A stretch of 64,000 nucleotides of DNA from an uncultured Clostridia bacterium (GTDB taxonomy: Bacteria; Bacillota; Clostridia; Oscillospirales; Acutalibacteraceae): positions 1-64,000 of the forward strand of contig CAMHQC010000006.1 of assembly GCA_946187325.1 (NCBI GenBank), read 5' to 3'. The notes under the pieces were generated by a model. It did no database searches, was not told where the DNA came from, and saw only the letters and a program-made list of their open reading frames with translations. Each line of letters opens with the position of its first letter. Positions within the stretch are counted from its first letter, which is position 1. This document shows, one piece after another, positions 1 to 64,000 of the stretch. The position numbers and the translations under genes are program-made.

Positions 1-1
1 A

Positions 2-1432
2 AATACTGGTGTGGTTTCATGTGCTTATAAAGAAGGATATGCTCCATTTTCGAAAGAAGCTACGAAGATATTGCAAAAACGCCAAGAGAATATGAAAGAT
101 TGGATTGATAGAATTAATCCCGAAGAAGATTGTACAGATGAAGAAATGGAATTGTATTCAAGCGATGTTCTTCCTGAAGAGTATTTTGATTTTAAATATC
201 CTAATGATTTATTGGAGCTTGTAATAAGAGAACATAGCGATGAAATAAACCAAAGATTTCAATCATTCAAATCTATTTGTAATAACCAAAACAACTGTCC
301 AGTAATTTTATCTCTTATACCCATTAAAATGAGTTTTAGTGATACTGGATATATTTATTGCCCAATTGATGTAATTGTACATAATAGTGGACTTTGTATG
401 TTAACATTTAGTGCTAAGCTATTAGATGTGGATATTGATGATTTTTCTTGTATCCCTTTAAAGCGTTGGTATGATAGTATTAGGGTTTATGATACTATTC
501 TATCGGATAGTTCTATAAACAATGTGGATAGTAAGTTTAAAATAATAGGTGTTAGTAAAAAAACGCATGGTGAAATATCTGATATCGTTGATGTTTTAAT
601 GGAGTATATTAAGCACTTGTTCGATCACTATTTATCTGAACAAAGAAGTTATACTTGCTTCGAAAGTATTCTGATTGAACAAGCAGATGTAGATATAAAA
701 AACCAAAATGATAATATAATAGTTGGCATATTAAATAATTTATTATATCCTATACATTCTTTTGGAAACAAAAATGATTTAGATATGCAATTTGCAATGG
801 GAAATAGTCTTAATCTATATGGACTTAAATTTTTTAAAGGCTTTCCGGCTAGGTTGATTGTGATGAACCATGGTTACTTAGAAAATGTACAAAATAAAAC
901 AGCGCAGGATATAAATAGATTTTTTAAAGCTAATTTTGAATTATATGTTTTTATAGCATTATGTAAAAAGGAGGTGGAAACGGCAACATATACTCAATCA
1001 TTTGAAAAAAAGAAGTCGGTTATTGAAAATATTATAAAATATAATTCCGATTTAGTTTTATTAGAAGATATAATGTATGCTTCATCATACTCCAAAAGAC
1101 TTTTCTATCAGTATGTTAATGATATAATTGAGAATACATTTGAAAATTATTCTGAAAAAATAAAGCGGTTGGAGTTAATAGAAAACAGCAAAAAAGAACT
1201 TAGAAATAGGCGGATTTCTAGTTTGTTGCAAATTATTACGTTGATTTTTACAGCTATGTTTGGATTGCCAGCTATAACGCAGACCATAAAAATTATTAGA
1301 AGTCTTTTTGATACAAAACAGGATTTAATTCCATTTTTTTCAGTAAGTTTATTATCTGTAGTTATATGGGCTTTGATTCTATTTGTAATATCAGTAAGGT
1401 ATTTTCGTTTGTTTAGAAAAGAAAAACAATAG
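2..1432 (+). CDS. Unknown protein with two C-terminal membrane helices (5' end may lie outside the window)
   Basis: The reading frame is open to the left edge of the window. The first in-frame start is a GTG at base 11, but only ten bases precede it, so the gene may be truncated. About 400 residues are soluble and acidic with no motif I recognise. The end carries two hydrophobic helices (around SLLQIITLIFTAMFGLPAI and FFSVSLLSVVIWALILFVI) followed by a basic tail, so it is probably anchored in the membrane with a large cytoplasmic N-terminal part. The gene is AT-rich and lies with mobilization and defence-like genes, which suggests accessory DNA. A role in defence is possible but rests on location only. 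Confidence 0.6.
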   Translation, partial: NTGVVSCAYKEGYAPFSKEATKILQKRQENMKDWIDRINPEEDCTDEEMELYSSDVLPEEYFDFKYPNDLLELVIREHSDEINQRFQSFKSICNNQNNCPVILSLIPIKMSFSDTGYIYCPIDVIVHNSGLCMLTFSAKLLDVDIDDFSCIPLKRWYDSIRVYDTILSDSSINNVDSKFKIIGVSKKTHGEISDIVDVLMEYIKHLFDHYLSEQRSYTCFESILIEQADVDIKNQNDNIIVGILNNLLYPIHSFGNKNDLDMQFAMGNSLNLYGLKFFKGFPARLIVMNHGYLENVQNKTAQDINRFFKANFELYVFIALCKKEVETATYTQSFEKKKSVIENIIKYNSDLVLLEDIMYASSYSKRLFYQYVNDIIENTFENYSEKIKRLELIENSKKELRNRRISSLLQIITLIFTAMFGLPAITQTIKIIRSLFDTKQDLIPFFSVSLLSVVIWALILFVISVRYFRLFRKEKQ

Positions 1433-1755
1433 TAATTGATAAAACCATAGTTAAATAGAACTATTAGCCGACTAAAGAATAAAAACCATACACAGGCGAT
1501 TTGTCGCGAAATGTGGGCAAAATAAAGCGCAGGCGCGGAGTCCGTTTGAATTGGAAACCACGCCTGCACTTTTGATTATGTCGCAATACCGAGGCATTGT
1601 TTTGTGTGACAGCAACGAGCTATGTAAGGTGGTTGTATATTAGCTTACAAAATCTGAAATTGCAAGTCTTTTGAAAATGTTTTAATCTTTCAGTTTTGGT
1701 CTGGACTTCGTGCAGGTTGTGTGATAGTCTTCCTTGTTAAAGGAGGCGAATCACA
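1433..1755. other. Intergenic region with one long imperfect hairpin
   Basis: No credible gene is seen in 323 bases. The one structure is a GCAGGCG...CGCCTGC inverted repeat at about 1526-1570 with a 25-base loop. It is followed by a weak T-rich stretch, so it may be the terminator of the upstream gene. Confidence 0.4.
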
Positions 1756-2148
1756 ATGAAAAGATTTGTGGTAATATTGCTCGCGCTGATCGCGTTTAAT
1801 TCTTCTGTTGCACTCAATAGCGCTGAAGCGAAAACAACGATCAATACAACAAAAATCGTTCGGACTGTTAAGCGTCAGAAGAAAAAGATTAACCGTAAGT
1901 TAATTAGGAAAAGACTAAATTTATACGGTAAGAAAAAAGGAATGAATCATAATCCGAATCTGAAAGTGAACAACTCAAGCTGGCTCCCGCCGTTAACTAT
2001 AAAATACTACATAAATAACAAAGAATTAATCTCAGCGGGGAAAGAAGCGATTAAAGATTTGCTTGATTATTTTGAACGATATGAACCGAGTGATATTTCA
2101 TTCAATGTAATAATGAGCAAGAAATACTTATACATAGTCTACGGATGA
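1756..2148 (+). CDS. Small exported basic protein, unknown
   Basis: 130 residues. An AAAGGAGG ribosome site lies eight bases before the ATG. Residues 1-26 form a signal peptide (basic start, hydrophobic core VVILLALIAF, and a plausible cleavage after AEA). The first half of the mature protein is very rich in Lys and Arg; the second half is a mixed alpha/beta-like stretch ending in KYLYIVYG. No known domain is recognised. An intrinsic terminator follows, so it is probably a single-gene unit. It sits in AT-rich accessory DNA just before the mobilization cassette. The product is presumably secreted; its function is unknown. Confidence 0.65.
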   Translation: MKRFVVILLALIAFNSSVALNSAEAKTTINTTKIVRTVKRQKKKINRKLIRKRLNLYGKKKGMNHNPNLKVNNSSWLPPLTIKYYINNKELISAGKEAIKDLLDYFERYEPSDISFNVIMSKKYLYIVYG

Positions 2149-2170
2149 CTTTATTGACAAATATAGATTA

Positions 2171-2202
2171 AGACTGCGAATTATCGCGGTCTTAATCTTT
2201 TG
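2171..2202 (+). terminator. Intrinsic terminator after the small exported protein gene
   Basis: AAGACTGCGA, loop ATTA, TCGCGGTCTT (one G-T wobble), followed by AATCTTTT. Confidence 0.7.
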
Positions 2203-2395
2203 GAATAAGCATATTAAAATCTGCTATGGTGAAACAATGAAATAATAATTTTCAAATAGAACAAATTTTCTAAAAACACCTTGACAAAACCGAACAGACG
2301 TTTTATAATAAGAGCAACAATTGAATAAGATGATTTTTTAACAACCACTTGCAAATTGAATTTTGCAGATACCGCACCCCGTTTTATTCTGACAG

Positions 2396-2495
2396 AATAG
2401 TCAGACATATTTTTGTACATAATCCCGTTTACTTGCTTCGGAATAGATAAAGCAAAACCCCGGGATTATTGCGTCCGAAAGTATGTCTGGCTATT
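2396..2495 (+). other. Long (about 100 nt) imperfect inverted repeat in non-coding DNA
   Basis: AATAGTCAGACATA (2396-2409) pairs with TATGTCTGGCTATT (2482-2495) with one mismatch, and ATAATCCCG (2419-2427) pairs with CGGGATTAT (2461-2469). The right arm runs into a T-rich tract. It may be a structured RNA, an attenuator or a cruciform of the mobile cassette. No gene is seen between 2149 and 2931. Confidence 0.5.
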
Positions 2496-2820
2496 TTTAT
2501 GTGATAGGAAATAACCCAATTCGGACGTTTGAAAACTGAATAACCTCAGACAAAGTACATTCTCTTTGATCGCGAGCTACAGAAGCGGACGTTCATATGT
2601 ATGAATCTCCAGGACTTCGACCAAGCGAGGTAAACGCAAGGAAAGCCACGACCGACAGAGAGGACAATGATACTTCTGCTCAGCCACAGTCCGAGCGTTA
2701 AAAGCGTCGCAGGCAATGGGAGCAGCCGTCCAAGGAGACGGTGGTGGAATTCCAATGGAGCTATATGCAATAGCCGCTTTGTCTGATAGAAATAAATAGA
2801 GAGCAAAAATCGGTAAGTTT

Positions 2821-2900
2821 AGTGCGCTGACTTTAGTCAGCGGCAAGCAGAGTGCTCGGCTGTCCGCCGCAGCACTATATAATCGGGCGGAAGCCCGAAC
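2821..2900 (+). other. Candidate oriT: three clustered hairpins upstream of the mobilization genes
   Basis: Three inverted repeats lie in 80 bases directly upstream of the MobC-like gene: CGCTGACT-TT-AGTCAGCG (2825-2842), AGTGCTCGGC...GCCGCAGCACT (2851-2876), and TCGGGC-GGAA-GCCCGA (2883-2898). Clustered hairpins next to relaxase genes are typical of transfer origins. The nick site is not identified. AGTGCGC at 2821 resembles IncQ-type nick cores, but the relaxase looks MOBP-like, so this resemblance is weak. Confidence 0.5.
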
Positions 2901-2931
2901 CCACTTACAATAACAAGGAAAGGAGAAAAAT

Positions 2932-3243
2932 ATGGAGAACAGAAAAAGAAATATTACGCTCTCAATTCGCCTCACAGCTGAGGAAAAAGAAGCCCTCAAA
3001 AAGAAAGCTGAACAGGCTAATTTGTCTATGACTGACTATCTTCTGCGGTGCTCCTCGCGGAAGAAAATCAGAGTTGTTAATATGAATAAGGTCATAGTTG
3101 AGATGAAGCGCGTCGGGAATAATCTCAATCAAATCACCCGAAGAATCAACTCAGGTGATTTTAAATCATATAACTTTGAAAAAGTAATTGAAGAGCAACG
3201 AAAAATATATGACCTGCTGCTCTCGATGATGAACAATAGCTGA
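2932..3243 (+). CDS. MobC-like relaxosome accessory protein
   Basis: 103 residues with an AAAGGAG site before the ATG. The N-terminus has the ribbon-helix-helix pattern of plasmid mobilization proteins (ITLSIRLTAEEKEALKKKAE, then a helix ending DYLLRCS). The C-terminal half has the GNNLNQITRRIN motif typical of MobC proteins, which help the relaxase bind and open oriT. The stop codon overlaps the relaxase start by one base (TGATG), so the two genes are translationally coupled. The oriT-like hairpins lie immediately upstream. The family assignment is from motif recognition and is fairly secure. Confidence 0.85.
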   Translation: MENRKRNITLSIRLTAEEKEALKKKAEQANLSMTDYLLRCSSRKKIRVVNMNKVIVEMKRVGNNLNQITRRINSGDFKSYNFEKVIEEQRKIYDLLLSMMNNS

Positions 3244-4781
3244 TGGCAACGGTATCATATATTCAGGAGCATCATCAAAGTCCCGCGGCGATGAAAGCGG
3301 TTATAGATTACTGCGGGCAGGATAAGAAGGTCTATGATGAAAATACAAACCGTCGTTTCGTAAGCGGAGTTAACTGTGACGGCGAAAACGCCTACAAAGA
3401 ATTTATGGCGACCAAGAGAGCTTATCAAAAAACCACAGGAGTATTCTTCTATCAGTACACACAATCATTCTCTCCTAAAGAAGATATTACTCCTGAGCAA
3501 GCTCACGAAATTGCTTTGGAGTTCGCGGAAAAAGCTTGGAAAGGTCATGAGGTTATGGTAACTACTCACTGTGACCGCGAACATATCCATTCGCATTTTA
3601 TAATTAATTCCGTTAATTTTGAAAACGGTTTGAAGCTCAGACAAAGCCCGAATACTCTTAAAGAGTTGAGAAAACTGAGCGATGAAATTTGTAAAAGCCG
3701 CGGCTACTCGGTGCTTGAACCATACGAGAAAAGCGGCTTGAAAATGTCGACTCGGGAGTACCGCGTAGCGACAGAAGGTAATAGTTGGAAATTTAAGTTA
3801 ATGAATGATATCGAAACCGCAATGGAGTACAGCGGCAACAGACAGGATTTCATCGACAATATGTCCTCGCTCGGTTACTCGATGGCGTGGACACCCCAAA
3901 GAAAGTATATTACATTTCATTGCCCGAACGGAATGAAATGCAGAGATATTAAATTACATGAAAATAAATTTTTGAAGGAGAAAATAGAATATGAATTACA
4001 ATTCAGGGAAGCCAAATATTATGGATTCGTTGAAACAGAAGAACAAAAAATCGCTCAACGGCATAGAGATGTCGCTGGGCGAAACGAAGATAATTACAAT
4101 TCCGACTCAGGTCAGAGAGGAGGAAATAAACCTGCTCAGGACTGCGGTGAATTTTCAGCCGGAGCTGTACGAGAAGATTTCTATGATTCCAACCCGCAAG
4201 GAAATGGACGTATATATGAAAGAAGTTCTGAACATCGACGTAGATTATTATCAGAAGATGGTAGACGCTTATCAGAAAGAGCTGACGACTCTGAGGAAGG
4301 ATATATTCTCAAATATGGAACAGACGGAGAAGAATATCCGCACAATACAGTCGGAAATGCAGGCGAGTATCAAACAGGCTGGGAAGAATCAAGAGAGCTA
4401 TTTGAAAGACACCTTGCAGAAAGGCAGCGAGCTGGAGAAGCGTTTAGCCGAGCAAGCGAAGAAAGCGGGAGCGTTTACAGCGGTGAAGTGGATACTGATT
4501 TCAGTCCTGTCCTCGACGGTCTCGACTCTCTTGCTTCATCTGTTTCTAAAATAGTTGATGATAGCTCGGAGGACGAAGAAGAACGCAGACGGAGGATTGA
4601 GGCGGAGGAAAACTCAAGCAACATCGGCGCGGTTCTCGGAACGGTAATTGGCTTGGCGGGTGAAGCATTAAGGTCCCGCAAGCCAAAACCTGAGCCCGAA
4701 CCCGAGCAGGAATATGAAGATTATAATGATGAATATATTGAAGACGAGCCCGAAGCACTAGACTTCGGACTCAGTATGTAG
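3243..4781 (+). CDS. Relaxase / mobilization nuclease (MOBP-like)
   Basis: 512 residues. The relaxase domain covers about residues 1-250, with candidate catalytic Tyr near residue 23 (VIDYCGQ) and a metal-binding histidine cluster at 109-118 (HCDREHIHSHF). This enzyme nicks oriT and pilots single-stranded DNA during mobilization. From about residue 250 onward the chain is hydrophilic and low in complexity (acidic, Arg/Ser/Gly-rich). This tail coincides with a second gene in the +1 frame, so its composition may be shaped by the overlap. Start: ATG coupled to the MobC stop. No coupling protein, integrase or replication gene is visible, so the cassette would need helper functions. Confidence 0.9.
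   Translation: MATVSYIQEHHQSPAAMKAVIDYCGQDKKVYDENTNRRFVSGVNCDGENAYKEFMATKRAYQKTTGVFFYQYTQSFSPKEDITPEQAHEIALEFAEKAWKGHEVMVTTHCDREHIHSHFIINSVNFENGLKLRQSPNTLKELRKLSDEICKSRGYSVLEPYEKSGLKMSTREYRVATEGNSWKFKLMNDIETAMEYSGNRQDFIDNMSSLGYSMAWTPQRKYITFHCPNGMKCRDIKLHENKFLKEKIEYELQFREAKYYGFVETEEQKIAQRHRDVAGRNEDNYNSDSGQRGGNKPAQDCGEFSAGAVREDFYDSNPQGNGRIYERSSEHRRRLLSEDGRRLSERADDSEEGYILKYGTDGEEYPHNTVGNAGEYQTGWEESRELFERHLAERQRAGEAFSRASEESGSVYSGEVDTDFSPVLDGLDSLASSVSKIVDDSSEDEEERRRRIEAEENSSNIGAVLGTVIGLAGEALRSRKPKPEPEPEQEYEDYNDEYIEDEPEALDFGLSM
3991..4554 (+). CDS. Overprinted gene inside the relaxase: coiled-coil protein with a C-terminal membrane anchor (MobB/MbeB-like position)
   Basis: 187 residues in the +1 frame relative to the relaxase and wholly inside it. 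Evidence that it is real: a strong GAAGGAG site ten bases before the ATG; a sensible protein order of soluble N-terminus, long predicted coiled coil (about 65-160, with repeats such as KNIRTIQSEMQASIKQ), then one hydrophobic helix (WILISVLSSTVSTLLLHLFL) and a basic end. The host frame is low in complexity over the same bases. ColE1-type and RSF1010-type plasmids also carry small mobilization genes overlapping the relaxase, some membrane-associated, so a similar helper role is likely. No homology is asserted. Confidence 0.75.
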   Translation: MNYNSGKPNIMDSLKQKNKKSLNGIEMSLGETKIITIPTQVREEEINLLRTAVNFQPELYEKISMIPTRKEMDVYMKEVLNIDVDYYQKMVDAYQKELTTLRKDIFSNMEQTEKNIRTIQSEMQASIKQAGKNQESYLKDTLQKGSELEKRLAEQAKKAGAFTAVKWILISVLSSTVSTLLLHLFLK

Positions 4782-4791
4782 GAGGAATAAT

Positions 4792-4824
4792 ATGAAAAAC
4801 TACTTTAACAGCAATGATTTATAA
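4792..4824 (+). CDS. Ten-codon ORF with a strong ribosome site
   Basis: ATG to TAA encodes MKNYFNSNDL. AGGAGG ends seven bases before the ATG and overlaps the relaxase stop. It may be a leader peptide or the stump of a deleted downstream mobilization gene. Evidence is limited to the ribosome site. Confidence 0.3.
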   Translation: MKNYFNSNDL

Positions 4825-4869
4825 CGAAAGGTAGCGAAACGGAAAAACAATATGAACCTGTGATGCCTT

Positions 4870-5016
4870 ATGGCATCAAAAGAATATAATATACCTAAAA
4901 GTGAATATGAAAAACTGGCTCGAACTTTTCTGCCTGATATAATTGCTTTCTATGAAAGCGAAGAAGGTAAAAAAGAGTTTGAGGAATGGAAACAGCAAAG
5001 AGAAACGAAAGAATAA
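4870..5016 (+). CDS. Small hydrophilic protein of the mobilization cassette
   Basis: 48 residues, too short for the ORF track. The predicted protein is charged and helical (SEYEKLARTFLPDIIAFYES, then EEGKKEFEEW). From memory, similar small proteins often follow relaxase genes in Clostridia mobilizable elements; I cannot check this. There is no strong ribosome site, though translational coupling through the upstream short ORFs (TGATG at 4861-4865) is possible. It lies downstream of the relaxase on the same strand and ends four bases before a bidirectional terminator. Function unknown. Confidence 0.55.
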   Translation: MASKEYNIPKSEYEKLARTFLPDIIAFYESEEGKKEFEEWKQQRETKE

Positions 5017-5050
5017 AAAGTGCAGGGTGTTTTGCACCCTGCACGATAGA
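5014..5050. terminator. Bidirectional intrinsic terminator
   Basis: A perfect ten-base stem GTGCAGGGTG / CACCCTGCAC with a TTTTG loop (5020-5044). On the minus strand the stem is followed by CTTTTTATTC, so it mainly serves the minus-strand operon, and it separates this operon from the mobilization genes. Confidence 0.8.
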
Positions 5051-5096
5051 TTAAAAACTAGGTAATTAAACAAATGATTCATTTTGGAACAACTTA

Positions 5097-6323
5097 TTAG
5101 TTTTCAAACGCAGAATAAATTGATACTAACAATTGATTCATCTCTTTCCAATTTTCCTTAGTGTATTGTTTTGATTCCAGACAGGAAGATAACTTAGTTT
5201 TAAATCGATTTTGTATTTCACCTTTTTTCATAATTTCTCCTTGATATGTCTTAGTTTTTTCAATATATCCATTCCACTGAATTGGAATAAACTCGTCATT
5301 GTTTTTTAATAATTCTTCACCTAAAAAGAATTCGATTGAACAAGCCAACCCGTTAATATTCATTGCTTCATTACCGCTCGGACCAAGTGTAGGATAATTG
5401 TTCGCAATCTCTATATCTGGTAAAGTCAAAATTTTAAATCTACTCGGAATTTGCAGACTGCTTAGATTTATTAACTCAGCCTTTCCTGCAGAATCATTAT
5501 CGTAAATTGCGATTACTCGATTTTGAACGCCAGCAGCAATAAATGCTTTTATGTAATGTGTTAAAAAGTTGGTGCTCCCGTTTACTTTGTATTCTGTGAA
5601 ATTCATAAAAGAGAAACACTTGCATAATTCGGGATATAGCAGTTTCATTGCGCCGCTTATTACTTCAATATCAAATTTGCCTTCTGTTAGTATTATAGTT
5701 TTTGAAACTTCAAATTCTTCATTGCTTGGAGTTTCTTCACACCATCCACCTAAATACAAATCCGTATAATCGAGAACAACCTTCGTCGTGTCATCGAACG
5801 CATCTAAAATAACTCTAAAAATACTAAATGGATTAGCGTAATCATAATCAATTCCGAAATAACTATCAACCATAAACGCTAATGAATCAAGCACAAAGGA
5901 CTCGGCTATGGAAGTGCATCCCTTCTTTTCTTTTTCTGCTGTATCATAATAATCGTAGCCGTAAATAGATAAAAGTCTAGCGTATTTCTTAACGGCTTCA
6001 GTCCATAAATCAAATGTAAAACTAGACAGAATCTCTTCAAGTGTGAAATTCGTGAACTCATATCCATCTTCTTGAGTTAGGTAATTGAAATACTCATTAA
6101 AACATTCCTGGGTCGATTTAATTGAATACCCAATAACATCTAATACTCGCTTAACTTTTTCCACCGTCGATTGATAATAGTAGTTTTTATTATCTTCACC
6201 ATCTTCATTAACAGTTTCAACAAGTTGGTCTTCTTTTGAAAAAAACTGAAGTAAACCTCCAAAAGAGTTTTTGTTCATTAAAAAATCATAATTCCCAATT
6301 TTTATACATGCATATGAACCCAT
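5097..6323 (-). CDS. HEPN/Toprim-type protein, probable defence effector
   Basis: 408 residues from the chosen start. The ORF track start (6344) is upstream, but TTAGGAGA lies eight bases before the ATG at 6323, giving MGSYACIKIGNYDF, the typical opening of the HEPN/Toprim N-terminal domain family. The Toprim part is visible from residue 208: the acidic motif ILTEGKFD (Glu214) and the DxD-type motif AIYDNDSAG (Asp275 and Asp277). Toprim domains bind Mg2+ and cut or rejoin nucleic acid; proteins with this layout are predicted to act in defence or abortive infection. A middle region (about 60-200) is helical. It is the second gene of an operon with the 263-residue protein. No canonical HEPN RxxxxH motif was found. 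Confidence 0.75.
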   Translation of the reverse strand: MGSYACIKIGNYDFLMNKNSFGGLLQFFSKEDQLVETVNEDGEDNKNYYYQSTVEKVKRVLDVIGYSIKSTQECFNEYFNYLTQEDGYEFTNFTLEEILSSFTFDLWTEAVKKYARLLSIYGYDYYDTAEKEKKGCTSIAESFVLDSLAFMVDSYFGIDYDYANPFSIFRVILDAFDDTTKVVLDYTDLYLGGWCEETPSNEEFEVSKTIILTEGKFDIEVISGAMKLLYPELCKCFSFMNFTEYKVNGSTNFLTHYIKAFIAAGVQNRVIAIYDNDSAGKAELINLSSLQIPSRFKILTLPDIEIANNYPTLGPSGNEAMNINGLACSIEFFLGEELLKNNDEFIPIQWNGYIEKTKTYQGEIMKKGEIQNRFKTKLSSCLESKQYTKENWKEMNQLLVSIYSAFEN

Positions 6324-6382
6324 TGTAACATCTCCTAAGAACATATTTGGCTTGCCTTTTTAAAAGATTAGACTCCCGGTAT

Positions 6383-7174
6383 TTACAATTCGTCTTTCGA
6401 AACTGATTTATAGTTGACTGAAAAAATCAAATCTTTTAGTTTTTCGGCTTCTATGTAGGCGGCCGCAGTAAGTTTCCCAACTCGGATGAAGTTATCTTCT
6501 GGGATTTCTATTGCAATAGCAATTCTATATTCTCTTTGATATGCTAAATCTGTGTTCTTATATAGAAATCTCTCTTTTACGCCTGTTCGGAAGGCTTCTA
6601 TTCTATCGATTCTGTTTTGATCGCAGTATTCAACTTTATCAAACAGATAATCATATCCATTCATGCAACAATAATTCCTTATTTTTTCTTCAAGCTCTGC
6701 TCCACCAATTATAACACAATATTTTCCAAACTTTTCTCGCATAGAATCATACTCTTCTTGGGTAAATGGCAACGTAAAAGTGGTATGTTTTTCATCTGCA
6801 TCAATAATTCTCATTTGATCAAAAGGAATTCCCACAAAGGATACAATTGGAATTAGTTTATCAACCCCGAACTTAACGGTTAAGGCTCCTTTCGGTGCAG
6901 TTAATAAAGTATTACCCGTCTTGCTATCTACTGCAGTAATGTTTTCGGTTTGAAGCTTTAAAATAGTTTCAAATCTATCCCCCTGACCGCGTTCACCGCT
7001 TTTTATCTCTTGTTGCCTAAAATACTCTGCTGTATTTGCAAACAAATTGCCATCGCATACATCTTGCGCAAACTTTTCCTCGCTACAAAACTTCATATAG
7101 AAAAGAGGGCGGTTGTTTGTCTGAATGTTGATTTCATTAATCAGATGAGCTTTATTCTCTGGTGTTAACTCCAT
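6383..7174 (-). CDS. Unknown protein, first gene of a probable defence operon
   Basis: 263 residues; GAAGGAG lies seven bases before the ATG. No domain is recognised with certainty. Visible landmarks are an N-terminal PLFYMKFCSEEKFAQDV stretch, an aromatic NTAEYFRQQE motif followed by GERGQGDR, and a C-terminal YQREYRIAI strand. These resemble motifs of uncharacterised phage and defence-associated proteins that I have seen with an EYFR...RGD pattern, but this is from memory. It is soluble with no signal or membrane segment. It is transcribed with the HEPN/Toprim gene (59 bases to its start) from one strong promoter, which suggests the two act together. Confidence 0.6.
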   Translation of the reverse strand: MELTPENKAHLINEINIQTNNRPLFYMKFCSEEKFAQDVCDGNLFANTAEYFRQQEIKSGERGQGDRFETILKLQTENITAVDSKTGNTLLTAPKGALTVKFGVDKLIPIVSFVGIPFDQMRIIDADEKHTTFTLPFTQEEYDSMREKFGKYCVIIGGAELEEKIRNYCCMNGYDYLFDKVEYCDQNRIDRIEAFRTGVKERFLYKNTDLAYQREYRIAIAIEIPEDNFIRVGKLTAAAYIEAEKLKDLIFSVNYKSVSKDEL

Positions 7175-7283
7175 TTTTCTTCTCCTTCATTTAGTTTTGG
7201 TTTTTAGTTTTTATATTATTTTATAGAGAAAATGCTAACTCATAAATCACATCCGTCAACAACTTGTAAAACAGTGACTGTCT

Positions 7284-7322
7284 CTCTTGTTTTATTATAA
7301 CAAGAGTTATTATTTTTTTCAA
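7284..7322 (-). promoter_or_regulatory. Strong promoter of the defence-like operon with a dyad over the -10
   Basis: TTGAAA, 17-base spacer, TATAAT (7322 to 7294). The -10 sits inside a perfect inverted repeat CTCTTGTT...AACAAGAG (7284-7306), a candidate operator. The leader to the first ATG is about 110 bases. No regulator gene is adjacent. Confidence 0.75.
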
Positions 7323-7405
7323 TTATTTTAAAGTTTTGTTTTTACTTTAATAAGAAAGTTGAAATATCATAACCATAGGAAAAAGGAACTATCTCCAAAT
7401 AAACA

Positions 7406-7442
7406 CCGCCGAAGCATACTGAAATACTTCGGCGGTAATTTT
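7406..7442 (+). terminator. Orphan terminator-like hairpin
   Basis: CCGCCGAAG, 12-base loop, CTTCGGCGG, then TAATTTTTT. No plus-strand gene precedes it, so it may mark a lost gene or an end of the accessory region. Confidence 0.5.
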
Positions 7443-7469
7443 TTATTGTTCTATAAGATAACTGCAAAA

Positions 7470-7514
7470 AACCAAAAATCCGAACGTATCACCTTTAAGG
7501 TAAATGTTCGGATT
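7470..7514 (-). terminator. Terminator of the tRNA-Thr/tRNA-Tyr transcript
   Basis: On the minus strand AATCCGAAC...GTTCGGATT (arms 7506-7514 and 7477-7485), with an inner ACCTT/AAGGT helix, followed by TTTGGTTTTTT. Confidence 0.75.
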
Positions 7515-7523
7515 ATTTTGGTT

Positions 7524-7608
7524 TGGTGGGAGAGGATGGATTCGAACCATCGAAGCGAAACGCAACAGATTTACAGTCTGCCCCCTTTGGCCACTCGGGA
7601 ACTCTCCC
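7524..7608 (-). tRNA. tRNA-Tyr(GTA)
   Basis: 85 bases including an encoded CCA. The acceptor GGGAGAG pairs with CTCTCCC. The anticodon loop reads CTGTAAA with anticodon GTA. There is a long variable arm and a GGTTCGAATCC T-arm. It is the second tRNA of a two-gene transcript after tRNA-Thr. Confidence 0.97.
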
Positions 7609-7651
7609 ACATTTTAAATTGTAATTGCTACAGGCTGAACCTGTAGCAACT

Positions 7652-7727
7652 TGGAGCTGGTGGACGGACTTGAACCCCCGACCTGCTGATTACAAATCAG
7701 CTGCTCTACCAACTGAGCTACACCAGC
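7652..7727 (-). tRNA. tRNA-Thr(TGT)
   Basis: 76 bases with CCA. The acceptor GCTGGTG pairs with CACCAGC. The anticodon stem CTGAT/ATCAG holds loop TTTGTAA with anticodon TGT. A GCTACAGG...CCTGTAGC hairpin (7627-7647) lies between it and tRNA-Tyr and may guide processing. Confidence 0.97.
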
Positions 7728-7744
7728 GTTTTCACAGCTAGATT

Positions 7745-7773
7745 ATAATATCATAAATATAATGTCGTGTCAA
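7745..7773 (-). promoter_or_regulatory. Promoter of the tRNA-Thr/tRNA-Tyr operon
   Basis: TTGACA, 17-base spacer, TATTAT on the minus strand, about 18 bases before the tRNA-Thr 5' end. Confidence 0.8.
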
Positions 7774-7863
7774 GATGTTTTTTAAAAAATCCTGTTTTAT
7801 GATAAAAATTTTTTATCTAATTTGTGAAAAAACTTGTTTGCGGATTCTTTCACCATTCATTAA

Positions 7864-7892
7864 TTGACAATTAAATCCAATTATTATATAAT
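7864..7892 (+). promoter_or_regulatory. Promoter of the DUF4190-like gene
   Basis: TTGACA, 17-base spacer, TATAAT, 30 bases before the ATG at 7922. Confidence 0.85.
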
Positions 7893-7921
7893 ACGAACAT
7901 AATTTAACAGGAGGTATTACC

Positions 7922-8455
7922 ATGAAAAATATGGAGAATAATAATCAGAATTATAATCCCGAGAACAACGCCCGCCCCGCTCAGAGCTATGAGCCGCAGC
8001 CCGTTCAGGCACAGCCTGATCAGAACTTTGAGCCGCAGCCCGCTCAGGCACAGTCTGCTCAGAATTTTGAACCCCAGCCTGCTCCGAATTATACTCAGCA
8101 GTCCAATCAGGTTTATGAAGCTCAGCCTTTCCGGCCTCAGACTCAGGTTAATCAGAGTAATAACGAGCCTAAGGCTATCGCTTCGCTTATCTGCGGTATT
8201 GTGTCTATAGTATGCTGTTGTTCGGTTGTTTTAGGTCTCGGCTCGGGTGTAGCCGCGATTATCACAGGTGTTTTATCCAGAAAAACTAAGCCTGAGAATA
8301 ACACAATGGCAAACGTGGGTCTTATTTTAGGTATAGTAGGCGTTGTGTTCTCGATTGCAGCTATTATTTTTTATGTTATTGGAATAATTAATAACAGCAA
8401 TCATCCCCAGACGATTGCGTATTCTACGCAAGATTTTCCTCCTTATTTCAATTGA
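7922..8455 (+). CDS. DUF4190-like small membrane protein with a Pro/Gln-rich repeat N-terminus
   Basis: 177 residues; AGGAGG lies before the ATG. Residues 10-80 are low-complexity repeats (FEPQPAQAQ-like units), probably disordered and cytoplasmic. Residues 88-160 contain two membrane helices (AIASLICGIVSIVCCCSVVLG and VGLILGIVGVVFSIAAIIFY) separated by a Gly-rich turn and a short charged loop SRKTKPENN, the DUF4190 layout. The function of this family is unknown. It has its own promoter and stands alone. Family assignment is by layout and fairly confident. Confidence 0.8.
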   Translation: MKNMENNNQNYNPENNARPAQSYEPQPVQAQPDQNFEPQPAQAQSAQNFEPQPAPNYTQQSNQVYEAQPFRPQTQVNQSNNEPKAIASLICGIVSIVCCCSVVLGLGSGVAAIITGVLSRKTKPENNTMANVGLILGIVGVVFSIAAIIFYVIGIINNSNHPQTIAYSTQDFPPYFN

Positions 8456-8486
8456 TATTTTTAGGATAAAGTAAAGGAATCTCAAA

Positions 8487-8551
8487 GGGGTCGGTCCAAA
8501 ACAAGTTTTGAGCCGGCCCCGAGTTGTAAGTGTGAAGTGGTAAGCGGGAAG
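8487..8551 (+). repeat. Dispersed intergenic stem-loop repeat, copy 1
   Basis: A GGGGTCGGTCCAAAAC...GTTTTGAGCCGGCCCC hairpin followed by GAGTTGTAAGTGTGAAG. An inverted copy lies at 16437-16500, nearly identical over about 60 bases. The rest of 8552-8746 shows no gene. Confidence 0.75.
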
Positions 8552-8746
8552 TCGTTTTCAGGAAAACAATCAGTAAAAGACCGACGATAGACAGCGTCTA
8601 AAAAGTTGTTTTTTTAACTTTCGTTTTTTTAAATTTTCTTACCACTTATCACTTTCCATTTCAAACTGTTGTTGCAGCTTTTTAACTGAGGGGTGACTTT
8701 CTTTGAATTATGAGCCGCCCTCTTTTGAACTTTAATAAGTGTTTTT

Positions 8747-9154
8747 ATGGTTAAATTAAAAAACGTAAAACTGAAAAGAATAATCGTCTGCGCGGCTCCG
8801 TTTATATTATTAGCGCTATTGGCTTTAGGGGCTTTGTTTGTAGTGCGGTTTATAACCCTGCCCGAGTGTTTTTATCACCGCAATCTGCATTTTTATTGCC
8901 CCGGCTGCGGAATGACCCGCGCGGTAGAGGCGCTTTTAAAGGGCGATATTCTGCTTTCGTTGAGGAACAATATTATGTTAATCGGCGGGCTGATTTTAGG
9001 CGCTTCTTATTACATAGGGTACATATCTAGAGTTTTCGGCAAGAGCTTCCGAATAAGCTTTATCTATAAACCAACTTTTATTTATTCACTTCTGGGGGTA
9101 TTGGCGGTATATTATACAGCGAGAAATTTTATCCCCGCAATCGCTCCCGTGTAA
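8747..9154 (+). CDS. DUF2752 membrane protein
   Basis: 135 residues with about three hydrophobic helices. The family hallmark FYCPGCGMTRAVEALLKGD lies between the first and second helices (about residues 47-67). DUF2752 proteins are small membrane proteins of unknown function with a conserved CPxCG motif. The ribosome site is weak. It may be expressed with the DUF4190-like gene upstream, but nearly 300 bases separate them. Confidence 0.85.
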   Translation: MVKLKNVKLKRIIVCAAPFILLALLALGALFVVRFITLPECFYHRNLHFYCPGCGMTRAVEALLKGDILLSLRNNIMLIGGLILGASYYIGYISRVFGKSFRISFIYKPTFIYSLLGVLAVYYTARNFIPAIAPV

Positions 9155-9237
9155 CTAAATCTTTCAAGGCGTCGGTAAATTACGGCGCCTTATTGTTTTA
9201 TTCTACGAAATATGATATTATTCTTACGGGTGAAACT

Positions 9238-10074
9238 ATGAATAAGATAAAGCTTATAGGAATAGATTTAGACGGCACCGCCCTCAACAGCGAAAAAAAG
9301 CTTACCGAAAGGAACAAAAAGGTATTCTCTTACTGTAAAGAAAAGGGAATATACGTAGTTCCCGTTACGGGCAGACCTTATTCGGGCATTTACGAGGAAT
9401 ACAAGCGCGGTATGCTGTGCGATTACACGATTAATACCAACGGCGCGGCGGTTATGGAGGTTAAAAGCGATAAGCGTATTATCTCCCATACTATGAACGA
9501 TAAAACCTCGCTCGAGGTTATGGATATTCTCGGGAATTTCGATTGTTACTACGGTATGTTTTACGACGGTTACGGCTATTTAAAGCCGTCCGATTTAGAA
9601 AACGAGAAAAATAAGTATAAGAACACGCCCCTGTTCGAGTATATTTCACGGACGAGAAAAACCGTGGATGATCACTACGAGCTTATCAAAAAAATCCGCA
9701 AGTGCGACAATATATACGTAATCGCTAAAAACGGCAAAATACGTTCCGAAATATGCGAGTCTATCGGTAACGTGTCCGATATATATTTTACCTGTTCCGA
9801 TTATAACGACGTTGAAATCGGCGGTAACTGTTCCAAGGGCAGAACTCTTATTGAGCTTGCCGAATATCTAGGTATAGATAAAAGCGGGGTTATGGCGATA
9901 GGCGACAGCGGTAACGACATAAAAATGCTAGAATCCGCGGGAGTTTCCGTAGCTATGGAAAACGCCGACGAAAGAGTAAAGTCGGTTTGCGGTTTTGTTA
10001 CAAAGTCGTGCGAGGACAGCGGAGTCGCTTACGCTATAGAAAAAATTGTGTTTAACGGAGATAAAGTGTTGTAA
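9238..10074 (+). CDS. Cof-type HAD-IIB hydrolase (sugar or nucleotide phosphatase)
   Basis: 278 residues from the ATG at 9238. The track start at 9193 adds 15 residues that do not belong to the family. HAD motif I is GIDLDGTALNS, motif II PVTGRPY, the conserved Lys is in CSKGRTLIEL, and motif IV is AIGDSGNDIKML. The cap is of the C2 type, as in Cof/YkrA/YidA phosphatases acting on phosphorylated sugars, pyridoxal phosphate or nucleotides; the substrate cannot be told. It lies 18 bases upstream of the CmpB-like gene and may be co-transcribed with it. Confidence 0.9.
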   Translation: MNKIKLIGIDLDGTALNSEKKLTERNKKVFSYCKEKGIYVVPVTGRPYSGIYEEYKRGMLCDYTINTNGAAVMEVKSDKRIISHTMNDKTSLEVMDILGNFDCYYGMFYDGYGYLKPSDLENEKNKYKNTPLFEYISRTRKTVDDHYELIKKIRKCDNIYVIAKNGKIRSEICESIGNVSDIYFTCSDYNDVEIGGNCSKGRTLIELAEYLGIDKSGVMAIGDSGNDIKMLESAGVSVAMENADERVKSVCGFVTKSCEDSGVAYAIEKIVFNGDKVL

Positions 10075-10092
10075 TACACTTATGTATGTATT

Positions 10093-11532
10093 ATGGTTTA
10101 CTTAACAAATTTACTGTGGGTATTCGTAACCTTTTCCTTTTTAGGATGGCTTTTACAGTTTATCCCCGGAAGTATAAGAAAACGCAGACCTGTCAACCCG
10201 GGTTTTATAACGCTTCCGTTTTTTCCGTCGAACGGTATCGGAATGATTCTTGTTTTTATACTTTTTTACAATATTGAGAACTACTTTATCTCGTTCGTCG
10301 CTTCGGCGTTATTGTTGACTTTGTATAAATACGTTTTATCGAACATTTTTGAGCGTTCTTTCGGGTTTAAATGGAAGGATTATTCTAAAAAGCGTTTCAA
10401 TATTAACGGTTACGTAAGCGTATGGGAACCGTTCGTTTACGGAGCGGTCGGTTTTGTGTCTGTACGCTTCGTGATATGCCCCGCACTCAGTTTATTATCG
10501 GGGTTACCGTTATGGTTAGCTTTTCTTATTCCCGCGGTAATTACGGGAATGATTTTAACCGACTGTATTATCTCGCTTATAACCGTCGTTAGTCTTTGGA
10601 AAAACCTAAAAAAGATGAAAAACATCTCCGAGTTAATCGGAAAAGACAAGAGCTCTATTCCCGACAGGGAGCTTAGGAAAAGCTACGAACGGCGTATTTT
10701 AAAAAGCAAGCGTTTTAGGCTTAGACTTGTAAAAGCCTTCCCCGATATGCAGTCGCTCAATTACGAAAAACAGCTCCAGGATATAAAAAAGCAGTTCGAT
10801 ATTATTAGGGAACGTAATAACGAAACCTACGAGAGAAAAATCGAAAATGAGGTTGAAAAGCCCTTCGCTTTCGGACTTTGCTTTTCTAAGCTTTTTTGGC
10901 TGTTTTTTATCGGGAGCTTATTCGGTACTGTTTTAGAAACTGTATGGGGATTGATTATGGACGGCTGTTTCCAGATGCGCGTCGGAATGGTCGCGGGTCC
11001 GTTTATTCCCGTTTACGGCGGGGGAGCGGTCGCTATAACGCTCTGTCTTTATAAGCTCCATCGAAAAGGAGATTTAGTGGTTTACGCGGCTTCAGCCGCT
11101 ATCGGCGCTACTTTCGAGTATTTATGTTCATATTTCCAGGAGATGTTTTTGGGAACTATCAGCTGGGATTACAGCGATTCACCCTTTAACCTCGACGGAA
11201 GAACTAACCTCACTTACGCGTTGATTTGGGGATTTTTAGGGCTTGCGTGGCTGAGATACATTTACCCGTTTATGAGCCGTTTAATCGAAAAAATTCCCCA
11301 AAAGCCCGGAAGAATAATTACCGCTGTGTTGTGTGTGTTTATGGCGTTAGACGCGGTGTTTTCAGTTATAGCCGTTGTGAGAAAAAATCAGCGCGCCGAG
11401 CATATTCCGCCTAAAACCGTTATCGGCGAGACGGTGGACTATGTGTTTAACGACGATTATATGAATTTTGTATTCCCTAATATGAAAACTGCAAAAAATT
11501 TAAAAACTTATAATAAAAAGCTTGACAAATAA
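10093..11532 (+). CDS. Tandem CmpB-like (putative ABC permease family) membrane protein
   Basis: 479 residues with two related membrane halves. The second half (about 255-440) carries the family signature WDYSDSPFNLDGRTNLTYA. The first half (1-180) has the same plan with a diverged signature (WKDYSKKRFNINGYVSVW). A charged, probably coiled linker (about 185-255) joins them. The family is annotated as putative ABC permease, but its function is not established. Single-domain members are about 200-250 residues, so this is an internal duplication or fusion. It directly follows the HAD phosphatase gene. Confidence 0.8.
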   Translation: MVYLTNLLWVFVTFSFLGWLLQFIPGSIRKRRPVNPGFITLPFFPSNGIGMILVFILFYNIENYFISFVASALLLTLYKYVLSNIFERSFGFKWKDYSKKRFNINGYVSVWEPFVYGAVGFVSVRFVICPALSLLSGLPLWLAFLIPAVITGMILTDCIISLITVVSLWKNLKKMKNISELIGKDKSSIPDRELRKSYERRILKSKRFRLRLVKAFPDMQSLNYEKQLQDIKKQFDIIRERNNETYERKIENEVEKPFAFGLCFSKLFWLFFIGSLFGTVLETVWGLIMDGCFQMRVGMVAGPFIPVYGGGAVAITLCLYKLHRKGDLVVYAASAAIGATFEYLCSYFQEMFLGTISWDYSDSPFNLDGRTNLTYALIWGFLGLAWLRYIYPFMSRLIEKIPQKPGRIITAVLCVFMALDAVFSVIAVVRKNQRAEHIPPKTVIGETVDYVFNDDYMNFVFPNMKTAKNLKTYNKKLDK

Positions 11533-11603
11533 AAAACAAATGGTATAATAAATACAGTTAGTCTTTACTAACTATTGTACTAATCCCTTAAATTATTACT
11601 AAG

Positions 11604-11629
11604 ATCCCGCCTAAAAAGGCGGGATTTTA
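11604..11629 (+). terminator. Intrinsic terminator after the CmpB-like gene
   Basis: ATCCCGCC, loop TAAAAA, GGCGGGAT, then TTTT. Confidence 0.85.
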
Positions 11630-11677
11630 GTTGCTATAGAGTTTTATTTATGGTAAAATCAGACAGCAGGTGATAAT

Positions 11678-12232
11678 ATGGGATTGTTCCGTAAAAGAAA
11701 TATAAGTAAAAAGACGCTCAACGATATTAAACGTTACATAAGCGTGAATTATATTGATACTCCGGTTGCCTTCGCGGGCTCCGCTCCTAAACTCAAGAGT
11801 GAAGCGCCGCTTTGCGCGCCGTCTATGGCAGCTCCCGCTATGGATGATTTCAGCGAGGTAAAAGCCGGCAGAAATTTATCGGATATATTGGATAATCTCG
11901 ATGAGAGCTTTTGCGAGATGTTGTTTCGGAAAATCGACGAAAAGGGTATAACCGACGCCGAGTGCTATAAGAAAGCTGATATTGACCGAAAGCTTTTCTC
12001 TAAAATCCGAAGCAATCCTCTCTATAAGCCGTCCAAAAATACCGCGCTGGCTTTGGCTGTCGCCTTGGAGCTTGATTTAGACGAAACTAAAAGTCTGCTC
12101 GAAAAGGCAGGCTACGCCTTATCGCACAGCAGTAAATTCGATATTATTGTAGAATATTTTATTCTGAATAAGAATTATAATCTTATTGAAATAAATGAAG
12201 CTCTCTACGAATTTGACCAAAAGCTTCTTTAA
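11678..12232 (+). CDS. Conserved helical protein partnered with a VWA protein
   Basis: 184 residues; AGGTGAT site before the ATG. The C-terminal 115 residues form a helical domain with the stretches [10 protein letters not shown]-like (here [20 protein letters not shown]), [16 protein letters not shown] and [19 protein letters not shown] recognise this from a family common in Firmicutes beside VWA/TerY-like or macro-domain proteins; it resembles a helix-turn-helix fold, but DNA binding is unproven. The N-terminal 70 residues are variable with an Ala/Pro-rich linker. The VWA gene follows 104 bases later on the same strand, which supports a shared role. Confidence 0.65.
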
Positions 12233-12284
12233 AAATGTCGCCTTATAAGCGACCATATCTGTGATTAACTCCGATATAATATAG

Positions 12285-12309
12285 CCGTAAGCTAAAGAAA
12301 CGCTTACGG
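12285..12309 (+). promoter_or_regulatory. Leader hairpin upstream of the VWA gene
   Basis: CCGTAAGC...GCTTACGG, eight-base stem with a 9-base loop, between a TATAAT-like -10 (12275) and the AGGAGG site. It may be an attenuator or stability element. Confidence 0.4.
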
Positions 12310-12336
12310 TTATTAATATATCAGGAGGACATTAAG

Positions 12337-12936
12337 ATGAAAAACAATATCACAGAATTAGTATTTATACTCGACCGCAGCGGTTCGATGGGCGGACTTG
12401 AGAGCGACACTATCGGCGGCTTTAACTCGCTGATTGAAAAGCAGAAGAAAGAGTACGGAAAATGCTTTGTAACTACCGTTCTTTTCGATAACCATATCGA
12501 AACCATACATGACAGAGTTGAGCTTTCCGAGATAAAAAAGCTCACCGAAAAGGAGTATTATGTAAGAGGATGTACGGCGCTTGTCGACGCTATCGGATAC
12601 AGCGTATCCCATATAGAAAATATCCATAAATACGCTCGCGCGGAAGACGTTCCCGAAAACACAATGTTTGTTATAATTACCGACGGAATGGAGAACGCGA
12701 GCCGTAAATACTCGAGCGCTGAGGTAAAGAGAAAAATCAAACAGCATAAGGAAAAGGACGGCTGGGAATTTCTTTTTATCGGGGCTAATATTGACGCTGT
12801 GGAAACCGCGGGGCATTTCGGTATAGAAGAGGAAAAAGCCGTCAACTATAACGCCGACCGTGAAGGCACCGACGTTGTGTATGAGTCAGTTGCCCGGGCG
12901 GTAGGTAAGGTGAGAGCCTGTGTTCCGTTAAGCTGA
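12337..12936 (+). CDS. von Willebrand factor A domain protein (TerY-like)
   Basis: 199 residues; strong CAGGAGGAC site. It is an intact VWA domain with the MIDAS motif ILDRSGSMGG at the start, the conserved Thr in VRGCTALVDAIG, and Asp in VIITDGMEN. VWA domains bind a metal and a protein ligand. Cytoplasmic single-domain members are often called TerY-like and occur with tellurite or stress gene sets, though no other Ter genes are here. There is no signal peptide. The upstream 184-residue gene is the likely partner. Confidence 0.9.
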   Translation: MKNNITELVFILDRSGSMGGLESDTIGGFNSLIEKQKKEYGKCFVTTVLFDNHIETIHDRVELSEIKKLTEKEYYVRGCTALVDAIGYSVSHIENIHKYARAEDVPENTMFVIITDGMENASRKYSSAEVKRKIKQHKEKDGWEFLFIGANIDAVETAGHFGIEEEKAVNYNADREGTDVVYESVARAVGKVRACVPLS

Positions 12937-13056
12937 GAATGGAAAAAGGATATCAACGCCGATTTCGAAAACCGTAAATAAACTTTTAACTATATTCGCG
13001 TACAAGCATAGTATATAGTATCCGCTGAGGCGGAAATACACAAAAAGGATTTTTGT

Positions 13057-13566
13057 ATGAATACTATTAATTGCTCGTGCGGAAAACCCGATAACTGCGG
13101 TTGTTGCGGATGCTGCAAAAGCTGTCAGTTTAATCCCTGCGCGGTAACCTGCGCTCCCGTGTGTGAATTAGGCGCCGACTACGCCTATATTTACAATACC
13201 GCGGCTCAGACCGTCGCGGCGGATACAGCCGTATCTTTCTCGGGAAACGGACTGCTTTCGGGTACTATTACCCATACCGCGGGAACCGCTGAAATCGTGA
13301 TCGGTAAAACAGGCGTTTATCTTATAAACACATTCGTTTCTCCGACAGGCGCCGCTCAGTTTACGGTTTATCGTAACGGTACAGCCGTAGAGGGTTCGAC
13401 CTACGCTTCGGATACCGCCTTTGACGGTAACGTTATAATCTCCGCCCAGATAGGCGACGTGCTCACTGTCGTTAATACGGGTACAGCCGAAATGACTCTC
13501 GAAGCCGAGGGTACGGCTCCCGAAGCTGTGGTGAACGGTGCCGTGACTATTACAAGACTATTTTAA
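13057..13566 (+). CDS. Cys-rich protein with a BclA/C1q-like jelly-roll C-terminus
   Basis: 169 residues; AAAGGA site. Residues 1-37 hold eleven to twelve cysteines (CGKPDNCGCCGCCKSCQ), as in some spore-coat or exosporium proteins. Residues 45-169 are a beta-rich domain similar to the C-terminal trimer domain of BclA-type proteins (GVYLINTFVSPTGAAQFTVY, ending in TITRLF). The collagen-like Gly-X-Y segment usual in that group is missing. No signal peptide is seen. A spore or cell-surface structural role is inferred. An intrinsic terminator follows. Confidence 0.7.
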   Translation: MNTINCSCGKPDNCGCCGCCKSCQFNPCAVTCAPVCELGADYAYIYNTAAQTVAADTAVSFSGNGLLSGTITHTAGTAEIVIGKTGVYLINTFVSPTGAAQFTVYRNGTAVEGSTYASDTAFDGNVIISAQIGDVLTVVNTGTAEMTLEAEGTAPEAVVNGAVTITRLF

Positions 13567-13586
13567 TTCTAAAATAGAATTAAATG

Positions 13587-13620
13587 AAACTCCGTGAATT
13601 GTTTTCGCGGAGTTTTTGAT
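13587..13620 (+). terminator. Intrinsic terminator
   Basis: AAACTCCG...CGGAGTTT followed by TTGATTTTTT. Confidence 0.85.
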
Positions 13621-13626
13621 TTTTTA

Positions 13627-13655
13627 TTGATTATTTTACACTTTTATATTACAAT
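13627..13655 (+). promoter_or_regulatory. Promoter of the Ig-like/cysteine-desulfurase fusion
   Basis: TTGATT, 17-base spacer, TACAAT, 37 bases before the ATG. Confidence 0.6.
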
Positions 13656-13691
13656 GTAGGCAATAAAAAATCTACCGAAGGAGATGACTAA

Positions 13692-16040
13692 ATGAAAAAC
13701 GCAAGAAGAATTTTAAGCGTGATTCTCTGCGCTGTTTTAGTGTGTTCCGTGTTTACTGTAAGCGTCGGCGCTAAAAAGAAAGCTAAGAGTTACGTAAAAA
13801 GCGTCAGTGTGAAAAGTAAGGCTGCTATTACTATTCCCGCCGGCAAGAAAACCGCGGTAAAATCCTATAAGGTAACCGTAAAGGTTAAAGGCAATGTTTC
13901 AAAGAAATTTACCGCTAAATCGAGCCAAGCTTCCGTAGCCTCGGTAAAGGTCAGCGGTACAAAGATTAAGGTTACAGCAAAAAAAGCGGGTTCGGCTAAA
14001 ATCACCGTTACCTCTAAGGCAAAGAACGCTTTGGGTAAAAAGCTCAAAAAAACTCTGAAAATCACAGTTAAAAAGGGCTTAATTCCTGCCTCGCTTGACG
14101 AGTATTATTACGATACTCATTTGAGCTATAGTGATTATGTTGAAGGCGCGGATATGTGGGGCGGTCATACAGCCGTAGAAGAGATGATCGTTGACGCGAA
14201 CAGCAAGGCTAAGTATTACGCGGCTACCGCTGATGCTTCCGTCGCGAAAACACTTGACGGCGGAAAAGTTATCGCGTCTTCCAAAGCGGGTTCAACCAAA
14301 GCCGATATTTTCGAGAATTTAAACGGCAAGGTAAGAAAACTCGGCACAATTAAAATATCCGTTAATCGCATTGATATGGCACAAGCCGCCGAAAATGTTC
14401 TTTTGGATTACGAGGATATAGATTTTTCTAATCTTTGGATTAAAGCTAACCTTGGTAAGACGGAGTTGAATCTCAAGAACCTCTATAAGAAAGTATTCGG
14501 CGAGAAAACGAAGTTTGCCGAGAGCGACTATTCTTTCAGCTTTATTCCGGATGACGAAAAAGTAGCTTCCGTAAATAAAGACGGTGTTATCACAGGCGTT
14601 AAAAACGGCTCGACTAATATCGAGACCGGTATAGAATTTTCGGACGGCTCCAAGGACGAGGAGCGTCCCTTTGTTAACGTTTCCGGTTTCGCGATTGAAA
14701 AGGTTGACGGCTACAGTATTGATAATATCAGAGAGTTCGTAGTCGGCTTAGATACTCCCGTAGAGCTTATCGACGGCACAACCACGCCTATGATTAACTT
14801 TGATAACGCCGCTACAACTCCCGCGCTCAAGGCGGTTAAGGACGCTATCGATAAGGAGCTTGAAATGTACGGTTCAATCGGACGCGGCTTCTCCCAGAAA
14901 TCCAACCACTCGACCGATATTTATAATAGTGTAAGGGATAAGGTTATCGATTTTCTCGGAGCCGACCCCGAAACCTATACCTGCTTCTATACTAACAGCA
15001 CAACCGACGGTCTCAATAAGCTCGCTTCCGCTCTTATCACAAGCAAGAACGACATAGTGCTCACCACAAGAATTGAGCACCACGCTAACGACTTGAGCTG
15101 GCGTGAAAGAGTAAATAAAGTGCTTTACGCCGAGGTTGATGAAAAGGGCAGAGTTATTTATGAGGATCTTGAAAAATTATTAAAGAATAATAAGGTGAAA
15201 ATTGTTTCTGTTTCAGCCGCGTCAAACGTTACAGGTTACGTAAACGACGTGCACAGAGTTGCTAAGCTTGCCCATAAGTACGGCGCTCAGCTCGTAGTAG
15301 ACGGCGCTCAGATTGTCGCCCACAGAAAATTCTCTATGCTCGGCGACTTAAACGACAGCACCGATGATATCGACTATATCGCGTTCTCGGCTCATAAGAT
15401 GTATTCGCCTTACGGCGGCGGAGCAGTTGTCGGTATTACAAAGGAGCTTAATAAGCATATGCCGACCTTCTACGGCGGCGGTACAATCAAGGTTGTAGGC
15501 GATTATTGGAGCGTATACAAAAACGCCCCCGCGGCTTATGAGGCGGGATCTCCGAACTATCCCGGCGTTGTCGGCTTAGGTAAGGCGATTGACGTCCTTT
15601 CGACAGTAGGCATGGATAAAATCGAAGCTCACGAAAAGGTTCTCAACCGCAAGATTATCGACGGACTTAAAAAGCTCCCGAACGTCATTCTTTACGGTGA
15701 TACCGAGAATATCGACGACAGGGTAGGTGTTGTTACCTTTAACTTCAGCGATATTAACAGCTACTATATCTCCGAGAAGCTCTCCGAGCTCGGCGGAGTA
15801 GCCACTCGCCGCGGCGCGTTCTGCGCTCATCCTTATGTATGGCGTCTTATGGGAATATCCGATGAGAAAGCGAAAAGCTTTGAAACCTGCACCGACGTAA
15901 ATACTGCCGGAATGGTGCGTGTAAGCTTCGGAATTTATAATAATGAGGAAGATGTTGATAAGTTCTTAGAGCTTATGCCAAAGGTTATGAAAGAAGCTAT
16001 GGAGGTTCAGAAAGTCAGCCCCGCGGAACCCGCGTACTAA
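13692..16040 (+). CDS. Exported Ig-like domain / class V aminotransferase (cysteine desulfurase-type) fusion
   Basis: 782 residues; GAAGGAG site. Residues 1-26 form a signal peptide (ILSVILCAVLVCSVFTVSVGA). Residues 30-130 are a Lys-rich Big_2-type domain (KKAGSAKITVTSKAK), and a second Ig-like part is near 270-320 (VASVNKDGVITGVKNGSTNI). From about 366 to 770 lies a complete fold-type I PLP enzyme: NFDNAATTP start, VVDGAQ (Asp538), Schiff-base Lys569 in FSAHKMYSPYGGG, and a Cys711 loop (RRGAFCAHPYV) matching the position of the SufS/CsdA active-site Cys. Such enzymes normally work in the cytosol on cysteine. Here the signal peptide puts it outside the cell or on the wall. The reaction is inferred; selenocysteine lyase or a related activity is an alternative. 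Confidence 0.85.
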   Translation: MKNARRILSVILCAVLVCSVFTVSVGAKKKAKSYVKSVSVKSKAAITIPAGKKTAVKSYKVTVKVKGNVSKKFTAKSSQASVASVKVSGTKIKVTAKKAGSAKITVTSKAKNALGKKLKKTLKITVKKGLIPASLDEYYYDTHLSYSDYVEGADMWGGHTAVEEMIVDANSKAKYYAATADASVAKTLDGGKVIASSKAGSTKADIFENLNGKVRKLGTIKISVNRIDMAQAAENVLLDYEDIDFSNLWIKANLGKTELNLKNLYKKVFGEKTKFAESDYSFSFIPDDEKVASVNKDGVITGVKNGSTNIETGIEFSDGSKDEERPFVNVSGFAIEKVDGYSIDNIREFVVGLDTPVELIDGTTTPMINFDNAATTPALKAVKDAIDKELEMYGSIGRGFSQKSNHSTDIYNSVRDKVIDFLGADPETYTCFYTNSTTDGLNKLASALITSKNDIVLTTRIEHHANDLSWRERVNKVLYAEVDEKGRVIYEDLEKLLKNNKVKIVSVSAASNVTGYVNDVHRVAKLAHKYGAQLVVDGAQIVAHRKFSMLGDLNDSTDDIDYIAFSAHKMYSPYGGGAVVGITKELNKHMPTFYGGGTIKVVGDYWSVYKNAPAAYEAGSPNYPGVVGLGKAIDVLSTVGMDKIEAHEKVLNRKIIDGLKKLPNVILYGDTENIDDRVGVVTFNFSDINSYYISEKLSELGGVATRRGAFCAHPYVWRLMGISDEKAKSFETCTDVNTAGMVRVSFGIYNNEEDVDKFLELMPKVMKEAMEVQKVSPAEPAY

Positions 16041-16058
16041 GAACTGCTAAGTAATAAA

Positions 16059-16090
16059 CCAGCCACTCTGTTTTCGCAGGGCGGCTGATT
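16059..16090 (+). terminator. Terminator-like hairpin after the PLP enzyme gene
   Basis: CAGCC...GGCTG with a partly paired CTCTG/CGCAGG inner stem, then ATTT. The T-run is weak. Confidence 0.5.
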
Positions 16091-16151
16091 TACGTCTATG
16101 TAGCTTTAGTGTGAAAGCTTACACTATTTCAGATTAGTATTACCCGCTCAG

Positions 16152-16287
16152 TTGCGCGCTGCGCGCAAGAGCTATGACAATTATTATGACAGATGACGGA
16201 TTGGTGACGGATGTAATTTTTTAATCCGTCACTCAAAAAACTCAGTATTTATCAGGGTTATAACCCTTAGTGACGGATGTGACGGAT
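16152..16287. repeat. Cluster of GTGACGGAT 9-mers and palindromes in non-coding DNA
   Basis: TTGCGCGC-T-GCGCGCAA (16152-16168); GTGACGGAT direct at 16204 and tandem at 16270 and 16279, inverted at 16224; palindrome GGGTTATAACCC near 16256. A GGAACACC...GGTGTTCC hairpin lies at about 16408-16429. No gene is seen from 16041 to 16509. The clustered 9-mers look like protein-binding sites of unknown purpose. Confidence 0.6.
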
Positions 16288-16436
16288 TAAATCGCGGAAA
16301 CTATATAACTATAAAAAAGAATATATTTTATTATAGTTTATAAACAATAGGAAACAATGTGTCATCTGTCACTGTGTAAACGTGCAATTTTGCTTTGTCA
16401 CAGTAGGGAACACCCTCCGCGGTGTTCCGAGGCGGG

Positions 16437-16500
16437 CTTCCCCCTTTCCGCTTCACACTTACAACTCAGGGCCGGCTCAAAACTTGTTTTGAGCCGGCCC
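16437..16500 (-). repeat. Dispersed intergenic stem-loop repeat, copy 2, serving as a terminator
   Basis: GGGCCGGCTCAAAAC...GTTTTGAGCCGGCCC, then GAGTTGTAAGTGTGAAG on the minus strand, matching 8487-8551. It lies directly downstream of the ABC transporter operon and probably ends its transcript, although it lacks a clean T-run. Confidence 0.75.
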
Positions 16501-16509
16501 TTGTTATAA

Positions 16510-17259
16510 TTATAAAACTTTCTTTAAAAAGTCCTGAGTACGCTCGTTTTGCGGATTACCGAAAATCTGCTCGGGAGTACCTTCTTCCTTAATTCCGCCG
16601 TCAGCCATAAACAGCACTCTGTCGGAAACCTCTCTCGCGAATCCCATCTCGTGAGTTACGACTACCATAGTCATACCCTCTTTAGCGAGTTCCTTCATAA
16701 CGTCGAGAACTTCGCCTACCATCTCGGGATCGAGCGCCGAGGTCGGTTCGTCGAAAAGCATAATATCGGGGTTCATAGCGAGCGCTCTCGCTATAGCGAC
16801 GCGCTGCTGCTGTCCGCCCGAAAGCTCTCCTGGGTAAGCGGACGCCTTATCCGCTAAGCCTACGCGCTCTAAAAGCTGCATAGCTTTTTTCTCCGCCTCT
16901 AACGGCTTCATTTTTTTTAGCTCAACGGGAGCCATCATAATGTTTTTCTTAACCGTCATATTGGGGAAGAGGTTGAACTGCTGGAATACCATTCCGATAT
17001 TCTCTCTAACCTTATTTATATTGACTTTTTTATCGGTTATATCGTAACCGTCCACAATAATTTTACCCGAAGTAAGCTCCTCAAGCTTATTAAGACATCT
17101 TAAAAATGTACTTTTACCCGAACCCGACGGGCCGATTACACATACAACCTCGCCCTCGTGAATAACGGCGTCTACGCCTTTAAGAACTTCGTTATCTTCG
17201 AAATACTTATGAAGGTTGGTTACAACAATTTTTTCGTCGGATTTATTAGTATTACTCAT
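16510..17259 (-). CDS. Polar amino acid ABC transporter, ATP-binding protein
   Basis: 249 residues. Walker [10 protein letters not shown], signature LSGGQQQR, Walker [15 protein letters not shown], and switch His in VVVTHEMGF are all present. The sequence is that of the GlnQ/HisP/ArtP subfamily, which energises uptake of amino acids with the adjacent permease (four-base gap) and binding protein. The start ATG gives [20 protein letters not shown], normal for the family. It is last in a three-gene operon read from 18820. Confidence 0.95.
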
Positions 17260-17262
17260 ATG

Positions 17263-17940
17263 TTATTTCTTCCCTTCGTATTTAAGCTTTTTTTCTATAT
17301 GATTCGAAAGCAGCATAAGTAACGAGATTATCGCCAGATACATCAGCGCTACTATCGAATATGTCTCGAAATATACGAAGGTCGAGCCTACGTACTGCTG
17401 GGCTTTGTTTACAACCTCAGCCATACCGATTACCGTGAGGATAGAAGTATCCTTAATAGTAATGATAAACTGGTTTACAAGGGAAGGAACCGAGAACTTG
17501 AACGCCTGCGGTAAGATTACCTTTCTCATTGTTTTTGATTTCGATAATCCGAGCGAACGCGCCGCCTCGCTCTGTCCCTTGGGCACAGCCATAATACCAC
17601 CGCGGTAAATCTCTGCTAAGTAAGCGCCAGCGTTCAGCGACAGGGTAATTATACCCGCTGTAACCGCGTCGAAGCGGAAGCTCGGAATAACTACCTGAAT
17701 CAACTGGGGAACGCCTAAGAATATGATTAACGCTTGTACGAGCATAGGCGTTCCTCGGATAATCCAAATATACACGCCCGCTATAGCGCGCGGTACGACG
17801 TTTTTCGACATCTTCATCAGACAAATAAAAAGTCCGATTATCATTCCTATCGCGATAGAAGCCAGCGAAACAAGCGCGGTCAGCTTTAGACCGTCCAGTA
17901 AAAGCGGCATCGCTTCGTTAAAAACTCTGCTAAAATCCAT
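17263..17940 (-). CDS. Polar amino acid ABC transporter, permease
   Basis: 225 residues with about five membrane helices and the HisM/GlnP-type permease plan. The coupling motif appears as EAARSLGLSKSKTMRKVILP, which docks on the ATPase. A single permease gene suggests a homodimer in the membrane. It is the second gene of the operon; an intercistronic stem-loop separates it from the binding-protein gene. Confidence 0.93.
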   Translation of the reverse strand: MDFSRVFNEAMPLLLDGLKLTALVSLASIAIGMIIGLFICLMKMSKNVVPRAIAGVYIWIIRGTPMLVQALIIFLGVPQLIQVVIPSFRFDAVTAGIITLSLNAGAYLAEIYRGGIMAVPKGQSEAARSLGLSKSKTMRKVILPQAFKFSVPSLVNQFIITIKDTSILTVIGMAEVVNKAQQYVGSTFVYFETYSIVALMYLAIISLLMLLSNHIEKKLKYEGKK

Positions 17941-17964
17941 TATACAACAACTGCCTTACATAAA

Positions 17965-17995
17965 TTCAGCACGATAAGAAACCTATCATGCTGAA
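17965..17995 (-). promoter_or_regulatory. Intercistronic stem-loop between binding protein and permease genes
   Basis: TTCAGCATGATA...TATCGTGCTGAA on the minus strand (one mismatch or wobble). Such hairpins often protect the upstream binding-protein mRNA and lower downstream expression. Confidence 0.6.
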
Positions 17996-18031
17996 TAAAA
18001 ATTTTCAACTTTTAAACTTAGCTAAACCGAA

Positions 18032-18820
18032 TTAATAACCGTATTTAGCGAGGATTTTCTTTAACTCGCCGCTCTTTTTGATGTTAGCTAAACCTGCGTC
18101 AAATTTCTCGAGAAGCTCGGAATTCTGACCTTTTTTAACCGCGAAGCCATAGCCTTTTACGTTAAAGGGCTTGTCGTTAACCATCTCGAGTTTAACCTCG
18201 CCTGTCTTAATTGAGTAAGCGATTACCGAGAAATCCTCGAAGCAAGCAATATCTACGCCTGTCTTAACCGCCTGATACATAGAGGGAGAATCCTTATAGT
18301 AGTTGATAGAGAATCCGTACTTATCCTTAACGGACTCAGCGTAATCTTTACCGGCAGTGCCGTTTTTAACAGCTACGGATTTACCCTTAAGGTCGTCCGT
18401 CTTTGTGCCTTTCTTAGCTACGATAACCTGACCGTCCTCGAAGTAGGGCTTAGAGAAATCAAAAGTTTTCTTTCTCTCGTCGTTAATAGTCATACCCGCG
18501 ATCATAGCGTCAGCCTGTCCCGACTGTACAGCGCCCATCGAAGCGTCGAAGCCTTCGTTGTGCATATCGTATTTAAAGCCCTGATCCTTGGCGACAGCTT
18601 CCATAATATCCATATCTACGCCGACATATTTCTTTGTCTTAGCATCGAGATACTCGAAAGGAGCGAACGCGTTATCTGAATAAATAACGTATGTCTTATC
18701 CGCCTTTTTGTCAGCAGCCCCGCTTGCGGTTGAGCCTGAGTTAGAGCTTGAGCAACCCGCGAACACGCAGATTGACGCAACCATTAACGCAACAAGTGTT
18801 ATTGATAAAAATCTTTTCAT
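18032..18820 (-). CDS. Polar amino acid ABC transporter, substrate-binding lipoprotein
   Basis: 262 residues. A lipoprotein signal ends at the lipobox VFAGCSS (Cys22), so the mature protein is tethered to the membrane. The fold is the family 3 solute-binding protein: YSDNAFAPFEYLD opening, VGVDMDIMEAVAKD, GMTINDERKKTFDFSKPYF, and a C-terminal LAKYGY. Family members bind glutamine, arginine, cystine and similar amino acids; the exact ligand cannot be read here. An AAGGAGAGG site and a strong promoter precede it. Confidence 0.93.
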   Translation of the reverse strand: MKRFLSITLVALMVASICVFAGCSSSNSGSTASGAADKKADKTYVIYSDNAFAPFEYLDAKTKKYVGVDMDIMEAVAKDQGFKYDMHNEGFDASMGAVQSGQADAMIAGMTINDERKKTFDFSKPYFEDGQVIVAKKGTKTDDLKGKSVAVKNGTAGKDYAESVKDKYGFSINYYKDSPSMYQAVKTGVDIACFEDFSVIAYSIKTGEVKLEMVNDKPFNVKGYGFAVKKGQNSELLEKFDAGLANIKKSGELKKILAKYGY

Positions 18821-18857
18821 TATTTACCTCTCCTTTAGTACATAATAACACCAAATT

Positions 18858-18886
18858 ATTATATATTATATAAATATTTTTGTCAA
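18858..18886 (-). promoter_or_regulatory. Consensus promoter of the amino acid transporter operon
   Basis: TTGACA, 17-base spacer, TATAAT, about 38 bases before the ATG. Confidence 0.9.
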
Positions 18887-18933
18887 TCATTACTTAACCT
18901 AACGTCGAATTATTTTAGATTATGTGAATTATA

Positions 18934-19069
18934 GCCGGCTTTTGCCGGCCGGTAGAAAAGAACCTGCATAAAAAGTGAAAAAAGATTGTAATACGCGAAA
19001 GAGCGGGCTTTAAACCGCAAACGAGCGAACTGCTTTTTACCCTCGGCTTTAAGTCCTGCCTCCGCAACC
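18934..19069 (-). ncRNA. tRNA-associated structured unit, fMet locus, second (diverged) copy
   Basis: On the minus strand it opens with about 20 bases complementary to the tRNA-fMet 3' end (GGTTGCGGAGGCAGGACTT) and continues through a GGGTAAAAAGC core. It lacks the acceptor-like 3' end and finishes in a GCCGGC-AAAA-GCCGGC hairpin. It is a decayed member of the family described at 19117. Confidence 0.5.
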
Positions 19070-19083
19070 TTTATGTAAAGTAA

Positions 19084-19113
19084 AAAAAGGTATCCCATTT
19101 GGAATACCTTTTT
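19084..19113 (-). terminator. Terminator between the two fMet-locus units
   Basis: AAAAAGGTATTCC...GGGATACCTTTTT, nearly identical to the hairpin at 19307. Confidence 0.75.
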
Positions 19114-19116
19114 GAT

Positions 19117-19294
19117 TGGTTGCGGAGACATAGTTCTATCTCCGGAAAATACCTGCCTCGCCTTTTACGGCTTGTTTAGGGGATAGTTTCATCTGCGCGG
19201 CGGTCTAAAAACGCTTACCCGAAGCGTTTTTACCTTCGATTTTCGCTGACGCTTAAATCTCGGTACGACCTGTTCAAGTCCTGCCTCCGCAACC
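19117..19294 (-). ncRNA. tRNA-associated structured unit, fMet locus, first copy
   Basis: 178 bases on the minus strand. The 5' arm (19294-19272) is complementary to 22 of the last 23 bases of tRNA-fMet before its final A. The core has the hairpin AAAACGCTT...AAGCGTTTTTAG and the conserved ACTATCCCCTAAACAAGCCGTA. The 3' end (CTCCGCAACCA) repeats the tRNA acceptor strand and CCA, and a terminator follows. Units of the same plan flank tRNA-Ser and tRNA-Arg. The family is not one I know, and its function is unknown. Confidence 0.7.
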
Positions 19295-19306
19295 TTTATG
19301 TAAAGT

Positions 19307-19338
19307 AAAAAAGGTATCCCATCTGGAATACCTTTTTG
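19307..19338 (-). terminator. Terminator of tRNA-fMet
   Basis: AAAAAGGTATTCC, loop AGAT, GGGATACCTTTTTT on the minus strand. Confidence 0.85.
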
Positions 19339-19340
19339 AT

Positions 19341-19416
<76 letters not shown>

Positions 19417-19443
19417 ATATCTGCAACGTTAAATTGTACATAT

Positions 19444-19472
19444 ATTATAGCGCAGTATGTTCACTTTGTCAA
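19444..19472 (-). promoter_or_regulatory. Promoter of tRNA-fMet
   Basis: TTGACA, 17-base spacer, TATAAT, about 28 bases upstream of the tRNA. Confidence 0.9.
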
Positions 19473-19531
19473 GTGTAATTATGTGTAATGTTTTGTCGAT
19501 AATAAAAATTCGCTAAAATTTGAGAATAAAA

Positions 19532-19561
19532 TTGATTTTTTACCGACACTTGTGTTATACT
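19532..19561 (+). promoter_or_regulatory. Probable metG promoter
   Basis: TTGATT, 18-base spacer, TATACT, about 50 bases before the chosen start. Confidence 0.55.
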
Positions 19562-19612
19562 TATTTAGTATTTTATTTCTATAATTATATTTATGTTTAT
19601 GGAGTGGTTTAT

Positions 19613-21574
19613 ATGTGTAAAAATTGTAAAGGAAAGCCGTATTATATTACGACCGCTATCGCGTACACCTCCCGAAAGCCTCATATCGGAAACAGCTACG
19701 AGATAGTGCTCACCGACGCTATCGCGCGTTATAAACGTATGCTCGGATATGATGTATTTTTCCAGACGGGAACCGACGAACACGGTCAGAAAATTGAAAT
19801 CTACGCTCAGTCCGAGGGCTGTTCTCCTAAGGAATATGTCGATAAGGTAGCGGGGGAAATCCGCGATATCTGCGATGTTCTCAACACTTCCTACGATTAT
19901 TTTATCCGAACTACAGACGAAAAGCATGAAAAAACCGTACAGAAGATTTTTAAGAAGCTCTATGAGCAGGGCGATATTTATAAGGGAAGCTACGAGGGAC
20001 TTTACTGTACTCCGTGCGAAAGCTTCTGGACAGAGAGCCAGCTTGTTGACGGAAAATGTCCCGACTGCGGACGTGAGGTAAAAGCCGCTAAAGAGGAAGC
20101 GTACTTCCTCAAGCTCTCTAAATATCAGAAACAGCTCGAGGATTATATCGAGTCGCACCCTGACTTTATCTATCCCGAAAGCCGTAAAAAAGAAATGCTC
20201 AACAACTTTATCAAACCCGGACTCCAGGATTTATGCGTATCGCGTACAAGCTTTAAATGGGGTATTCCCGTCGATTTCGACGAGGGACACGTTGTGTACG
20301 TTTGGATTGACGCTCTCTCTAACTATATCACTTCTCTGGGCTACGATCCCGACGGAAGCTCCGAGCAGTATAAAAAATACTGGCCCGCGGACGCGCATAT
20401 TATCGGTAAGGACATTGTGCGTTTCCATACTATCTACTGGCCGATTATGCTTCTCGCTTTAGGCGAGCCTTTGCCCAAGCAGGTCTACGGACATCCCTGG
20501 CTTCTTTTCGGCGAGGATAAAATGAGTAAGAGCCGCGGTAACGTAATCTACGCCGACGAACTCGTTAAGCTTATCGGCGTTGACGCGGTAAGGTATTATC
20601 TGCTTTCCGAGATGCCTTTCGCTAATGACGGCTCTATTACTTACGAAACTATTATCGAGCGTTATAACTCCGACCTCGCTAATACTCTCGGAAACCTCGT
20701 TAACCGAACTATCGCTATGAATAACAAGTATTTCGACGGCGTTATCCAGACTCCCGATACCGCCGAGGAAGTTGATGAGGACTTAAAGAAATGCTGTTTC
20801 GATACCGTCAAAAAGGTTGACGAGTGTATAGACGCGTTCCATATGAGCGACGCTGTAGAAGCCGTTATCAACCTCGCTAAGCGTTGTAACAAATATATTG
20901 ACGAAACTACACCTTGGGTACTCGCCAAGGACGAAAGCACTAAGTCAAGACTCGGCACAGTATTATATAATCTTTTAGAGGCTATAAGATTTGTAGCCGT
21001 TTTAATCGAGCCGTTTATGCCTGATACGAGCAAGGCGATTTTCGAGCAGATGAATTGCAGTGAAAACTCCTACGACAGTCTCGAGAGCTTCGGCGCGGTT
21101 AAAGCCGGCGAAAAAGTCGGCAAAGCCGTTCCGATTTTCGCGAGAATTGATCCCGAGAAGCTCTACGCCGAAATCGACGAAATGCAGAAAAAGAATGCCG
21201 AAAACGAACATTCTATAGAGGAAGTAGAGGAGGAGATTGAGGAAATCGCTCCCGAAATCTCTATTGATGACTTCGCGAAAGCGGATATCAGAGTCGGCGA
21301 GGTTAAGGCATGCGAAAAGATTAAGAAATCCAAAAAGCTTCTTAAATTCGATATCGACGACGGAATGGGCGGACGCACTATCGTAAGCGGTATTGCGCAG
21401 TATTATAAGCCCGAGGAGCTCGTCGGAAAGAAAGTTCTTTTCGTAGCGAACTTAAAGCCTGTTAAACTATGCGGAGTTGAGAGCCGTGGTATGATACTGT
21501 CCGCTGAGTGCGGAGATGATTTACAGGTTATTACTGTAGACGAAAAGAAAGTTAACGGAAGTAAACTGTGTTAA
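19613..21574 (+). CDS. metG: Methionyl-tRNA synthetase
   Basis: 653 residues from the ATG at 19613, preceded by TGGAGTGG. The track start at 19520 adds 31 hydrophobic residues that are not part of the family. It charges tRNA-Met with methionine, and initiator tRNA-fMet lies just upstream on the other strand. Visible features are the HIGH-type motif TSRKPHIGNSYE, a zinc knuckle (CTPCESFW...GKCPDCG), the KMSKS motif EDKMSKSRGNV, and the C-terminal EMAP/Trbp111 tRNA-binding domain from about residue 545 (DIRVGEVKACEK, SRGMILSAE). It is complete and ordinary. Confidence 0.97.
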   Translation: MCKNCKGKPYYITTAIAYTSRKPHIGNSYEIVLTDAIARYKRMLGYDVFFQTGTDEHGQKIEIYAQSEGCSPKEYVDKVAGEIRDICDVLNTSYDYFIRTTDEKHEKTVQKIFKKLYEQGDIYKGSYEGLYCTPCESFWTESQLVDGKCPDCGREVKAAKEEAYFLKLSKYQKQLEDYIESHPDFIYPESRKKEMLNNFIKPGLQDLCVSRTSFKWGIPVDFDEGHVVYVWIDALSNYITSLGYDPDGSSEQYKKYWPADAHIIGKDIVRFHTIYWPIMLLALGEPLPKQVYGHPWLLFGEDKMSKSRGNVIYADELVKLIGVDAVRYYLLSEMPFANDGSITYETIIERYNSDLANTLGNLVNRTIAMNNKYFDGVIQTPDTAEEVDEDLKKCCFDTVKKVDECIDAFHMSDAVEAVINLAKRCNKYIDETTPWVLAKDESTKSRLGTVLYNLLEAIRFVAVLIEPFMPDTSKAIFEQMNCSENSYDSLESFGAVKAGEKVGKAVPIFARIDPEKLYAEIDEMQKKNAENEHSIEEVEEEIEEIAPEISIDDFAKADIRVGEVKACEKIKKSKKLLKFDIDDGMGGRTIVSGIAQYYKPEELVGKKVLFVANLKPVKLCGVESRGMILSAECGDDLQVITVDEKKVNGSKLC

Positions 21575-21577
21575 TGT

Positions 21578-21604
21578 AAACGGAGCGAAAGCTCCGTTTC
21601 TTTA
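21578..21604 (+). terminator. Terminator after metG
   Basis: AAACGGAGC, loop GAAA, GCTCCGTTT, then CTTT. Confidence 0.8.
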
Positions 21605-21647
21605 GTTAATAGTTAATAGTTGGATTTTTTTATAAGAGGAAGTAGAA

Positions 21648-22421
21648 TTGAGTAAATACAAAAACATCTTTGACGCGCATTGTCATTATGACGACGACTG
21701 GTTTAACGACGACAGGGAAGAACTGCTCTCGACCTTGCGGGACTTCGGAATTTCGGGCGTAGTGTGTAACGCGGTCGATTTATTATCCGCCGAGGTTATA
21801 AAAGATTACGCCGAGCGGTACCCGTATATTTACTATACGGCGGGATTCCATCCCGAGAATTTAACCGACATTCCCGAGGATTACAAAGAGGGTATAGCAC
21901 GTTTTCTTGAACATAAAAAATGCGTCGCTATCGGCGAAATCGGTCTCGATTACCACTGGGATATCCCAAAGGATATTCAGCTTAAAATGTTCGAGGAACA
22001 GCTAAAGCTCTCAAAGGAGCTCGACGTTCCCGTAGTTGTTCACGACCGTGAAGCCCACGGCGATACTATGGATTTACTCAGAAAATACAAGCCTAAAGGC
22101 TTAATGCACTGCTTCAGCGGAAGTGTAGAGCTTATGCGCGAGGTGATTAAACTCGGAATGAGTATAAGCCTCGGCGGAGTGGTAACGTTCAAAAATGCCC
22201 GCCACAGCGTCGAATGCGCTAAGGAAGTTCCGCTCGACAGGCTTTTACTCGAAACAGACGCTCCGTATATGAGCCCTGTGCCGAACCGGGGCAAGCGAAA
22301 CGACAGCAGAAATATCGTATATGTCGCTGAAAAAATTGCCGGACTACGCGGTATAGACACTCAAAAGCTATTGGATATTACGGCTGAAAACGCCTTGAAA
22401 TTATACGAAATAGGGGATTGA
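21648..22421 (+). CDS. TatD-family metal-dependent hydrolase (DNase-like)
   Basis: 257 residues with a TTG start after AGAGGAAG. Metal ligands are visible: FDAHCH near the start, GEIGLDYH, VVVHDREA, LMHCFSG and the Asp of LLLETDAPY. TatD proteins are TIM-barrel nucleases with 3'-5' exonuclease activity that often lie next to metG in Firmicutes, as here. The stop lies only two bases from the esterase start, so the two are co-translated. Confidence 0.92.
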   Translation: MSKYKNIFDAHCHYDDDWFNDDREELLSTLRDFGISGVVCNAVDLLSAEVIKDYAERYPYIYYTAGFHPENLTDIPEDYKEGIARFLEHKKCVAIGEIGLDYHWDIPKDIQLKMFEEQLKLSKELDVPVVVHDREAHGDTMDLLRKYKPKGLMHCFSGSVELMREVIKLGMSISLGGVVTFKNARHSVECAKEVPLDRLLLETDAPYMSPVPNRGKRNDSRNIVYVAEKIAGLRGIDTQKLLDITAENALKLYEIGD

Positions 22422-22423
22422 CT

Positions 22424-23590
22424 ATGAAAAAATTTATTTCAATTATTTTATCGGTATTACTGGGGGTAACTTTTATGGCTTCGTGTTCAAATTCAAAGAC
22501 CGCAAATAAAACAAAAACTCAGACAGGTCATAAAATCTATATACGCGACGATTACGCGGCGGAGGATTTAAAGGTCAAGTTTTTAAACACTCAGTCGGGA
22601 GCTAAGGAAACCGTAAAGCCCGAAAAGCTTAAAGAAAACGACGACTATACCACCTACAGCGTGTGCGGCGACACTAAAAAGTACGACCGCCTTATTATTT
22701 CGAGCGACGGTACAGACAGCATACAGCTCGCCTTTAACGATTACGTAAACGGCTGGCATATTTCTATGTACGGAATGACTCCTTTTACTTATGATGAAAA
22801 GGAAGAACCCGTCGATTACGCCGTAAAGTCCTTTAAGTACGATAAGGATAATAACAAGGACGTTTATATCCATACTCCCAAGGGCTATAAAAAGGATTCT
22901 AAAGAAAAGTATCCTGTTATATATATGACCGACGGTCAGAATCTTTTCGACAACGGCGCGACCTCTCACGGCTGTTGGAGCGTAGCCGAAAGCGTAAGAA
23001 GTATGCAGAAAAATGTCGGCAAAAGCGCGATTATCGTCGGAATCGATGACAGCACCTCTAACCGCGACAGCGAGCTTACTCCGAATATCGGCAAGGTTGT
23101 AGACGTAAGCTCGGTTGACGGCGGTTCGTTCGAAAACGGTACCGGTAAGTTTTACAGCGATTTTGTCGTGAATACCGTTATGCCGTATGTCGAGAAGAAT
23201 TACAACGTCTATACCGACCGTGAACATACCGCGATCGCCGGAAGCTCCTCGGGCGGAATCGAGAGCTTCTATATCGGTATGGAGCATCCCGATAAATTCG
23301 GCGCGGTAGGCGCGCTCTCGCCCGCGTTCTCGCTGTTCTCGGATAAAACCTGGGTTAAATATCTTAAATCGAAGAACCTCGGTAAGAACAAACCGTTCGT
23401 GTACATCTATAACGGTGACAGCGACGACCTCGAAAAATACCTTAAAAAAGGCGCTGTAAGTATGGTTGATAATCTTAAAAAGGCAGGCTATACCGACAAG
23501 GATATTATGCTTAGAGTTTACGATAAAGGTATGCATACCGAGAAATTCTGGCGCGCGGTATTTCCCGAGTTCTTAAATATGTTTATTTAA
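22424..23590 (+). CDS. Esterase D/feruloyl-esterase-type lipoprotein
   Basis: 388 residues from the ATG at 22424 (AGGGGAT site); the track TTG at 22418 adds two residues. A lipoprotein signal ends in FMASCSN (lipobox Cys). Residues 35-115 look like a small beta-sandwich that could bind carbohydrate. From about residue 135 comes an alpha/beta-hydrolase of the putative-esterase family: VYIHTPKGY, YMTDGQNLFD, the nucleophile Ser in AGSSSGG, and a C-terminal His in GMHTEKFW. Relatives remove acyl groups from polysaccharides or siderophores. The substrate is not readable; a surface role in plant-glycan deacylation is plausible. Confidence 0.82.
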   Translation: MKKFISIILSVLLGVTFMASCSNSKTANKTKTQTGHKIYIRDDYAAEDLKVKFLNTQSGAKETVKPEKLKENDDYTTYSVCGDTKKYDRLIISSDGTDSIQLAFNDYVNGWHISMYGMTPFTYDEKEEPVDYAVKSFKYDKDNNKDVYIHTPKGYKKDSKEKYPVIYMTDGQNLFDNGATSHGCWSVAESVRSMQKNVGKSAIIVGIDDSTSNRDSELTPNIGKVVDVSSVDGGSFENGTGKFYSDFVVNTVMPYVEKNYNVYTDREHTAIAGSSSGGIESFYIGMEHPDKFGAVGALSPAFSLFSDKTWVKYLKSKNLGKNKPFVYIYNGDSDDLEKYLKKGAVSMVDNLKKAGYTDKDIMLRVYDKGMHTEKFWRAVFPEFLNMFI

Positions 23591-23601
23591 TATTCTTCGT
23601 T

Positions 23602-23629
23602 AAAGGCTTGCCCGAACGGCGAGCCTTTT
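23602..23629 (+). terminator. Terminator after the esterase gene
   Basis: AAAGGCTTGCC...GGCGAGCCTTT followed by TGTCGTTT. The region 23630-23882 is AT-rich with no gene seen. Confidence 0.75.
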
Positions 23630-23882
23630 GTCGTTTGGTTACAGTAAAAGGTAAAATTTCACAAATTTACACCGAAAACTTTGTGCAGAAAGTAGAAACT
23701 GAAATATGTTATAATTTTTTTGGAAAACCTGTATAAAATCGCGCGTTTATTTCGTCTATATTAATAGGCGGTTATTAGCCTTTATAATTGTCACAAAATT
23801 AAGAAATATAGGTTATTAGTAAGTGTAAAGTTATTTTTACCTTAATTATCATTCGCGCAAAAGAATTTATCCGTGAAAAATA

Positions 23883-23911
23883 TTGAAAACTCATCTGTAA
23901 AATGGTAGAAT
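23883..23911 (+). promoter_or_regulatory. Promoter of the subtilase gene
   Basis: TTGAAA, 17-base spacer, TAGAAT, 31 bases before the ATG. Confidence 0.65.
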
Positions 23912-23942
23912 AAGCTATATACTTTGTTATAGGAGAAAGAAT

Positions 23943-26900
23943 ATGAAAAAATCACTCGCGGTTTTATTATCTTCTATTATGATACTCTCGTCGGCTTGCG
24001 TTCCCGCGTCGGCGTTAAGCAGCGGAAAGAAGGATAATAAAACGAAAAATTATGTTGAGGGAGAGGCGATTGTCGTACTCAGAGACAGCGCCGATTTTAA
24101 TTACACAAAAGCCTCGAAAGCGTCCGTACTTTACGGAAACGGCGTAAAGCTTAAGGAGTCCTACTCGTTTAAAAAGAAATCGGGTAATCTCCGTGTAGCT
24201 GTGCTGAAATCAGCTACTCTTTCGACTAAGGAGATTATCTCGGGACTTAAAAAGAACAGCAAGATAAAGTACGCGTTCCCGAACTATAAGAAAAAGGCTT
24301 CCGCTATTACCGAGGATACCTATAGCAAATTCCAGTGGCCTTTAGAGAATGTCGGTCAGAATAACGGTAAAGCGGGAGTGGATATTAAGGCTGACGAGCT
24401 GTGGAGTAAAGCCGGCAAGGCTCAGAACGAAAACGTCGTTGCCGTACTCGATACGGGTATTGATATTAAGAACGATGAGTTTAAGGACGTTCTCTGGAAG
24501 AATCCTTACGGAAATAAGCTTCTCGGCCCGTGCGGTATCGACCTTACGGGTACATACAGCGACTATAAGCCTATAGACGACCACGGACACGGTTCTCACA
24601 TCGCGGGCGTTATAGCCGCTAAATCGGGGAACAAGACGGGTATCAGCGGAGTTAATAAATCCAACGTAAAGATTATGGCGGTTAAAATACTGAACTCTAT
24701 GGGCGGAGGAACCGACGACGGAATTCTCGCCGGCTTTGAGTATGTCCAGAGAGCTATCGAGCTGGGAACTAAAGTAACCGCGGTTAACTGTTCTTTCGGC
24801 GGCGAGGGCGACGAAACCGAGCGCGCCGCTTACGACGAGGTTATAAACGCGCTTGGTGAAAAGGGCGTTATTACCTGTATCGCCTCGGGTAATGAGGAAT
24901 TGAACCTCAACGATTTAGACGACCCCGAATCCGATAATTATTTTTACGGCGAGGTTGTAGTTCCCGCGTGCAGTAAAAGCCCTTACGCTATTACAGTTAC
25001 CGGCGCTAACGAAAACGGTGATATCCCGAGCTACGCTAACGTCGGCGACCATTATGTAGACGTAGCCGCCCCCGGCACAAATATACTCTCGACTGTATCC
25101 TATAATTGCTTTAACCCGTCAATTTATAATTCCTCGGAGATTGAAAAGCTTTGTTCTCATTATCAGAATTATGACGGCGGCTTAAAGAGCGGGGATTTCG
25201 GATACCCCGAGATTATTACTGAATTAAAAAACGCTTCTCCGTATAAAAATTTAAAGGTCGAGTCCTCAGACTCTTACTTTGGACTTTCGGGTAAAAGCGT
25301 TAAAATCACCCCCGAGGGTAAAAAGGCTTCCCAAACCGTTACCTGTGTGTTTGAAGTGCCGTTTACTCTTGATGACGCTGATAAAAACTACAGCGTAAGC
25401 CTTATGATGAAAGCTGACGGATACGCCGAGGGCTATTGTATGGATATTCCCGCCGACAGCGATGTTGACGAAGCTATAGAGGACAGCGAGTCTTATTTTG
25501 ATATTATGGCTTACGGAGACAACGATTGGATCCATATTTACTCCGATGTGGATGTTAAAAAAGATATTTACGATAAAGATAAAGACAGAAAGCTTGTTTT
25601 CGTGTTACGCAGCGACAGCTCGGTTTATATCGACGACCTGGCAGTAAGTAACCAGTCGGCTTGTGAGGACGATTTCGGTAAGTACGATTTCTGTTCGGGA
25701 ACTTCTATGGCGACCTCATTTGTAACGGCTTCCGTAGCGTTAGCCAGAAACGCTTATCCCGAGGCTTCAACCTTAGAGCTCGTTAATATGGTAGCTAACT
25801 CAGGCGAGGTTCATCCCGAGTACGAGGGCAAGGTAAAGCATAATAACTTCCTAACTCTCGACAGTTTGGAAAATATCCCGCCGATGATCAGTAAGGCATC
25901 GTATAACGACGGCGGTAACGTTAAACTCGAGGGCTCGTTTAGGAATGTTGAAAAAGCCTATGTAAACGATAAAGAGGTTGATATTCTGAGTCAGGACGCT
26001 GTGTCCGTAGTAATTCCGGATAATAAGTACAGCACTCATAACGTAAATATAAAGCTTGAAAACTCCGCGGGAAGCGATAGTATAGACGTTTTACTTTCCA
26101 AGAAAAATGCTCTTGCCGAAACTAAAAAGGTTCTCGGTAAGCCCGAGGATACCAGCACAGCGTTATTTGTTCCCGCGGGTTATAAAGCCTACTTAATCGA
26201 CACATATTACGGCTCGGTAGGCGAGCTTAGTACCGTATCCGCTAAGAAGTCCTATACCTATGAGGATGAGAGATACACTATGGGCTTAAACAAGCTGTTT
26301 GACAGCGAGTTTTATCTAGTTCACTCAGCCGTGTATTATAATAATAAGATTTATATAACGGTCAGCAATAATATTGTATCATCCGCTAAGACCCACACTC
26401 TCGGTTATGATTCAATCCTCGCGTGCTTCGACCCGAAAACCGAAAAGACCGTTAAGGTTTGTGACTTGCCCGACGAGTGTCTTTTAGGCTCGAGCCTCGC
26501 GGTTTATAATAACAGCCTGTATCTTATCGGCGGTTATGAAATCAATGAGCTTGAATTTGTGGACAGTGTTTACAAGTTTAACGCTTCTAAAAAAGTCCTC
26601 GCTAAAACCGACACCCCTATGCCGGAGGGCAGAGCTTATACTCAGTTTATTGAGTTGGGCGGTAAGCTTGTCGGCTTCTACGGAAGCATAGAGAGTACCG
26701 AAATGCCGCCGGCTATTGTATTCGACGGTAAAAGCTGGAAAACTTCTTCCGTAAAGCTCGAAAGTACCGACTGTACTACCTACACTTACTCGGGCGGCAA
26801 GACCGTTAAACAGTATGTCGGTAATGTCGGTATTGATAAAAACGGCGTTTTCTGTAACGGCGCTTATGTTTCGGGTTACGGCGATACGTTTACCTACGAC

Positions 26901-27656
26901 GCCGCTAACGATAAGATTATCGAAAACAAGTATTGTTCGAGATTTAATACCACAGACGCGAGACTTATCGGAACTACCGTCCCCGGCGCGTTTATCGGAT
27001 TTACCGTAGTCGATATGGACGCTGATTACGACGACGATGACGATTACGATTTTGATTCGTCGTTCGATATGAGCTCTATAAGCTACCCCGGTTTTGACGA
27101 TTTCAGCGGAGTAAAATCATATATGATTGAGCTCGATAATACTTCCCGTTACTCCGCCTCGCCTAAAACTCCTAAGCTCTCCGCAACCTCGGCGTCGCTA
27201 AAAGCGGGAGCGGTTAAGACCGTCAAGGTGACTAACGGCACAGCTGTCAGCTGGAGTTCTTCGAAGAAGTCGGTCGCAACCGTTAAAAACGGTAAGATTA
27301 CCGCCTTAAAGAAAGGCTCGGCTAAAATTACCGCGACGCTCTCAGACGGCAGTAAGCTTACCTGTAATGTCAAGGTAACCACCAGCCCGGCGATTAAAGC
27401 CGGCGGTAAAAAGTTCAGCTCAAGAACAACCTACTCTCTTAAAAAGGGCGGTTACTTAAAGGTTAAAATTACGGGAAAAGCCGATTCGGTAAATAACGTT
27501 TATAAGACGTCTAATAAAAAAGTCGCTAAGGTTACTTCGTCTAAGTCTGCTAAAACCGTTAAGATTAAAGGTGTTAAAGCCGGTAAAGCCGTTATCACAG
27601 TTAAGGTAAACGGCGTAAGCTTTAAGATAAAAGTTAGGGTAACAGGAGTAATCTGA
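23943..27656 (+). CDS. Large exported subtilisin-like (S8) protease with inserted, propeller-like and Ig-like domains
   Basis: 1237 residues; AGGAGA site. Signal peptide 1-25. A propeptide-like segment precedes the catalytic domain. The catalytic triad is VAVLDTGID (Asp), DDHGHGSHIAGV (His) and CSGTSMATS (Ser). An insertion of about 195 residues, probably a beta-sandwich, separates the usual APGTNILST strand (about 378) from the Ser helix (about 584). Residues 740-1030 show Kelch-like repeats (LYLIGGYEINELEF), then an acidic DADYDDDDDYDFD stretch, then two Big_2-type domains (SASLKAG, KKGSAKITATLSDG) to the end. No LPXTG anchor is seen. It is presumably a secreted or wall-bound protease. Confidence 0.9.
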   Translation: MKKSLAVLLSSIMILSSACVPASALSSGKKDNKTKNYVEGEAIVVLRDSADFNYTKASKASVLYGNGVKLKESYSFKKKSGNLRVAVLKSATLSTKEIISGLKKNSKIKYAFPNYKKKASAITEDTYSKFQWPLENVGQNNGKAGVDIKADELWSKAGKAQNENVVAVLDTGIDIKNDEFKDVLWKNPYGNKLLGPCGIDLTGTYSDYKPIDDHGHGSHIAGVIAAKSGNKTGISGVNKSNVKIMAVKILNSMGGGTDDGILAGFEYVQRAIELGTKVTAVNCSFGGEGDETERAAYDEVINALGEKGVITCIASGNEELNLNDLDDPESDNYFYGEVVVPACSKSPYAITVTGANENGDIPSYANVGDHYVDVAAPGTNILSTVSYNCFNPSIYNSSEIEKLCSHYQNYDGGLKSGDFGYPEIITELKNASPYKNLKVESSDSYFGLSGKSVKITPEGKKASQTVTCVFEVPFTLDDADKNYSVSLMMKADGYAEGYCMDIPADSDVDEAIEDSESYFDIMAYGDNDWIHIYSDVDVKKDIYDKDKDRKLVFVLRSDSSVYIDDLAVSNQSACEDDFGKYDFCSGTSMATSFVTASVALARNAYPEASTLELVNMVANSGEVHPEYEGKVKHNNFLTLDSLENIPPMISKASYNDGGNVKLEGSFRNVEKAYVNDKEVDILSQDAVSVVIPDNKYSTHNVNIKLENSAGSDSIDVLLSKKNALAETKKVLGKPEDTSTALFVPAGYKAYLIDTYYGSVGELSTVSAKKSYTYEDERYTMGLNKLFDSEFYLVHSAVYYNNKIYITVSNNIVSSAKTHTLGYDSILACFDPKTEKTVKVCDLPDECLLGSSLAVYNNSLYLIGGYEINELEFVDSVYKFNASKKVLAKTDTPMPEGRAYTQFIELGGKLVGFYGSIESTEMPPAIVFDGKSWKTSSVKLESTDCTTYTYSGGKTVKQYVGNVGIDKNGVFCNGAYVSGYGDTFTYDAANDKIIENKYCSRFNTTDARLIGTTVPGAFIGFTVVDMDADYDDDDDYDFDSSFDMSSISYPGFDDFSGVKSYMIELDNTSRYSASPKTPKLSATSASLKAGAVKTVKVTNGTAVSWSSSKKSVATVKNGKITALKKGSAKITATLSDGSKLTCNVKVTTSPAIKAGGKKFSSRTTYSLKKGGYLKVKITGKADSVNNVYKTSNKKVAKVTSSKSAKTVKIKGVKAGKAVITVKVNGVSFKIKVRVTGVI

Positions 27657-27777
27657 ACCTCGGTTTTGTCGGACAGATTTCCGCCTACCCTTTGTTAAAA
27701 TGCTCGGAAACCCGTCAGGGTTTCCTGTGCTTTTGCCGCGGCTAGACGAAAATCTGCCTCGGCAAAACTCCTTTGGA

Positions 27778-27885
27778 CTTTAAACGGTTGAAATTTTAGG
27801 CGATTTGCGGTGCGGAGAATGTTAGCAGGCTGGCGCCTGCTGACGTTCGACAAGCCGTAAAGAGTCAAAATCACTCCGTTTAAAG
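27778..27885. other. Possible structured RNA in the protease-metY intergenic region
   Basis: CTTTAAACGG (27778) pairs perfectly with CCGTTTAAAG (27876). Inside is the hairpin GTTAGCAGGC-TGGC-GCCTGCTGAC. A further TTTTGCCG...CGGCAAAA pair lies just upstream. No gene is seen in 27657-28054. It contains ACAAGCCGTAA, also found in the tRNA-associated units, which may be chance. Confidence 0.45.
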
Positions 27886-27929
27886 CGTGGTTCGGATTGC
27901 TTCTGTTACCCTAAGGTAAAATAAACAGT

Positions 27930-27966
27930 AAGCAGGAGAGGGGGGGGCTCTCCTGCTTATTTCTGT
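27930..27966 (+). terminator. Strong intrinsic terminator
   Basis: AAGCAGGAGAG, loop of seven G, CTCTCCTGCTT, then ATTTCTG. It closes the region upstream of the metY promoter. Confidence 0.75.
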
Positions 27967-27985
27967 ATTAGAATTAAAAAAGTAA

Positions 27986-28014
27986 TTGTATATATCCTTT
28001 ATTTGTGGTATAAT
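27986..28014 (+). promoter_or_regulatory. Promoter of the sulfhydrylase gene
   Basis: TTGTAT, 17-base spacer, TATAAT, downstream of the terminator. No SAM-box-like sequence is seen. Confidence 0.75.
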
Positions 28015-28054
28015 TTAGAAGTTGAAAAACTTTAGAAAGGCTAAGGTAATCATT

Positions 28055-29338
28055 ATGAGCAATTTTAAAAATGGTACAAAGTGCGTACAGGCGGGCTATA
28101 CTCCCAAAACAGGCGAGCCGAGAGTTCTGCCGATTATCCAGAGTACGACTTTTAAATACGATACGAGCGAGGCTATGGGCGAGCTTTTTGATTTACAGAA
28201 AAGCGGTTACTTCTATACACGCCTTGCTAATCCTACCGCCGACTGTGTAGCAAAAAAGCTGTGCGAGCTTGAGGGCGGTTCAGCGGGAATGTTACTTTCA
28301 TCCGGTCAGGCGGCCAACTTCTTCGCTGTGTTTAATATAGCCTCCGCAGGCGACCATATTGTATCCAGCGCGGCGATTTACGGAGGAACATTTAACCTGT
28401 TCTCAGTTACTATGAAAAAAATGGGAATCGAGTTTACCTTTGTCGATCCCGATTGCAGCGAGGAAGAGTTAAGAGCGGCGTTTAAACCTAATACAAAGGC
28501 GCTGTTCGGCGAGACTATCGCTAACCCCGCTTTAGCGGTTTTAGATATCGAGATGTTCGCCAAAGTAGCTCACGAAAACGGAGTTCCGCTTATTATAGAT
28601 AATACTTTCGCTACTCCGGTAAACTGTCGTCCGTTTGAATGGGGAGCTGATATCGTAACCCATTCTACCACCAAGTATCTTGACGGACACGCTACCTCCG
28701 TAGGCGGAGCGATTGTAGACAGCGGTAATTTTAATTGGATGGATTACGCTGATAAATTCCCGGGACTCACTACTCCCGACGAAAGCTATCACGGAATCGT
28801 TTACTGCGAGCAGTTCGGTATAGGCGGAGCGTATATTACTAAATGCGTAGCCCAGCTTATGCGTGACTTCGGAAGCTCTCCCTCCGCGTTTAACGCTTTC
28901 CTGCTCAACGTCGGTATGGAAACTCTCCACGTTCGTATGCCAAAGCACTGCGCTAACGCTCAGGCTGTTGCCGAGTATTTAAACGCTCACGAAAAGGTAG
29001 CCTGGGTTCAATACTGCGGACTTAAAGGCGATAAATACTACGAGCGCGGTCAGAAATATCTCCCCAACGGCTCCTGCGGAGTTCTTTCGTTCGGAGTTAA
29101 AGGCGGTAGAAAAGCTGCCGAGGAGTTTATGAAGAACCTTAAACTCTGCGCTATCGTTACTCACGTTGCCGACGCGAGAACTTCTATTCTTCATCCCGCG
29201 AGCTCAACCCACCGCCAGATGAGCGATGAGGAGCTTTTAGCGGGCGGCGTTGCTCCTGATATGATGCGTTTGAGCGTAGGTATCGAGGATGTAGAGGATA
29301 TTATCGCCGATATCGAAAACGCGCTTAAATCAATCTAA
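28055..29338 (+). CDS. metY: O-acetylhomoserine sulfhydrylase (aminocarboxypropyltransferase)
   Basis: 427 residues from the ATG at 28055 (MSNFKNGTKCVQAGY). The track start at 28022 adds 11 residues and has no better site. It is a PLP enzyme of the Cys/Met metabolism family that joins sulfide to O-acetylhomoserine to give homocysteine. The PLP Lys is in THSTTKYLDGHA. Other family marks are QSTTFKYDTSEAM, SSGQAANFF and the C-terminal MRLSVGIEDVEDII. The length matches the MetY group rather than shorter cystathionine synthases. It stands alone with its own promoter and terminator. Confidence 0.9.
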   Translation: MSNFKNGTKCVQAGYTPKTGEPRVLPIIQSTTFKYDTSEAMGELFDLQKSGYFYTRLANPTADCVAKKLCELEGGSAGMLLSSGQAANFFAVFNIASAGDHIVSSAAIYGGTFNLFSVTMKKMGIEFTFVDPDCSEEELRAAFKPNTKALFGETIANPALAVLDIEMFAKVAHENGVPLIIDNTFATPVNCRPFEWGADIVTHSTTKYLDGHATSVGGAIVDSGNFNWMDYADKFPGLTTPDESYHGIVYCEQFGIGGAYITKCVAQLMRDFGSSPSAFNAFLLNVGMETLHVRMPKHCANAQAVAEYLNAHEKVAWVQYCGLKGDKYYERGQKYLPNGSCGVLSFGVKGGRKAAEEFMKNLKLCAIVTHVADARTSILHPASSTHRQMSDEELLAGGVAPDMMRLSVGIEDVEDIIADIENALKSI

Positions 29339-29371
29339 AAATCCAATAAAATAATATTCTAATAAAGAATT

Positions 29372-29404
29372 AACCTCCGTCTGTAAAAAGGCGGAGGTTT
29401 TTAA
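29372..29404 (+). terminator. Terminator after metY
   Basis: AACCTCCG...CGGAGGTT followed by TTTAAAATATTATTTTTT. Confidence 0.85.
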
Positions 29405-29433
29405 AATATTATTTTTTCGTTACATTGATATAT

Positions 29434-29459
29434 CTATGAACACTCGCTTCGAATCTCTT
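29434..29459 (-). ncRNA. Fragment of a tRNA-associated unit (Ser type)
   Basis: Only the antisense 5' arm (TTCGAATCTCTTG on the plus strand) and a few flanking bases remain. The rest of 29405-29470 holds nothing else. Confidence 0.45.
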
Positions 29460-29472
29460 GCCTCAATCAAAA

Positions 29473-29510
29473 AAATAAGGAACCAACTCCAAAGAGCTAG
29501 TTCCTTATTT
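29473..29510 (-). terminator. Terminator of the truncated Ser-type unit
   Basis: AAATAAGGAAC...GTTCCTTATTT, nearly identical to 30543-30580. Confidence 0.7.
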
Positions 29511-29616
29511 GGCGGAGGACAAGAGTATATCATAAATGCGAGGACTTTGTTCTCGAACCTTACGGCTTGTTCAAAGCTAAAGTATCATAAACGCTCCTCG
29601 TTAAAAATGCTCCACA
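29510..29616 (-). ncRNA. tRNA-associated structured unit (Ser type), truncated in its hairpin
   Basis: It is nearly identical to the 3' two thirds of the unit at 30580-30723 (acceptor-like GTCCTCCGCCA end, AACAAGCCGTAAGG core, GCGTTTATGATA) and stops inside the hairpin where the cassette at 29617 begins. Confidence 0.65.
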
Positions 29617-29652
29617 GGACACACTCAATAAAGAATGTACCCTGTGTGATGT

Positions 29653-30240
29653 TTATACATTTCCCATTTTTACAGCTTGTAAAAAATCTTTAGCTTCATT
29701 ATTGGGATTTGCTTTTTTTGTTGCCTCAATATCATACCAAACATATTCTAATCCGTGAACAATAATAGGAATACTATTTCCAAATTTGTTCTTGATAAAT
29801 CCCTCAGATTGTAATCGGTTGGCAACTTCTGCTGCGATATTTACAAGTTCATAATGACCTACGGGACCCTTACCAACATATTCGTCATTTTCATCATACT
29901 CATCTTCTTCGGACTCATAACCGATATCGGTGATTCCGTTTTCATTATACCAATCAAAAAGCGCGTCAGTTATTCTGTTCGGTTCAAGCGGATCTATTAC
30001 AGATGTCTCATCTTGGCTCCAAAAGGCGTAATTCCAGCGTTCTTCGTCATATTTGCCCGCACCGTCACAAAAATCTTCGGTATTGTAACTTACAGCTAAA
30101 GAAGAAACGTTTTCGAATCCACTATATTGAAAATCCTCATTTGAATATACAAAAAACGATATAGCGTAAATTCCGTTATCATCCCAATCGGATACGATTT
30201 CTTTAATTCTATTATATATTATTTCTATTATATCTGTCAT
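29653..30240 (-). CDS. Unknown acidic cytoplasmic protein, immunity-like
   Basis: 195 residues from the ATG at 30240 (TTAGGTGAT site); the track start adds nine residues. Acidic, no signal or membrane helix. Landmarks are EIVSDWDDNGIYAISFFV near the start, a central KYDEERWNYAFWSQDE, and a C-terminal PIIVHGLEYVWYDIEATKKA. The overall look (small, acidic, Trp-rich) resembles immunity proteins of toxin systems, but no toxin gene is adjacent and no family is claimed. It lies alone within a 695-base segment flanked by inverted repeats and broken tRNA-associated units. Confidence 0.6.
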   Translation of the reverse strand: MTDIIEIIYNRIKEIVSDWDDNGIYAISFFVYSNEDFQYSGFENVSSLAVSYNTEDFCDGAGKYDEERWNYAFWSQDETSVIDPLEPNRITDALFDWYNENGITDIGYESEEDEYDENDEYVGKGPVGHYELVNIAAEVANRLQSEGFIKNKFGNSIPIIVHGLEYVWYDIEATKKANPNNEAKDFLQAVKMGNV

Positions 30241-30311
30241 GTTATCACCTAAAAACAAATATATCACTTTTTTAAGTTATTGTCAAAAAAACATCTTTAT
30301 GTAGTGTGTCC

Positions 30312-30352
30312 CACCGGACTGTTTTATTAACGCCCTTTCGAATCCCTTACTC
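30312..30352 (-). ncRNA. Fragment of a tRNA-associated unit (Arg type)
   Basis: On the minus strand AAGGGATTCGAAAGGGCGTTAATAAAACAGTCC, matching the 5' part of the Arg-locus units at 37563 and 37742, truncated at the cassette edge. Confidence 0.5.
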
Positions 30353-30353
30353 A

Positions 30354-30389
30354 GAAAACAAAAACGACCCGATGGGTCGTTTCTGTTTT
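30354..30389 (-). terminator. Terminator of the second Ser-locus unit
   Basis: AACGACCC-ATC-GGGTCGTT with flanking paired A/T tracts, then TTTGTTTT. Confidence 0.7.
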
Positions 30390-30530
30390 GGCTGAGCTGG
30401 CGTACTTTTTAAGTAATAAAGAATTATATCTCGAATCGTACGGCTTGTTAAAAGGATAGTGTGATAAACGCTCCTCCCTAAAAATGTCCCACTGGGACAT
30501 TTTCTTTACGGTCGGCTTCGAATCTCTTGT
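30389..30530 (-). ncRNA. tRNA-associated structured unit, Ser locus, second copy
   Basis: The 5' arm GACAAGAGATTCGAA is complementary to 15 bases of the tRNA-Ser(GCT) T-arm and acceptor strand. Hairpin AAATGTCCC...GGGACATTTTTA, then GCGTTTATCACACTATCC and AACAAGCCGTA. The 3' end (GCCAGCTCAGCCA) has diverged from the Ser acceptor. The hairpin differs from the first copy but stays paired. Confidence 0.7.
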
Positions 30531-30542
30531 CTCAATCAAAAA

Positions 30543-30580
30543 AAATAAGGAACCAACTCAAAAGAGCTAGTTCCTTATTT
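30543..30580 (-). terminator. Terminator of the first Ser-locus unit
   Basis: AAATAAGGAACTAGCTC...GAGTTGGTTCCTTATTT, then TTTTTT on the minus strand. Confidence 0.85.
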
Positions 30581-30723
30581 GGCGGAGGACAAGAATATAT
30601 CATAAATGCGAGGACTTTGTTCTCGAACCTTACGGCTTGTTCAAAGCTAAAGTATCATAAACGCTCCTCGTTAAAAATGCTCCACTGGAGCATTTTCTTA
30701 ACACTCGGCTTCGAATCTCTTGT
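30580..30723 (-). ncRNA. tRNA-associated structured unit, Ser locus, first copy
   Basis: 144 bases, best-preserved example. The 5' arm GACAAGAGATTCGAA complements tRNA-Ser(GCT) but not the neighbouring tRNA-Ser(TGA). Hairpin AAATGCTCC-AGT-GGAGCATTTTTA, core GCGTTTATGATACTTTAGC and TGAACAAGCCGTAAGG, and a 3' end TTGTCCTCCGCCA that repeats the tRNA acceptor strand with CCA. A strong terminator follows. It is probably transcribed as read-through from, or next to, the tRNA-Ser operon. Confidence 0.75.
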
Positions 30724-30740
30724 CATAAACCAAAATATAA

Positions 30741-30773
30741 AAGCCATATAGCCTAATAGGCTATATGGCTTTT
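30741..30773 (-). terminator. Terminator of the tRNA-Ser operon
   Basis: A perfect stem AAGCCATATAGCC / GGCTATATGGCTT with a five-base loop, then TTATATTTT. Confidence 0.9.
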
Positions 30774-30774
30774 A

Positions 30775-30864
30775 TGGCGGAGGACAAGAGATTCGAACTC
30801 TCGCGCCGGTCACCCGACCTACTCCCTTAGCAGGGGAGCCTCTTCACCACTTGAGTAATCCTCC
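30775..30864 (-). tRNA. tRNA-Ser(GCT)
   Basis: 90 bases with CCA. Acceptor GGAGGAT/GTCCTCC, anticodon loop CTGCTAA (GCT), long variable arm, T-arm GAGTTCGAATCTC. Second in a two-tRNA transcript. Confidence 0.96.
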
Positions 30865-30881
30865 GTATTTGGTGAACTTAT

Positions 30882-30970
30882 TGGCGGAGAGGAAGGGATT
30901 CGAACCCTTGGTCCCTCGCGGGATCACTAGTTTTCAAGACTAGCTCCTTAAACCACTCGGACACCTCTCC
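30882..30970 (-). tRNA. tRNA-Ser(TGA)
   Basis: 89 bases with CCA. Acceptor GGAGAGG/CCTCTCC, anticodon loop CTTGAAA (TGA), long variable arm. Confidence 0.96.
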
Positions 30971-30991
30971 GTGCTTATTTCAGCAAATGTA

Positions 30992-31020
30992 ATAATATCA
31001 TATTTAGAGTATTTTGTCAA
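30992..31020 (-). promoter_or_regulatory. Promoter of the tRNA-Ser operon
   Basis: TTGACA, 17-base spacer, TATTAT. It is divergent from the tRNA-Arg promoter at 31039. Confidence 0.85.
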
Positions 31021-31038
31021 TACAAGAGCGTGGATTTC

Positions 31039-31067
31039 TTGACAAATTATATGACATATTATAAAAT
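31039..31067 (+). promoter_or_regulatory. Promoter of tRNA-Arg
   Basis: TTGACA, 17-base spacer, TAAAAT, 18 bases before the broken tRNA-Arg. It could also drive the intact tRNA-Arg 130 bases downstream. Confidence 0.75.
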
Positions 31068-31084
31068 ATACAGTATAGATAATT

Positions 31085-31123
31085 GCGCCAATAGCTCAGT
31101 AGGATAGAGCGTTCGCCTCCTAA
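31085..31123 (+). pseudogene. 5' half of a split tRNA-Arg(CCT)
   Basis: GCGCCAA acceptor strand, D-arm, TTCGC anticodon 5' strand and loop CTCCTAA, then unrelated sequence. The missing half lies at 37516-37559: GCGAA would pair with TTCGC (5 of 5) and TTGGCGC with GCGCCAA (7 of 7). Confidence 0.85.
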
Positions 31124-31197
31124 TACTTTGTTCGACCATACACTTTTGGGGTAAAAGTGATTGTTACCCTGTCAAAATTTAATTAAGTTTTTTACAC

Positions 31198-31274
31198 GCG
31201 TCAATAGCTCAGTTGGATAGAGCGCAAGCCTCCTAAGCCTGAGGTCGGGGGTTCGAGCCCCTCTTGGCGCGCCA
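31198..31274 (+). tRNA. tRNA-Arg(CCT), intact, inside the insert
   Basis: 77 bases with CCA. Acceptor GCGTCAA/TTGGCGC with one T-G wobble, anticodon loop CTCCTAA (CCT), one A-C mismatch in the anticodon stem, T-arm GGGGGTTCGAGCCCC. It differs from the split copy in the T-arm, so it is not a simple duplicate; it probably replaces the disrupted gene. Confidence 0.92.
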
Positions 31275-31277
31275 CGA

Positions 31278-31325
31278 AACGCCGATAAATACTGATTTTT
31301 TCAGATTTATCGGCGTTCATTTTAT
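31278..31325 (+). terminator. Terminator of tRNA-Arg
   Basis: AACGCCGATAAAT...ATTTATCGGCGTT followed by CATTTTATTTTTT. Confidence 0.85.
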
Positions 31326-31368
31326 TTTTTGATAAATTCTTTGCCTTTTTAAAGCAAGCTCAAAAAAC

Positions 31369-31488
31369 TTGCTAATAAAGGTGTAAGGTCTTGCTAATAA
31401 AAATTAGCAAAAAAACGGAAAATCTGCTAATAAAAAACGTCGATTTGCTAATAAGCTGTTTTTAAAAATTTGCAATATTTGCTAATAA
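31369..31488. repeat. Left-end cluster of TTGCTAATAA repeats
   Basis: Direct copies at 31369, 31391, 31424 (CTGCTAATAA), 31445 and 31479; one inverted partial copy at about 31403-31410. The same decamer recurs near the right end of the insert. Confidence 0.8.
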
Positions 31489-31550
31489 AAAGGTGATAGG
31501 TCACTTGTTGGAATTACGTTTTTTACTTGTAACTGAATATAAATGATAAT

Positions 31551-31584
31551 AAAAAAAGCAGTTCACATTTGAACTGCTTTTTTT
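31551..31584. terminator. Bidirectional terminator
   Basis: AAAAAAGCAGTTCA, loop CATT, TGAACTGCTTTTTT. Confidence 0.85.
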
Positions 31585-31585
31585 A

Positions 31586-31774
31586 TCATAATGATTTGGC
31601 TAATGTTTTTAATAGTGAAAGTGCTTCGGGATTTCCGATTAGCTTCGTCAATAATTCTATATCTGAGGTATCTTTGTTCTTTTCTGTTTGAGGTGTTTCT
31701 ATTGGTTGTTCTTCCTCAAAGTCAGTTTTCTTATCTCTAACCTCGTAAGTATTAAAGTCAGGTATAACAAAGCT
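31586..31774 (-). pseudogene. C-terminal remnant of a protein gene
   Basis: 62 codons without a start codon, opened by a stop directly upstream. The text looks like a real protein end (SFVIPDFNTYEVRDKK, an acidic linker, then DIELLTKLIGNPEALSLLK) and is followed by a good terminator. The family is unknown; it may be the stump of an element backbone gene cut off by the adjacent S41 gene. Confidence 0.55.
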
Positions 31775-31781
31775 TTAAGCC

Positions 31782-33911
31782 TTATTTTACTTTAACCTTA
31801 ACAGTCTTGACAACGGACTTTGATTTGTAATTTGCGTTACCATTTGCCTTTACCGTTACTTTGATGGTGTATTTACCCTTCTTGGCTTTCTTCCATTTCT
31901 TGATTTTAAGTACGCCCTTCTTGGAGATCGTGAGATACTTTTTGATTGTCTTTTTGGCGGACTTGATTTTAAAGCTGAGCTTACCCTGCGCCTTTTTAAC
32001 AGTAAATGTCGCGGCTTTTTGGGCAGCCTTCTTAACCTTTTTGAGCTTGACCGTCTTAGTCTTTGAAGTCACTTTGATCGGGTTGGCTTTCTTTTTGGTG
32101 ACGGTTTTAGCGGGTTCATCCTTTGCGGGCTCGTCCGCGGGCTTTACGCCGTAGAACTCGTCGATCATTTTGCTGTAAGCTTCTACATCATACAAGCCTG
32201 AATAGTCGATACCGCTTCCATCGCTTGCCTGCTTAGTCAGGTCATAATCGAGCTCGGCGCCGTTGTCAACATCCTTGTTATCCTTGGTGATGAACTTATT
32301 ATAACTTGACAGCGTGTAGAAGAACGTCTCGGGAGTGTACGCGATAAACAGTGAGCAGGCTCCGCCTCCGCTTCTTTCGCCGAGGATCGGGAAGCCCTCG
32401 TCCTTCGCGATACAGGGAAGCAGATTTCCGCAGGAATACGAGATGTTGGATGTGATAAAGGCGTATTCAAAATCATAATATACGCTCTTGTCGAGGTCGT
32501 TGATCTCTCCGTCTAAATTCATATCAACTTCGTTATCCATTCTTGTGATGTTTCCTGTAAGCGTCTGAATTTTTCTGTATGCAACAACATTGCTGTCCTT
32601 GTTTTTATTGGTGATCATAGCCATGATATACATAACGACCGCCGCGTTACCGCCGCTGTTGCAGGAAATATCTATAACAAAACGCTTAATGCCCTTTTCC
32701 TTAGCGTAGTCAAGAGACCATTTAAAATTATAAACCGCCTCGTTAACAAACGAATCAAATGCGAAAACAGCTGTATCTCCCGTAACATAAAGCTTTGATG
32801 CCGACTTGTCATCCCACGACTTTACAAGATCATAATCTTTGTATTTATCGCTTCTTAATTCCGACATAGCCCTGCTTTTCTGACTTGAGGCGAGAGTGCT
32901 CATCGCATAGTTTGCCGCAGTTCTGTCACGGAAATCCTCTGACTCGGCAAGTCTGCCAAGCTCATTATATACAGCGGTCCCGGGGGTAATAAACGATAAT
33001 ACCGCAGGGTAGTTTACCGCCGTATGACCTCCGTCGGAGAATACTTTTCCTAGATAAGCAGTTCCGAGAACATAATCAACCATATTTTCCGATAGAAGCA
33101 ATTCTTTTGCTCTACGGGTATCGTCGTTGTACTCGTCCAGCGCTTCGTCAAAGCTTTTTTCTTCGAGCATCGACGCGATTTCAGCCTGAGCGGGTCTGCC
33201 GTAAAGCTTATCAACCGCGAAGCACAGGTCGTTATAAGCCAACTCGACCAGATCCTTGCTGCGCTTGAGAGTATCATAAACCTTAGTGTTTTTGAAGTAA
33301 CAGTCTCTCATTACTATATCGGAGCTATGGATAAAATAAACGTTGTCTTCGCAATACACCGCTGTATTATAGGTCGCGCCGAAAAGGAGTCCGATTGTTG
33401 ACACAGGGAAATAGGTCTTTCCGTCGTACTCGATAATATCGATTTTATAAGACGAAAAGTCAAGATCGAGACCTTTTATTTCTCCCTCGGTGACAGACTC
33501 GTGCTCCTTAATGTAATCCACGTCCAGTTCGGTGCCCTCCGATTTTTCCTTAGCCGCGATAAAGTCCTCGAAATTATCGAAGTGAAGCGTATCCTTTTGA
33601 GCGTCGATTACCATTGTTCCATTAGGATTGGTAACCGTGTAAGTGCCGTCCGCGTTCTTAACCTCGGTCGGCTCGTCAACATAGATATGCTTCAGATAAT
33701 CAACGGTAGATATAAACGCCATATCAGGCATACTGCTTTTGAAAACGCACTTAAGCGTTTCGGTATTCTCCATATTGAAGATATACGCCGTGGTGTCTTT
33801 AGCGCTGATTTCGTCCTCAGCCGCGGACGCGGTCATCGGCAGAGCCGCGCTGATAAGGATCAAAAGCGCAAGAACCACACTGATTGGTGATAATACTTTT
33901 AACCTCCGTAT
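31782..33911 (-). CDS. Exported S41-type peptidase with a Lys-rich Ig-like tail; start codon unclear
   Basis: About 710 residues. The long track ORF begins far upstream through a terminator and overlaps the preceding gene, so its N-terminus is not real. A GGAGG lies at the expected place, but no ATG, GTG or TTG follows at normal distance. The frame there reads ATA-CGG-AGG-TTA; a GTG exists at 33878. A signal peptide follows (VVLALLILISAALPMTASAA). The S41 core is near residues 400-590: FVIDISCNSGGNAAV, nucleophile region SNISYSCGN, GERSGGG. A calcium-loop-like DMNLDGEINDLDKS lies between. The C-terminus is a 100-residue Lys-rich Ig-like domain. It is either a surface protease with a weak start or a recently damaged gene. 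Confidence 0.75.
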   Translation of the reverse strand: MRRLKVLSPISVVLALLILISAALPMTASAAEDEISAKDTTAYIFNMENTETLKCVFKSSMPDMAFISTVDYLKHIYVDEPTEVKNADGTYTVTNPNGTMVIDAQKDTLHFDNFEDFIAAKEKSEGTELDVDYIKEHESVTEGEIKGLDLDFSSYKIDIIEYDGKTYFPVSTIGLLFGATYNTAVYCEDNVYFIHSSDIVMRDCYFKNTKVYDTLKRSKDLVELAYNDLCFAVDKLYGRPAQAEIASMLEEKSFDEALDEYNDDTRRAKELLLSENMVDYVLGTAYLGKVFSDGGHTAVNYPAVLSFITPGTAVYNELGRLAESEDFRDRTAANYAMSTLASSQKSRAMSELRSDKYKDYDLVKSWDDKSASKLYVTGDTAVFAFDSFVNEAVYNFKWSLDYAKEKGIKRFVIDISCNSGGNAAVVMYIMAMITNKNKDSNVVAYRKIQTLTGNITRMDNEVDMNLDGEINDLDKSVYYDFEYAFITSNISYSCGNLLPCIAKDEGFPILGERSGGGACSLFIAYTPETFFYTLSSYNKFITKDNKDVDNGAELDYDLTKQASDGSGIDYSGLYDVEAYSKMIDEFYGVKPADEPAKDEPAKTVTKKKANPIKVTSKTKTVKLKKVKKAAQKAATFTVKKAQGKLSFKIKSAKKTIKKYLTISKKGVLKIKKWKKAKKGKYTIKVTVKANGNANYKSKSVVKTVKVKVK

Positions 33912-33956
33912 AAAAATAAACGGCGTTACAGCATTCGATAGGTGCAGTAACGCCGT
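33912..33956 (-). terminator. Terminator between the membrane protein and S41 genes
   Basis: ACGGCGTTAC...GTAACGCCGT followed by TTATTTTTA on the minus strand. Confidence 0.85.
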
Positions 33957-33964
33957 AAAATGTT

Positions 33965-34630
33965 TTAGTTTTCTTTGAGCATCTTTTTGGCTTTGCCGAG
34001 ATAGTAAATCTGGAAAATGTAGAGGAATACGGTAAAGCAAAGCGATAAGCCCGATAACCAGTTGACGATAGAGCCGAAAACTGTCGCTTCGGCGCCCCAA
34101 CGGCCAATGAAATTCAGAACAAATGTCAAAATGTATAAGATAACCAGAGTCGTGAGTATATCTTTGCCGCGCTTAACCATATCTTGTCTGCCGCATTTTA
34201 CAGACAGAGCCATCAGACCTAAGATAAGGAAAATAGTCGCGAGCATATTGCAAATATTTCCGGCAACCGTCAGAATAGTGTAGAGCCATCCAAAGAAACC
34301 TGTCTGGTTTGCGAAGAAAGACGCCGCAACGGTAAATACAATACTGAAAATCACACATAAAATAGCTTTCTTAAAGTCGGCTTCGTCCTTGCCCGCCTGA
34401 AAATATCCGACTATACTCATAATTCCCGCAACGGCAATTACAATACCCGCAACAAGCGTCAAAGCGCCCGTAACGATAAAAAGAGTTTTTGAAGCGCCTT
34501 GATCGACGTTTCCCGATACCGCGATAAAGCTCAGTATCATACCGACTCCGCCAAGCAGAGCGGCGATCAATGAGATGATTTCGGCGTTAAAAATCTTGCT
34601 AACGCCTTTTGCTGCGTTTGGAAATTTCAT
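33965..34630 (-). CDS. Polytopic membrane protein, paralogue of 61606-62340
   Basis: 221 residues; AGGAGA site. About six membrane helices. The N-terminus (MKFPNAAKGVSKIFNAEIISLI) matches that of the protein at 61606 (MEFPNTARGLKKIF...EIIGLI), so the two belong to one family. The family is not recognised by name. A charged loop (QAGKDEADFKKAI) lies after the third helix. It is followed by a terminator and sits among signalling and protease cargo of the insert. Confidence 0.75.
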   Translation of the reverse strand: MKFPNAAKGVSKIFNAEIISLIAALLGGVGMILSFIAVSGNVDQGASKTLFIVTGALTLVAGIVIAVAGIMSIVGYFQAGKDEADFKKAILCVIFSIVFTVAASFFANQTGFFGWLYTILTVAGNICNMLATIFLILGLMALSVKCGRQDMVKRGKDILTTLVILYILTFVLNFIGRWGAEATVFGSIVNWLSGLSLCFTVFLYIFQIYYLGKAKKMLKEN

Positions 34631-34742
34631 GTTTTTCTCTCCTTAGAATGAAATAATTATAATAAAACGTGAAACGTTTATTACCTATAACAGATGAATA
34701 TAGTCGTACTGTACAGAGCAAGGCGCTTGTTTTGCGTAACCA

Positions 34743-34940
34743 TTACTTCTTTTTATTTCTGAGAAACAACAACCAGCCTACTGTGATCGCCATGGCAAGC
34801 GGAACGACCAGATCGATGATCGGCGAAAACTGATAGCCGCTTCTTGTAATGAAGGTGGTGTAAAGGAAGTCAAGGAGCTGCCACAGGGCAAAACACAATA
34901 CTAAGAATATACAAAATGCCACATACTTGTTCTTTATCAT
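34743..34940 (-). CDS. Small two-helix membrane protein
   Basis: 65 residues from the ATG at 34940 (AAAGGTGAT site); the track uses a TTG one codon earlier. Two hydrophobic helices (AFCIFLVLCFALWQLLDFLY and DLVVPLAMAITVGWLLFL) and a basic KKK end. It sits between the polytopic membrane protein and the divergent regulator gene. Function unknown. Confidence 0.6.
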   Translation of the reverse strand: MIKNKYVAFCIFLVLCFALWQLLDFLYTTFITRSGYQFSPIIDLVVPLAMAITVGWLLFLRNKKK

Positions 34941-35164
34941 CAAATCACCTTTTCCGATATTTGTTTTTTTCTCTCCTTAGACAAATTAAGAATAATAAAC
35001 CAGTCTCCTGTTTATTACCTGACCTTGTAATTCTATCATAAATACGCCATAAGACAATAAGATGTGTCAGAGCGTGACATCTTCTTTTGGAATGGTGTTG
35101 TATTTCAAAGGTACTTCCCTTATAATATAATAGATACAGTATACTTCCATGAGAGGAAAAGCAC

Positions 35165-35758
35165 ATGAAGGATTCCTTTGCCGATACCCTGAAACAATTC
35201 AGAACTGAAAAAAATCTGTCCCAGCAGCAGCTCGCCGATATGCTGTTTGTGGAACGCAGCACGATAGCAAACTGGGAGACGGGACGGCGGATCCCCGACG
35301 CTGTTCTGCTGCTGAGGATCTCCAAATGTTTAGATATGGACATCAACATTTTATTGGAAACGATCGACAACACCGTAGAGGAACCAAACATCATTATGGT
35401 TGATGACGAGAGTATCATTCTAAAGGGCGGTATGTCGGTGATCGGTCATTTGCTTCCCAACGCTTTGGTCACAGGCTTTACTTCTCCGACAGAAGCGCTG
35501 TCATTCGCTCGGTCCAACCGCGTACATCTGGCTTATATCGATATCGAAATGGGAAAACTAAACGGGCTTGAGTTGTGCCGTGAACTGCTGAAAATCAATC
35601 CGCGAACAAACGTCATCTATCTGACCGCCTATCCCGATTACGCACTGGAGGCGTGGAATACCGGCGCCTGCGGCTTTGCCGTAAAACCCCTTTCCGCAAA
35701 ACAGGTGCGCGATCACCTAACGAGACTGAAGTTTCCAATAAGGGGGTTGCGGCTATGA
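35165..35758 (+). CDS. Response regulator with N-terminal Cro/CI-type HTH and C-terminal receiver
   Basis: 197 residues; AGAGG site. Residues 6-62 are an XRE-type helix-turn-helix (LSQQQLADMLFVERSTIANW). Residues 73-190 are a receiver domain: acidic pair VDDES, phospho-Asp in YIDIEMGKLNG, Thr in IYLTAYPDYA, Lys in FAVKPLSA. Most response regulators have the receiver first, so this order is reversed. It overlaps the downstream kinase gene by four bases (ATGA), so the two are coupled and form a two-component system. It is cargo of the insert. Confidence 0.9.
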   Translation: MKDSFADTLKQFRTEKNLSQQQLADMLFVERSTIANWETGRRIPDAVLLLRISKCLDMDINILLETIDNTVEEPNIIMVDDESIILKGGMSVIGHLLPNALVTGFTSPTEALSFARSNRVHLAYIDIEMGKLNGLELCRELLKINPRTNVIYLTAYPDYALEAWNTGACGFAVKPLSAKQVRDHLTRLKFPIRGLRL

Positions 35759-36960
35759 TGGATTGGACGACATATTTTTCTGCTGTGATAGATTTGACGA
35801 CCTTATTGCTCGGTGTGCTCGGAATACTGATCACTTTTATCCTGCGTGATACCGAAAGTCAGTGGCGGAAATTTTGTGTTTTCTTCTTTTCTGTAATGAT
35901 ATTAAAAACGGTTGCCGCTCTGATCGGTCAGCTTGCCGCTCTGTATTGGAAAAATATACCGCTTAAAACAGCGTGTGATTTCCTCGGCGTTTTGTTTTCA
36001 TCTACCATTATTCCGCTGTTGACGCTTTACATCTTACGCTGTTGTTCGCAGGAGCCCCGCCAATCATTCCTGTGGAAGCTTATCCTCATCCTTTGGGGAT
36101 TATCCGCAGCGGCAGCCATCGGCGACCTGCTGGAACGTACTCTTTTTACAGCCCCGACGCAGGACGGTACAGAGCATAAGCGCTGGTTGATACTGATTTA
36201 TCTGCTTTTTACGGCAATCAGCCTGATCGTCTGCTTTGTCGCGGTGATCCGCAGAAGAAAACAGCTTTCAAAATTCCAATTCATTCTCATATTGGTTTAT
36301 TTGTTGGCGCCTGTTTCTGTTATGCTGCTTGCGATGGAACTGATGCTGTTTGTCGATCAGGGAAAGCGCTATCTCGAGCAAAAGGAAGAAATCGCTAACC
36401 AGAAGGTAAGTCTTGCCGTACTGCAAATGCGTCCGCATTTCATCTACAACACAATGACGAGCATTTACTATCTGATTGATCAGGATGCGGCTAAAGCGCA
36501 AAAGGTAACGCTGAACTTCACCAATTATCTCAGAAAGAATTTTACTGCAATCGCCAAGGAGAGAACCATCCCGTTTACCGAGGAGTTGGAACACACAAAA
36601 GCGTATTTGTCAGTTGAGCAGGTGCGTTTTGAGGGTAAACTGTTTGTGGAGTTTGATACCGATTACACGAATTTCAGACTGCCTCCGCTTACCATTCAGC
36701 CAATTGTGGAAAACGCCGTCAAGCACGGAGTTGATCCCGACCTTGATCCGCTTACCATCTATATTCAAACCCGAGAAGTAAAGAACGGCGTTGAAATAAC
36801 CGTTGCCGACACCGGACCGGGCTTCGGCGCGAAGGACAACGACGAGCCGCATATCGCTTTAGGGAATATCCGCGAAAGGCTCGAAATGATGTGTAAGGGA
36901 AAAATGGAGATCGCTCCGCGCGACAGCGGAACCATAGTCAAAATATATATACCTCAATAA
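35755..36960 (+). CDS. LytS-like sensor histidine kinase
   Basis: 401 residues from the ATG at 35755; the track start at 35653 overlaps the regulator and lacks a site. About six membrane helices (residues 8-215), then a His_kinase domain with the phosphoacceptor in LQMRPHFIYNTM and an HATPase with the N box IVENAVKHGV and G box DTGPGFG, ending in VKIYIPQ. There is no extracellular sensor domain of size, so the signal is probably read in or near the membrane. It is paired with the HTH-REC regulator upstream. A terminator follows at 37006. Confidence 0.93.
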   Translation: MMDWTTYFSAVIDLTTLLLGVLGILITFILRDTESQWRKFCVFFFSVMILKTVAALIGQLAALYWKNIPLKTACDFLGVLFSSTIIPLLTLYILRCCSQEPRQSFLWKLILILWGLSAAAAIGDLLERTLFTAPTQDGTEHKRWLILIYLLFTAISLIVCFVAVIRRRKQLSKFQFILILVYLLAPVSVMLLAMELMLFVDQGKRYLEQKEEIANQKVSLAVLQMRPHFIYNTMTSIYYLIDQDAAKAQKVTLNFTNYLRKNFTAIAKERTIPFTEELEHTKAYLSVEQVRFEGKLFVEFDTDYTNFRLPPLTIQPIVENAVKHGVDPDLDPLTIYIQTREVKNGVEITVADTGPGFGAKDNDEPHIALGNIRERLEMMCKGKMEIAPRDSGTIVKIYIPQ

Positions 36961-37005
36961 CGAAGCTGCGTTTACACCGATATATTACAACAAAACTACA
37001 GTTAA

Positions 37006-37046
37006 AAAGTCACTCTCCTAATCAAACAGAGAGTGACTTTAATTTT
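37006..37046 (+). terminator. Terminator of the regulator-kinase operon
   Basis: AAAGTCACTCTC...GAGAGTGACTTT followed by AATTTTG. Confidence 0.85.
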
Positions 37047-37051
37047 GTATC

Positions 37052-37156
37052 CTATTTACCTTTACTGTTAAGGTCGTTTTTTAGATTTATAAGTGATTGT
37101 ATTAGTTTGCTTTGTTTATTCGCTGTTAAATAAACGCGATACTTCTTATTGGTCAT
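37052..37156 (-). CDS. 34-residue ORF near the right end of the insert
   Basis: Too short for the track. MTNKKYRVYLTANKQSKLIQSL is followed by a basic helix and stop; a GGAAAGGAT site lies before the ATG. It is basic and helical, at the element end where small recombination factors often lie, but it is shorter than known excisionases. 37157-37364 shows no other gene. Confidence 0.4.
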   Translation of the reverse strand: MTNKKYRVYLTANKQSKLIQSLINLKNDLNSKGK

Positions 37157-37364
37157 ATAATTCAATCCTTTCCTTGCTTTTTTATACTATTATAAAGTAC
37201 AATATATTTACAGGAAAGTATGCGATAATTCAGTATTATAAGTTGATGTTCGTTCAGTATTAAATTATGTTTTTTGCTTTGAAAAATACAGTAGTCATTT
37301 AGTGATAAAAAATCATTTTTATCACGTTTTTAACAGGGAAACATACAACTTGCAAAACGGCTTT

Positions 37365-37414
37365 TTGCTAATAATCTGCTAATAAGACTATTTGAAAACG
37401 GTTGATATTAGCAA
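37365..37414. repeat. Right-end cluster of TTGCTAATAA repeats
   Basis: TTGCTAATAA at 37365, CTGCTAATAA at 37376, and an inverted copy ATATTAGCAA at about 37405-37414. Confidence 0.75.
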
Positions 37415-37515
37415 GTTTTAGTTAAAATCAGATTAACACCCAAACATTGTGAAACCCGCATAAATACTGAATTATTTGGCATTGTTTAAGTCTGAAAAAT
37501 CCGATGCGGGAGGTG

Positions 37516-37559
37516 CTCCTAAGCGAAAGGCCGGGGTTCGAATCCCTTTTGGCGCGCCA
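37516..37559 (+). pseudogene. 3' half of the split tRNA-Arg(CCT)
   Basis: Loop CTCCTAA, anticodon 3' strand GCGAA, T-arm GGTTCGAATCC, acceptor TTGGCGC, G and CCA. It completes the half at 31085. The variable or T-arm seems one base short, so it may be decaying. The upstream side is a CCCGCAT...ATGCGGG hairpin, not tRNA. Confidence 0.85.
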
Positions 37560-37562
37560 AAA

Positions 37563-37705
37563 CAAAAGGGATTCGAAAGGGCGTAAATAAAACAGTCCTG
37601 TGGACTGTTTTTAGCCCGTAGCGTTTATGATATTTTAGCTTTGAACAAGCCACAAGGTTCGAGATTAATCGTTTTATATATATTAATTGTACTTTTGGCG
37701 CGCCA
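37563..37705 (+). ncRNA. tRNA-associated structured unit, Arg locus, first copy
   Basis: The 5' arm CAAAAGGGATTCGAA is a perfect 15-base complement of the split tRNA-Arg 3' half just upstream, but not of the intact tRNA-Arg. Hairpin AAACAGTCC-TGT-GGACTGTTTTTA, core GCGTTTATGATATTTTAGC and TGAACAAGCC, and a 3' end CTTTTGGCGCGCCA that repeats the acceptor strand with CCA. Confidence 0.72.
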
Positions 37706-37738
37706 AAACAAAAGAGCCTTAACGGCTCTTTTTGTTTT
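37705..37738 (+). terminator. Terminator of the first Arg-locus unit
   Basis: AAAACAAAAGAGCC, loop TTAAC, GGCTCTTTTTGTTTT. Confidence 0.8.
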
Positions 37739-37741
37739 GCT

Positions 37742-37880
37742 CAAAAGGGATTCGAAAGGGCGTAAATAATACAGTCCTGTGGACTGTTTTTAGCCCGTAG
37801 CGCTTATGAGTATTTCAGCAATGAACAAGCCGCAAGGTTCGAGATTAATCGTTTTATATATATTAATTGTACTTTTGGCG
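37742..37880 (+). ncRNA. tRNA-associated structured unit, Arg locus, second copy
   Basis: A 179-base tandem repeat of the first copy with the same 5' arm, hairpin and core (AACAAGCCGCAAGG). Its 3' end stops at CTTTTGGCG and runs into the patatin terminator, so the CCA end is lost. Confidence 0.68.
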
Positions 37881-37881
37881 A

Positions 37882-37917
37882 AAAAAAGCAGACAGTTTAA
37901 TAGCTGCCTGCTTTTTA
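37882..37917 (-). terminator. Terminator of the patatin-like gene
   Basis: AAAAAGCAGGCAG...CTGTCTGCTTTTT on the minus strand. Confidence 0.8.
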
Positions 37918-38763
37918 AGTATCTAAGAACTGTTTTAATTTGTTAAGATTCTTTTCGGCGACGCTCCTGCCGATATTATAAACCTTCCTTAAAACCTCCG
38001 CGTCGTGTTCAATACGACCGATAGGGAGCTTTTCTTCGGGGCAGATGATAAACGCGCTATTATTATTTTCCTGTTCAAAAACATATTCGCGTTGTTTATT
38101 GTACATTTCGTGGCGGTTTTCTATACATTTTATCATATTAGGGTACTTTCTGAGCGAGAATCTCATAAGCCCCATAGCCGAAGCCTTTTCCTTGGTAAAG
38201 TCCCTCGGTTGAGTGAGGATAACTACATTTTTCTCGAAGCCTTTATTTACCATAAACTCGAGCGGTATAGAGTCCGACATTCCGCCGTCGAGCATAGTCC
38301 GCCCGCCGACCTTTACGGGTTTAGATACCATCGGCATTGACGCCGAAGCCCTGAACCATTCGTATGTATCGTCCGTGACTTTATTGCAAAGCTGATAGAC
38401 AGGCTTGCCTGTGTAAACATCAGTACATACAACGTAAAATTCTATATTAGAATTATTATAAGTTTCTTTGTCGAATTTATCGAGCTTATCGGGGATAGTA
38501 TGGTAACAAAATTCCGCGCCGAAAATGTCGCCCGTTTTAATCAGCGAGCGCACACTGCAATAGCGTTTATCCTTACAGTATTTCGTATTATATCGGATAA
38601 CCCTGCCGATTTGCTTTGATTTAAAGTTACATCCGAAAGCCGCTCCCGCCGATACCCCGACGCAACCGTCAAAATCTATTCCGTTTTCCATAAGAACATC
38701 GCATACCCCCGCGGTAAACATTCCGCGCATAGCTCCGCCCTCAAGCACTAAACCTGTTCTCAC
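37915..38763 (-). CDS. Patatin-like phospholipase
   Basis: 282 residues. Patatin fold with oxyanion loop GLVLEGGAMRGMFTAG, nucleophile Ser in GVSAGAAFG, and catalytic Asp in MLDGGMSDS. It hydrolyses acyl groups of lipids. No signal or membrane helix, so it is cytoplasmic or peripheral, like the bacterial RssA/YjjU-type proteins. The start MRTGLVLEGG is typical. It stands next to the tRNA-Arg repeat units, and its terminator replaced the end of the last unit. Confidence 0.92.
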   Translation of the reverse strand: MRTGLVLEGGAMRGMFTAGVCDVLMENGIDFDGCVGVSAGAAFGCNFKSKQIGRVIRYNTKYCKDKRYCSVRSLIKTGDIFGAEFCYHTIPDKLDKFDKETYNNSNIEFYVVCTDVYTGKPVYQLCNKVTDDTYEWFRASASMPMVSKPVKVGGRTMLDGGMSDSIPLEFMVNKGFEKNVVILTQPRDFTKEKASAMGLMRFSLRKYPNMIKCIENRHEMYNKQREYVFEQENNNSAFIICPEEKLPIGRIEHDAEVLRKVYNIGRSVAEKNLNKLKQFLDT

Positions 38764-38815
38764 AAGCCGTCACCTCTTTAGTTTGATAAACTATTATATC
38801 ATACTTCTAAGAAAA

Positions 38816-39016
38816 TTAAAAGTTGTAGTCGGTGAGATAGTTCTCGAGAATATCGGGGAAGAAATCAAGGTCAACGTCACAGCGGTTACAGGTATCGACT
38901 AAGTTTTTAACTGCTTCATAATCGCCCGCGATATCCTCGTAAACGATAACCTTTGTCGCTTTTAATCCGTAACCCTTGCTTTTATCTTTAGGTTTTATCA
39001 ATTCGTAGGTTGTCAT
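38816..39016 (-). CDS. DUF6514-like small protein
   Basis: 66 residues with an upstream GGTGAT site. YGLKATKVIVYEDIAGDYEAV and LVDTCNRCDVDLDFFPDIL match from memory a Firmicutes family of small proteins (DUF6514) of unknown function. Soluble and acidic. It ends 52 bases upstream of the patatin start on the same strand, so the two may be co-transcribed. Confidence 0.6.
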   Translation of the reverse strand: MTTYELIKPKDKSKGYGLKATKVIVYEDIAGDYEAVKNLVDTCNRCDVDLDFFPDILENYLTDYNF

Positions 39017-39177
39017 ATTATCACCCGTTAAAGTATGATAATTATATTATAGTCAATAATATTCACAAATCAACTTTCTTTACACAATTGTAAATGAGTT
39101 GATATTTTATTTTGATAAATCTTTATAAAAGTGACAAATATTTACATAATAATTAAGTATATGAACTAAATGTAATA

Positions 39178-39219
39178 CTCCCTGTACATTCTTGTGAACA
39201 TACAGGGAGCTTTTATTTC
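39178..39219. terminator. Terminator-like hairpin, mainly plus-strand
   Basis: CTCCCTGTA...TACAGGGAG followed by CTTTTATTT on the plus strand. It may also end the minus-strand phosphoesterase transcript, though the T-run there is weak. Confidence 0.6.
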
Positions 39220-39229
39220 TTTTAAAGAA

Positions 39230-39817
39230 CTATATTTCTATTATACAATAGTTAAACGCGTTTACAACTGTAGTTGTTTCTACGTTAGTTTTCTGCGGAA
39301 TAAACGCGCCGTAGTTGCGGTGAATATGTCCGTGGAAAAAGAGCTTCGGGTGGTATTTATGTATAAGCTTGTTGAAACATTCGAACCCTCGGTGAGCCGT
39401 ACTGTCGAAATCGTTTAAGTGTCTCGCGGGAGCGTGGGTTACGAGTATATCGAACCCTTTGTGCTTAAACAGCGAAAACTTCAGACGGAGGATTTTACGT
39501 TTCATCTGCTTTTCCGTATACATATATTTTCCTTTTCGGTATCGGTAAGAACCTCCGAGCCCGAGTATCCTTAGACCTTTGTATTCGAAAATTTTGTTAT
39601 CAATACAGATACATCCCTCGGGAACGCGCTTGAAGTTTTCATCGTGATTGCCGTGAATATATACAAGCGGACATCCCGCCATAGTGACGAGAAACTCGAG
39701 GTACTCTTCCGATAAATCACCGCATCCGATTATAAGGTCAAATCCGCTGAGCTTACCGGGGGAGTAGTGGTCGTAAAAATACTCCGACTCAACATCGGCG
39801 ACAGCTAATATCCTCAC
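39230..39817 (-). CDS. Metallophosphoesterase (YfcE/YmdB-like calcineurin fold)
   Basis: 195 residues. Metal-binding motifs are seen in order: ADVESEY (a divergent DxH box, the His replaced), GCGDLS, GNHDENF, THAPARH and HGHIHRNYG. Members hydrolyse phosphodiesters or phosphomonoesters; the substrate is unknown. The start overlaps the end of the BMP-like gene by four bases (ATGA), so the two proteins are probably made in equal amounts and work together. Confidence 0.85.
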   Translation of the reverse strand: MRILAVADVESEYFYDHYSPGKLSGFDLIIGCGDLSEEYLEFLVTMAGCPLVYIHGNHDENFKRVPEGCICIDNKIFEYKGLRILGLGGSYRYRKGKYMYTEKQMKRKILRLKFSLFKHKGFDILVTHAPARHLNDFDSTAHRGFECFNKLIHKYHPKLFFHGHIHRNYGAFIPQKTNVETTTVVNAFNYCIIEI

Positions 39818-41781
39818 TCGTCGTCACCGCCCTTATCGCTCAGGCTCGCGCCGGCTTTTTTGGACTTATCTATCCCCGCCGTCTCGACCGTAGCTTTACC
39901 CATATCGGTAAGTTCTTCATAACGGGGGATAGAGCCGATGACATTTTCGACCAGGTAGTCCATATTTATAATTTGTTCAAGGCTTAACGACTTCTGTGAT
40001 TCGCCGATTTTTTCGCCTTTCTGATTTATAAGCGGAGTTAAAAACGGAATACAAACATCGTGCTTGATGCTTTCTTTAAGAAGATCGCAAAATCTCTTTG
40101 ACGCGGTTGAGAGAGTTTCTGAGTACACGATATCCACAACGTCAGACGACATACCCAAGAAGTAGTTTAGCGCCTTACTGCTGCTTTCGTATTCGGATTT
40201 AAGAGTTTTACTGAAAACTCTCCTGAGAATAGTCTCGTAGTAAATACCCCATCTCCAAACCGGGTTCGCGATTAACTCAAGCGTATCGCCGTTAACGTAG
40301 GACAGACCGTAGCTGTTTCGGTCGTCGTTTAAGAAACGAGCCGTGTCCTGTGACGAAATAAAATGCACGCCTTGATTTTTAAGAGCCAAAGCCGCGTCTT
40401 TGGCGCCCTTAATAGCCGACCATTCAAGGTATACCTTAGCGCGCGGATTTGTCATCTGAGCGCCGAGAGCGAACGCGTTAATCGCGGCGATTTGTCCGTA
40501 TATCGGATAGTCGCATACGTAACCGAGTTTACCGCTTTCGCTGAGCGTACCCGCAAGAGCGCCGAGTATAAACTTAGCTTCGTACATACGCGTGTAATAG
40601 GTGCGGATATAGCGGTGCGATGTGTTCAGCGAGCAGTTCATTATAATAACGTTAGGATGGTCTACAGCGGCTCTCAAGCTAGCCTGAAGCAGCCGCGGAG
40701 TAGTGGTAAAGATAATGTCGCTTTTATCGTCTACAGCTTGTTTAATCACCTTTAGCGGATCATCCGCCATAGCGTTAGTGTAGGCTTTAGTTTCAATCTT
40801 TCCGTCAAAAATCTGCTGTACATATTTTCTGCCTTTTTCGTGTTCGTGAACCCAGCCCGAGCTTTCAGGAGTACCGTCGTAGATAAACGCCGCTTTTAAA
40901 ACGGACGGATTTATTACAGGCAGAACCTTCGATAAAACGCTCGGCTTCTTTTCCTCGGGAGGATCGGTTTTAATTTCGATAGGAGCCTCGTCCTGCTGGA
41001 GCGAAACTTCCTCCCATATTTTAGAGAGGTTTTTCTTTATAATATCGGAATCGCTGTGTTTAAGCTCATTGTAGCCGTAAACCTTGATGTAGCTGAGTAT
41101 CGCGTCACCGATAGTGGACTGGAGCTTTTCGCCGCCCTTAGCGATATACGCCTTTTTAAAGCGGTAATATACGGCGGAAAAACCGCTTATTTCATCATCG
41201 TTCCACTGCTCGTCGGCTTCTTTACCCAACAGCTTTTGGAGCTGGGCGAAACGCCCTTTTTTACTGAACTCAATAAAATTAATTTTGCTGAGTTTATAGA
41301 AATCCAAAAACTCGTAATAAAGCGTAGTTTCGTAATCGTCGGTTTTTTCGGGCAAAATACGAGTTACGTGTCCGACAATTGTTTCCGCCTTAAAGTATTT
41401 CAGCACGCTTACGCGCTTGTTGCCTTCCTGAACATAAAAACGGTTCATATATTCGTAAGCGGTAATCGGATCGCGGATACCTTCGTTAAGGTGAGCGTCG
41501 CAAAGCCGTTTCCATTTATCGGCGAACTCGGTTTTTTCCTCGAGTATAGGCATAAAATTCGCCGCGAAAGCGTTCGAGCGTCCTTTTGTTTTAGTACCGA
41601 CAATTTTCTCGGCGGGAATCTGTACAAGCCCGAGGTCTATCCCTGAGGAAGTGTTTTCAGACGAAATAAACTCGTCCAGAACAGGTAAAAACGGAGATTT
41701 ACCCTTGCTGACGCAAGCGCGGTATTCTTTTTGAGCAAGCTTCAGAGCTTCTTTATAATATGTTTCAGGCATATCATTCAC
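39814..41781 (-). CDS. Cytoplasmic ParB-like / BMP-family binding-protein fusion
   Basis: 655 residues, no signal peptide or lipobox. Residues 20-150 have a ParB/sulfiredoxin-like stretch with MNRFYVQEGNKRVSVLKYF, where ParB-type domains carry their nucleotide-binding GxxR motif. Residues 310-560 are a BMP/PnrA-type periplasmic-binding-protein fold (AAFIYDGTPESSGWVHEHEK, KFILGALAG, GYVCDYPIYGQIAAINAFALG), a family that binds nucleosides. Without an export signal it is more likely an intracellular sensor than a transporter part. It is coupled to the phosphoesterase. Confidence 0.75.
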   Translation of the reverse strand: MNDMPETYYKEALKLAQKEYRACVSKGKSPFLPVLDEFISSENTSSGIDLGLVQIPAEKIVGTKTKGRSNAFAANFMPILEEKTEFADKWKRLCDAHLNEGIRDPITAYEYMNRFYVQEGNKRVSVLKYFKAETIVGHVTRILPEKTDDYETTLYYEFLDFYKLSKINFIEFSKKGRFAQLQKLLGKEADEQWNDDEISGFSAVYYRFKKAYIAKGGEKLQSTIGDAILSYIKVYGYNELKHSDSDIIKKNLSKIWEEVSLQQDEAPIEIKTDPPEEKKPSVLSKVLPVINPSVLKAAFIYDGTPESSGWVHEHEKGRKYVQQIFDGKIETKAYTNAMADDPLKVIKQAVDDKSDIIFTTTPRLLQASLRAAVDHPNVIIMNCSLNTSHRYIRTYYTRMYEAKFILGALAGTLSESGKLGYVCDYPIYGQIAAINAFALGAQMTNPRAKVYLEWSAIKGAKDAALALKNQGVHFISSQDTARFLNDDRNSYGLSYVNGDTLELIANPVWRWGIYYETILRRVFSKTLKSEYESSSKALNYFLGMSSDVVDIVYSETLSTASKRFCDLLKESIKHDVCIPFLTPLINQKGEKIGESQKSLSLEQIINMDYLVENVIGSIPRYEELTDMGKATVETAGIDKSKKAGASLSDKGGDDE

Positions 41782-41837
41782 TCCTAAATGTGTATATAAA
41801 TAGTATAATACAAATCTCGTTTGTTGTCTATAGAAAA

Positions 41838-41867
41838 CGGTCGGGAAAACTTGCGTTTACCCGACCG
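41838..41867 (-). terminator. Terminator of the LRR lipoprotein gene
   Basis: CGGTCGGGTAAAC...GTTTTCCCGACCG followed by TTTTC on the minus strand. Confidence 0.75.
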
Positions 41868-41886
41868 AATAATTCAGTTGTTTAGT

Positions 41887-42894
41887 TTAATTAACCTTAA
41901 CGCTCTTATCGAACGCCTTGTCGTTAACGTTACAGCTCTTGGGAACAGTAACCTTACTGATAGCGCAATTCGCGAAAGCGTTACTGCCGATGCTTGTAAT
42001 GCTGTCGGAGAAGGTAACGTCGGAGAGCTTTTTACATCCGTAGAAAGTAAAGTTGCCGATAATCGTAACGTTCTTCGGGAAACTGAGCTTTTTAACGCTC
42101 TCGCAACTCTCGAATACTCTTACGCCGATATTGCTGACGCCCTTACCGAAGTCGATTTCCTCTAAAGCCTTACAATCCTTGAAAGCGTATCCGCCGAGCA
42201 TAAAGAGGCTGTCGGGGAGTTTAATTTTTTCAAGAGAAGTACATCCCTCAAAGATGTTACTGCCCATTCTTGTGATATTCTCGGAAAGTGTAACTTCCTC
42301 AAGACCTGTACATCCGTTGAAAGTATTGTCGTTTAAGAGAGATACTGTGTCGGGAATAGTGATTTCCTCGATAGAAGTACAACCCGCGAACGCCTGCATA
42401 GCGATGCTCTCGAGTTTACCGGGTAGCTCGATATCGGAAAGCTTCTTACAACCCTCGAAAGCGAATCCGCCTATACTTTTAACGGTATCGGGAAGGTCAA
42501 CTTCCTCGAGCTTAGCGCAGTTCTTAAACGCGCTTGCGCCGATATTATCGATACCCTCGAGAATCTCAACTTCCTTGAGCGACTTATTATTCTCGAAAGC
42601 GTTAGCCGAAATTCTCGTAACGGCGTTACCTTTAATAAAAGAGGGAACGGTAAGCTTCTTTAAGCTCTTATCCTTAAGACCGGTAATACTGGCCTCGCCC
42701 TCAACTACCTCGTACTTAACCTTTTTGTAATCGCCGTTATTATCGACAGCTTTTACGGTAGCGGCTTCGGTAGCTTTTACCTCGGCTTTAGTTTCTTTCT
42801 CTACGCTCGCGGACTGATTAGAACCGCCGCAGCCTGAGAAAATCATCATAACCGCTAAGCCCGCGGTCAAGGCGCCTGTTAGTAATTTTTTCAT
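41887..42894 (-). CDS. BspA-like leucine-rich repeat lipoprotein
   Basis: 335 residues. A lipoprotein signal ends MMIFSGCGG (lipobox Cys). After a Thr/Glu/Ala-rich linker come about ten LRR_5 repeats of 22-24 residues of the form AFEGCKKLSDIELPGKLESI. Such repeats make an elongated solenoid used for adhesion. The C-terminus has no dockerin, unlike the LRR protein at 51492. It sits on the outer face of the membrane. Confidence 0.92.
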   Translation of the reverse strand: MKKLLTGALTAGLAVMMIFSGCGGSNQSASVEKETKAEVKATEAATVKAVDNNGDYKKVKYEVVEGEASITGLKDKSLKKLTVPSFIKGNAVTRISANAFENNKSLKEVEILEGIDNIGASAFKNCAKLEEVDLPDTVKSIGGFAFEGCKKLSDIELPGKLESIAMQAFAGCTSIEEITIPDTVSLLNDNTFNGCTGLEEVTLSENITRMGSNIFEGCTSLEKIKLPDSLFMLGGYAFKDCKALEEIDFGKGVSNIGVRVFESCESVKKLSFPKNVTIIGNFTFYGCKKLSDVTFSDSITSIGSNAFANCAISKVTVPKSCNVNDKAFDKSVKVN

Positions 42895-43130
42895 AATTTC
42901 ACACTCCTAAAATAGTATACTTTAATAATACAGAGATTTTCGCTAAAAATCAATACCTATTTGATAAAGAGTTTATTATTTTGGGACTTAAAAAACTTGT
43001 ACCCCTTATTAAAGAGGTCAAAATCGCTGCGTAAAAAAGCATAAAAAACCGCAATTTTCCGATATGGAAAAATGCAGTATTTATATCACAATTTTTACTT
43101 TTTATTTTTGTTATAATTCTTCGAAATCTC

Positions 43131-43160
43131 TTGACAAAGTATCATTATTTATAGTAAAAT
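43131..43160 (+). promoter_or_regulatory. Promoter of the Lys/Ser-rich lipoprotein gene
   Basis: TTGACA, 18-base spacer, TAAAAT. The rest of 42895-43299 shows no gene. Confidence 0.65.
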
Positions 43161-43299
43161 GTTCAATAAGTAGGTACGCTTATTATAACAATTAGTGTCT
43201 ATATTGGCAGTAAATACCAATTTGATGATAATTTTACACAAAAACTGCGTAGTTATTTACACATTTTTTAATTCAAACAGAGAGGCTGTGGCTGTATTT

Positions 43300-43776
43300 A
43301 TGCGGCTATATATAAAGAAAAGGACAATCGCCCTGCTTATCGGCACGGTTGTGTCCGCGGTAATTCTATCGTCTTGCGGTTGCGCGGGAGGTAATGTTAC
43401 AAAAAACACCTCCGCCGTTTCCAAAACGACTTCCGAAGCTTCCGCCGGCGGTACAAACGTTACCAAGGATAAAGACGGTAACACTGTCACCAAGGATAAA
43501 AACGGCGAGATTGTCTCGGTTAAGGACAAAAGCGGTAAGAGCGTTGATGTAAAAAAATACATCGCCTCGCATCCCTCGGCGAAGGTATCTAAGTCCGATA
43601 CTTCTAAGAGTAAATCCGCGTCCAAGGGTTCAGTTAAGACTAATTCCTCTAAAACTAAGTCAAGCTCAAAGACCAATAAATCCACTTCATCTAAAAACGG
43701 CGTAGAAAAGGAAATTCCCCGCATAGTAGAAACTTCTCCCAAGGCAACTTCTAAGGAAACTTTTCCCGATTTTTAG
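43300..43776 (+). CDS. Low-complexity Lys/Ser/Thr-rich lipoprotein
   Basis: 158 residues from the ATG at 43300; the track start at 43195 adds 35 residues with no signal character. MRLYIKKRTIALLIGTVVSA is followed by the lipobox LSSC. The mature part holds short repeats (VTKDKDGNT, VTKDKNGEI, VSVKDKSGKS) and a long Ser/Lys/Thr stretch, probably an extended spacer on the cell surface. No enzyme motif. Confidence 0.7.
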   Translation: MRLYIKKRTIALLIGTVVSAVILSSCGCAGGNVTKNTSAVSKTTSEASAGGTNVTKDKDGNTVTKDKNGEIVSVKDKSGKSVDVKKYIASHPSAKVSKSDTSKSKSASKGSVKTNSSKTKSSSKTNKSTSSKNGVEKEIPRIVETSPKATSKETFPDF

Positions 43777-43795
43777 TTCATATAAAAGGAAATTA

Positions 43796-43932
43796 TTGTA
43801 AGCAAAGCTTTTTCCAAAGCGAAAACCACACTTGGCAGACGAATCGGCTCAACTGGTTCGTGCGTAAATGTCAGGCTTGGGTTTAATTACGTAGGTCAGA
43901 CGTAAAGCTAAGGCGAAAGCGGCTGCTTGCAA
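43796..43932 (+). ncRNA. Possible structured leader RNA before the giant surface protein
   Basis: TTGTAAGCA (43796) pairs with TGCTTGCAA (43924). Several inner pairs occur, such as ACGAA/TTCGT and GCTAAGGCGAAAGCGGC-like stems. A GCGGG-TGAAT-CCCGC hairpin follows just before the AGG site at 43980. I compared it from memory with c-di-GMP and other riboswitch classes and found no match. Confidence 0.4.
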
Positions 43933-44013
43933 CTTCAATATAAAGAAAATTGAAAAATATTCTGTTTCAATTTTCTAATGCGGGTGAATCCCGCGGATCG
44001 GAGGTTATAATTT

Positions 44014-47000
44014 ATGAAAACGAAAGTAAAGCGACTTTCAAAAAGAACATTAGCTATGCTCTTGTCGGTACTTATGATGGTTTCGATTGTTACGGTCGGA
44101 ACTATTTCGGCGAGTGCGTGGTGGTGGACTAATGGTGACTATCGCTTAATTGGTGATTTTAATAATTGGGCTTGGGATAGTAATTATCTCACGTTATCCG
44201 AGTCCTCGGGTACTTATACTGGAACTATGTACCTTTACGGAAGTGCTTCGACTTCCAATTTCAAATTCTCATTTTTAAATAGGAATGATAGTGGTACAAG
44301 GTTCAATCCCTATGGTGATTCTGATTATAAACTGACAGATAACACTAATTATGGCACGGATGGTCCGCAGAATGGAAAGTGCTTTTATCTCGAAAGAAAA
44401 ACTCAATTAGGCAGCTCTGCGTCTGATCTTTACCAAGTTGATTTTACTATCAAAGCGAATCAGAATAAACCAGATGTAAAATTCCATAAAGTTGGTAAGG
44501 TTTCCGCTATTTCTCCTTCTGCTACTACTAAAAAGGGCTCTACCGCGACTAACAGCTTTGAAACTGGAGACACTGTTACGATAGTACCGTCATATTCGGG
44601 TACGGCTATCGGTACGATTTCTTATACTTATGAGTATAAACTTTCTACAGCCAGTTCTTATACAAGTTTAGGTTCAACCGCTACTTTCACTCCTACAACT
44701 GCGGGTACTTATAATGTGCGAGTTAAAGCTTCTGATAATGGTATCAAGACTTCAGGAGATGGTACAACTAACGGTACTGAAGCCCGTAAAACTGAAACTT
44801 CTTCGGCTTATAATATTACTGTAGCAGCTCCCGCTTGCACACCTGCAATCAGGGGTACGTCGGGTACTGACGAGTTAGCTGATACGACAATCAACTCGCA
44901 TCAGACCCTGCAATTCAAGGTGTATGATCCCAACAGTCATACTTCCTCCCTTTCGATCACAAAGGACGGTACCGCTCAGACCGCGTCTACCTATTTAAGC
45001 GCGACATCGAATATCGCAAGCGGTACGACCGTTACCTTTACTCCTACAGCCGACGCGGCCGCAACCTACGTTATTACGCAGTCTTGTTCCGGCGGCGGTT
45101 CCGATAGTGTGACAATCACAGTAACGAATCCTGATATTTATTTCAAGCGCGGTGGACAGACAGCTATTCAAGGCGGACAAGACGGTGATAAGTCCACGAA
45201 GATGACATACGATTCAGCTGCAACCACTACCCTCGGCGGTACTGCAGGTCACGCCGTCTATTCATTAAAGGACTATAGCTTCGGCGGTACTTCGGCTACC
45301 TACTGGGCGATCTATAACGGAACAAACAATAAGTCGTATAACACGGCGATCACCAGTTCTACCGCGAACGCGAAGCTCGGCCAGACCGGTATCAGTACGG
45401 TCAATATCTCTAGCAGTTCCAAAACAATTACTCCTTCCGGAACAAAAGATCATTACAATCTGTACTATGATCTGATTACAGATAAGTTCTATATCGAATA
45501 TCCGGTCGCCATGACGACAAAATACGTCAAAGGACCGACATACAATTCAACTAATACAGTTAATATAGGAACTACCTATATCGCATATAATACGGTGTTT
45601 GCTCAGCCGTCGAATCCGACTGCTCCCACAGGCTACACCTTTGAGACAAACGGCTGGTACACCAATAATGCGTGTACGACAAAAGCCAGCTTCACATCAG
45701 CAAGAACGGCTAACGCAACATTCTACGCTAAAATGGTCGCAAAGCAAGCGACTGTGACTTTTGATACTAACGGCGCAACTTCTAACGGTACTCAGACAGT
45801 ATCCGGAAAAGCTACTTACGGCGTAGCTATGCCTTCCTTTACGACATATACCGCGCCCACTAAGACAGGTTATTCCTTAGACGGTTGGTATGACGCTTCG
45901 ACAAGCGGCACAAAGTATTATAATGCCGACGGTACCAGCGCGAAGAGCTGGGATAAGAACACCACAAACTCTACTCCTCTTTATGCTCACTGGATAGAGG
46001 TTAAAGCCGGCGCGACTATAAAGGCTTACACTAACGGTTCTGCTTCCGGCACTGGCGGTACGGTCAAGGTTGGTTCTTCCGGCACAGCCGGCGCGACCGC
46101 GACGATTGATAACAATAATACATTTGGTATTGATACCGCGAGCCCCGCGATCATCAAAGCGTCGACTGCTTCGGGATATACCTTCAAAGGTTGGGAGACC
46201 GGCGGTACATACGGCAGTCACGTCAGGCTGTATATCGACTCCGCGTGTACGACTCTCTACGACAAAGCGACTTACGGCGGAACCATTTCCACCGTTTATG
46301 CTAAGACTGACGGTTATACTGCTAATTCAATGACGACGGTGAACACTGAGATCCGTGCGATGTTTGAATCGGCGAAGTACACCATCACTTATTCCGGTAA
46401 GTATACTGATAACGGTACGACTCAGAACGCTATCACCGCTACTCAGGGTACCTTTACCGTGACCAACAACTCTAACAGCGGCGCCAATGTTGCCTCCGGT
46501 TCTACGGTCAATTATCAGAATAAGCTGACTGTTACCGCGACCCCCGCGGCAGGCTATGTTGTCGACGGTATCTATTACAAGACTACCTCTGACGGCACTT
46601 GGAACAAGATGACGACCGCTACCAATACTTCTACCGGCGCTGTTTACAATAACAACTTTAATGTAGAGAGCAACTGGTTCTTTGAAGCACGCTTCAAGAA
46701 GATCTACCACATCTCTCTGTACAATACAACAGAGGAAGTCGGTGGAGACTTTAGGTATATTTCCGGACCTCCTATGAGAGTTACCGTGACCCCCGAGGGT
46801 GGAACAGCTGTCACCTATACTTATAAGAAAAATGTTGCCGCTACCTCTGAAGGCGCAACTCGCACGGAATCCGGCAACTATAATGAGGGCGATCTGCTGA
46901 CCGTCTATGCAGGTGACACCGTCGTGCTGACATACGCGGCGCTCGCGTCCTCCGATACGATCACAGGCGTATTCTTCAATAACAGTAAAAGATATACCTG

Positions 47001-50000
47001 TGAGGGTCAAGAAGACAACCTTTACAAAAACCGTGAATATAAAGCGGCAGGCTGGGGCACTGACGGTGACGATAGCTGGGACTATGACTACATGGCGGCT
47101 ACCACCCTCTACGCGAACGAGAACTATTATGAGGGTTCTGTTGCCACTACGATTGCCGGTCAGAAAGCAAACTATCAGGCGAAGGACGGCGTAGACAACA
47201 ACATGCACACCGTCACCTTCGTAGCAAAGAGCGATTATCTCAACATCGACCTTGAGATCGCAACCAAGCGCCAGTTCATCTTCACCGATGAGACCGGTCT
47301 TGATATCCGCTCTGAGATGATGGATAACTACTACAATCCGCTCTCTGAGGTTTCCGCTTCTTCAGCAACCACCAAGTTCGGTATCAAGCTCGCGACCTCC
47401 GATACATGCTCTTACGCTTGGGGCACCGGAGCTAAGGTGAAGTTCTATCGTGACGCTGCCTGCACCAACGAAGTGACCGGCGTCTTCACTGTCGCAAGTT
47501 CTGCTGATTCGAGTGGCTACTTCGTCATCAGCGGCACCATGCCGAACTACAACGTCTATATTAAGCCGAACATTGTGACGAAGTATCAGGTGTCTCTCGG
47601 TACCGTCATGCTCGCCGATGTATCTACCAACAACTACAGTTATTGGAACCAGGCGGCTGACGTATCGCTGAATTACGGCGGAACGAAGTACAAGAATGAA
47701 AAATACGACGGGATCACCGCTCCCGACAACTGTATCAAAGCGATCACAAAGGGCGATACCGTCACCTTTATCTCTTCGAATTATAACGATAAAACCCAGT
47801 ACACCTTCCTCGGATGGTACAAGGGCACTGCGGAAGGTCCGGACTATAAGAACGGTCTGCTCTCCGAGAAAGAGACCTTCAACTTTATCCCCAGAGCAAA
47901 TACCTATGTCTATGCAGTAGGTACACGTGACCTGTTTATCAACGGTAGTAAGTATATTACCGGCGCGACCAACGACTGGAACAGAACCGGTAGTAACGAT
48001 CCCGTCAACTTCAAGATGGAGTTCGATCCCACCAAGGGAACAAAGGGTATGTACTATTGGGAGCTTGACGCTGATACGCTCTATGCTGCAGTTTCTTCTA
48101 CCGGATATACCAACGGCGGCGGCGTTACTGAAAACGGATCGCATTGGTATTGGAATAATAACACCAACATGGGTAACTCATGGTTCCAGATTATGGACAG
48201 CCCGACCGGTTGGGATAGATCGGCTGTTTGGGGCGCTAACGATGACTCCGACTTTAAGACGACTGAAACCAATAAAATCGAATACGGTAAAATCAGAAAA
48301 GGCACTTCCGGAAATGATTGGAAAGCTGTAGAAGCCTGTGGTTATATCAAATTCAAAGAGTCTGATTATCCCGGCTGGAGCGCTCCGCTGAGGATCTATG
48401 TTGATCCTACTGCAACAGGCGTCAATAAGGGCAGATTCACGGTTGAGCCTACACCGACCTACTCGAATCTCTATGTATCCAACGGCTTTGATGTCGGCGG
48501 TACCTCGAGAAATACTGCGACAACAGTTACAGTTCCTACCGGCGAGACTTCATTCACCATTAAGTCAGAGGGCGCCGGCTGGAATCCCGACCACGAGGGT
48601 CATGTTCAACATTATATTCCTCAGAAGAAGAACGCGAAAGTTCGCATCACTAAGACCTGCTCCGCGAACGAGAAGATCGTCGCATTCGATATTTATGATA
48701 TCGATAACGATACTTTCTATTCCCGTACCGATGTAACGGCAAGCGAAAATAACTATTACATCGACCTCCAGTGCACGATGCAGCAAAATCTGTATATCGT
48801 ACCTGTTGTTCAGGAAAAATCTGCTGATCTGACTATCAACTTCGACGGTACTCAGTTGAACAAGGCTCAGTGGGGCGAGATCGTTACCGCTTATGCTTGG
48901 TACAGCGACGGCAGCTCTACCCATGCGCTGGGAGCATATCCCGGTCAGCCGATGGTTGTATCCGATGACGGCAACACATGGACAGCTGCCATCCCGTCTA
49001 CAAGAACGATCAGCGGTACGAAGTATACACTTGCCGGTATCCTCTTTACCAACTATGTTGACGGTAACCACTCATGGCTCGGATGCGGCAGTGTTATGGG
49101 TACTGAACAGAACGCCGGAACTCAGAGTATTAGTACTACCGGCGGTATCATTACTCAGTATAATATCATGAAGGATACTGACTATAGAAAGAACGATACC
49201 ACCGGTGAGTATCAATACTACGGCACCTATAACAAGGCAAACTTCAAGGCTCAGACCTACGACTACCGCGAGCCAGTCGCTATCTACAACAACGCTCCCA
49301 AGGGAGATGGCGTTAAGACTACCATCACCTTCGCAATGAAGGATGGCGATTCCTCTCTGATCTCGTGGAGACACAGCGAACTTACCGGTAATAATATTTT
49401 GAATCTGCCCTCTGGCTGGACTCCTCTCAGATGGGAATATCTGACCAACAGTACCGGTAAAAAGTATTCCGATTTGAACGGTCAACCGATGGAGGGTAAA
49501 CCTACCGCGACCTACTACATCGCGGCGAAGGGTCAGGTCATATATAAGGATGACAGCATGACTAAGGTCTACTATGGCGGTAAAGATTCAGACGCCCCGT
49601 CGCCTGCTGTCAGCTACGGTTTGTCCGGTACCAGCATCGACTTTAACTACGCTGTTCAGTGGTATGTCTATGACGCACAGGGCAACTACATCACCAACGT
49701 GCTTTCTTCTGCGTTTGCCGATCAGAAGGACGGTATGTCCTATATCGCAAAACAGCTCGACGACCTCGGTTATGCAGTCGACGGCAAATCTGTCGCTATC
49801 TGCTACGATAAGCCGAGATATATGTACACAGATGATGGTGGTGTTATCAACTCCGGCGCAAACTTCGACGCTTATCGTTTTGAGGGTCAGTGGTACTCGA
49901 CCGTTCAGACCGAGCCTGTTACCGTATCTGTTGGCGTCGGTATGATGACGGAGAACGGTGAAGTGATCGCTGACACCAACCATCCCGGTTACGGCGATGC

Positions 50001-51231
50001 TACCGCGGCATACAGCACGACCTACGGTACCGCATCATATGCTCATAGCAGCGACGGTGATAAGAGCGTTACGGTTGCTCTTGCCGACGCAAGTAAGCGT
50101 CTGGTCAAGCTCGACGCAAACGCTACTAACTTCGTCGGCTGGTATTACTACGACGCCAACACCAATAAGTTTACGAAAGCATCCTATAAGAATGCAACTG
50201 ACTTCTATCCGAACTTTAGCGCGGATGTAACCTACTACGCTATGTATGAGGCTAAAGCAGTTTACCAGTATAATTACAACGGCCGTGAGGACGCTAAGAG
50301 CTACAGCGTAGACGGCGGCGATCTGACCGATGCCGAGATGTCGAACGGTAATAAGGTTTCGACCGAACGCACTGATTTCGCATCTAAAGCCCCCGGCGAG
50401 GATAAAATCAGTATATTTAAGAAAACAATTGACTTTAATACTTGGACAGCCGCTGACAACAACACACCGTATATCTTACAGAAATCCATAGAAGCGTCTG
50501 TTGCCGAATACACTTTGACCTACTACTATCCCGAGAGTAAAGGCGGAAATGTTGTAGATCATTCCATAACTCAGAAATATAATACAACCGTTGACTTAGC
50601 TTCGTGTAATGTAGGCAATCTTGCTCCTGACGGAAAGGTATTTATGGGTTGGTATGAGTACTACCCGTCTAAGCCAGACGACGAGAAATACGGCAAGCTC
50701 CTGACTACTCAGGGTAACTACGGCTTCGTTATGACTAAGGATCAGACTGTAGCCGCAAGATACGGCGATGCTGCCGCTACCGATACAGGCTGGAAAGCGT
50801 TTATCGACGACAGCGAAGTTAATAAGGAAATGACCAGTGATTCCGCGGGTACTTACTACAACGATACTATAGTTCGTTTCCGTAACGGTGTAAACGCCGC
50901 TGAATCGTTACCTAATAACGCGGAGTATGGCGTACTCATTATTAACGACGGTAAGAGCGACCTGAGTGTTACACCGCCGGTATCGAATCGTGAAGCCTAT
51001 GCCAACGCGTTGACTAACGGTCAGAAGCGTGCTATAGGCTCCGGCGGAAGAACTGTAACCAAGCTTTGTAAGACAGTCAGTGATAAACCATTAACTTATT
51101 ATAATCGTTCCGACTTTGCGTTAAGAAGTGATTATGTAGCATATAACAGAACCAATTACGCTACTTACGCTTATGTAAAGATCGGTGATACGTACTACTG
51201 GAGTGACGTTGCCGAAGGTACATATGATTGA
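44014..51231 (+). CDS. Giant exported surface protein with InlB-type repeats
   Basis: 2405 residues; GATCGGAGG site. Signal peptide 1-36 (LAMLLSVLMMVSIVTVGTISASA). Residues 37-130 resemble a starch-binding-type beta-sandwich (YRLIGDFNNWAWDSN). Then come PKD/Ig-like segments, and InlB B-type repeats near 545-660 (VTFDTNGATSNGTQTV, SLDGWYDASTSGT). Similar small beta domains, aromatic FLGWYKGT/FVGWYYYD motifs and carbohydrate-binding-like segments continue to the end. No LPXTG, transmembrane anchor or dockerin is seen, so how it stays on the cell is unclear. Codon use is even and the frame is unbroken. Probably an adhesin or glycan-binding protein. Confidence 0.88.
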   Translation: MKTKVKRLSKRTLAMLLSVLMMVSIVTVGTISASAWWWTNGDYRLIGDFNNWAWDSNYLTLSESSGTYTGTMYLYGSASTSNFKFSFLNRNDSGTRFNPYGDSDYKLTDNTNYGTDGPQNGKCFYLERKTQLGSSASDLYQVDFTIKANQNKPDVKFHKVGKVSAISPSATTKKGSTATNSFETGDTVTIVPSYSGTAIGTISYTYEYKLSTASSYTSLGSTATFTPTTAGTYNVRVKASDNGIKTSGDGTTNGTEARKTETSSAYNITVAAPACTPAIRGTSGTDELADTTINSHQTLQFKVYDPNSHTSSLSITKDGTAQTASTYLSATSNIASGTTVTFTPTADAAATYVITQSCSGGGSDSVTITVTNPDIYFKRGGQTAIQGGQDGDKSTKMTYDSAATTTLGGTAGHAVYSLKDYSFGGTSATYWAIYNGTNNKSYNTAITSSTANAKLGQTGISTVNISSSSKTITPSGTKDHYNLYYDLITDKFYIEYPVAMTTKYVKGPTYNSTNTVNIGTTYIAYNTVFAQPSNPTAPTGYTFETNGWYTNNACTTKASFTSARTANATFYAKMVAKQATVTFDTNGATSNGTQTVSGKATYGVAMPSFTTYTAPTKTGYSLDGWYDASTSGTKYYNADGTSAKSWDKNTTNSTPLYAHWIEVKAGATIKAYTNGSASGTGGTVKVGSSGTAGATATIDNNNTFGIDTASPAIIKASTASGYTFKGWETGGTYGSHVRLYIDSACTTLYDKATYGGTISTVYAKTDGYTANSMTTVNTEIRAMFESAKYTITYSGKYTDNGTTQNAITATQGTFTVTNNSNSGANVASGSTVNYQNKLTVTATPAAGYVVDGIYYKTTSDGTWNKMTTATNTSTGAVYNNNFNVESNWFFEARFKKIYHISLYNTTEEVGGDFRYISGPPMRVTVTPEGGTAVTYTYKKNVAATSEGATRTESGNYNEGDLLTVYAGDTVVLTYAALASSDTITGVFFNNSKRYTCEGQEDNLYKNREYKAAGWGTDGDDSWDYDYMAATTLYANENYYEGSVATTIAGQKANYQAKDGVDNNMHTVTFVAKSDYLNIDLEIATKRQFIFTDETGLDIRSEMMDNYYNPLSEVSASSATTKFGIKLATSDTCSYAWGTGAKVKFYRDAACTNEVTGVFTVASSADSSGYFVISGTMPNYNVYIKPNIVTKYQVSLGTVMLADVSTNNYSYWNQAADVSLNYGGTKYKNEKYDGITAPDNCIKAITKGDTVTFISSNYNDKTQYTFLGWYKGTAEGPDYKNGLLSEKETFNFIPRANTYVYAVGTRDLFINGSKYITGATNDWNRTGSNDPVNFKMEFDPTKGTKGMYYWELDADTLYAAVSSTGYTNGGGVTENGSHWYWNNNTNMGNSWFQIMDSPTGWDRSAVWGANDDSDFKTTETNKIEYGKIRKGTSGNDWKAVEACGYIKFKESDYPGWSAPLRIYVDPTATGVNKGRFTVEPTPTYSNLYVSNGFDVGGTSRNTATTVTVPTGETSFTIKSEGAGWNPDHEGHVQHYIPQKKNAKVRITKTCSANEKIVAFDIYDIDNDTFYSRTDVTASENNYYIDLQCTMQQNLYIVPVVQEKSADLTINFDGTQLNKAQWGEIVTAYAWYSDGSSTHALGAYPGQPMVVSDDGNTWTAAIPSTRTISGTKYTLAGILFTNYVDGNHSWLGCGSVMGTEQNAGTQSISTTGGIITQYNIMKDTDYRKNDTTGEYQYYGTYNKANFKAQTYDYREPVAIYNNAPKGDGVKTTITFAMKDGDSSLISWRHSELTGNNILNLPSGWTPLRWEYLTNSTGKKYSDLNGQPMEGKPTATYYIAAKGQVIYKDDSMTKVYYGGKDSDAPSPAVSYGLSGTSIDFNYAVQWYVYDAQGNYITNVLSSAFADQKDGMSYIAKQLDDLGYAVDGKSVAICYDKPRYMYTDDGGVINSGANFDAYRFEGQWYSTVQTEPVTVSVGVGMMTENGEVIADTNHPGYGDATAAYSTTYGTASYAHSSDGDKSVTVALADASKRLVKLDANATNFVGWYYYDANTNKFTKASYKNATDFYPNFSADVTYYAMYEAKAVYQYNYNGREDAKSYSVDGGDLTDAEMSNGNKVSTERTDFASKAPGEDKISIFKKTIDFNTWTAADNNTPYILQKSIEASVAEYTLTYYYPESKGGNVVDHSITQKYNTTVDLASCNVGNLAPDGKVFMGWYEYYPSKPDDEKYGKLLTTQGNYGFVMTKDQTVAARYGDAAATDTGWKAFIDDSEVNKEMTSDSAGTYYNDTIVRFRNGVNAAESLPNNAEYGVLIINDGKSDLSVTPPVSNREAYANALTNGQKRAIGSGGRTVTKLCKTVSDKPLTYYNRSDFALRSDYVAYNRTNYATYAYVKIGDTYYWSDVAEGTYD

Positions 51232-51255
51232 TTAAGGGATTAGGAGGTATGAATA

Positions 51256-51405
51256 ATGAAAAAGATATATAAATCTCCCGATTTTGAGTACAGAAAAATC
51301 AGTATGATAGATGCTATTATGGCAAGTACTGAAAGCGAAATCCCTGAGATTATTGAACCCGGCGAGGGCGGCGGGGATACTCCCGGCACATTCGAAGATT
51401 TCTAA
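51256..51405 (+). CDS. 49-residue acidic peptide gene after the giant protein
   Basis: Too short for the track. A perfect AGGAGG lies eight bases before the ATG. MKKIYKSPDFEYRKISMIDA is followed by an acidic Gly-rich end (EPGEGGGDTPGTFEDF). No signal peptide. It lies 24 bases after the giant gene and is followed by a hairpin, so it is co-transcribed. Small proteins opening with MKK-Y-x-P occur in Clostridia with no known role; a peptide-precursor role is possible but unproven. Confidence 0.6.
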   Translation: MKKIYKSPDFEYRKISMIDAIMASTESEIPEIIEPGEGGGDTPGTFEDF

Positions 51406-51419
51406 AACTTTATTAAAAC

Positions 51420-51453
51420 CCTATGCCGTAGCGCTTTACCGTTACGGCATAGG
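51420..51453 (+). terminator. Hairpin after the 49-residue peptide gene
   Basis: A perfect eleven-base stem CCTATGCCGTA / TACGGCATAGG with a 12-base loop. No T-run follows, so it may be a processing or attenuation structure rather than a full terminator. Confidence 0.5.
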
Positions 51454-51491
51454 AAGATGCAGTAACACCGTATTGATGAAAGGAGTAAGCT

Positions 51492-52376
51492 ATGAAAAAA
51501 CTAATTACATTATTGCTTATTGTTTTAATTGCGGTTAGTTCTACTGTTTACGCCTCATCCGCTACTGCTGATAAACTAAAAACAGGAAAAACAGTAGTAA
51601 CTATAGGCGATTGGGTATATGAAAAAATCAACAAAGATACGCAGTGGGAGCTTGATAAATATATCGGTTCCGGAAGTGAGGTTATAACTCCGAGATTTCT
51701 TTCGGATTTGTTAATTGTTTCGTTCGGAGACCATTGCTTCGCTAATAATTCGACCGTTAAAAGTGTAGTGACAAGCTCGCCTCTTTGGACTATAGGCGAA
51801 TACGCTTTTATCGACTGTACGTCACTCGAAAGTATAGAGCTCAACTTCGCGCTTGATAAAATAGGCGTGGGAGCGTTTTCGGGTACTTCTTCACTTAAAA
51901 ACATCAACCTTGAGGATACTGTTGTTACGAAGATTAACAGCTATACCTTTTTAAATTCGGGAATAGAAAAAGTTGTACTGCCGAATACCTGTAAGGAGAT
52001 TTCTTCCTACGCGTTCGGCCAGTGTTCAAAGCTTACCGAGATAACTATTCCTTATACCGTAACAAATATTGCCGGCGACGCGTTTAAAGGCTGTACTAAT
52101 CTTAAGATTAAGGGACACTTGAATTCTTACGCGCAAAAATACGCGAAAGAAAATGGTTTTACATTCGAACCGCTTGAAACACTCTACGGTGACGCAAATG
52201 GTGACGGTAAGATTGGTATCCTTGATGTAACAGCCATCCAAAAGTACAAGATTGGCGAACAGGAGTTATCCGACTACGGTTTAAGGTGCGCTGATGTTAA
52301 TCACGACGGAAAAGTTACAGTTCGTGACGCGACGTTAATACAGATGAAAATAGCAAAATACGATGTAGACTTTTAA
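51492..52376 (+). CDS. Leucine-rich repeat protein with a C-terminal type I dockerin
   Basis: 294 residues; AAAGGAG site. Signal peptide 1-21. Residues 60-220 are about six LRR_5 (BspA-like) repeats (IGEYAFIDCTSLESIELN). Residues 233-294 are a dockerin: YGDANGDGKIGILDVTAIQ and ADVNHDGKVTVRDATLIQ, each with the DxNxDGxI/V calcium loop. Dockerins bind cohesins, so the protein should join a cellulosome- or amylosome-like complex. No cohesin protein is in the window. It may be co-transcribed with the giant protein. Confidence 0.93.
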   Translation: MKKLITLLLIVLIAVSSTVYASSATADKLKTGKTVVTIGDWVYEKINKDTQWELDKYIGSGSEVITPRFLSDLLIVSFGDHCFANNSTVKSVVTSSPLWTIGEYAFIDCTSLESIELNFALDKIGVGAFSGTSSLKNINLEDTVVTKINSYTFLNSGIEKVVLPNTCKEISSYAFGQCSKLTEITIPYTVTNIAGDAFKGCTNLKIKGHLNSYAQKYAKENGFTFEPLETLYGDANGDGKIGILDVTAIQKYKIGEQELSDYGLRCADVNHDGKVTVRDATLIQMKIAKYDVDF

Positions 52377-52417
52377 ATTGATTTCTACTTTTTTGTTTTC
52401 ATAAATTTCTCAACAAG

Positions 52418-52448
52418 AGGAGCTGCTAGTAACAGCTCCTTTTGTTTT
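52418..52448 (+). terminator. Terminator after the dockerin gene
   Basis: AGGAGCTG...CAGCTCCT followed by TTTGTTTT. Confidence 0.85.
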
Positions 52449-52449
52449 G

Positions 52450-52480
52450 CGTAGAAAAGCCGGCTCGTTTGAGCCGGCTT
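52450..52480 (-). terminator. Terminator of the DUF5677-like gene
   Basis: AAGCCGGCTC, loop AAAC, GAGCCGGCTT, then TTCTAC on the minus strand. Confidence 0.75.
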
Positions 52481-52525
52481 AAACTTTGTTTTTTACATTA
52501 GCTGATTGCGCGTGATTTCTTGGTT

Positions 52526-53380
52526 TTAAAAATCTTCCGTATCATCGGGGAAAAGGTTGTCGTGGGTATTGCAGTAAATGTCCGTAAGCTCCTCGAGCCA
52601 GTTTGCCGCGAGGGTGATTTTTTTTGTCGTTTTTTCGTCTTGATATATCGAGCATAGCATAGAGGATAAAAGCGCCAGGGTAGAGGCGCTCTCTATAGCG
52701 GGAGCCGCGATTCCGTAATCGCTTCGGCGGGAGCTTGTATCCGAGCCGTCCTGAGAGCCTAATCGTCCGAACGTTCCCTGTGGTGAGGCGTGTACCGTCT
52801 GATTAGCCGCGGTATAACCTTCTTTCCATGCGTCGTTATCTATATCGCATAATCTTAAAATATCGCCGAAAGTTACGTGACGTTTAGTTTCGGGGAATTC
52901 TCCGCTTGCCATCGCCCAGTCGTAGCGATCCTGAGTGCCTGAAGCTTCTATGAATTTCTCGGCTACAGCTTCGCCGTATTTAAGTATAAACGAGCCGATT
53001 ACCGAAAGCTCATACATCGAACGCCATCTGGCAAACGCGCCGTCGGGAAAGCCGTGCTTTATAAGCGTTAAAATCTCTAAATACTGCTGAGCCGCGCGTC
53101 TTTGCAGTTCGTCTAGGGCTGTAAAGGTGTTGATTTTAGAATTCTTTTCCTGTTCGTCGAGTGTATCTATATGATTTAAACAAGTATTCACCGCTTCTGT
53201 TATTAATACATAAAAGCATTCCGAAGCGATAAATGCCTCGCTCCAGTCTTTTTCAAATTTATTCGAGAAGCTTTTTTCTTCCGCTCGGATTTTAGCTATA
53301 CCCGTGTATACTGCTTGAATATCGGAATTTAAAAATCCTGCTTTCTCAAAGCTCGATTTAATATTATCACCATTTTTCAT
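52526..53380 (-). CDS. DUF5677-like protein
   Basis: 284 residues, helical and soluble. The stretch GAFARWRSMYELSVIGSFIL, with the RxxxEL signature of the DUF5677 family, lies near residue 118, and a TVHASPQGTFG motif lies near 200. The function of the family is not established. It has a short promoterless gap to the divergent kinase gene, and ends at a terminator. It is not obviously linked to its neighbours. Confidence 0.65.
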   Translation of the reverse strand: MKNGDNIKSSFEKAGFLNSDIQAVYTGIAKIRAEEKSFSNKFEKDWSEAFIASECFYVLITEAVNTCLNHIDTLDEQEKNSKINTFTALDELQRRAAQQYLEILTLIKHGFPDGAFARWRSMYELSVIGSFILKYGEAVAEKFIEASGTQDRYDWAMASGEFPETKRHVTFGDILRLCDIDNDAWKEGYTAANQTVHASPQGTFGRLGSQDGSDTSSRRSDYGIAAPAIESASTLALLSSMLCSIYQDEKTTKKITLAANWLEELTDIYCNTHDNLFPDDTEDF

Positions 53381-53538
53381 TTTAATAAATCACCTTGCAA
53401 TCCGTACATTAAATATATTTTATTATCGGTAATTTGTCAATGTTTTTAAGCAATATATTAGTTTTTAAGATTATAAGCCAATGTGGATAATGACAATTAC
53501 CGCTATGTGTGATATAATGTCTCCGTGGAGTGAGATTT

Positions 53539-54795
53539 ATGGGAAATACATTACTGAAAAAACTTAAAGATATATTTAAGCCTGAGCTTACCGACGATCT
53601 GATTGCGGAAATCGACCGTTCAAACAAGAACTCTATAAAGGTGATTTCGTGCTTGGTTATTACCTTCGAAACAATCGGTCTTTTTTTGCTTTTTACGGGA
53701 GTGAGCCGTGTTTCTGATTTGGGCAGAAGCTTGAAGTCGGTATTGTTCTGTATAGCGGTTTGTGTTTTAGCGGTAATCTTTGTAAAAGTATTTGAGCGAA
53801 AGGGTAAAATAAACCACAGAGTTTTCGTAGCTGTAATATTTTTATCTACAACGCTGCTGATACTTTGGGGTATGGATGTATCCTTAAATCACTACAAAAA
53901 TAACGGACAAATTTTGACATTCTATGTTGTGATTACAGTTTATGTATGTTTTTTTACGGTGCGTCCGTATATCGGTGTTTCGGTTATATTGGGTTCGTTT
54001 ACGTTATATTATATTTTTCTGTTTTGGTGCGACGGAGCTAAGGCTGTGCAGGATTTTAACTATTTTACGTTTGCTATAGTATGTGCCGCCGGAAGCGTTA
54101 CCCGTTATAATGTATATCTGCACCAGATTAAAAGCAACAGGGAAATAGTCCGCCTTAATAAAGAGCTGAAAAGAGAAAATCAAAATGTAAAAGATGAGGT
54201 TGTTGAGAAAGAGCTTGAGCTTTCTAAAACGAGAATCCGCCTTATGCAGAGCCAGATTTCACCTCATTTTATCTTTAACGCGCTCGGAATAATCAAATCG
54301 CTTATTTGGGAGGACAGGGAGAAAGCCGATAGCAGTATCAGCGATTTTTCGGTTTATCTCAGGCGTAATATCGAGGCGCTCGAGACGGACAAGCTGATTG
54401 ACTTCGAAACTGAAATCGAACACGTAAAGGCGTTTCTGGCTATAGAAACCGCTGACGATACAGTTGATATCGCTGTTGAGTATGATTTTAAGGAATCGCA
54501 TTTTAAACTCCCCGCGCTTACTGTTGAACCTTTGGTCGAAAACGCCGTTATTCACGGAGTCAGCAAGCTCAGCGGAAGCGGAAAGATAGTTATTTCTTCG
54601 AGGCTCGAAGCTGATAATTATGTTATCAGGGTTATGGATAACGGTAAGGGGTTTGATACCGAAGCGGTTACAAATCGTGTCGGTATCAAAAATGTACGCA
54701 CTAGACTTGAGTATCAATGCAAAGGTCAGCTTAAAATCGAAAGTAACTCGAGCGGTACTACAGCGACCATATTTATTCCTAAGGAGGAAATATAA
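53539..54795 (+). CDS. LytS-like sensor histidine kinase (second system)
   Basis: 418 residues from the ATG at 53539 (GTGGAG site); the track GTG at 53530 is less likely. About six membrane helices (35-205), a coiled linker (KELKRENQNVKDEV), then His_kinase with MQSQISPHFIFNAL and HATPase with VEPLVENAVIHGV and DNGKGFD. The plan resembles the kinase at 35755 but the sequence differs. It overlaps the regulator gene by one base (TAATG). Confidence 0.93.
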   Translation: MGNTLLKKLKDIFKPELTDDLIAEIDRSNKNSIKVISCLVITFETIGLFLLFTGVSRVSDLGRSLKSVLFCIAVCVLAVIFVKVFERKGKINHRVFVAVIFLSTTLLILWGMDVSLNHYKNNGQILTFYVVITVYVCFFTVRPYIGVSVILGSFTLYYIFLFWCDGAKAVQDFNYFTFAIVCAAGSVTRYNVYLHQIKSNREIVRLNKELKRENQNVKDEVVEKELELSKTRIRLMQSQISPHFIFNALGIIKSLIWEDREKADSSISDFSVYLRRNIEALETDKLIDFETEIEHVKAFLAIETADDTVDIAVEYDFKESHFKLPALTVEPLVENAVIHGVSKLSGSGKIVISSRLEADNYVIRVMDNGKGFDTEAVTNRVGIKNVRTRLEYQCKGQLKIESNSSGTTATIFIPKEEI

Positions 54796-55373
54796 TGAAC
54801 GTTCTTGTACTTGACGACAAAAGTCTTATTGTTAAGGATACAATTCGTACGGTAAAAGCTGTGGAAGAATGCGCGGTATGTTTCGGTTTTACCGACGCCA
54901 ACGAGGCGCTCGGTTTTTCCGATAGTACGAGAATTGATATCGTAATTCTTGATATAGATATGCCTCAGATTAACGGAATAGAATTTGCCGAAAAGCTGAC
55001 CAAAAAACAGCCTTGGGTAAATATTATATTTGTAACGGGATTCCCAAAATACTCTCTCGACGCTTTTAAGGTATTCGCCAGCGATTTTCTCTTAAAACCG
55101 CTGAAAAAGTCATCGCTGAAAAAGTCTTTCGAAAATCTACGAAATCCTGTAAGGAGCTTTAACTCGGGTAAAGTTAACCCGAAAAAGATAGGCGATAATA
55201 TACGCAAAAACCGTGAAAAATCGGGTATGAGCGTTAGAGAGCTTGCGGATGAGATGGACGTTAGTTTTCAGACAGTTTATAGATGGGAGTCGGGGGAAAG
55301 GCTCCCCGAAACCGTGAATATGGTAAGAATAGCGAAAATCTTAAATGTAACGGTGGACGAGCTGTTGATTTAA
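54795..55373 (+). CDS. Response regulator with N-terminal receiver and C-terminal Cro/CI-type HTH
   Basis: 192 residues; AAGGAGG site inside the kinase end. Receiver 1-118: LDDKS, phospho-Asp in VILDIDMPQING, Thr in IFVTGFPKYS, Lys in FLLKPLKK. HTH 135-190: MSVRELADEMDVSFQTVYRW. The DNA-binding domain is of the XRE type, rare as response-regulator output. The regulator at 35165 has the same two domains in the opposite order. Confidence 0.93.
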   Translation: MNVLVLDDKSLIVKDTIRTVKAVEECAVCFGFTDANEALGFSDSTRIDIVILDIDMPQINGIEFAEKLTKKQPWVNIIFVTGFPKYSLDAFKVFASDFLLKPLKKSSLKKSFENLRNPVRSFNSGKVNPKKIGDNIRKNREKSGMSVRELADEMDVSFQTVYRWESGERLPETVNMVRIAKILNVTVDELLI

Positions 55374-55471
55374 CTATAAAATATTAAAATTCACCGCTAC
55401 GGTGATTTACACATAATCTCCTTAATGTTAAAATATCAACGAATATTTTGTAACACTGAGGGATTAGTATT

Positions 55472-55933
55472 ATGAAGGAAAGGATTAAGATTATTATTAA
55501 TGATGAGCAAGAAGTCATAAAGGTTCCTAAGGGGCTTCGTATGCTTGTTAGGAGATGTTGCAACGCTGTTTTAGCGACTGAAGGTTATAGCGGTTCTGCT
55601 GATATTTATATAACTTTTACCGATAACGAGAAGCTCTCTAAGCGTCAAGACGGAATTCAAGAAGCGGACGGCGTTGTAGTAATGTCTGAAAATAATTATT
55701 CCAACGAATCAGAAAGTAATCTCGGCAAAATTTATATTTCTCTTGAATTCGCCGAATCGCAGAGCATAGCAAGAAATAATACCTTTGAATCCGAAGCTTC
55801 GCTTTTGGCGGCATACGGAGTGTTAATGCTTTTAGGCTATGTGGATAAAAGCAAATACGAGAAAGTGATTATCAGGGATAAAGAGGAAAATATCCTTAAA
55901 CTTCTCGGCTTAACTTATATAAGACATATTTGA
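55472..55933 (+). CDS. YbeY-like protein lacking all three metal-binding histidines
   Basis: 153 residues; GAGGGAT site. The overall plan follows the rRNA-processing endonuclease YbeY: I-x-I-N-x-E opening, VRRCCNAVLATEGY, ADIYITFTDNEKL, LGKIYISLEFAES. The usual HGxLHLxGYDH motif is replaced by YGVLMLLGYVDKS, so every zinc ligand is changed. It is therefore probably inactive as a nuclease or has a new role. True YbeY would be expected elsewhere in the genome. The resemblance is by eye. Confidence 0.6.
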   Translation: MKERIKIIINDEQEVIKVPKGLRMLVRRCCNAVLATEGYSGSADIYITFTDNEKLSKRQDGIQEADGVVVMSENNYSNESESNLGKIYISLEFAESQSIARNNTFESEASLLAAYGVLMLLGYVDKSKYEKVIIRDKEENILKLLGLTYIRHI

Positions 55934-55938
55934 TTTTT

Positions 55939-55966
55939 CCGCGCGTTATATACGCGCGGTTTTTTC
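55939..55966 (+). terminator. Terminator after the YbeY-like gene
   Basis: A perfect stem CCGCGCGT / ACGCGCGG with loop TATAT, then TTTTTTC. Confidence 0.9.
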
Positions 55967-55994
55967 TTGACTTTTTACGACAGATTGATACAAT
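55967..55994 (+). promoter_or_regulatory. Probable promoter of the Pr6Pr-like gene
   Basis: TTGACT, 16-base spacer, TACAAT, 43 bases before the ATG. Confidence 0.45.
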
Positions 55995-56037
55995 TTAATT
56001 ATAGTAATAATTAATAAAGAAAGATAAGGTTTTTAGT

Positions 56038-56673
56038 ATGAATAAAAAGATTTTAACTGCTTTAATAATTAACATATTCGTTGTGTTAGCGACAGCGTCT
56101 ATCGCGGTTTCATATTATTTTTACAGCAACAATCCGCTCGTAGAATCAGGTCTGGATTCGTATAAGTTTTTTACTACCGATTCAAATATCTTGGCGGCTA
56201 TTTCTTCGCTTGTAATTATTCCGTATGAGATTCAAATTTTACGTAATAAACGTGACAAGCTTCCGCGCTTCGCGGTTGTGTTTAAATATATCGGAATGGT
56301 GTCGGTAATGCTGACGTTTTTTACGGTTATGTTTGTACTTCTTCCTGTATACAACGTTTCGTTCTTGCTGTTGGGTACGGCGTTCCATATGCACCTCTCA
56401 GGGCCAATCGCGGCGCTTGTTACCGTGCTGTTTCTCGAGACTGATTCAAAGATTAAGTTCCGTGAAACATTCTTAGCGCTGATACCCGTAGTCATATACG
56501 GAGCGGTTTATCTTACGGAAGTTTTGATTGTAGGTGAGAAAAACGGCGGATGGAGCGACTTCTACACGTTCAATAAAGGCGGATATTGGTATATCTCAAT
56601 GCCCGTGATTTTTATGTCCACTTATTTAATCGCCGTAGTTACAAGGCTGATTCATAATAAATTTGCAAAATAA
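56038..56673 (+). CDS. Pr6Pr/FAR-17a-like polytopic membrane protein
   Basis: 211 residues, about six membrane helices. FFTTDSNILAAISSLVI resembles the FTxxSNxL motif of the Pr6Pr (FAR-17a/AIG1) family, and FHMHLSGPIAALVTVLF supplies the later conserved His. Eukaryotic relatives hydrolyse fatty-acid esters; the bacterial role is unknown. Solo gene between two terminators. Confidence 0.6.
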   Translation: MNKKILTALIINIFVVLATASIAVSYYFYSNNPLVESGLDSYKFFTTDSNILAAISSLVIIPYEIQILRNKRDKLPRFAVVFKYIGMVSVMLTFFTVMFVLLPVYNVSFLLLGTAFHMHLSGPIAALVTVLFLETDSKIKFRETFLALIPVVIYGAVYLTEVLIVGEKNGGWSDFYTFNKGGYWYISMPVIFMSTYLIAVVTRLIHNKFAK

Positions 56674-56675
56674 TT

Positions 56676-56703
56676 AACGCCTCTGAGTTTTATCAGAGGC
56701 GTT
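56676..56703. terminator. Bidirectional terminator
   Basis: AACGCCTCTGA...TCAGAGGCGTT between convergent genes. Confidence 0.85.
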
Positions 56704-56719
56704 ATTCATAGATGTGATT

Positions 56720-57721
56720 TTATTTAAGATATTTTGTAAAGAAACTCTCGAGCTTATCGAACGGAATAACCTTGTCTTTACCGCCGTCGTATAGGTCGGT
56801 ATGAGAGGCTCCCTCAATAATAAGAAGCTCCTTGTTATCGGTGTATTTACTGTCCTTAATCATATCCGCGTAAGCGTCCTTGCCGAAGTAACAGGAGTGA
56901 GCTTTATCGCCGTGCATAATCATAACAGCGCTCCTGATTTCGTTAGAGTATTTTAATATAGGTTGATTTATAAAAGACTGACACCCTATCACATTCCATC
57001 CGCCGTTTGAGTTGAGCGAGCGTGAATGAAATCCTCTGTCGGTCTTATAATAATCATGGTAATCTTTTACGAAATACGGAGCGTCATCGGGGAGAGGGTC
57101 TATTACGCCGCCGCCGAGCTTATACTCGCCGTTTTTTAAGTCCTCGAGTCTTTGAGCGCACATAGATTTTTTCTTTTCGAAGCGGGCTTCTTCGCTATCC
57201 TCGCTGTCAAAATATCCCTTAGCGTTAACTCTCGTCATATCGTACATAGTAGAAGCGACAGTTGCCTTAATCCTTGTATCGAGAGCGGCTGTATTTACAG
57301 CCATACCGCCCCAGCCGCAGATTCCGATAATACCGATTCGCTCGGGGTCAACCTTATCGTTGAGCGAAAGGAAATCTACCGCCGCCATAAAATCCTCGGT
57401 GTTAATATCGGGAGAAGCCATATATCTCGGCGTACCGCCCGACTCGCCTGTAAACGACGGGTCAAACGCGATAGTTAAAAATCCTCTCTCCGCCATAGTC
57501 TGCGCGTATAAGCCCGAGCATTGTTCTTTAACAGCGCCGAACGGCCCGCATACCGCGATAGCGGGCAGCTTATCCTCAGCGTTTTTAGGTACATACATAT
57601 CGCCCGCGAGAGTGATTCCGTAACGGTTTATGAAAGTTACCTTGCTGTGAACTACCTTATCGCTTTTCGGGAAAGTCTTATCCCATTCCTGAGTGAGTTT
57701 AAGTTCTTCTTTTTTGATCAT
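56720..57721 (-). CDS. Alpha/beta hydrolase of the dienelactone-hydrolase type
   Basis: 333 residues; AGGAGGAC site. VTFINRYGITLAGDMYVP opening, IAFDPSFTGESGG, and a nucleophile motif GICGWGG with Cys in place of Ser, as in dienelactone hydrolases. The final His is in GASHTDLYD. Similar proteins occur beside MerR regulators in gut Firmicutes. It is divergently arranged with the MerR gene and probably controlled by it. The substrate is unknown. Confidence 0.85.
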   Translation of the reverse strand: MIKKEELKLTQEWDKTFPKSDKVVHSKVTFINRYGITLAGDMYVPKNAEDKLPAIAVCGPFGAVKEQCSGLYAQTMAERGFLTIAFDPSFTGESGGTPRYMASPDINTEDFMAAVDFLSLNDKVDPERIGIIGICGWGGMAVNTAALDTRIKATVASTMYDMTRVNAKGYFDSEDSEEARFEKKKSMCAQRLEDLKNGEYKLGGGVIDPLPDDAPYFVKDYHDYYKTDRGFHSRSLNSNGGWNVIGCQSFINQPILKYSNEIRSAVMIMHGDKAHSCYFGKDAYADMIKDSKYTDNKELLIIEGASHTDLYDGGKDKVIPFDKLESFFTKYLK

Positions 57722-57737
57722 AATGTCCTCCTAATTA

Positions 57738-57766
57738 TTGACAACCATAATTAAACTTTATATAAT
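57738..57766 (+). promoter_or_regulatory. Promoter of the MerR gene
   Basis: TTGACA, 17-base spacer, TATAAT, about 75 bases before the MerR start. Confidence 0.85.
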
Positions 57767-57778
57767 AAGTTTAAGTTA

Positions 57779-57809
57779 ATTATATAACTTAAAGTTAACT
57801 TTAAGTCAA
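57779..57809 (-). promoter_or_regulatory. MerR-type promoter and operator of the hydrolase gene
   Basis: TTGACT, 19-base spacer, TATAAT on the minus strand. The spacer region holds a perfect 20-base palindrome ACTTAAAGTTAACTTTAAGT (57787-57806). A 19-base spacer with a dyad is the mark of promoters that MerR proteins untwist. The site lies downstream of the MerR promoter start, so it could also repress merR. Confidence 0.85.
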
Positions 57810-57841
57810 TAGTTTATTTGAAAATTTTTCCGGAGGTTTTT

Positions 57842-58300
57842 ATGTTATATACTGTAGGTGAAATGGCTAAGGTCTTAGGCGTACAACCATCGACTTTGAG
57901 GTACTACGATAAAGAAGGACTCTTGCCCTTTATTGAGCGTTCCGAGGGCGGAATACGTATGTTTACGCAAAAGGACTATGAAGCGTTAAAAGTAATCGGC
58001 TGTCTGAAACAATCGGGACTTTCGATAAAGGAAATCAAGTCGTTTATAGAAATGGCGGGTAAAGGCGACGAAACTATCGAGGAACGCTTGAAGCTTTTTC
58101 AAACCAGACGTGAAGCTGTTAAAAAGCAGATGGACGAGCTGAAGGAAACCCTCGATATGCTGAATTTTAAATGTTGGTATTACGAAACCGCGAAAAAAGA
58201 CGGTACCGAGGAAAATGTAAGCAAAATAAATCCCGAGGATATTCCGGCGCATTTACAGCAGGCGAAAAAGAAACTCGACATGCTATATTCCGAAAAATGA
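57842..58300 (+). CDS. MerR-family transcriptional regulator
   Basis: 152 residues from the ATG at 57842 with CCGGAGG five bases upstream; the track start adds eight residues. Winged HTH 1-70: YTVGEMAKVLGVQPSTLRYY, then RMFTQKDYEALKVIGCL. A dimerising coiled coil covers 85-125 (RREAVKKQMDELKETLDML). The effector-binding tail is short, so the inducer cannot be guessed. Two downstream genes are closely spaced (11-base gap, then ATGA overlap). Confidence 0.93.
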   Translation: MLYTVGEMAKVLGVQPSTLRYYDKEGLLPFIERSEGGIRMFTQKDYEALKVIGCLKQSGLSIKEIKSFIEMAGKGDETIEERLKLFQTRREAVKKQMDELKETLDMLNFKCWYYETAKKDGTEENVSKINPEDIPAHLQQAKKKLDMLYSEK

Positions 58301-58311
58301 AAGGCGGTATT

Positions 58312-58980
58312 ATGAAAAAATTAGTTTTATCGGTTATTTTAACCGTTACGATTTTGATAACAGCGGTATCCTGTGCCGAGGCTAAGACGGGAATTAAACT
58401 TAATTCAAAAAAACTCACTATTACGGAGGGCTCGAGTAAGATTTTAAAGCTAAACGGAACTAATAAAAAGGTAAGATTTAAGATAACTTCGGGCAAAAAG
58501 TACATCAGTATTAAACGTAAGTCTAATACCTCGGTAAAAATAACAGCCTTAAAAAAGGGTTCGGCTAAGGTAAAGGCATCTCTCGGGAAGAAATCTTATA
58601 CCTGCTTTGTAACCGTAAAGGCAAAGGCTTCGAGTACGATAAAGATTAAAGTAAACGGTAAGAGCTTTACCGCTAAGCTTAACGGAAGCGAAGCTTCTAA
58701 GAAGCTTAAATCAATGCTTCCGATGACGATTAATATGAGCGAGCTTAACGGTAACGAAAAGTATCACTATTTTGATACAGATTTTTCAGGCATTGAAAAA
58801 ACTTTTTCAACAATTCACGCGGGCGATCTTATGGTGTTCGGAGGAGATTGTCTGGTTCTGTTTTATGACGAAATCAAAAACTCTCCATACGAATATATTA
58901 AACTCGGCTCACTAACCTCAACAAAAGGCTTAAAGAGCGCGCTCGGCAATAATAGTGTAAAGGTGGAATTTAAGAAATGA
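58312..58980 (+). CDS. Exported Ig-like/cyclophilin-like protein
   Basis: 222 residues from the ATG at 58312 (AAAGGCGG site); the track start adds 47 wrong residues from the MerR region. Signal or lipoprotein-like start (ILITAVSC). Residues 25-105 form a Lys-rich Big_2-type domain ([20 protein letters not shown]). Residues 110-222 match the cyclophilin-like beta-barrel family ([39 protein letters not shown]). Isomerase activity is unproven for this group. It is translationally coupled to the acetyltransferase gene. Confidence 0.8.
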
Positions 58981-59549
58981 ACACAAAGGAATTTATAGAA
59001 ATTATGGACAGCGGCGCAGAGGTAATCGCGTTCAGCGAGGTACATCAGTATATGACCTATCTTTCCAACGAGGCTATGAAAATAACCTGTGAGCTTAATA
59101 ATTCTTATCATATCCCAGAGGAGATTAAGGAGCTTATGGAAAAGCTTACCGGAAGAAAGTTTCCCGAGGGAGCGTATATGTTTCCGCCGTTTTATACCGA
59201 CTGCGGTAAGAATATTAAACTAAGCAAGGGCGTATTTATAAACTCCGGCTGTCAGTTTCAGGACCAGGGCGGAATAACTATCGGCGAGGGTACTTTAGTC
59301 GGTCCTAAAACCGTTATCGCTACTCTTAACCACCATATGAATCCCGAAAAACGCGCGAATCTTATCCCTAAGCCTGTTAAAATAGGCGCTAAGGTTTGGA
59401 TAGGCGCGAACGTTACGATACTTCCCGGAGTAAGTATCGGCGATGGAGCGATTATCGCCGCTGGAGCTGTAGTGACTAAGGATGTAGCTCCTAATACCGT
59501 AGTAGGCGGTGTACCCGCGAAGTTTATAAAAAATATCGAGATTGACTGA
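58977..59549 (+). CDS. Hexapeptide-repeat O-acetyltransferase (maltose/galactoside type)
   Basis: 190 residues. Left-handed beta-helix repeats from about residue 85 ([39 protein letters not shown]). Catalytic His in [11 protein letters not shown]. It transfers acetyl from acetyl-CoA to a sugar or similar acceptor. Start overlaps the previous gene (ATGA). It belongs to the MerR-led cluster. Confidence 0.92.
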
Positions 59550-59641
59550 TAGTTTTAATTTTATTTTAATTATACTGTCAGAGGAGTTGGTTACCAATTA
59601 AAACAGTAAAGATTAAAAACAGGTCGTTTTTACGCCGTTTA

Positions 59642-60213
59642 ATGATAATGCTCTTGTGCTTTGAGGTAATAGTTTTTACTATAGTAGGAGTGTTTGTACA
59701 TATGTACACGGAGAAATCGCTCGAGCTCGACGTTCAAAGCAGTTTATCCCGCCAGATAACCAGCCTATCCGACGCGATTGTAGAGGAGGAAAATGACCTC
59801 GTTATAGACGAAAACAAAATTGAAAAGAACTTCCCGAATATGTATGTGTCGATTATCAATTACAAAGGCGAAGTGCAGTGGGGAAAAACTCCCGAGGGCA
59901 ACAATGTAGACAGTAAGCAGAGTATGGCTCCGCGGCTAAACAGAACGCGGGAAGTCTTATCGTAAACAACGGCTATAAGTACAGCTTAAAGGGTACGTTC
60001 AACAGGTTTACGGGCGACTACGGCAGTTCCGATTTAACCTCGACGCCTTATAAATACGTTACTCTCGCGGTCAACAACATTACCGACGAAAACACGACGG
60101 TACTCGCGAGATTCTATGTTCAAACTTCCGATAAAACTTACTACTCGAGTTATATTGACGCTACAGGTGCCGAGTTTAACGGCTGCGCTGTAAGATGGAG
60201 CGAGTTAAAATAA
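59642..60213 (+). pseudogene. Chimeric pseudogene: kinase N-terminus joined to the end of another protein
   Basis: The first 108 codons look like the membrane and sensor part of a histidine kinase (VIVFTIVGVFVHMYTEKSLE, then an extracellular domain) and stop at 59965. The next 285 bases are open in another frame and end a different, beta-rich protein (AGSLIVNNGYKYSLKGTFN ... CAVRWSELK). The switch occurs near 59925-59935. The kinase core is missing. The upstream frame lacks a normal start near GAGGAG at 59581. Confidence 0.7.
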
Positions 60214-60226
60214 AATATAGTATAAG

Positions 60227-60262
60227 AATACAGTCGTAGAAATACGGCTGTATTTTTTGCTG
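60227..60262 (+). terminator. Terminator after the chimeric pseudogene
   Basis: AATACAGTCGT...ACGGCTGTATT, then TTTTG. Confidence 0.8.
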
Positions 60263-60324
60263 GACTTTTTGGAATTATCGTATTATAATAGTTGTGTCAA
60301 ATTAAAACATAGGAGGAATCTATT

Positions 60325-61449
60325 ATGGAAAAGAAAAAAAGCGCGGCTCCTTGGAAGATTGCGTCAGTAGTTTTAGCTGTAGCTTTAATCGCTGTATCAT
60401 GCACATGGGCGTTTACCGCTAATAACAAAGCTCCCGTGACTTCCAGCATTTTTGCGGCCGACACAGCTAAGAAGGACAGCGCTGATGTGTTATCGCTCTG
60501 GACTAAGGGCGCTAAGCTTAAATCTCAGCTTACCGACTATATGAAGACTATTACCGATAAAAGCTCTTCGGATTTTATTCCCGTAGAGAGCAGAATCGCT
60601 GTTTTCGATATGGACGGTACACTTTGCTGTGAAACCGACCCGGGGTACTTCGACCACAAGCTCCTTTACCATCGAGTAATGGAAGATCCCGATTATAAGG
60701 ACAAGGCGAGCGCCGAAGAGAAAGCAACCGCTAAGGAAATCGAAAAGTATTTCGAAACAGGTGAATATCCCGAGGGTATGGACTTAAAGCATGGTAAAGC
60801 TGTCGCTACCGCGTTTAAGGGTATGACCTTAAAGCAGTTTGACGACTATGTAAAAGCTTACAGAGATACCGCTATGGAGAGTTATTCCAATATGACTAAC
60901 GGTCAGGCGTTCTATAAGCCGATGCTCCAGGTTATCGACTATTTACAGGCCAACGACTTTAAAGTTTATATAGTAAGCGGTACAGATCGTCTTATTACAC
61001 GCGGACTCGTAGATGGAGCGATTGACATTCCTTTAGCCCAGATGATCGGCTCTGACGAAAGCTTAGTCGCGAGCAACCAGGGCGGCAAGGACGGACTCGA
61101 ATATACATTCGAGAAAAACGATAAGGTTATTACAGGCGGTAAGTTCCTTATTAAGAACTTAAAGATGAACAAGGTAAGCGTTATCGAGCAGGAAATCGGA
61201 CAGCAGCCCGTACTTTCTTTCGGAAACAGCTCGGGCGACGGCGCTATGGCTAACTTCGTTATTAACAATAACAAGTATAAGAGCGCGGCGTTTATGCTCT
61301 GCTGCGACGATACCGAGAGAGAAAACGGTAACGTTAAAAAAGCCGATAAGATGTACAAACTCTGTAAAGAGAACGGTTGGACAGCAGTATCTATGAAGAA
61401 CGACTGGACTACTATCTACGGCGATAATGTTACTTATAATAAAAAGTAA
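60325..61449 (+). CDS. Exported HAD-superfamily phosphatase
   Basis: 374 residues; AGGAGGAATC site. The N-terminus is a signal peptide or anchor (IASVVLAVALIAVSCTWAFTA), with a possible lipobox-like Cys. HAD motif I is AVFDMDGTLCC (about 91), motif II VYIVSGTDR, and motif IV SFGNSSGDGAM. The plan resembles phosphoserine-phosphatase-type HAD enzymes, but export is unusual for that group. Likely a surface phosphatase; substrate unknown. Confidence 0.85.
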   Translation: MEKKKSAAPWKIASVVLAVALIAVSCTWAFTANNKAPVTSSIFAADTAKKDSADVLSLWTKGAKLKSQLTDYMKTITDKSSSDFIPVESRIAVFDMDGTLCCETDPGYFDHKLLYHRVMEDPDYKDKASAEEKATAKEIEKYFETGEYPEGMDLKHGKAVATAFKGMTLKQFDDYVKAYRDTAMESYSNMTNGQAFYKPMLQVIDYLQANDFKVYIVSGTDRLITRGLVDGAIDIPLAQMIGSDESLVASNQGGKDGLEYTFEKNDKVITGGKFLIKNLKMNKVSVIEQEIGQQPVLSFGNSSGDGAMANFVINNNKYKSAAFMLCCDDTERENGNVKKADKMYKLCKENGWTAVSMKNDWTTIYGDNVTYNKK

Positions 61450-61464
61450 ATAAACTTTAAGGAG

Positions 61465-61489
61465 AGCGGCTCAAATTGAGCCGCTTTTC
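61465..61489 (+). terminator. Terminator after the HAD phosphatase gene
   Basis: AGCGGCTCAA, A, TTGAGCCGCT, then TTTCTG. Confidence 0.8.
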
Positions 61490-61605
61490 TGTATCTAAAA
61501 ATAAATTAAAAAATTGATAAATTGGGTAGATATATTGTATTTCGTTATGCTATAATTAGTAATCATTAATATTTGTTATTAAAAAATCTGTCGGGAGATG
61601 AATCT

Positions 61606-62340
61606 ATGGAATTTCCAAATACAGCGAGAGGCTTAAAAAAAATATTTGCAGGTGAAATAATAGGGTTGATCAGCGTCGCTCTACTGCTTATGGCGTCGAT
61701 ACTTATGGTGCCTAAGGCGGGAGAAAAGGAAGTTAACGATGACGCGGTTGCCGTGTTAATCTTTTTTGTCTCGTTTATAGTAGGCTCCTTTATTTCGACC
61801 ATAGTAAACGGTATAGGATTATTTAATCTTCGCAAAGATGACAAATACTTTAAAAGAGCGTTTATGTTTTTTGTGATAAGTCTGTCGATAAACGCTTTCG
61901 GTTTTTTTGTTGTACCTGTTTTTTTTATTTTTGTGAGATTTTTCATAAGTATTATACCGACTGAAATGATTGAACACGCGCGCAGTATTACGTCGGATCT
62001 TATTACCGTTCTTGTAAGCGCGGCAGACGCGATAATAAAGATTATGGTAATGCAGGGGATTATGAGTATATTTAAAAAATTAGGTGACCGCGAGTCCTCA
62101 AAACACGGTAAGAAATCTATATACGCGCTTGCGATATTAACTTTTGTTCATGTTCTGATAAACTTTATAGTTCCCTTTTTAGGCGGTAAAACAAATTCGA
62201 TAGAAGCTCTGCTTTTATCACTTCCGTCGCTGGCGCTGATTATAGCTGAATACGTTATTTATTTATCGTATATAAAACGGATGATTACAGTATTGAAACC
62301 GAGCGAAATAAATAAGCTTGAATCTCGGTTAAGCGAATAA
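61606..62340 (+). CDS. Polytopic membrane protein, paralogue of 33965-34630
   Basis: 244 residues from the ATG at 61606 (CGGGAG site); the track start adds 11 residues. About six membrane helices. MEFPNTARGLKKIFAGEIIGLI matches the start of the protein at 33965. The C-terminus is charged (LKPSEINKLESRLSE). Function unknown. It heads a row of three membrane-protein genes ending with a PrsW-type protease. Confidence 0.75.
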   Translation: MEFPNTARGLKKIFAGEIIGLISVALLLMASILMVPKAGEKEVNDDAVAVLIFFVSFIVGSFISTIVNGIGLFNLRKDDKYFKRAFMFFVISLSINAFGFFVVPVFFIFVRFFISIIPTEMIEHARSITSDLITVLVSAADAIIKIMVMQGIMSIFKKLGDRESSKHGKKSIYALAILTFVHVLINFIVPFLGGKTNSIEALLLSLPSLALIIAEYVIYLSYIKRMITVLKPSEINKLESRLSE

Positions 62341-62377
62341 AACAGATAATAACCGTAAGTAGAAAAGAGGAGATTTT

Positions 62378-63043
62378 TTGAATATTTATATGATTTCAAA
62401 TACATTTATCTGGATTTGTTCGCTTGTAAGCTTTATAGTCGGAGCGATTATGTTTTTTAAGCCGAGCAAACCCTTATTCGCCAAGATGATTACAATGGCG
62501 GTAGGTTGTATAGCATTCGGAAGGATATTTCAGGTATTGAGGATAGCGATTGCTCCCGACACAATGTCGGGCTTCCAGCTTGGCTTTCTCGGAGTTATCG
62601 GAAGCTTGGTGTTTCTATTCGCCGTCAATTACTGTATTATCGATAAGGCTGTTGATGACCACTCGCCGAAAAACCAAAAATACAGATTTATTCCGATTGT
62701 GTTTCCGATTTTAGCGACCGCTTTTTATATGATATTTATAGGCTTTGCCGATGTTAATTTAATTGTCAAAATATGCGGAGCGGTGTTAACGCTTTTTGTA
62801 GTTCAAAGCATTTATTTCAACGCAAAGCATATATTCTTTCCCGACCTGGAAACAGGTGTTTTAGGCGCTTTAAAGCCGTACAACATTTTGGCTTTAATTT
62901 ACGCGTATTTATGTCTTGCGGAGATAATTGCGTTAAGCGGAGATTATTATATTTTAGACTTAGCGCTGAGTTTTGTTATGGGTATTGTGATTATTCTGTT
63001 AATACCCGCTGTCGCGAAGGGGGTTAAGAAATGGAAAACTTAA
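62378..63043 (+). CDS. Polytopic membrane protein, unknown
   Basis: 221 residues, TTG start after GAGGAGA. About seven membrane helices with few loops (ICSLVSFIVGAIMFFKPSKP, GFLGVIGSLVFLFAVNYCII). No family recognised. The last 13 bases overlap the PrsW-type gene, so the two are translationally coupled, and they may form one membrane complex. Confidence 0.7.
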   Translation: MNIYMISNTFIWICSLVSFIVGAIMFFKPSKPLFAKMITMAVGCIAFGRIFQVLRIAIAPDTMSGFQLGFLGVIGSLVFLFAVNYCIIDKAVDDHSPKNQKYRFIPIVFPILATAFYMIFIGFADVNLIVKICGAVLTLFVVQSIYFNAKHIFFPDLETGVLGALKPYNILALIYAYLCLAEIIALSGDYYILDLALSFVMGIVIILLIPAVAKGVKKWKT

Positions 63044-63690
63044 TTTATGTTCTTTTCCTTTGCATTGTAGCGCCTATGATTTTGCTGGTGCTGCTTACTA
63101 AAAAGAAATCGAAGCTCATAACAGGTTATATGGTTGCCGGTATAACCTGCGCGCTTTTTGTATCTGAGCTGAACAGTATTATATTGAGCTATTTTGATAA
63201 CGACGGATTCTTTGTATCAACCACCATTACGCCTATTACCGAGGAGATAATTAAGGCTTTGCCTGTATTGTTTTTCGCTTATATGTTTTACGATAATCTC
63301 GAAATACTTTTGCCGTTGTCCTTTTCTACAGGTATAGGTTTCGCGCTTTTCGAGAATATGGTATTACTGCTTAAAATGAATACCGATATGCCTATTGAGC
63401 TTGCGGCGGTTAGGGGACTTGCTACCGCGTTAATGCACGGAGTATGTACGGCTGCCGTCGGGTTGGGTATGAGCTATGTTAAGAAAAAGAAGGAGCTTTT
63501 TTACTGCGGAACCTTAGGACTGCTTATAATTGCGATACTCTATCACGGACTATACAATATGCTTGTGCAGTCGTCTTTAAGCGTTTTAGGATTTATTCTT
63601 CCCGTAATTACCTATATTCCGCTTCTTCTCAGGCAGTATAATTATATTAAAACTAAAAGGAATAAAGAGGTAGAACATAATTCACAATAA
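63031..63690 (+). CDS. PrsW-family intramembrane metalloprotease
   Basis: 219 residues, about seven membrane helices. Family motifs: the Glu pair in ITPITEEIIKALPV, FALFENMVLL, the His in ALMHGVCTAAVG, and HGLYNML. PrsW of Bacillus clips anti-sigma factor RsiW, but no RsiW-like target is seen here. The start lies inside the preceding gene. Confidence 0.88.
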   Translation: MENLIYVLFLCIVAPMILLVLLTKKKSKLITGYMVAGITCALFVSELNSIILSYFDNDGFFVSTTITPITEEIIKALPVLFFAYMFYDNLEILLPLSFSTGIGFALFENMVLLLKMNTDMPIELAAVRGLATALMHGVCTAAVGLGMSYVKKKKELFYCGTLGLLIIAILYHGLYNMLVQSSLSVLGFILPVITYIPLLLRQYNYIKTKRNKEVEHNSQ

Positions 63691-63717
63691 AAATATTAAT
63701 TTTTTTGAATTAACATA

Positions 63718-63746
63718 TTGACAACGTATGAATAATATGATATAGT
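63718..63746 (+). promoter_or_regulatory. Promoter of the final exported protein gene
   Basis: TTGACA, 17-base spacer, TATAGT, 65 bases before the ATG. Confidence 0.75.
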
Positions 63747-63810
63747 GTAGTCAACAGGTTAATTACTGATGTAGATAACCAAATAAAAATAACAAAGAGA
63801 GGTACTGAAA

Positions 63811-64000
63811 ATGACTAAAACAAGAACAAGAGTAATCGCGTTTATTCTCGCGATTATAACGGCAATTTCTGTTGGATCATCATTAGTATTTACAGCTACA
63901 GCCGTTACAACTAAGTCAACAGTCTCAACATCTAAAGAAAACGAGGATGAAGACGAAAATGATGACTTAGACGAGGATGACGACGAAAAGCTTTTCTATG
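63811..64000 (+). CDS. Exported acidic protein, cut by the window end
   Basis: 63 codons are visible. GAGAGG site. Signal peptide VIAFILAIITAISVGSSLVF with a likely cleavage after ATA. A Thr/Ser stretch and a run of Asp and Glu follow. The remainder is outside the window, so no function can be assigned. Confidence 0.65.
   Translation, partial: MTKTRTRVIAFILAIITAISVGSSLVFTATAVTTKSTVSTSKENEDEDENDDLDEDDDEKLFY

Follow-up and report, generated by a model that had tools for sequence, protein, structure and literature searches.

A family of short repeat units was found close behind tRNA genes of an uncultured Clostridia bacterium, and each unit combines a conserved core with a variable arm that mirrors the tRNA ahead of it. 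In the stretch of DNA analysed (64,000 nucleotides, referred to here as the window), such units form arrays headed by tRNA-Arg, tRNA-Ser(GCT) and tRNA-fMet (Table 1), and across the genomes sampled they were found behind 22 types of tRNA and also behind tmRNA. On balance, the units are probably short, non-coding, non-autonomous mobile repeats aimed at the 3′ ends of tRNA and tmRNA genes, with an arm that would stem from a fold-back copy of the target or be kept as part of a DNA hairpin. A constant core joined to an arm that varies with its target, across many genera and all 22 tRNA types, outwardly resembles either a guide or target copying.

Structure of the units

Read in the sense of the tRNA, the order is the tRNA with its CCA end, an intrinsic terminator, the arm (reverse complement of tRNA nt 54–68), the core, an AT-rich end, a tail and a terminator. 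In the core, the covarying hairpin AAAA(C)NNNNCC-nGn-GGNNNN(G)TTTTT is accompanied by another conserved stretch, with GTAG after the hairpin in some units. The AT-rich end often reads ..GAACATA and is followed by a direct copy of tRNA nt 63–76 and a terminator, beyond which the array may continue with another unit. Units are about 130–200 bp long, and arrays of up to four units were found.

The distance from the CCA to the block of the arm that corresponds to nt 54–62 had a median of 54 nt (middle half 49–59; 134 arrays). This block is perfectly paired in 75 of 83 first units, and the nt 63–68 block in 38 of 83. Arm decay in the later units of arrays was not clearly different (28/34 perfect at nt 54–62). 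A tail copy of the tRNA 3′ end was found in 61 of 91 units and starts at nt 63 in 44 of these 61. The arm runs on into nt 69–76 in 9 of 134 cases, compared with 0.9 on permutation, and most of the nine are related Gly and Pro loci.

Table 1. Features of the Arg, Ser and fMet arrays (positions are those of the window)
Feature	Position	Strand	Remark
tRNA-Arg(CCT) 3′ half, native, split in the anticodon loop	37516..37559	+	T-arm and acceptor strand mirrored by the arm
Arg unit 1 arm, reverse complement of tRNA nt 54–68	37563..37577	+	15/15
Arg unit 1 core: covarying AAAACAGTCC-TGT-GGACTGTTTTT hairpin and conserved 3′ part	37578..37691	+	
Direct copy of tRNA-Arg nt 63–76, end of Arg unit 1	37692..37705	+	
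Terminator separating the Arg units: GAGCCTTAACGGCTC, then T-run	37706..37741	+	by eye
Arg unit 2 arm	37742..37756	+	15/15
Arg unit 2 core	37757..37871	+	
Truncated tail copy (CTTTTGGCG) and unrelated distal terminator, Arg array	37872..37920	+	by eye
tRNA-Ser(GCT), head of second array	30775..30864	-	
Ser unit 1 arm	30710..30724	-	15/15 to Ser-GCT
Ser unit 1 core and copy of tRNA-Ser nt 62–76 (30594–30580)	30580..30709	-	
Ser unit 2 arm	30517..30531	-	
Foreign tail in Ser array: copy of tRNA-Gln(TTG) nt 63–76	30389..30402	-	
Gln-type arm GTAAGGGATTCGAA, third unit of Ser array	30337..30350	-	
195-aa ORF within third unit of Ser array	29653..30240	-	no Pfam match
Third unit remainder: Ser tail, terminator, then last Ser-like arm	29448..29620	-	
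tRNA-fMet, head of third array	19341..19416	-	
fMet arm, reaching nt 53–75	19272..19294	-	22/23 bases
fMet 3′-end copy closing fMet unit 1	19117..19129	-	by eye
Second fMet arm, decayed	19050..19069	-	by eye

The arrays of the window

The Arg arm, CAAAAGGGATTCGAA, is present in both Arg units. It had been predicted to be specific for the split tRNA-Arg 3′ half that precedes it, and was found to match this half at 15 of 15 bases compared with 12 of 15 for the other tRNA-Arg (31198); an exact 15-mer is expected by chance within 120 nt at a frequency of ~1e-7. In Arg unit 1 the spacer between CCA and arm is only 3 bases, and the terminator is absent there.

The native tRNA-Arg(CCT) is split in its anticodon loop into halves (31085–31123 and 37516–37559) that overlap by 7 nt, CTCCTAA. 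The 6.4-kb insert that splits it brings its own intact tRNA-Arg(CCT) (31198–31274) and has TTGCTAATAA repeats close to both of its inner ends; no tyrosine integrase was found inside it. The Arg units retain a perfect arm despite this split.

In the Ser array, the arm of units 1 and 2 (GACAAGAGATTCGAA) matches tRNA-Ser(GCT) at 15 of 15 bases and tRNA-Ser(TGA) at 11 of 15, as originally predicted. However, not all units of this array are of Ser type, as one boundary consists of a tRNA-Gln tail (perfect at 14/14 in comparison with Gln-TTG), a terminator and a Gln-like arm. For the fMet unit, the proposed match of the arm to tRNA-fMet at 22 of 23 bases was confirmed.

Specificity of the arm for the adjacent tRNA

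The T-loop part of the arm is common to most tRNAs, and specificity is therefore the proper test of the original prediction that the variable arm tracks its host tRNA. When arms were compared with random tRNAs across genomes, the own tRNA scored higher and the prediction stood. For 95 units from the genus of the window that have an adjacent tRNA, the mean score against the own tRNA was 13.25, compared with 6.78 on permutation (sd 0.26; 2000 permutations). The own tRNA was unbeaten in 76 of the 95 and strictly best in 49 (69 distinct tails), with a pool that includes tRNAs of the same type from other genomes. The genus-level tests, including the position-wise one below, covered matches with a sense tRNA within 1200 nt after removal of duplicate loci, setting aside 46 of 135 that lacked one, for example at contig ends, at tmRNA or behind lone 3′ halves. 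An independent set of 38 arrays at the order and class levels, from which 16 of 54 arrays lacking a detected tRNA had been left out, scored 13.37 against the own tRNA, compared with 9.03; here the own tRNA went unbeaten for 28 of the arrays and was strictly best for 12. In many loci of this set the arm spans the 5′ T-stem strand too.

Position-wise matching was examined in 117 of 124 de-duplicated units from the genus. The other seven were dropped because their arms aligned poorly; in some of these the arm lies further upstream. The match was 0.98 at the variable tRNA position 59 (0.40 permuted), 0.88 at position 64 (0.35 permuted) and 0.66 at position 68 (0.28 permuted), and fell to 0.34 (0.27 permuted) at position 69. 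Matching extends over positions 57 and 59, which are the variable bases of the T-loop, over the strand of the T-stem and over nt 66–68, with a sharp limit at 68/69. Since the search model contains a TTCGAA arm, conservation of this anchor is partly by construction, whereas that of the host-specific positions is not. By eye, species variants of one tRNA (Gly and Thr-CGT) are mirrored by the arms, and behind a tRNA-Tyr with C55 (L251) the arm has the matching change.

A tree of the cores (71 rows, 95 columns; weakly resolved) required 40 changes of tRNA type for 16 types, compared with 48.1 after shuffling, and 32 changes of genome compared with 37.2. Cores have therefore often switched tRNA, with arms that match the present host. 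As tRNA type nevertheless clusters on the tree, part of the match between arm and tRNA may be due to plain descent. The idea that each tRNA has its own lineage of units was weakened by core similarity, which is 0.739 for different tRNAs within a genome (74 pairs) and lower, at 0.708, when a given tRNA is compared across genomes (264 pairs), although the clustering by tRNA type persists.

Distribution

Within the genus, a DNA search of 100 genomes identified units in 86. Covariance model R1 found them in 19 of 150 genomes of the family. With model R2 they were detected at the order level in 87 of 394 genomes, representing 50 of 168 genera, and at the class level in 65 of 391 genomes, representing 46 of 223 sampled genera. 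The named records carrying units were MAGs of Ruminococcus, Oscillospiraceae, Faecousia and Clostridia, and Anaeromassilibacillus sp. An172. A script-based sorting of 198 arrays placed 134 behind a tRNA in sense orientation, 8 behind tmRNA and 24 at contig edges. Neither a tRNA nor a tmRNA was found for a further 30, several of which follow a lone tRNA 3′ half (by eye), and of the last two, one has only a 3′-end-like match and one only an antisense tRNA nearby.

In the genome to which the window belongs (1.95 Mb in 45 contigs, with 32 tRNAs detected using RF00005), units or arm remnants were found behind about half of the tRNAs when 260 nt downstream were read in the fetched stretches. These tRNAs include Met, fMet, Ser-GCT, Ser-CGA, Ser-GGA, Gly-TCC, Pro-TGG, Gln-TTG, Arg-CCG, Thr-GGT and Leu-TAA, together with Leu-TAG, where the unit is decayed. 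Intact arms mirror their own tRNA, those of Gln-TTG, Arg-CCG and Pro-TGG only from nt 54 to ~63. Many fetched contigs end at or near units, and the units may explain the frequent breaks of draft genomes at tRNA genes in this group of Clostridia.

The units had no match in Rfam, either at gathering scores for the window or at E values up to 1 for 12 loci. The matches obtained were to tRNA, tmRNA, a neighbouring Gut-1 RNA and pemK, plus weak sub-threshold ones read as chance; the tmRNA of locus L190 was confirmed in this way. No description of such units was found in searches of the open PMC literature.

Junctions and hybrid arrays

Orthologous tRNA-Ser(GGA) genes in the genus were found both empty, with a plain terminator and no arm (e.g. 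L209, L223 and L224), and occupied by a unit (e.g. L207, L208, L212 and L226). At seven loci (L034, L040, L103, L117, L181, L183 and L187), a single unit is flanked by a duplicated block that starts at tRNA nt 63 and stops where the terminator T-run ends, the distal copy being without an arm; the junctions and the limits of the duplication were read by eye. In 70 arrays with a distal tail, the distal terminator was similar to the proximal one beyond background in 29 and not in 41. The duplicated blocks fit target duplication, whereas unrelated distal terminators fit a cassette with its own tail and terminator and would not be predicted by simple target duplication unless these cases are old. 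Both processes could hold, at different ages.

Some arrays are hybrid: in the window the Ser array includes a Gln unit, and a Pro unit was found among the units of a Val array. In these, the blocks have moved with their own tail, terminator or arm. The hybrid units retain the arm of their former tRNA, and the arm is therefore not rewritten at once. The original suggestion that arms arose from insertion at tRNA 3′ ends is supported in outline by the far-end copy of nt 63–76, the empty and occupied tRNA-Ser orthologs and the hybrid arrays.

We infer that the units are mobile, and the preferred reading is that a unit would join the chromosome on the left at the end of the T-run of the tRNA terminator and on the right at tRNA nt 62|63. 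This choice of junctions would leave the tRNA intact and place a copy of nt 63–76, often with the terminator, on the far side. The arm would then be an inverted copy that spans the T-loop, the T-stem and the first bases of the acceptor strand and not a regulatory antisense sequence, most likely made by a strand folding back at the terminator hairpin and copying itself, with the near-universal TTCGAA as anchor. It could be kept because a long DNA hairpin of tRNA nt 54–68, terminator and arm is recognised by a recombinase, or it could be mended by template switching.

Direct repeats of a tRNA 3′ end, which are present here, are also the usual trace of integrase-driven insertion of islands or prophages, and the units might be scars of such events, each a leftover attP or attR arm. 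This origin is highly improbable, as a single short family occurs at 22 tRNA types with the repeat start fixed at nt 63, integrases and phage or plasmid carriers are missing, and the inverted arm would be left unexplained. A phage or plasmid origin likewise found no support, as the units were absent from the viral contigs, phage records and plasmid records searched.

Pairing at the DNA or RNA level

The tolerance of the arm for wobble pairs was assessed from its mismatches, and a preference for G.U was absent, with 17 of wobble type (14 G-T and 3 T-G) compared with 27 of A.C type (18 A-C and 9 C-A). Structured RNAs under selection are thought to change via G.U pairs. Among 152 copies of the core hairpin, which fall into ~40 stem/loop types, G.U-type cells numbered 3 and C.A cells 5. 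Covariation was almost purely Watson–Crick, a pattern to be expected from mending of the hairpins as DNA. Template switching is described in PMC8794818 as a process that mends inverted copies of DNA in this way. The pairing pattern of the units is more like that of such mended inverted copies than that of a selected RNA structure.

It had been proposed that a transcript could fold the tRNA T-arm and acceptor strand into a rival helix with the arm, resembling antisense control or a primer-binding site. Pairing in a read-through transcript would then control tRNA maturation, and on paper the Arg half and its arm form a stable helix (-21.6 kcal/mol), the units lie in sense at a short distance behind the tRNA and the core hairpin ends in a T-run. 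However, in most cases a terminator stands between tRNA and arm, the presence of a unit differs among orthologs, and about half of the tRNAs in the genome of the window have no unit. The arm is also retained at the split tRNA-Arg, which being split cannot mature, and behind lone tRNA 3′ halves (by eye). Together with the lack of a wobble preference and the Watson–Crick covariation of the core, the split tRNA argues against antisense control, and regulation at the RNA level is very unlikely. The likeness to a primer-binding site was also not supported. A primer-binding site of retroviral type reaches the acceptor end and CCA, whereas most arms end at nt 68 and contain no complement of the CCA, and this candidate was rejected.

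Cargo and inserts

A scan of 141 arrays outside the window identified 6 gaps longer than 330 nt, three of which have a convincing ORF. Cargo was found in L096 (a weak YpsA-type protein, and an HTH-like ORF by eye), L111 (a barstar and one ORF) and L160 (an HTH protein with a likely membrane part), and by eye in L288 (a GNAT-like gene) and L248 (a Fic-like gene).

In the window, the 195-aa ORF of the Ser array lies inside a core hairpin in a segment (29612–30310, minus strand) flanked by inverted repeats of ~20 nt (GGACACACT..AATAAAGA). By eye, this ORF seems to be carried by a further small element with inverted-repeat ends that was inserted in the hairpin, and may therefore not belong to the unit. 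A second copy of the end of this insert is present in L011. The core hairpin is interrupted by another insert in some units (L012, GTTCATAGGCAATTAAAGTGTTAATTGCC, and L111; by eye), so inserts seem to land in the hairpin loop.

Search for the moving enzyme

No transposase or integrase was found to be tied to the units. With loci fetched for their integrases set aside, a phmmer search using integrases from the genome of the window revealed a single integrase-like ORF (L092) in the surroundings of all the units taken together. The integron integrase model TIGR02249 gave no match over its cut-off in the 100 genomes of the genus, and only Xer-like matches were seen below it. A broken Xer-like recombinase gene is present in the genome of the window (contig C4; L142, coordinates 1492–2034). 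Intact relatives occur in ~10 of the 100 genomes, where the mean number of units is 6.1 compared with 3.3, which is not a significant association (p = 0.14). The Y1 transposase family PF01797 was detected in 50 of the 100 genomes, with two matches in that of the window, and strong matches were not associated with unit counts (p = 0.82). Thus, the integron integrase, the Xer-like recombinase and the Y1 transposase are each without support as the mover in genomes of the genus.

Relationship to known systems

The units resemble integron attC sites and cassettes in being imperfect palindromes defined by pairing, kept through pairing while the sequence varies, with a crossover beside a paired outer box, tandem arrays and occasional single-gene cargo; they differ in being anchored on tRNA genes, in the tRNA-mirroring arm and in mostly having no cargo. 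An integron-like cassette system anchored on tRNA genes might accordingly be envisaged, in which the folded strand acts like attC, with tRNA nt 54–62 as the R box, then the crossover, nt 63–68 as spacer, the terminator hairpin and the arm. The cassette would begin at nt 63, take in the terminator, arm and core and stop at the unit end, and it could carry genes, and the arm would match because a cassette in first place must rebuild the tRNA 3′ end. The position of junction 62|63 at the border between the well-paired and the less paired block is consistent with such a system, as are the tandem arrays, the shift of a foreign tail, terminator and arm as a single block, the single genes carried by a few arrays and the often unrelated distal terminators. 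We nonetheless regard it as unlikely, because most arrays have no cargo, the pairing R box is missing at inner junctions and no integron integrase scored over the cut-off in the 100 genomes of the genus. The attC crossover box motif, GTTRRRY/RYYYAAC, is also absent by eye, the tRNA at the junction reading TTCRANTC|C and the units having ends such as ..CATA or ..ACGT.

A broader and more speculative possibility, which we hold to be rather unlikely, is a structure-guided cassette system that is independent of integrons and widespread in Clostridia. It would dock at the T-arm of tRNA genes, rewrite or select the host-mirroring arm, gather small immunity and regulator genes and be moved in trans by a putative recombinase or reverse transcriptase acting on folded strands.

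The preferred reading, of small mobile repeats, has parallels in other families. REP/BIME sequences are likewise short, palindromic, non-coding, present in many copies and chromosome-bound, and according to PMC8266576 they are possibly moved in trans as folded single strands by TnpA-REP (RAYT); for the units, no association with Y1 transposases was found in the genus. Enterobacterial RU-type and other small MITE-like repeats are also small, non-autonomous and intergenic and sometimes contain ORFs, but the ends of the present units depend on the target tRNA. To our knowledge, REP sites neither track one class of genes nor carry an arm complementary to their target. Integrative elements that use tyrosine integrases to target tRNA genes regenerate the tRNA and duplicate its 3′ end as a direct repeat, as here, whereas the units are only ~130–200 bp long, have no integrase, occupy many tRNA types and possess the inverted arm. 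Template-switch (quasipalindrome) mutation, as covered in PMC8794818, makes and mends perfect inverted copies with Watson–Crick covariation and no wobble intermediates; it is a process and not an element, and would account for the arm while leaving the spread of the core unexplained.

If arms form on insertion, this would represent a new route by which a mobile element gains homology to its target. If the arm is instead part of a fold used in recombination, Clostridia would have a second integron-like system, with tRNA genes as its docking sites. The units make the attraction of mobile DNA to tRNA 3′ ends directly testable.

Neighbouring RNA families

A Gut-1 RNA (RF01706) is located directly behind the tmRNA unit in L190 (coordinates 1335–1411), and look-alikes were seen by eye in L173 and L195. 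Gut-1 is a separate neighbour of the unit in L190, and may itself be a mobile repeat. The window also contains a match to the pemK RNA family (RF02913; coordinates 2664–2758).
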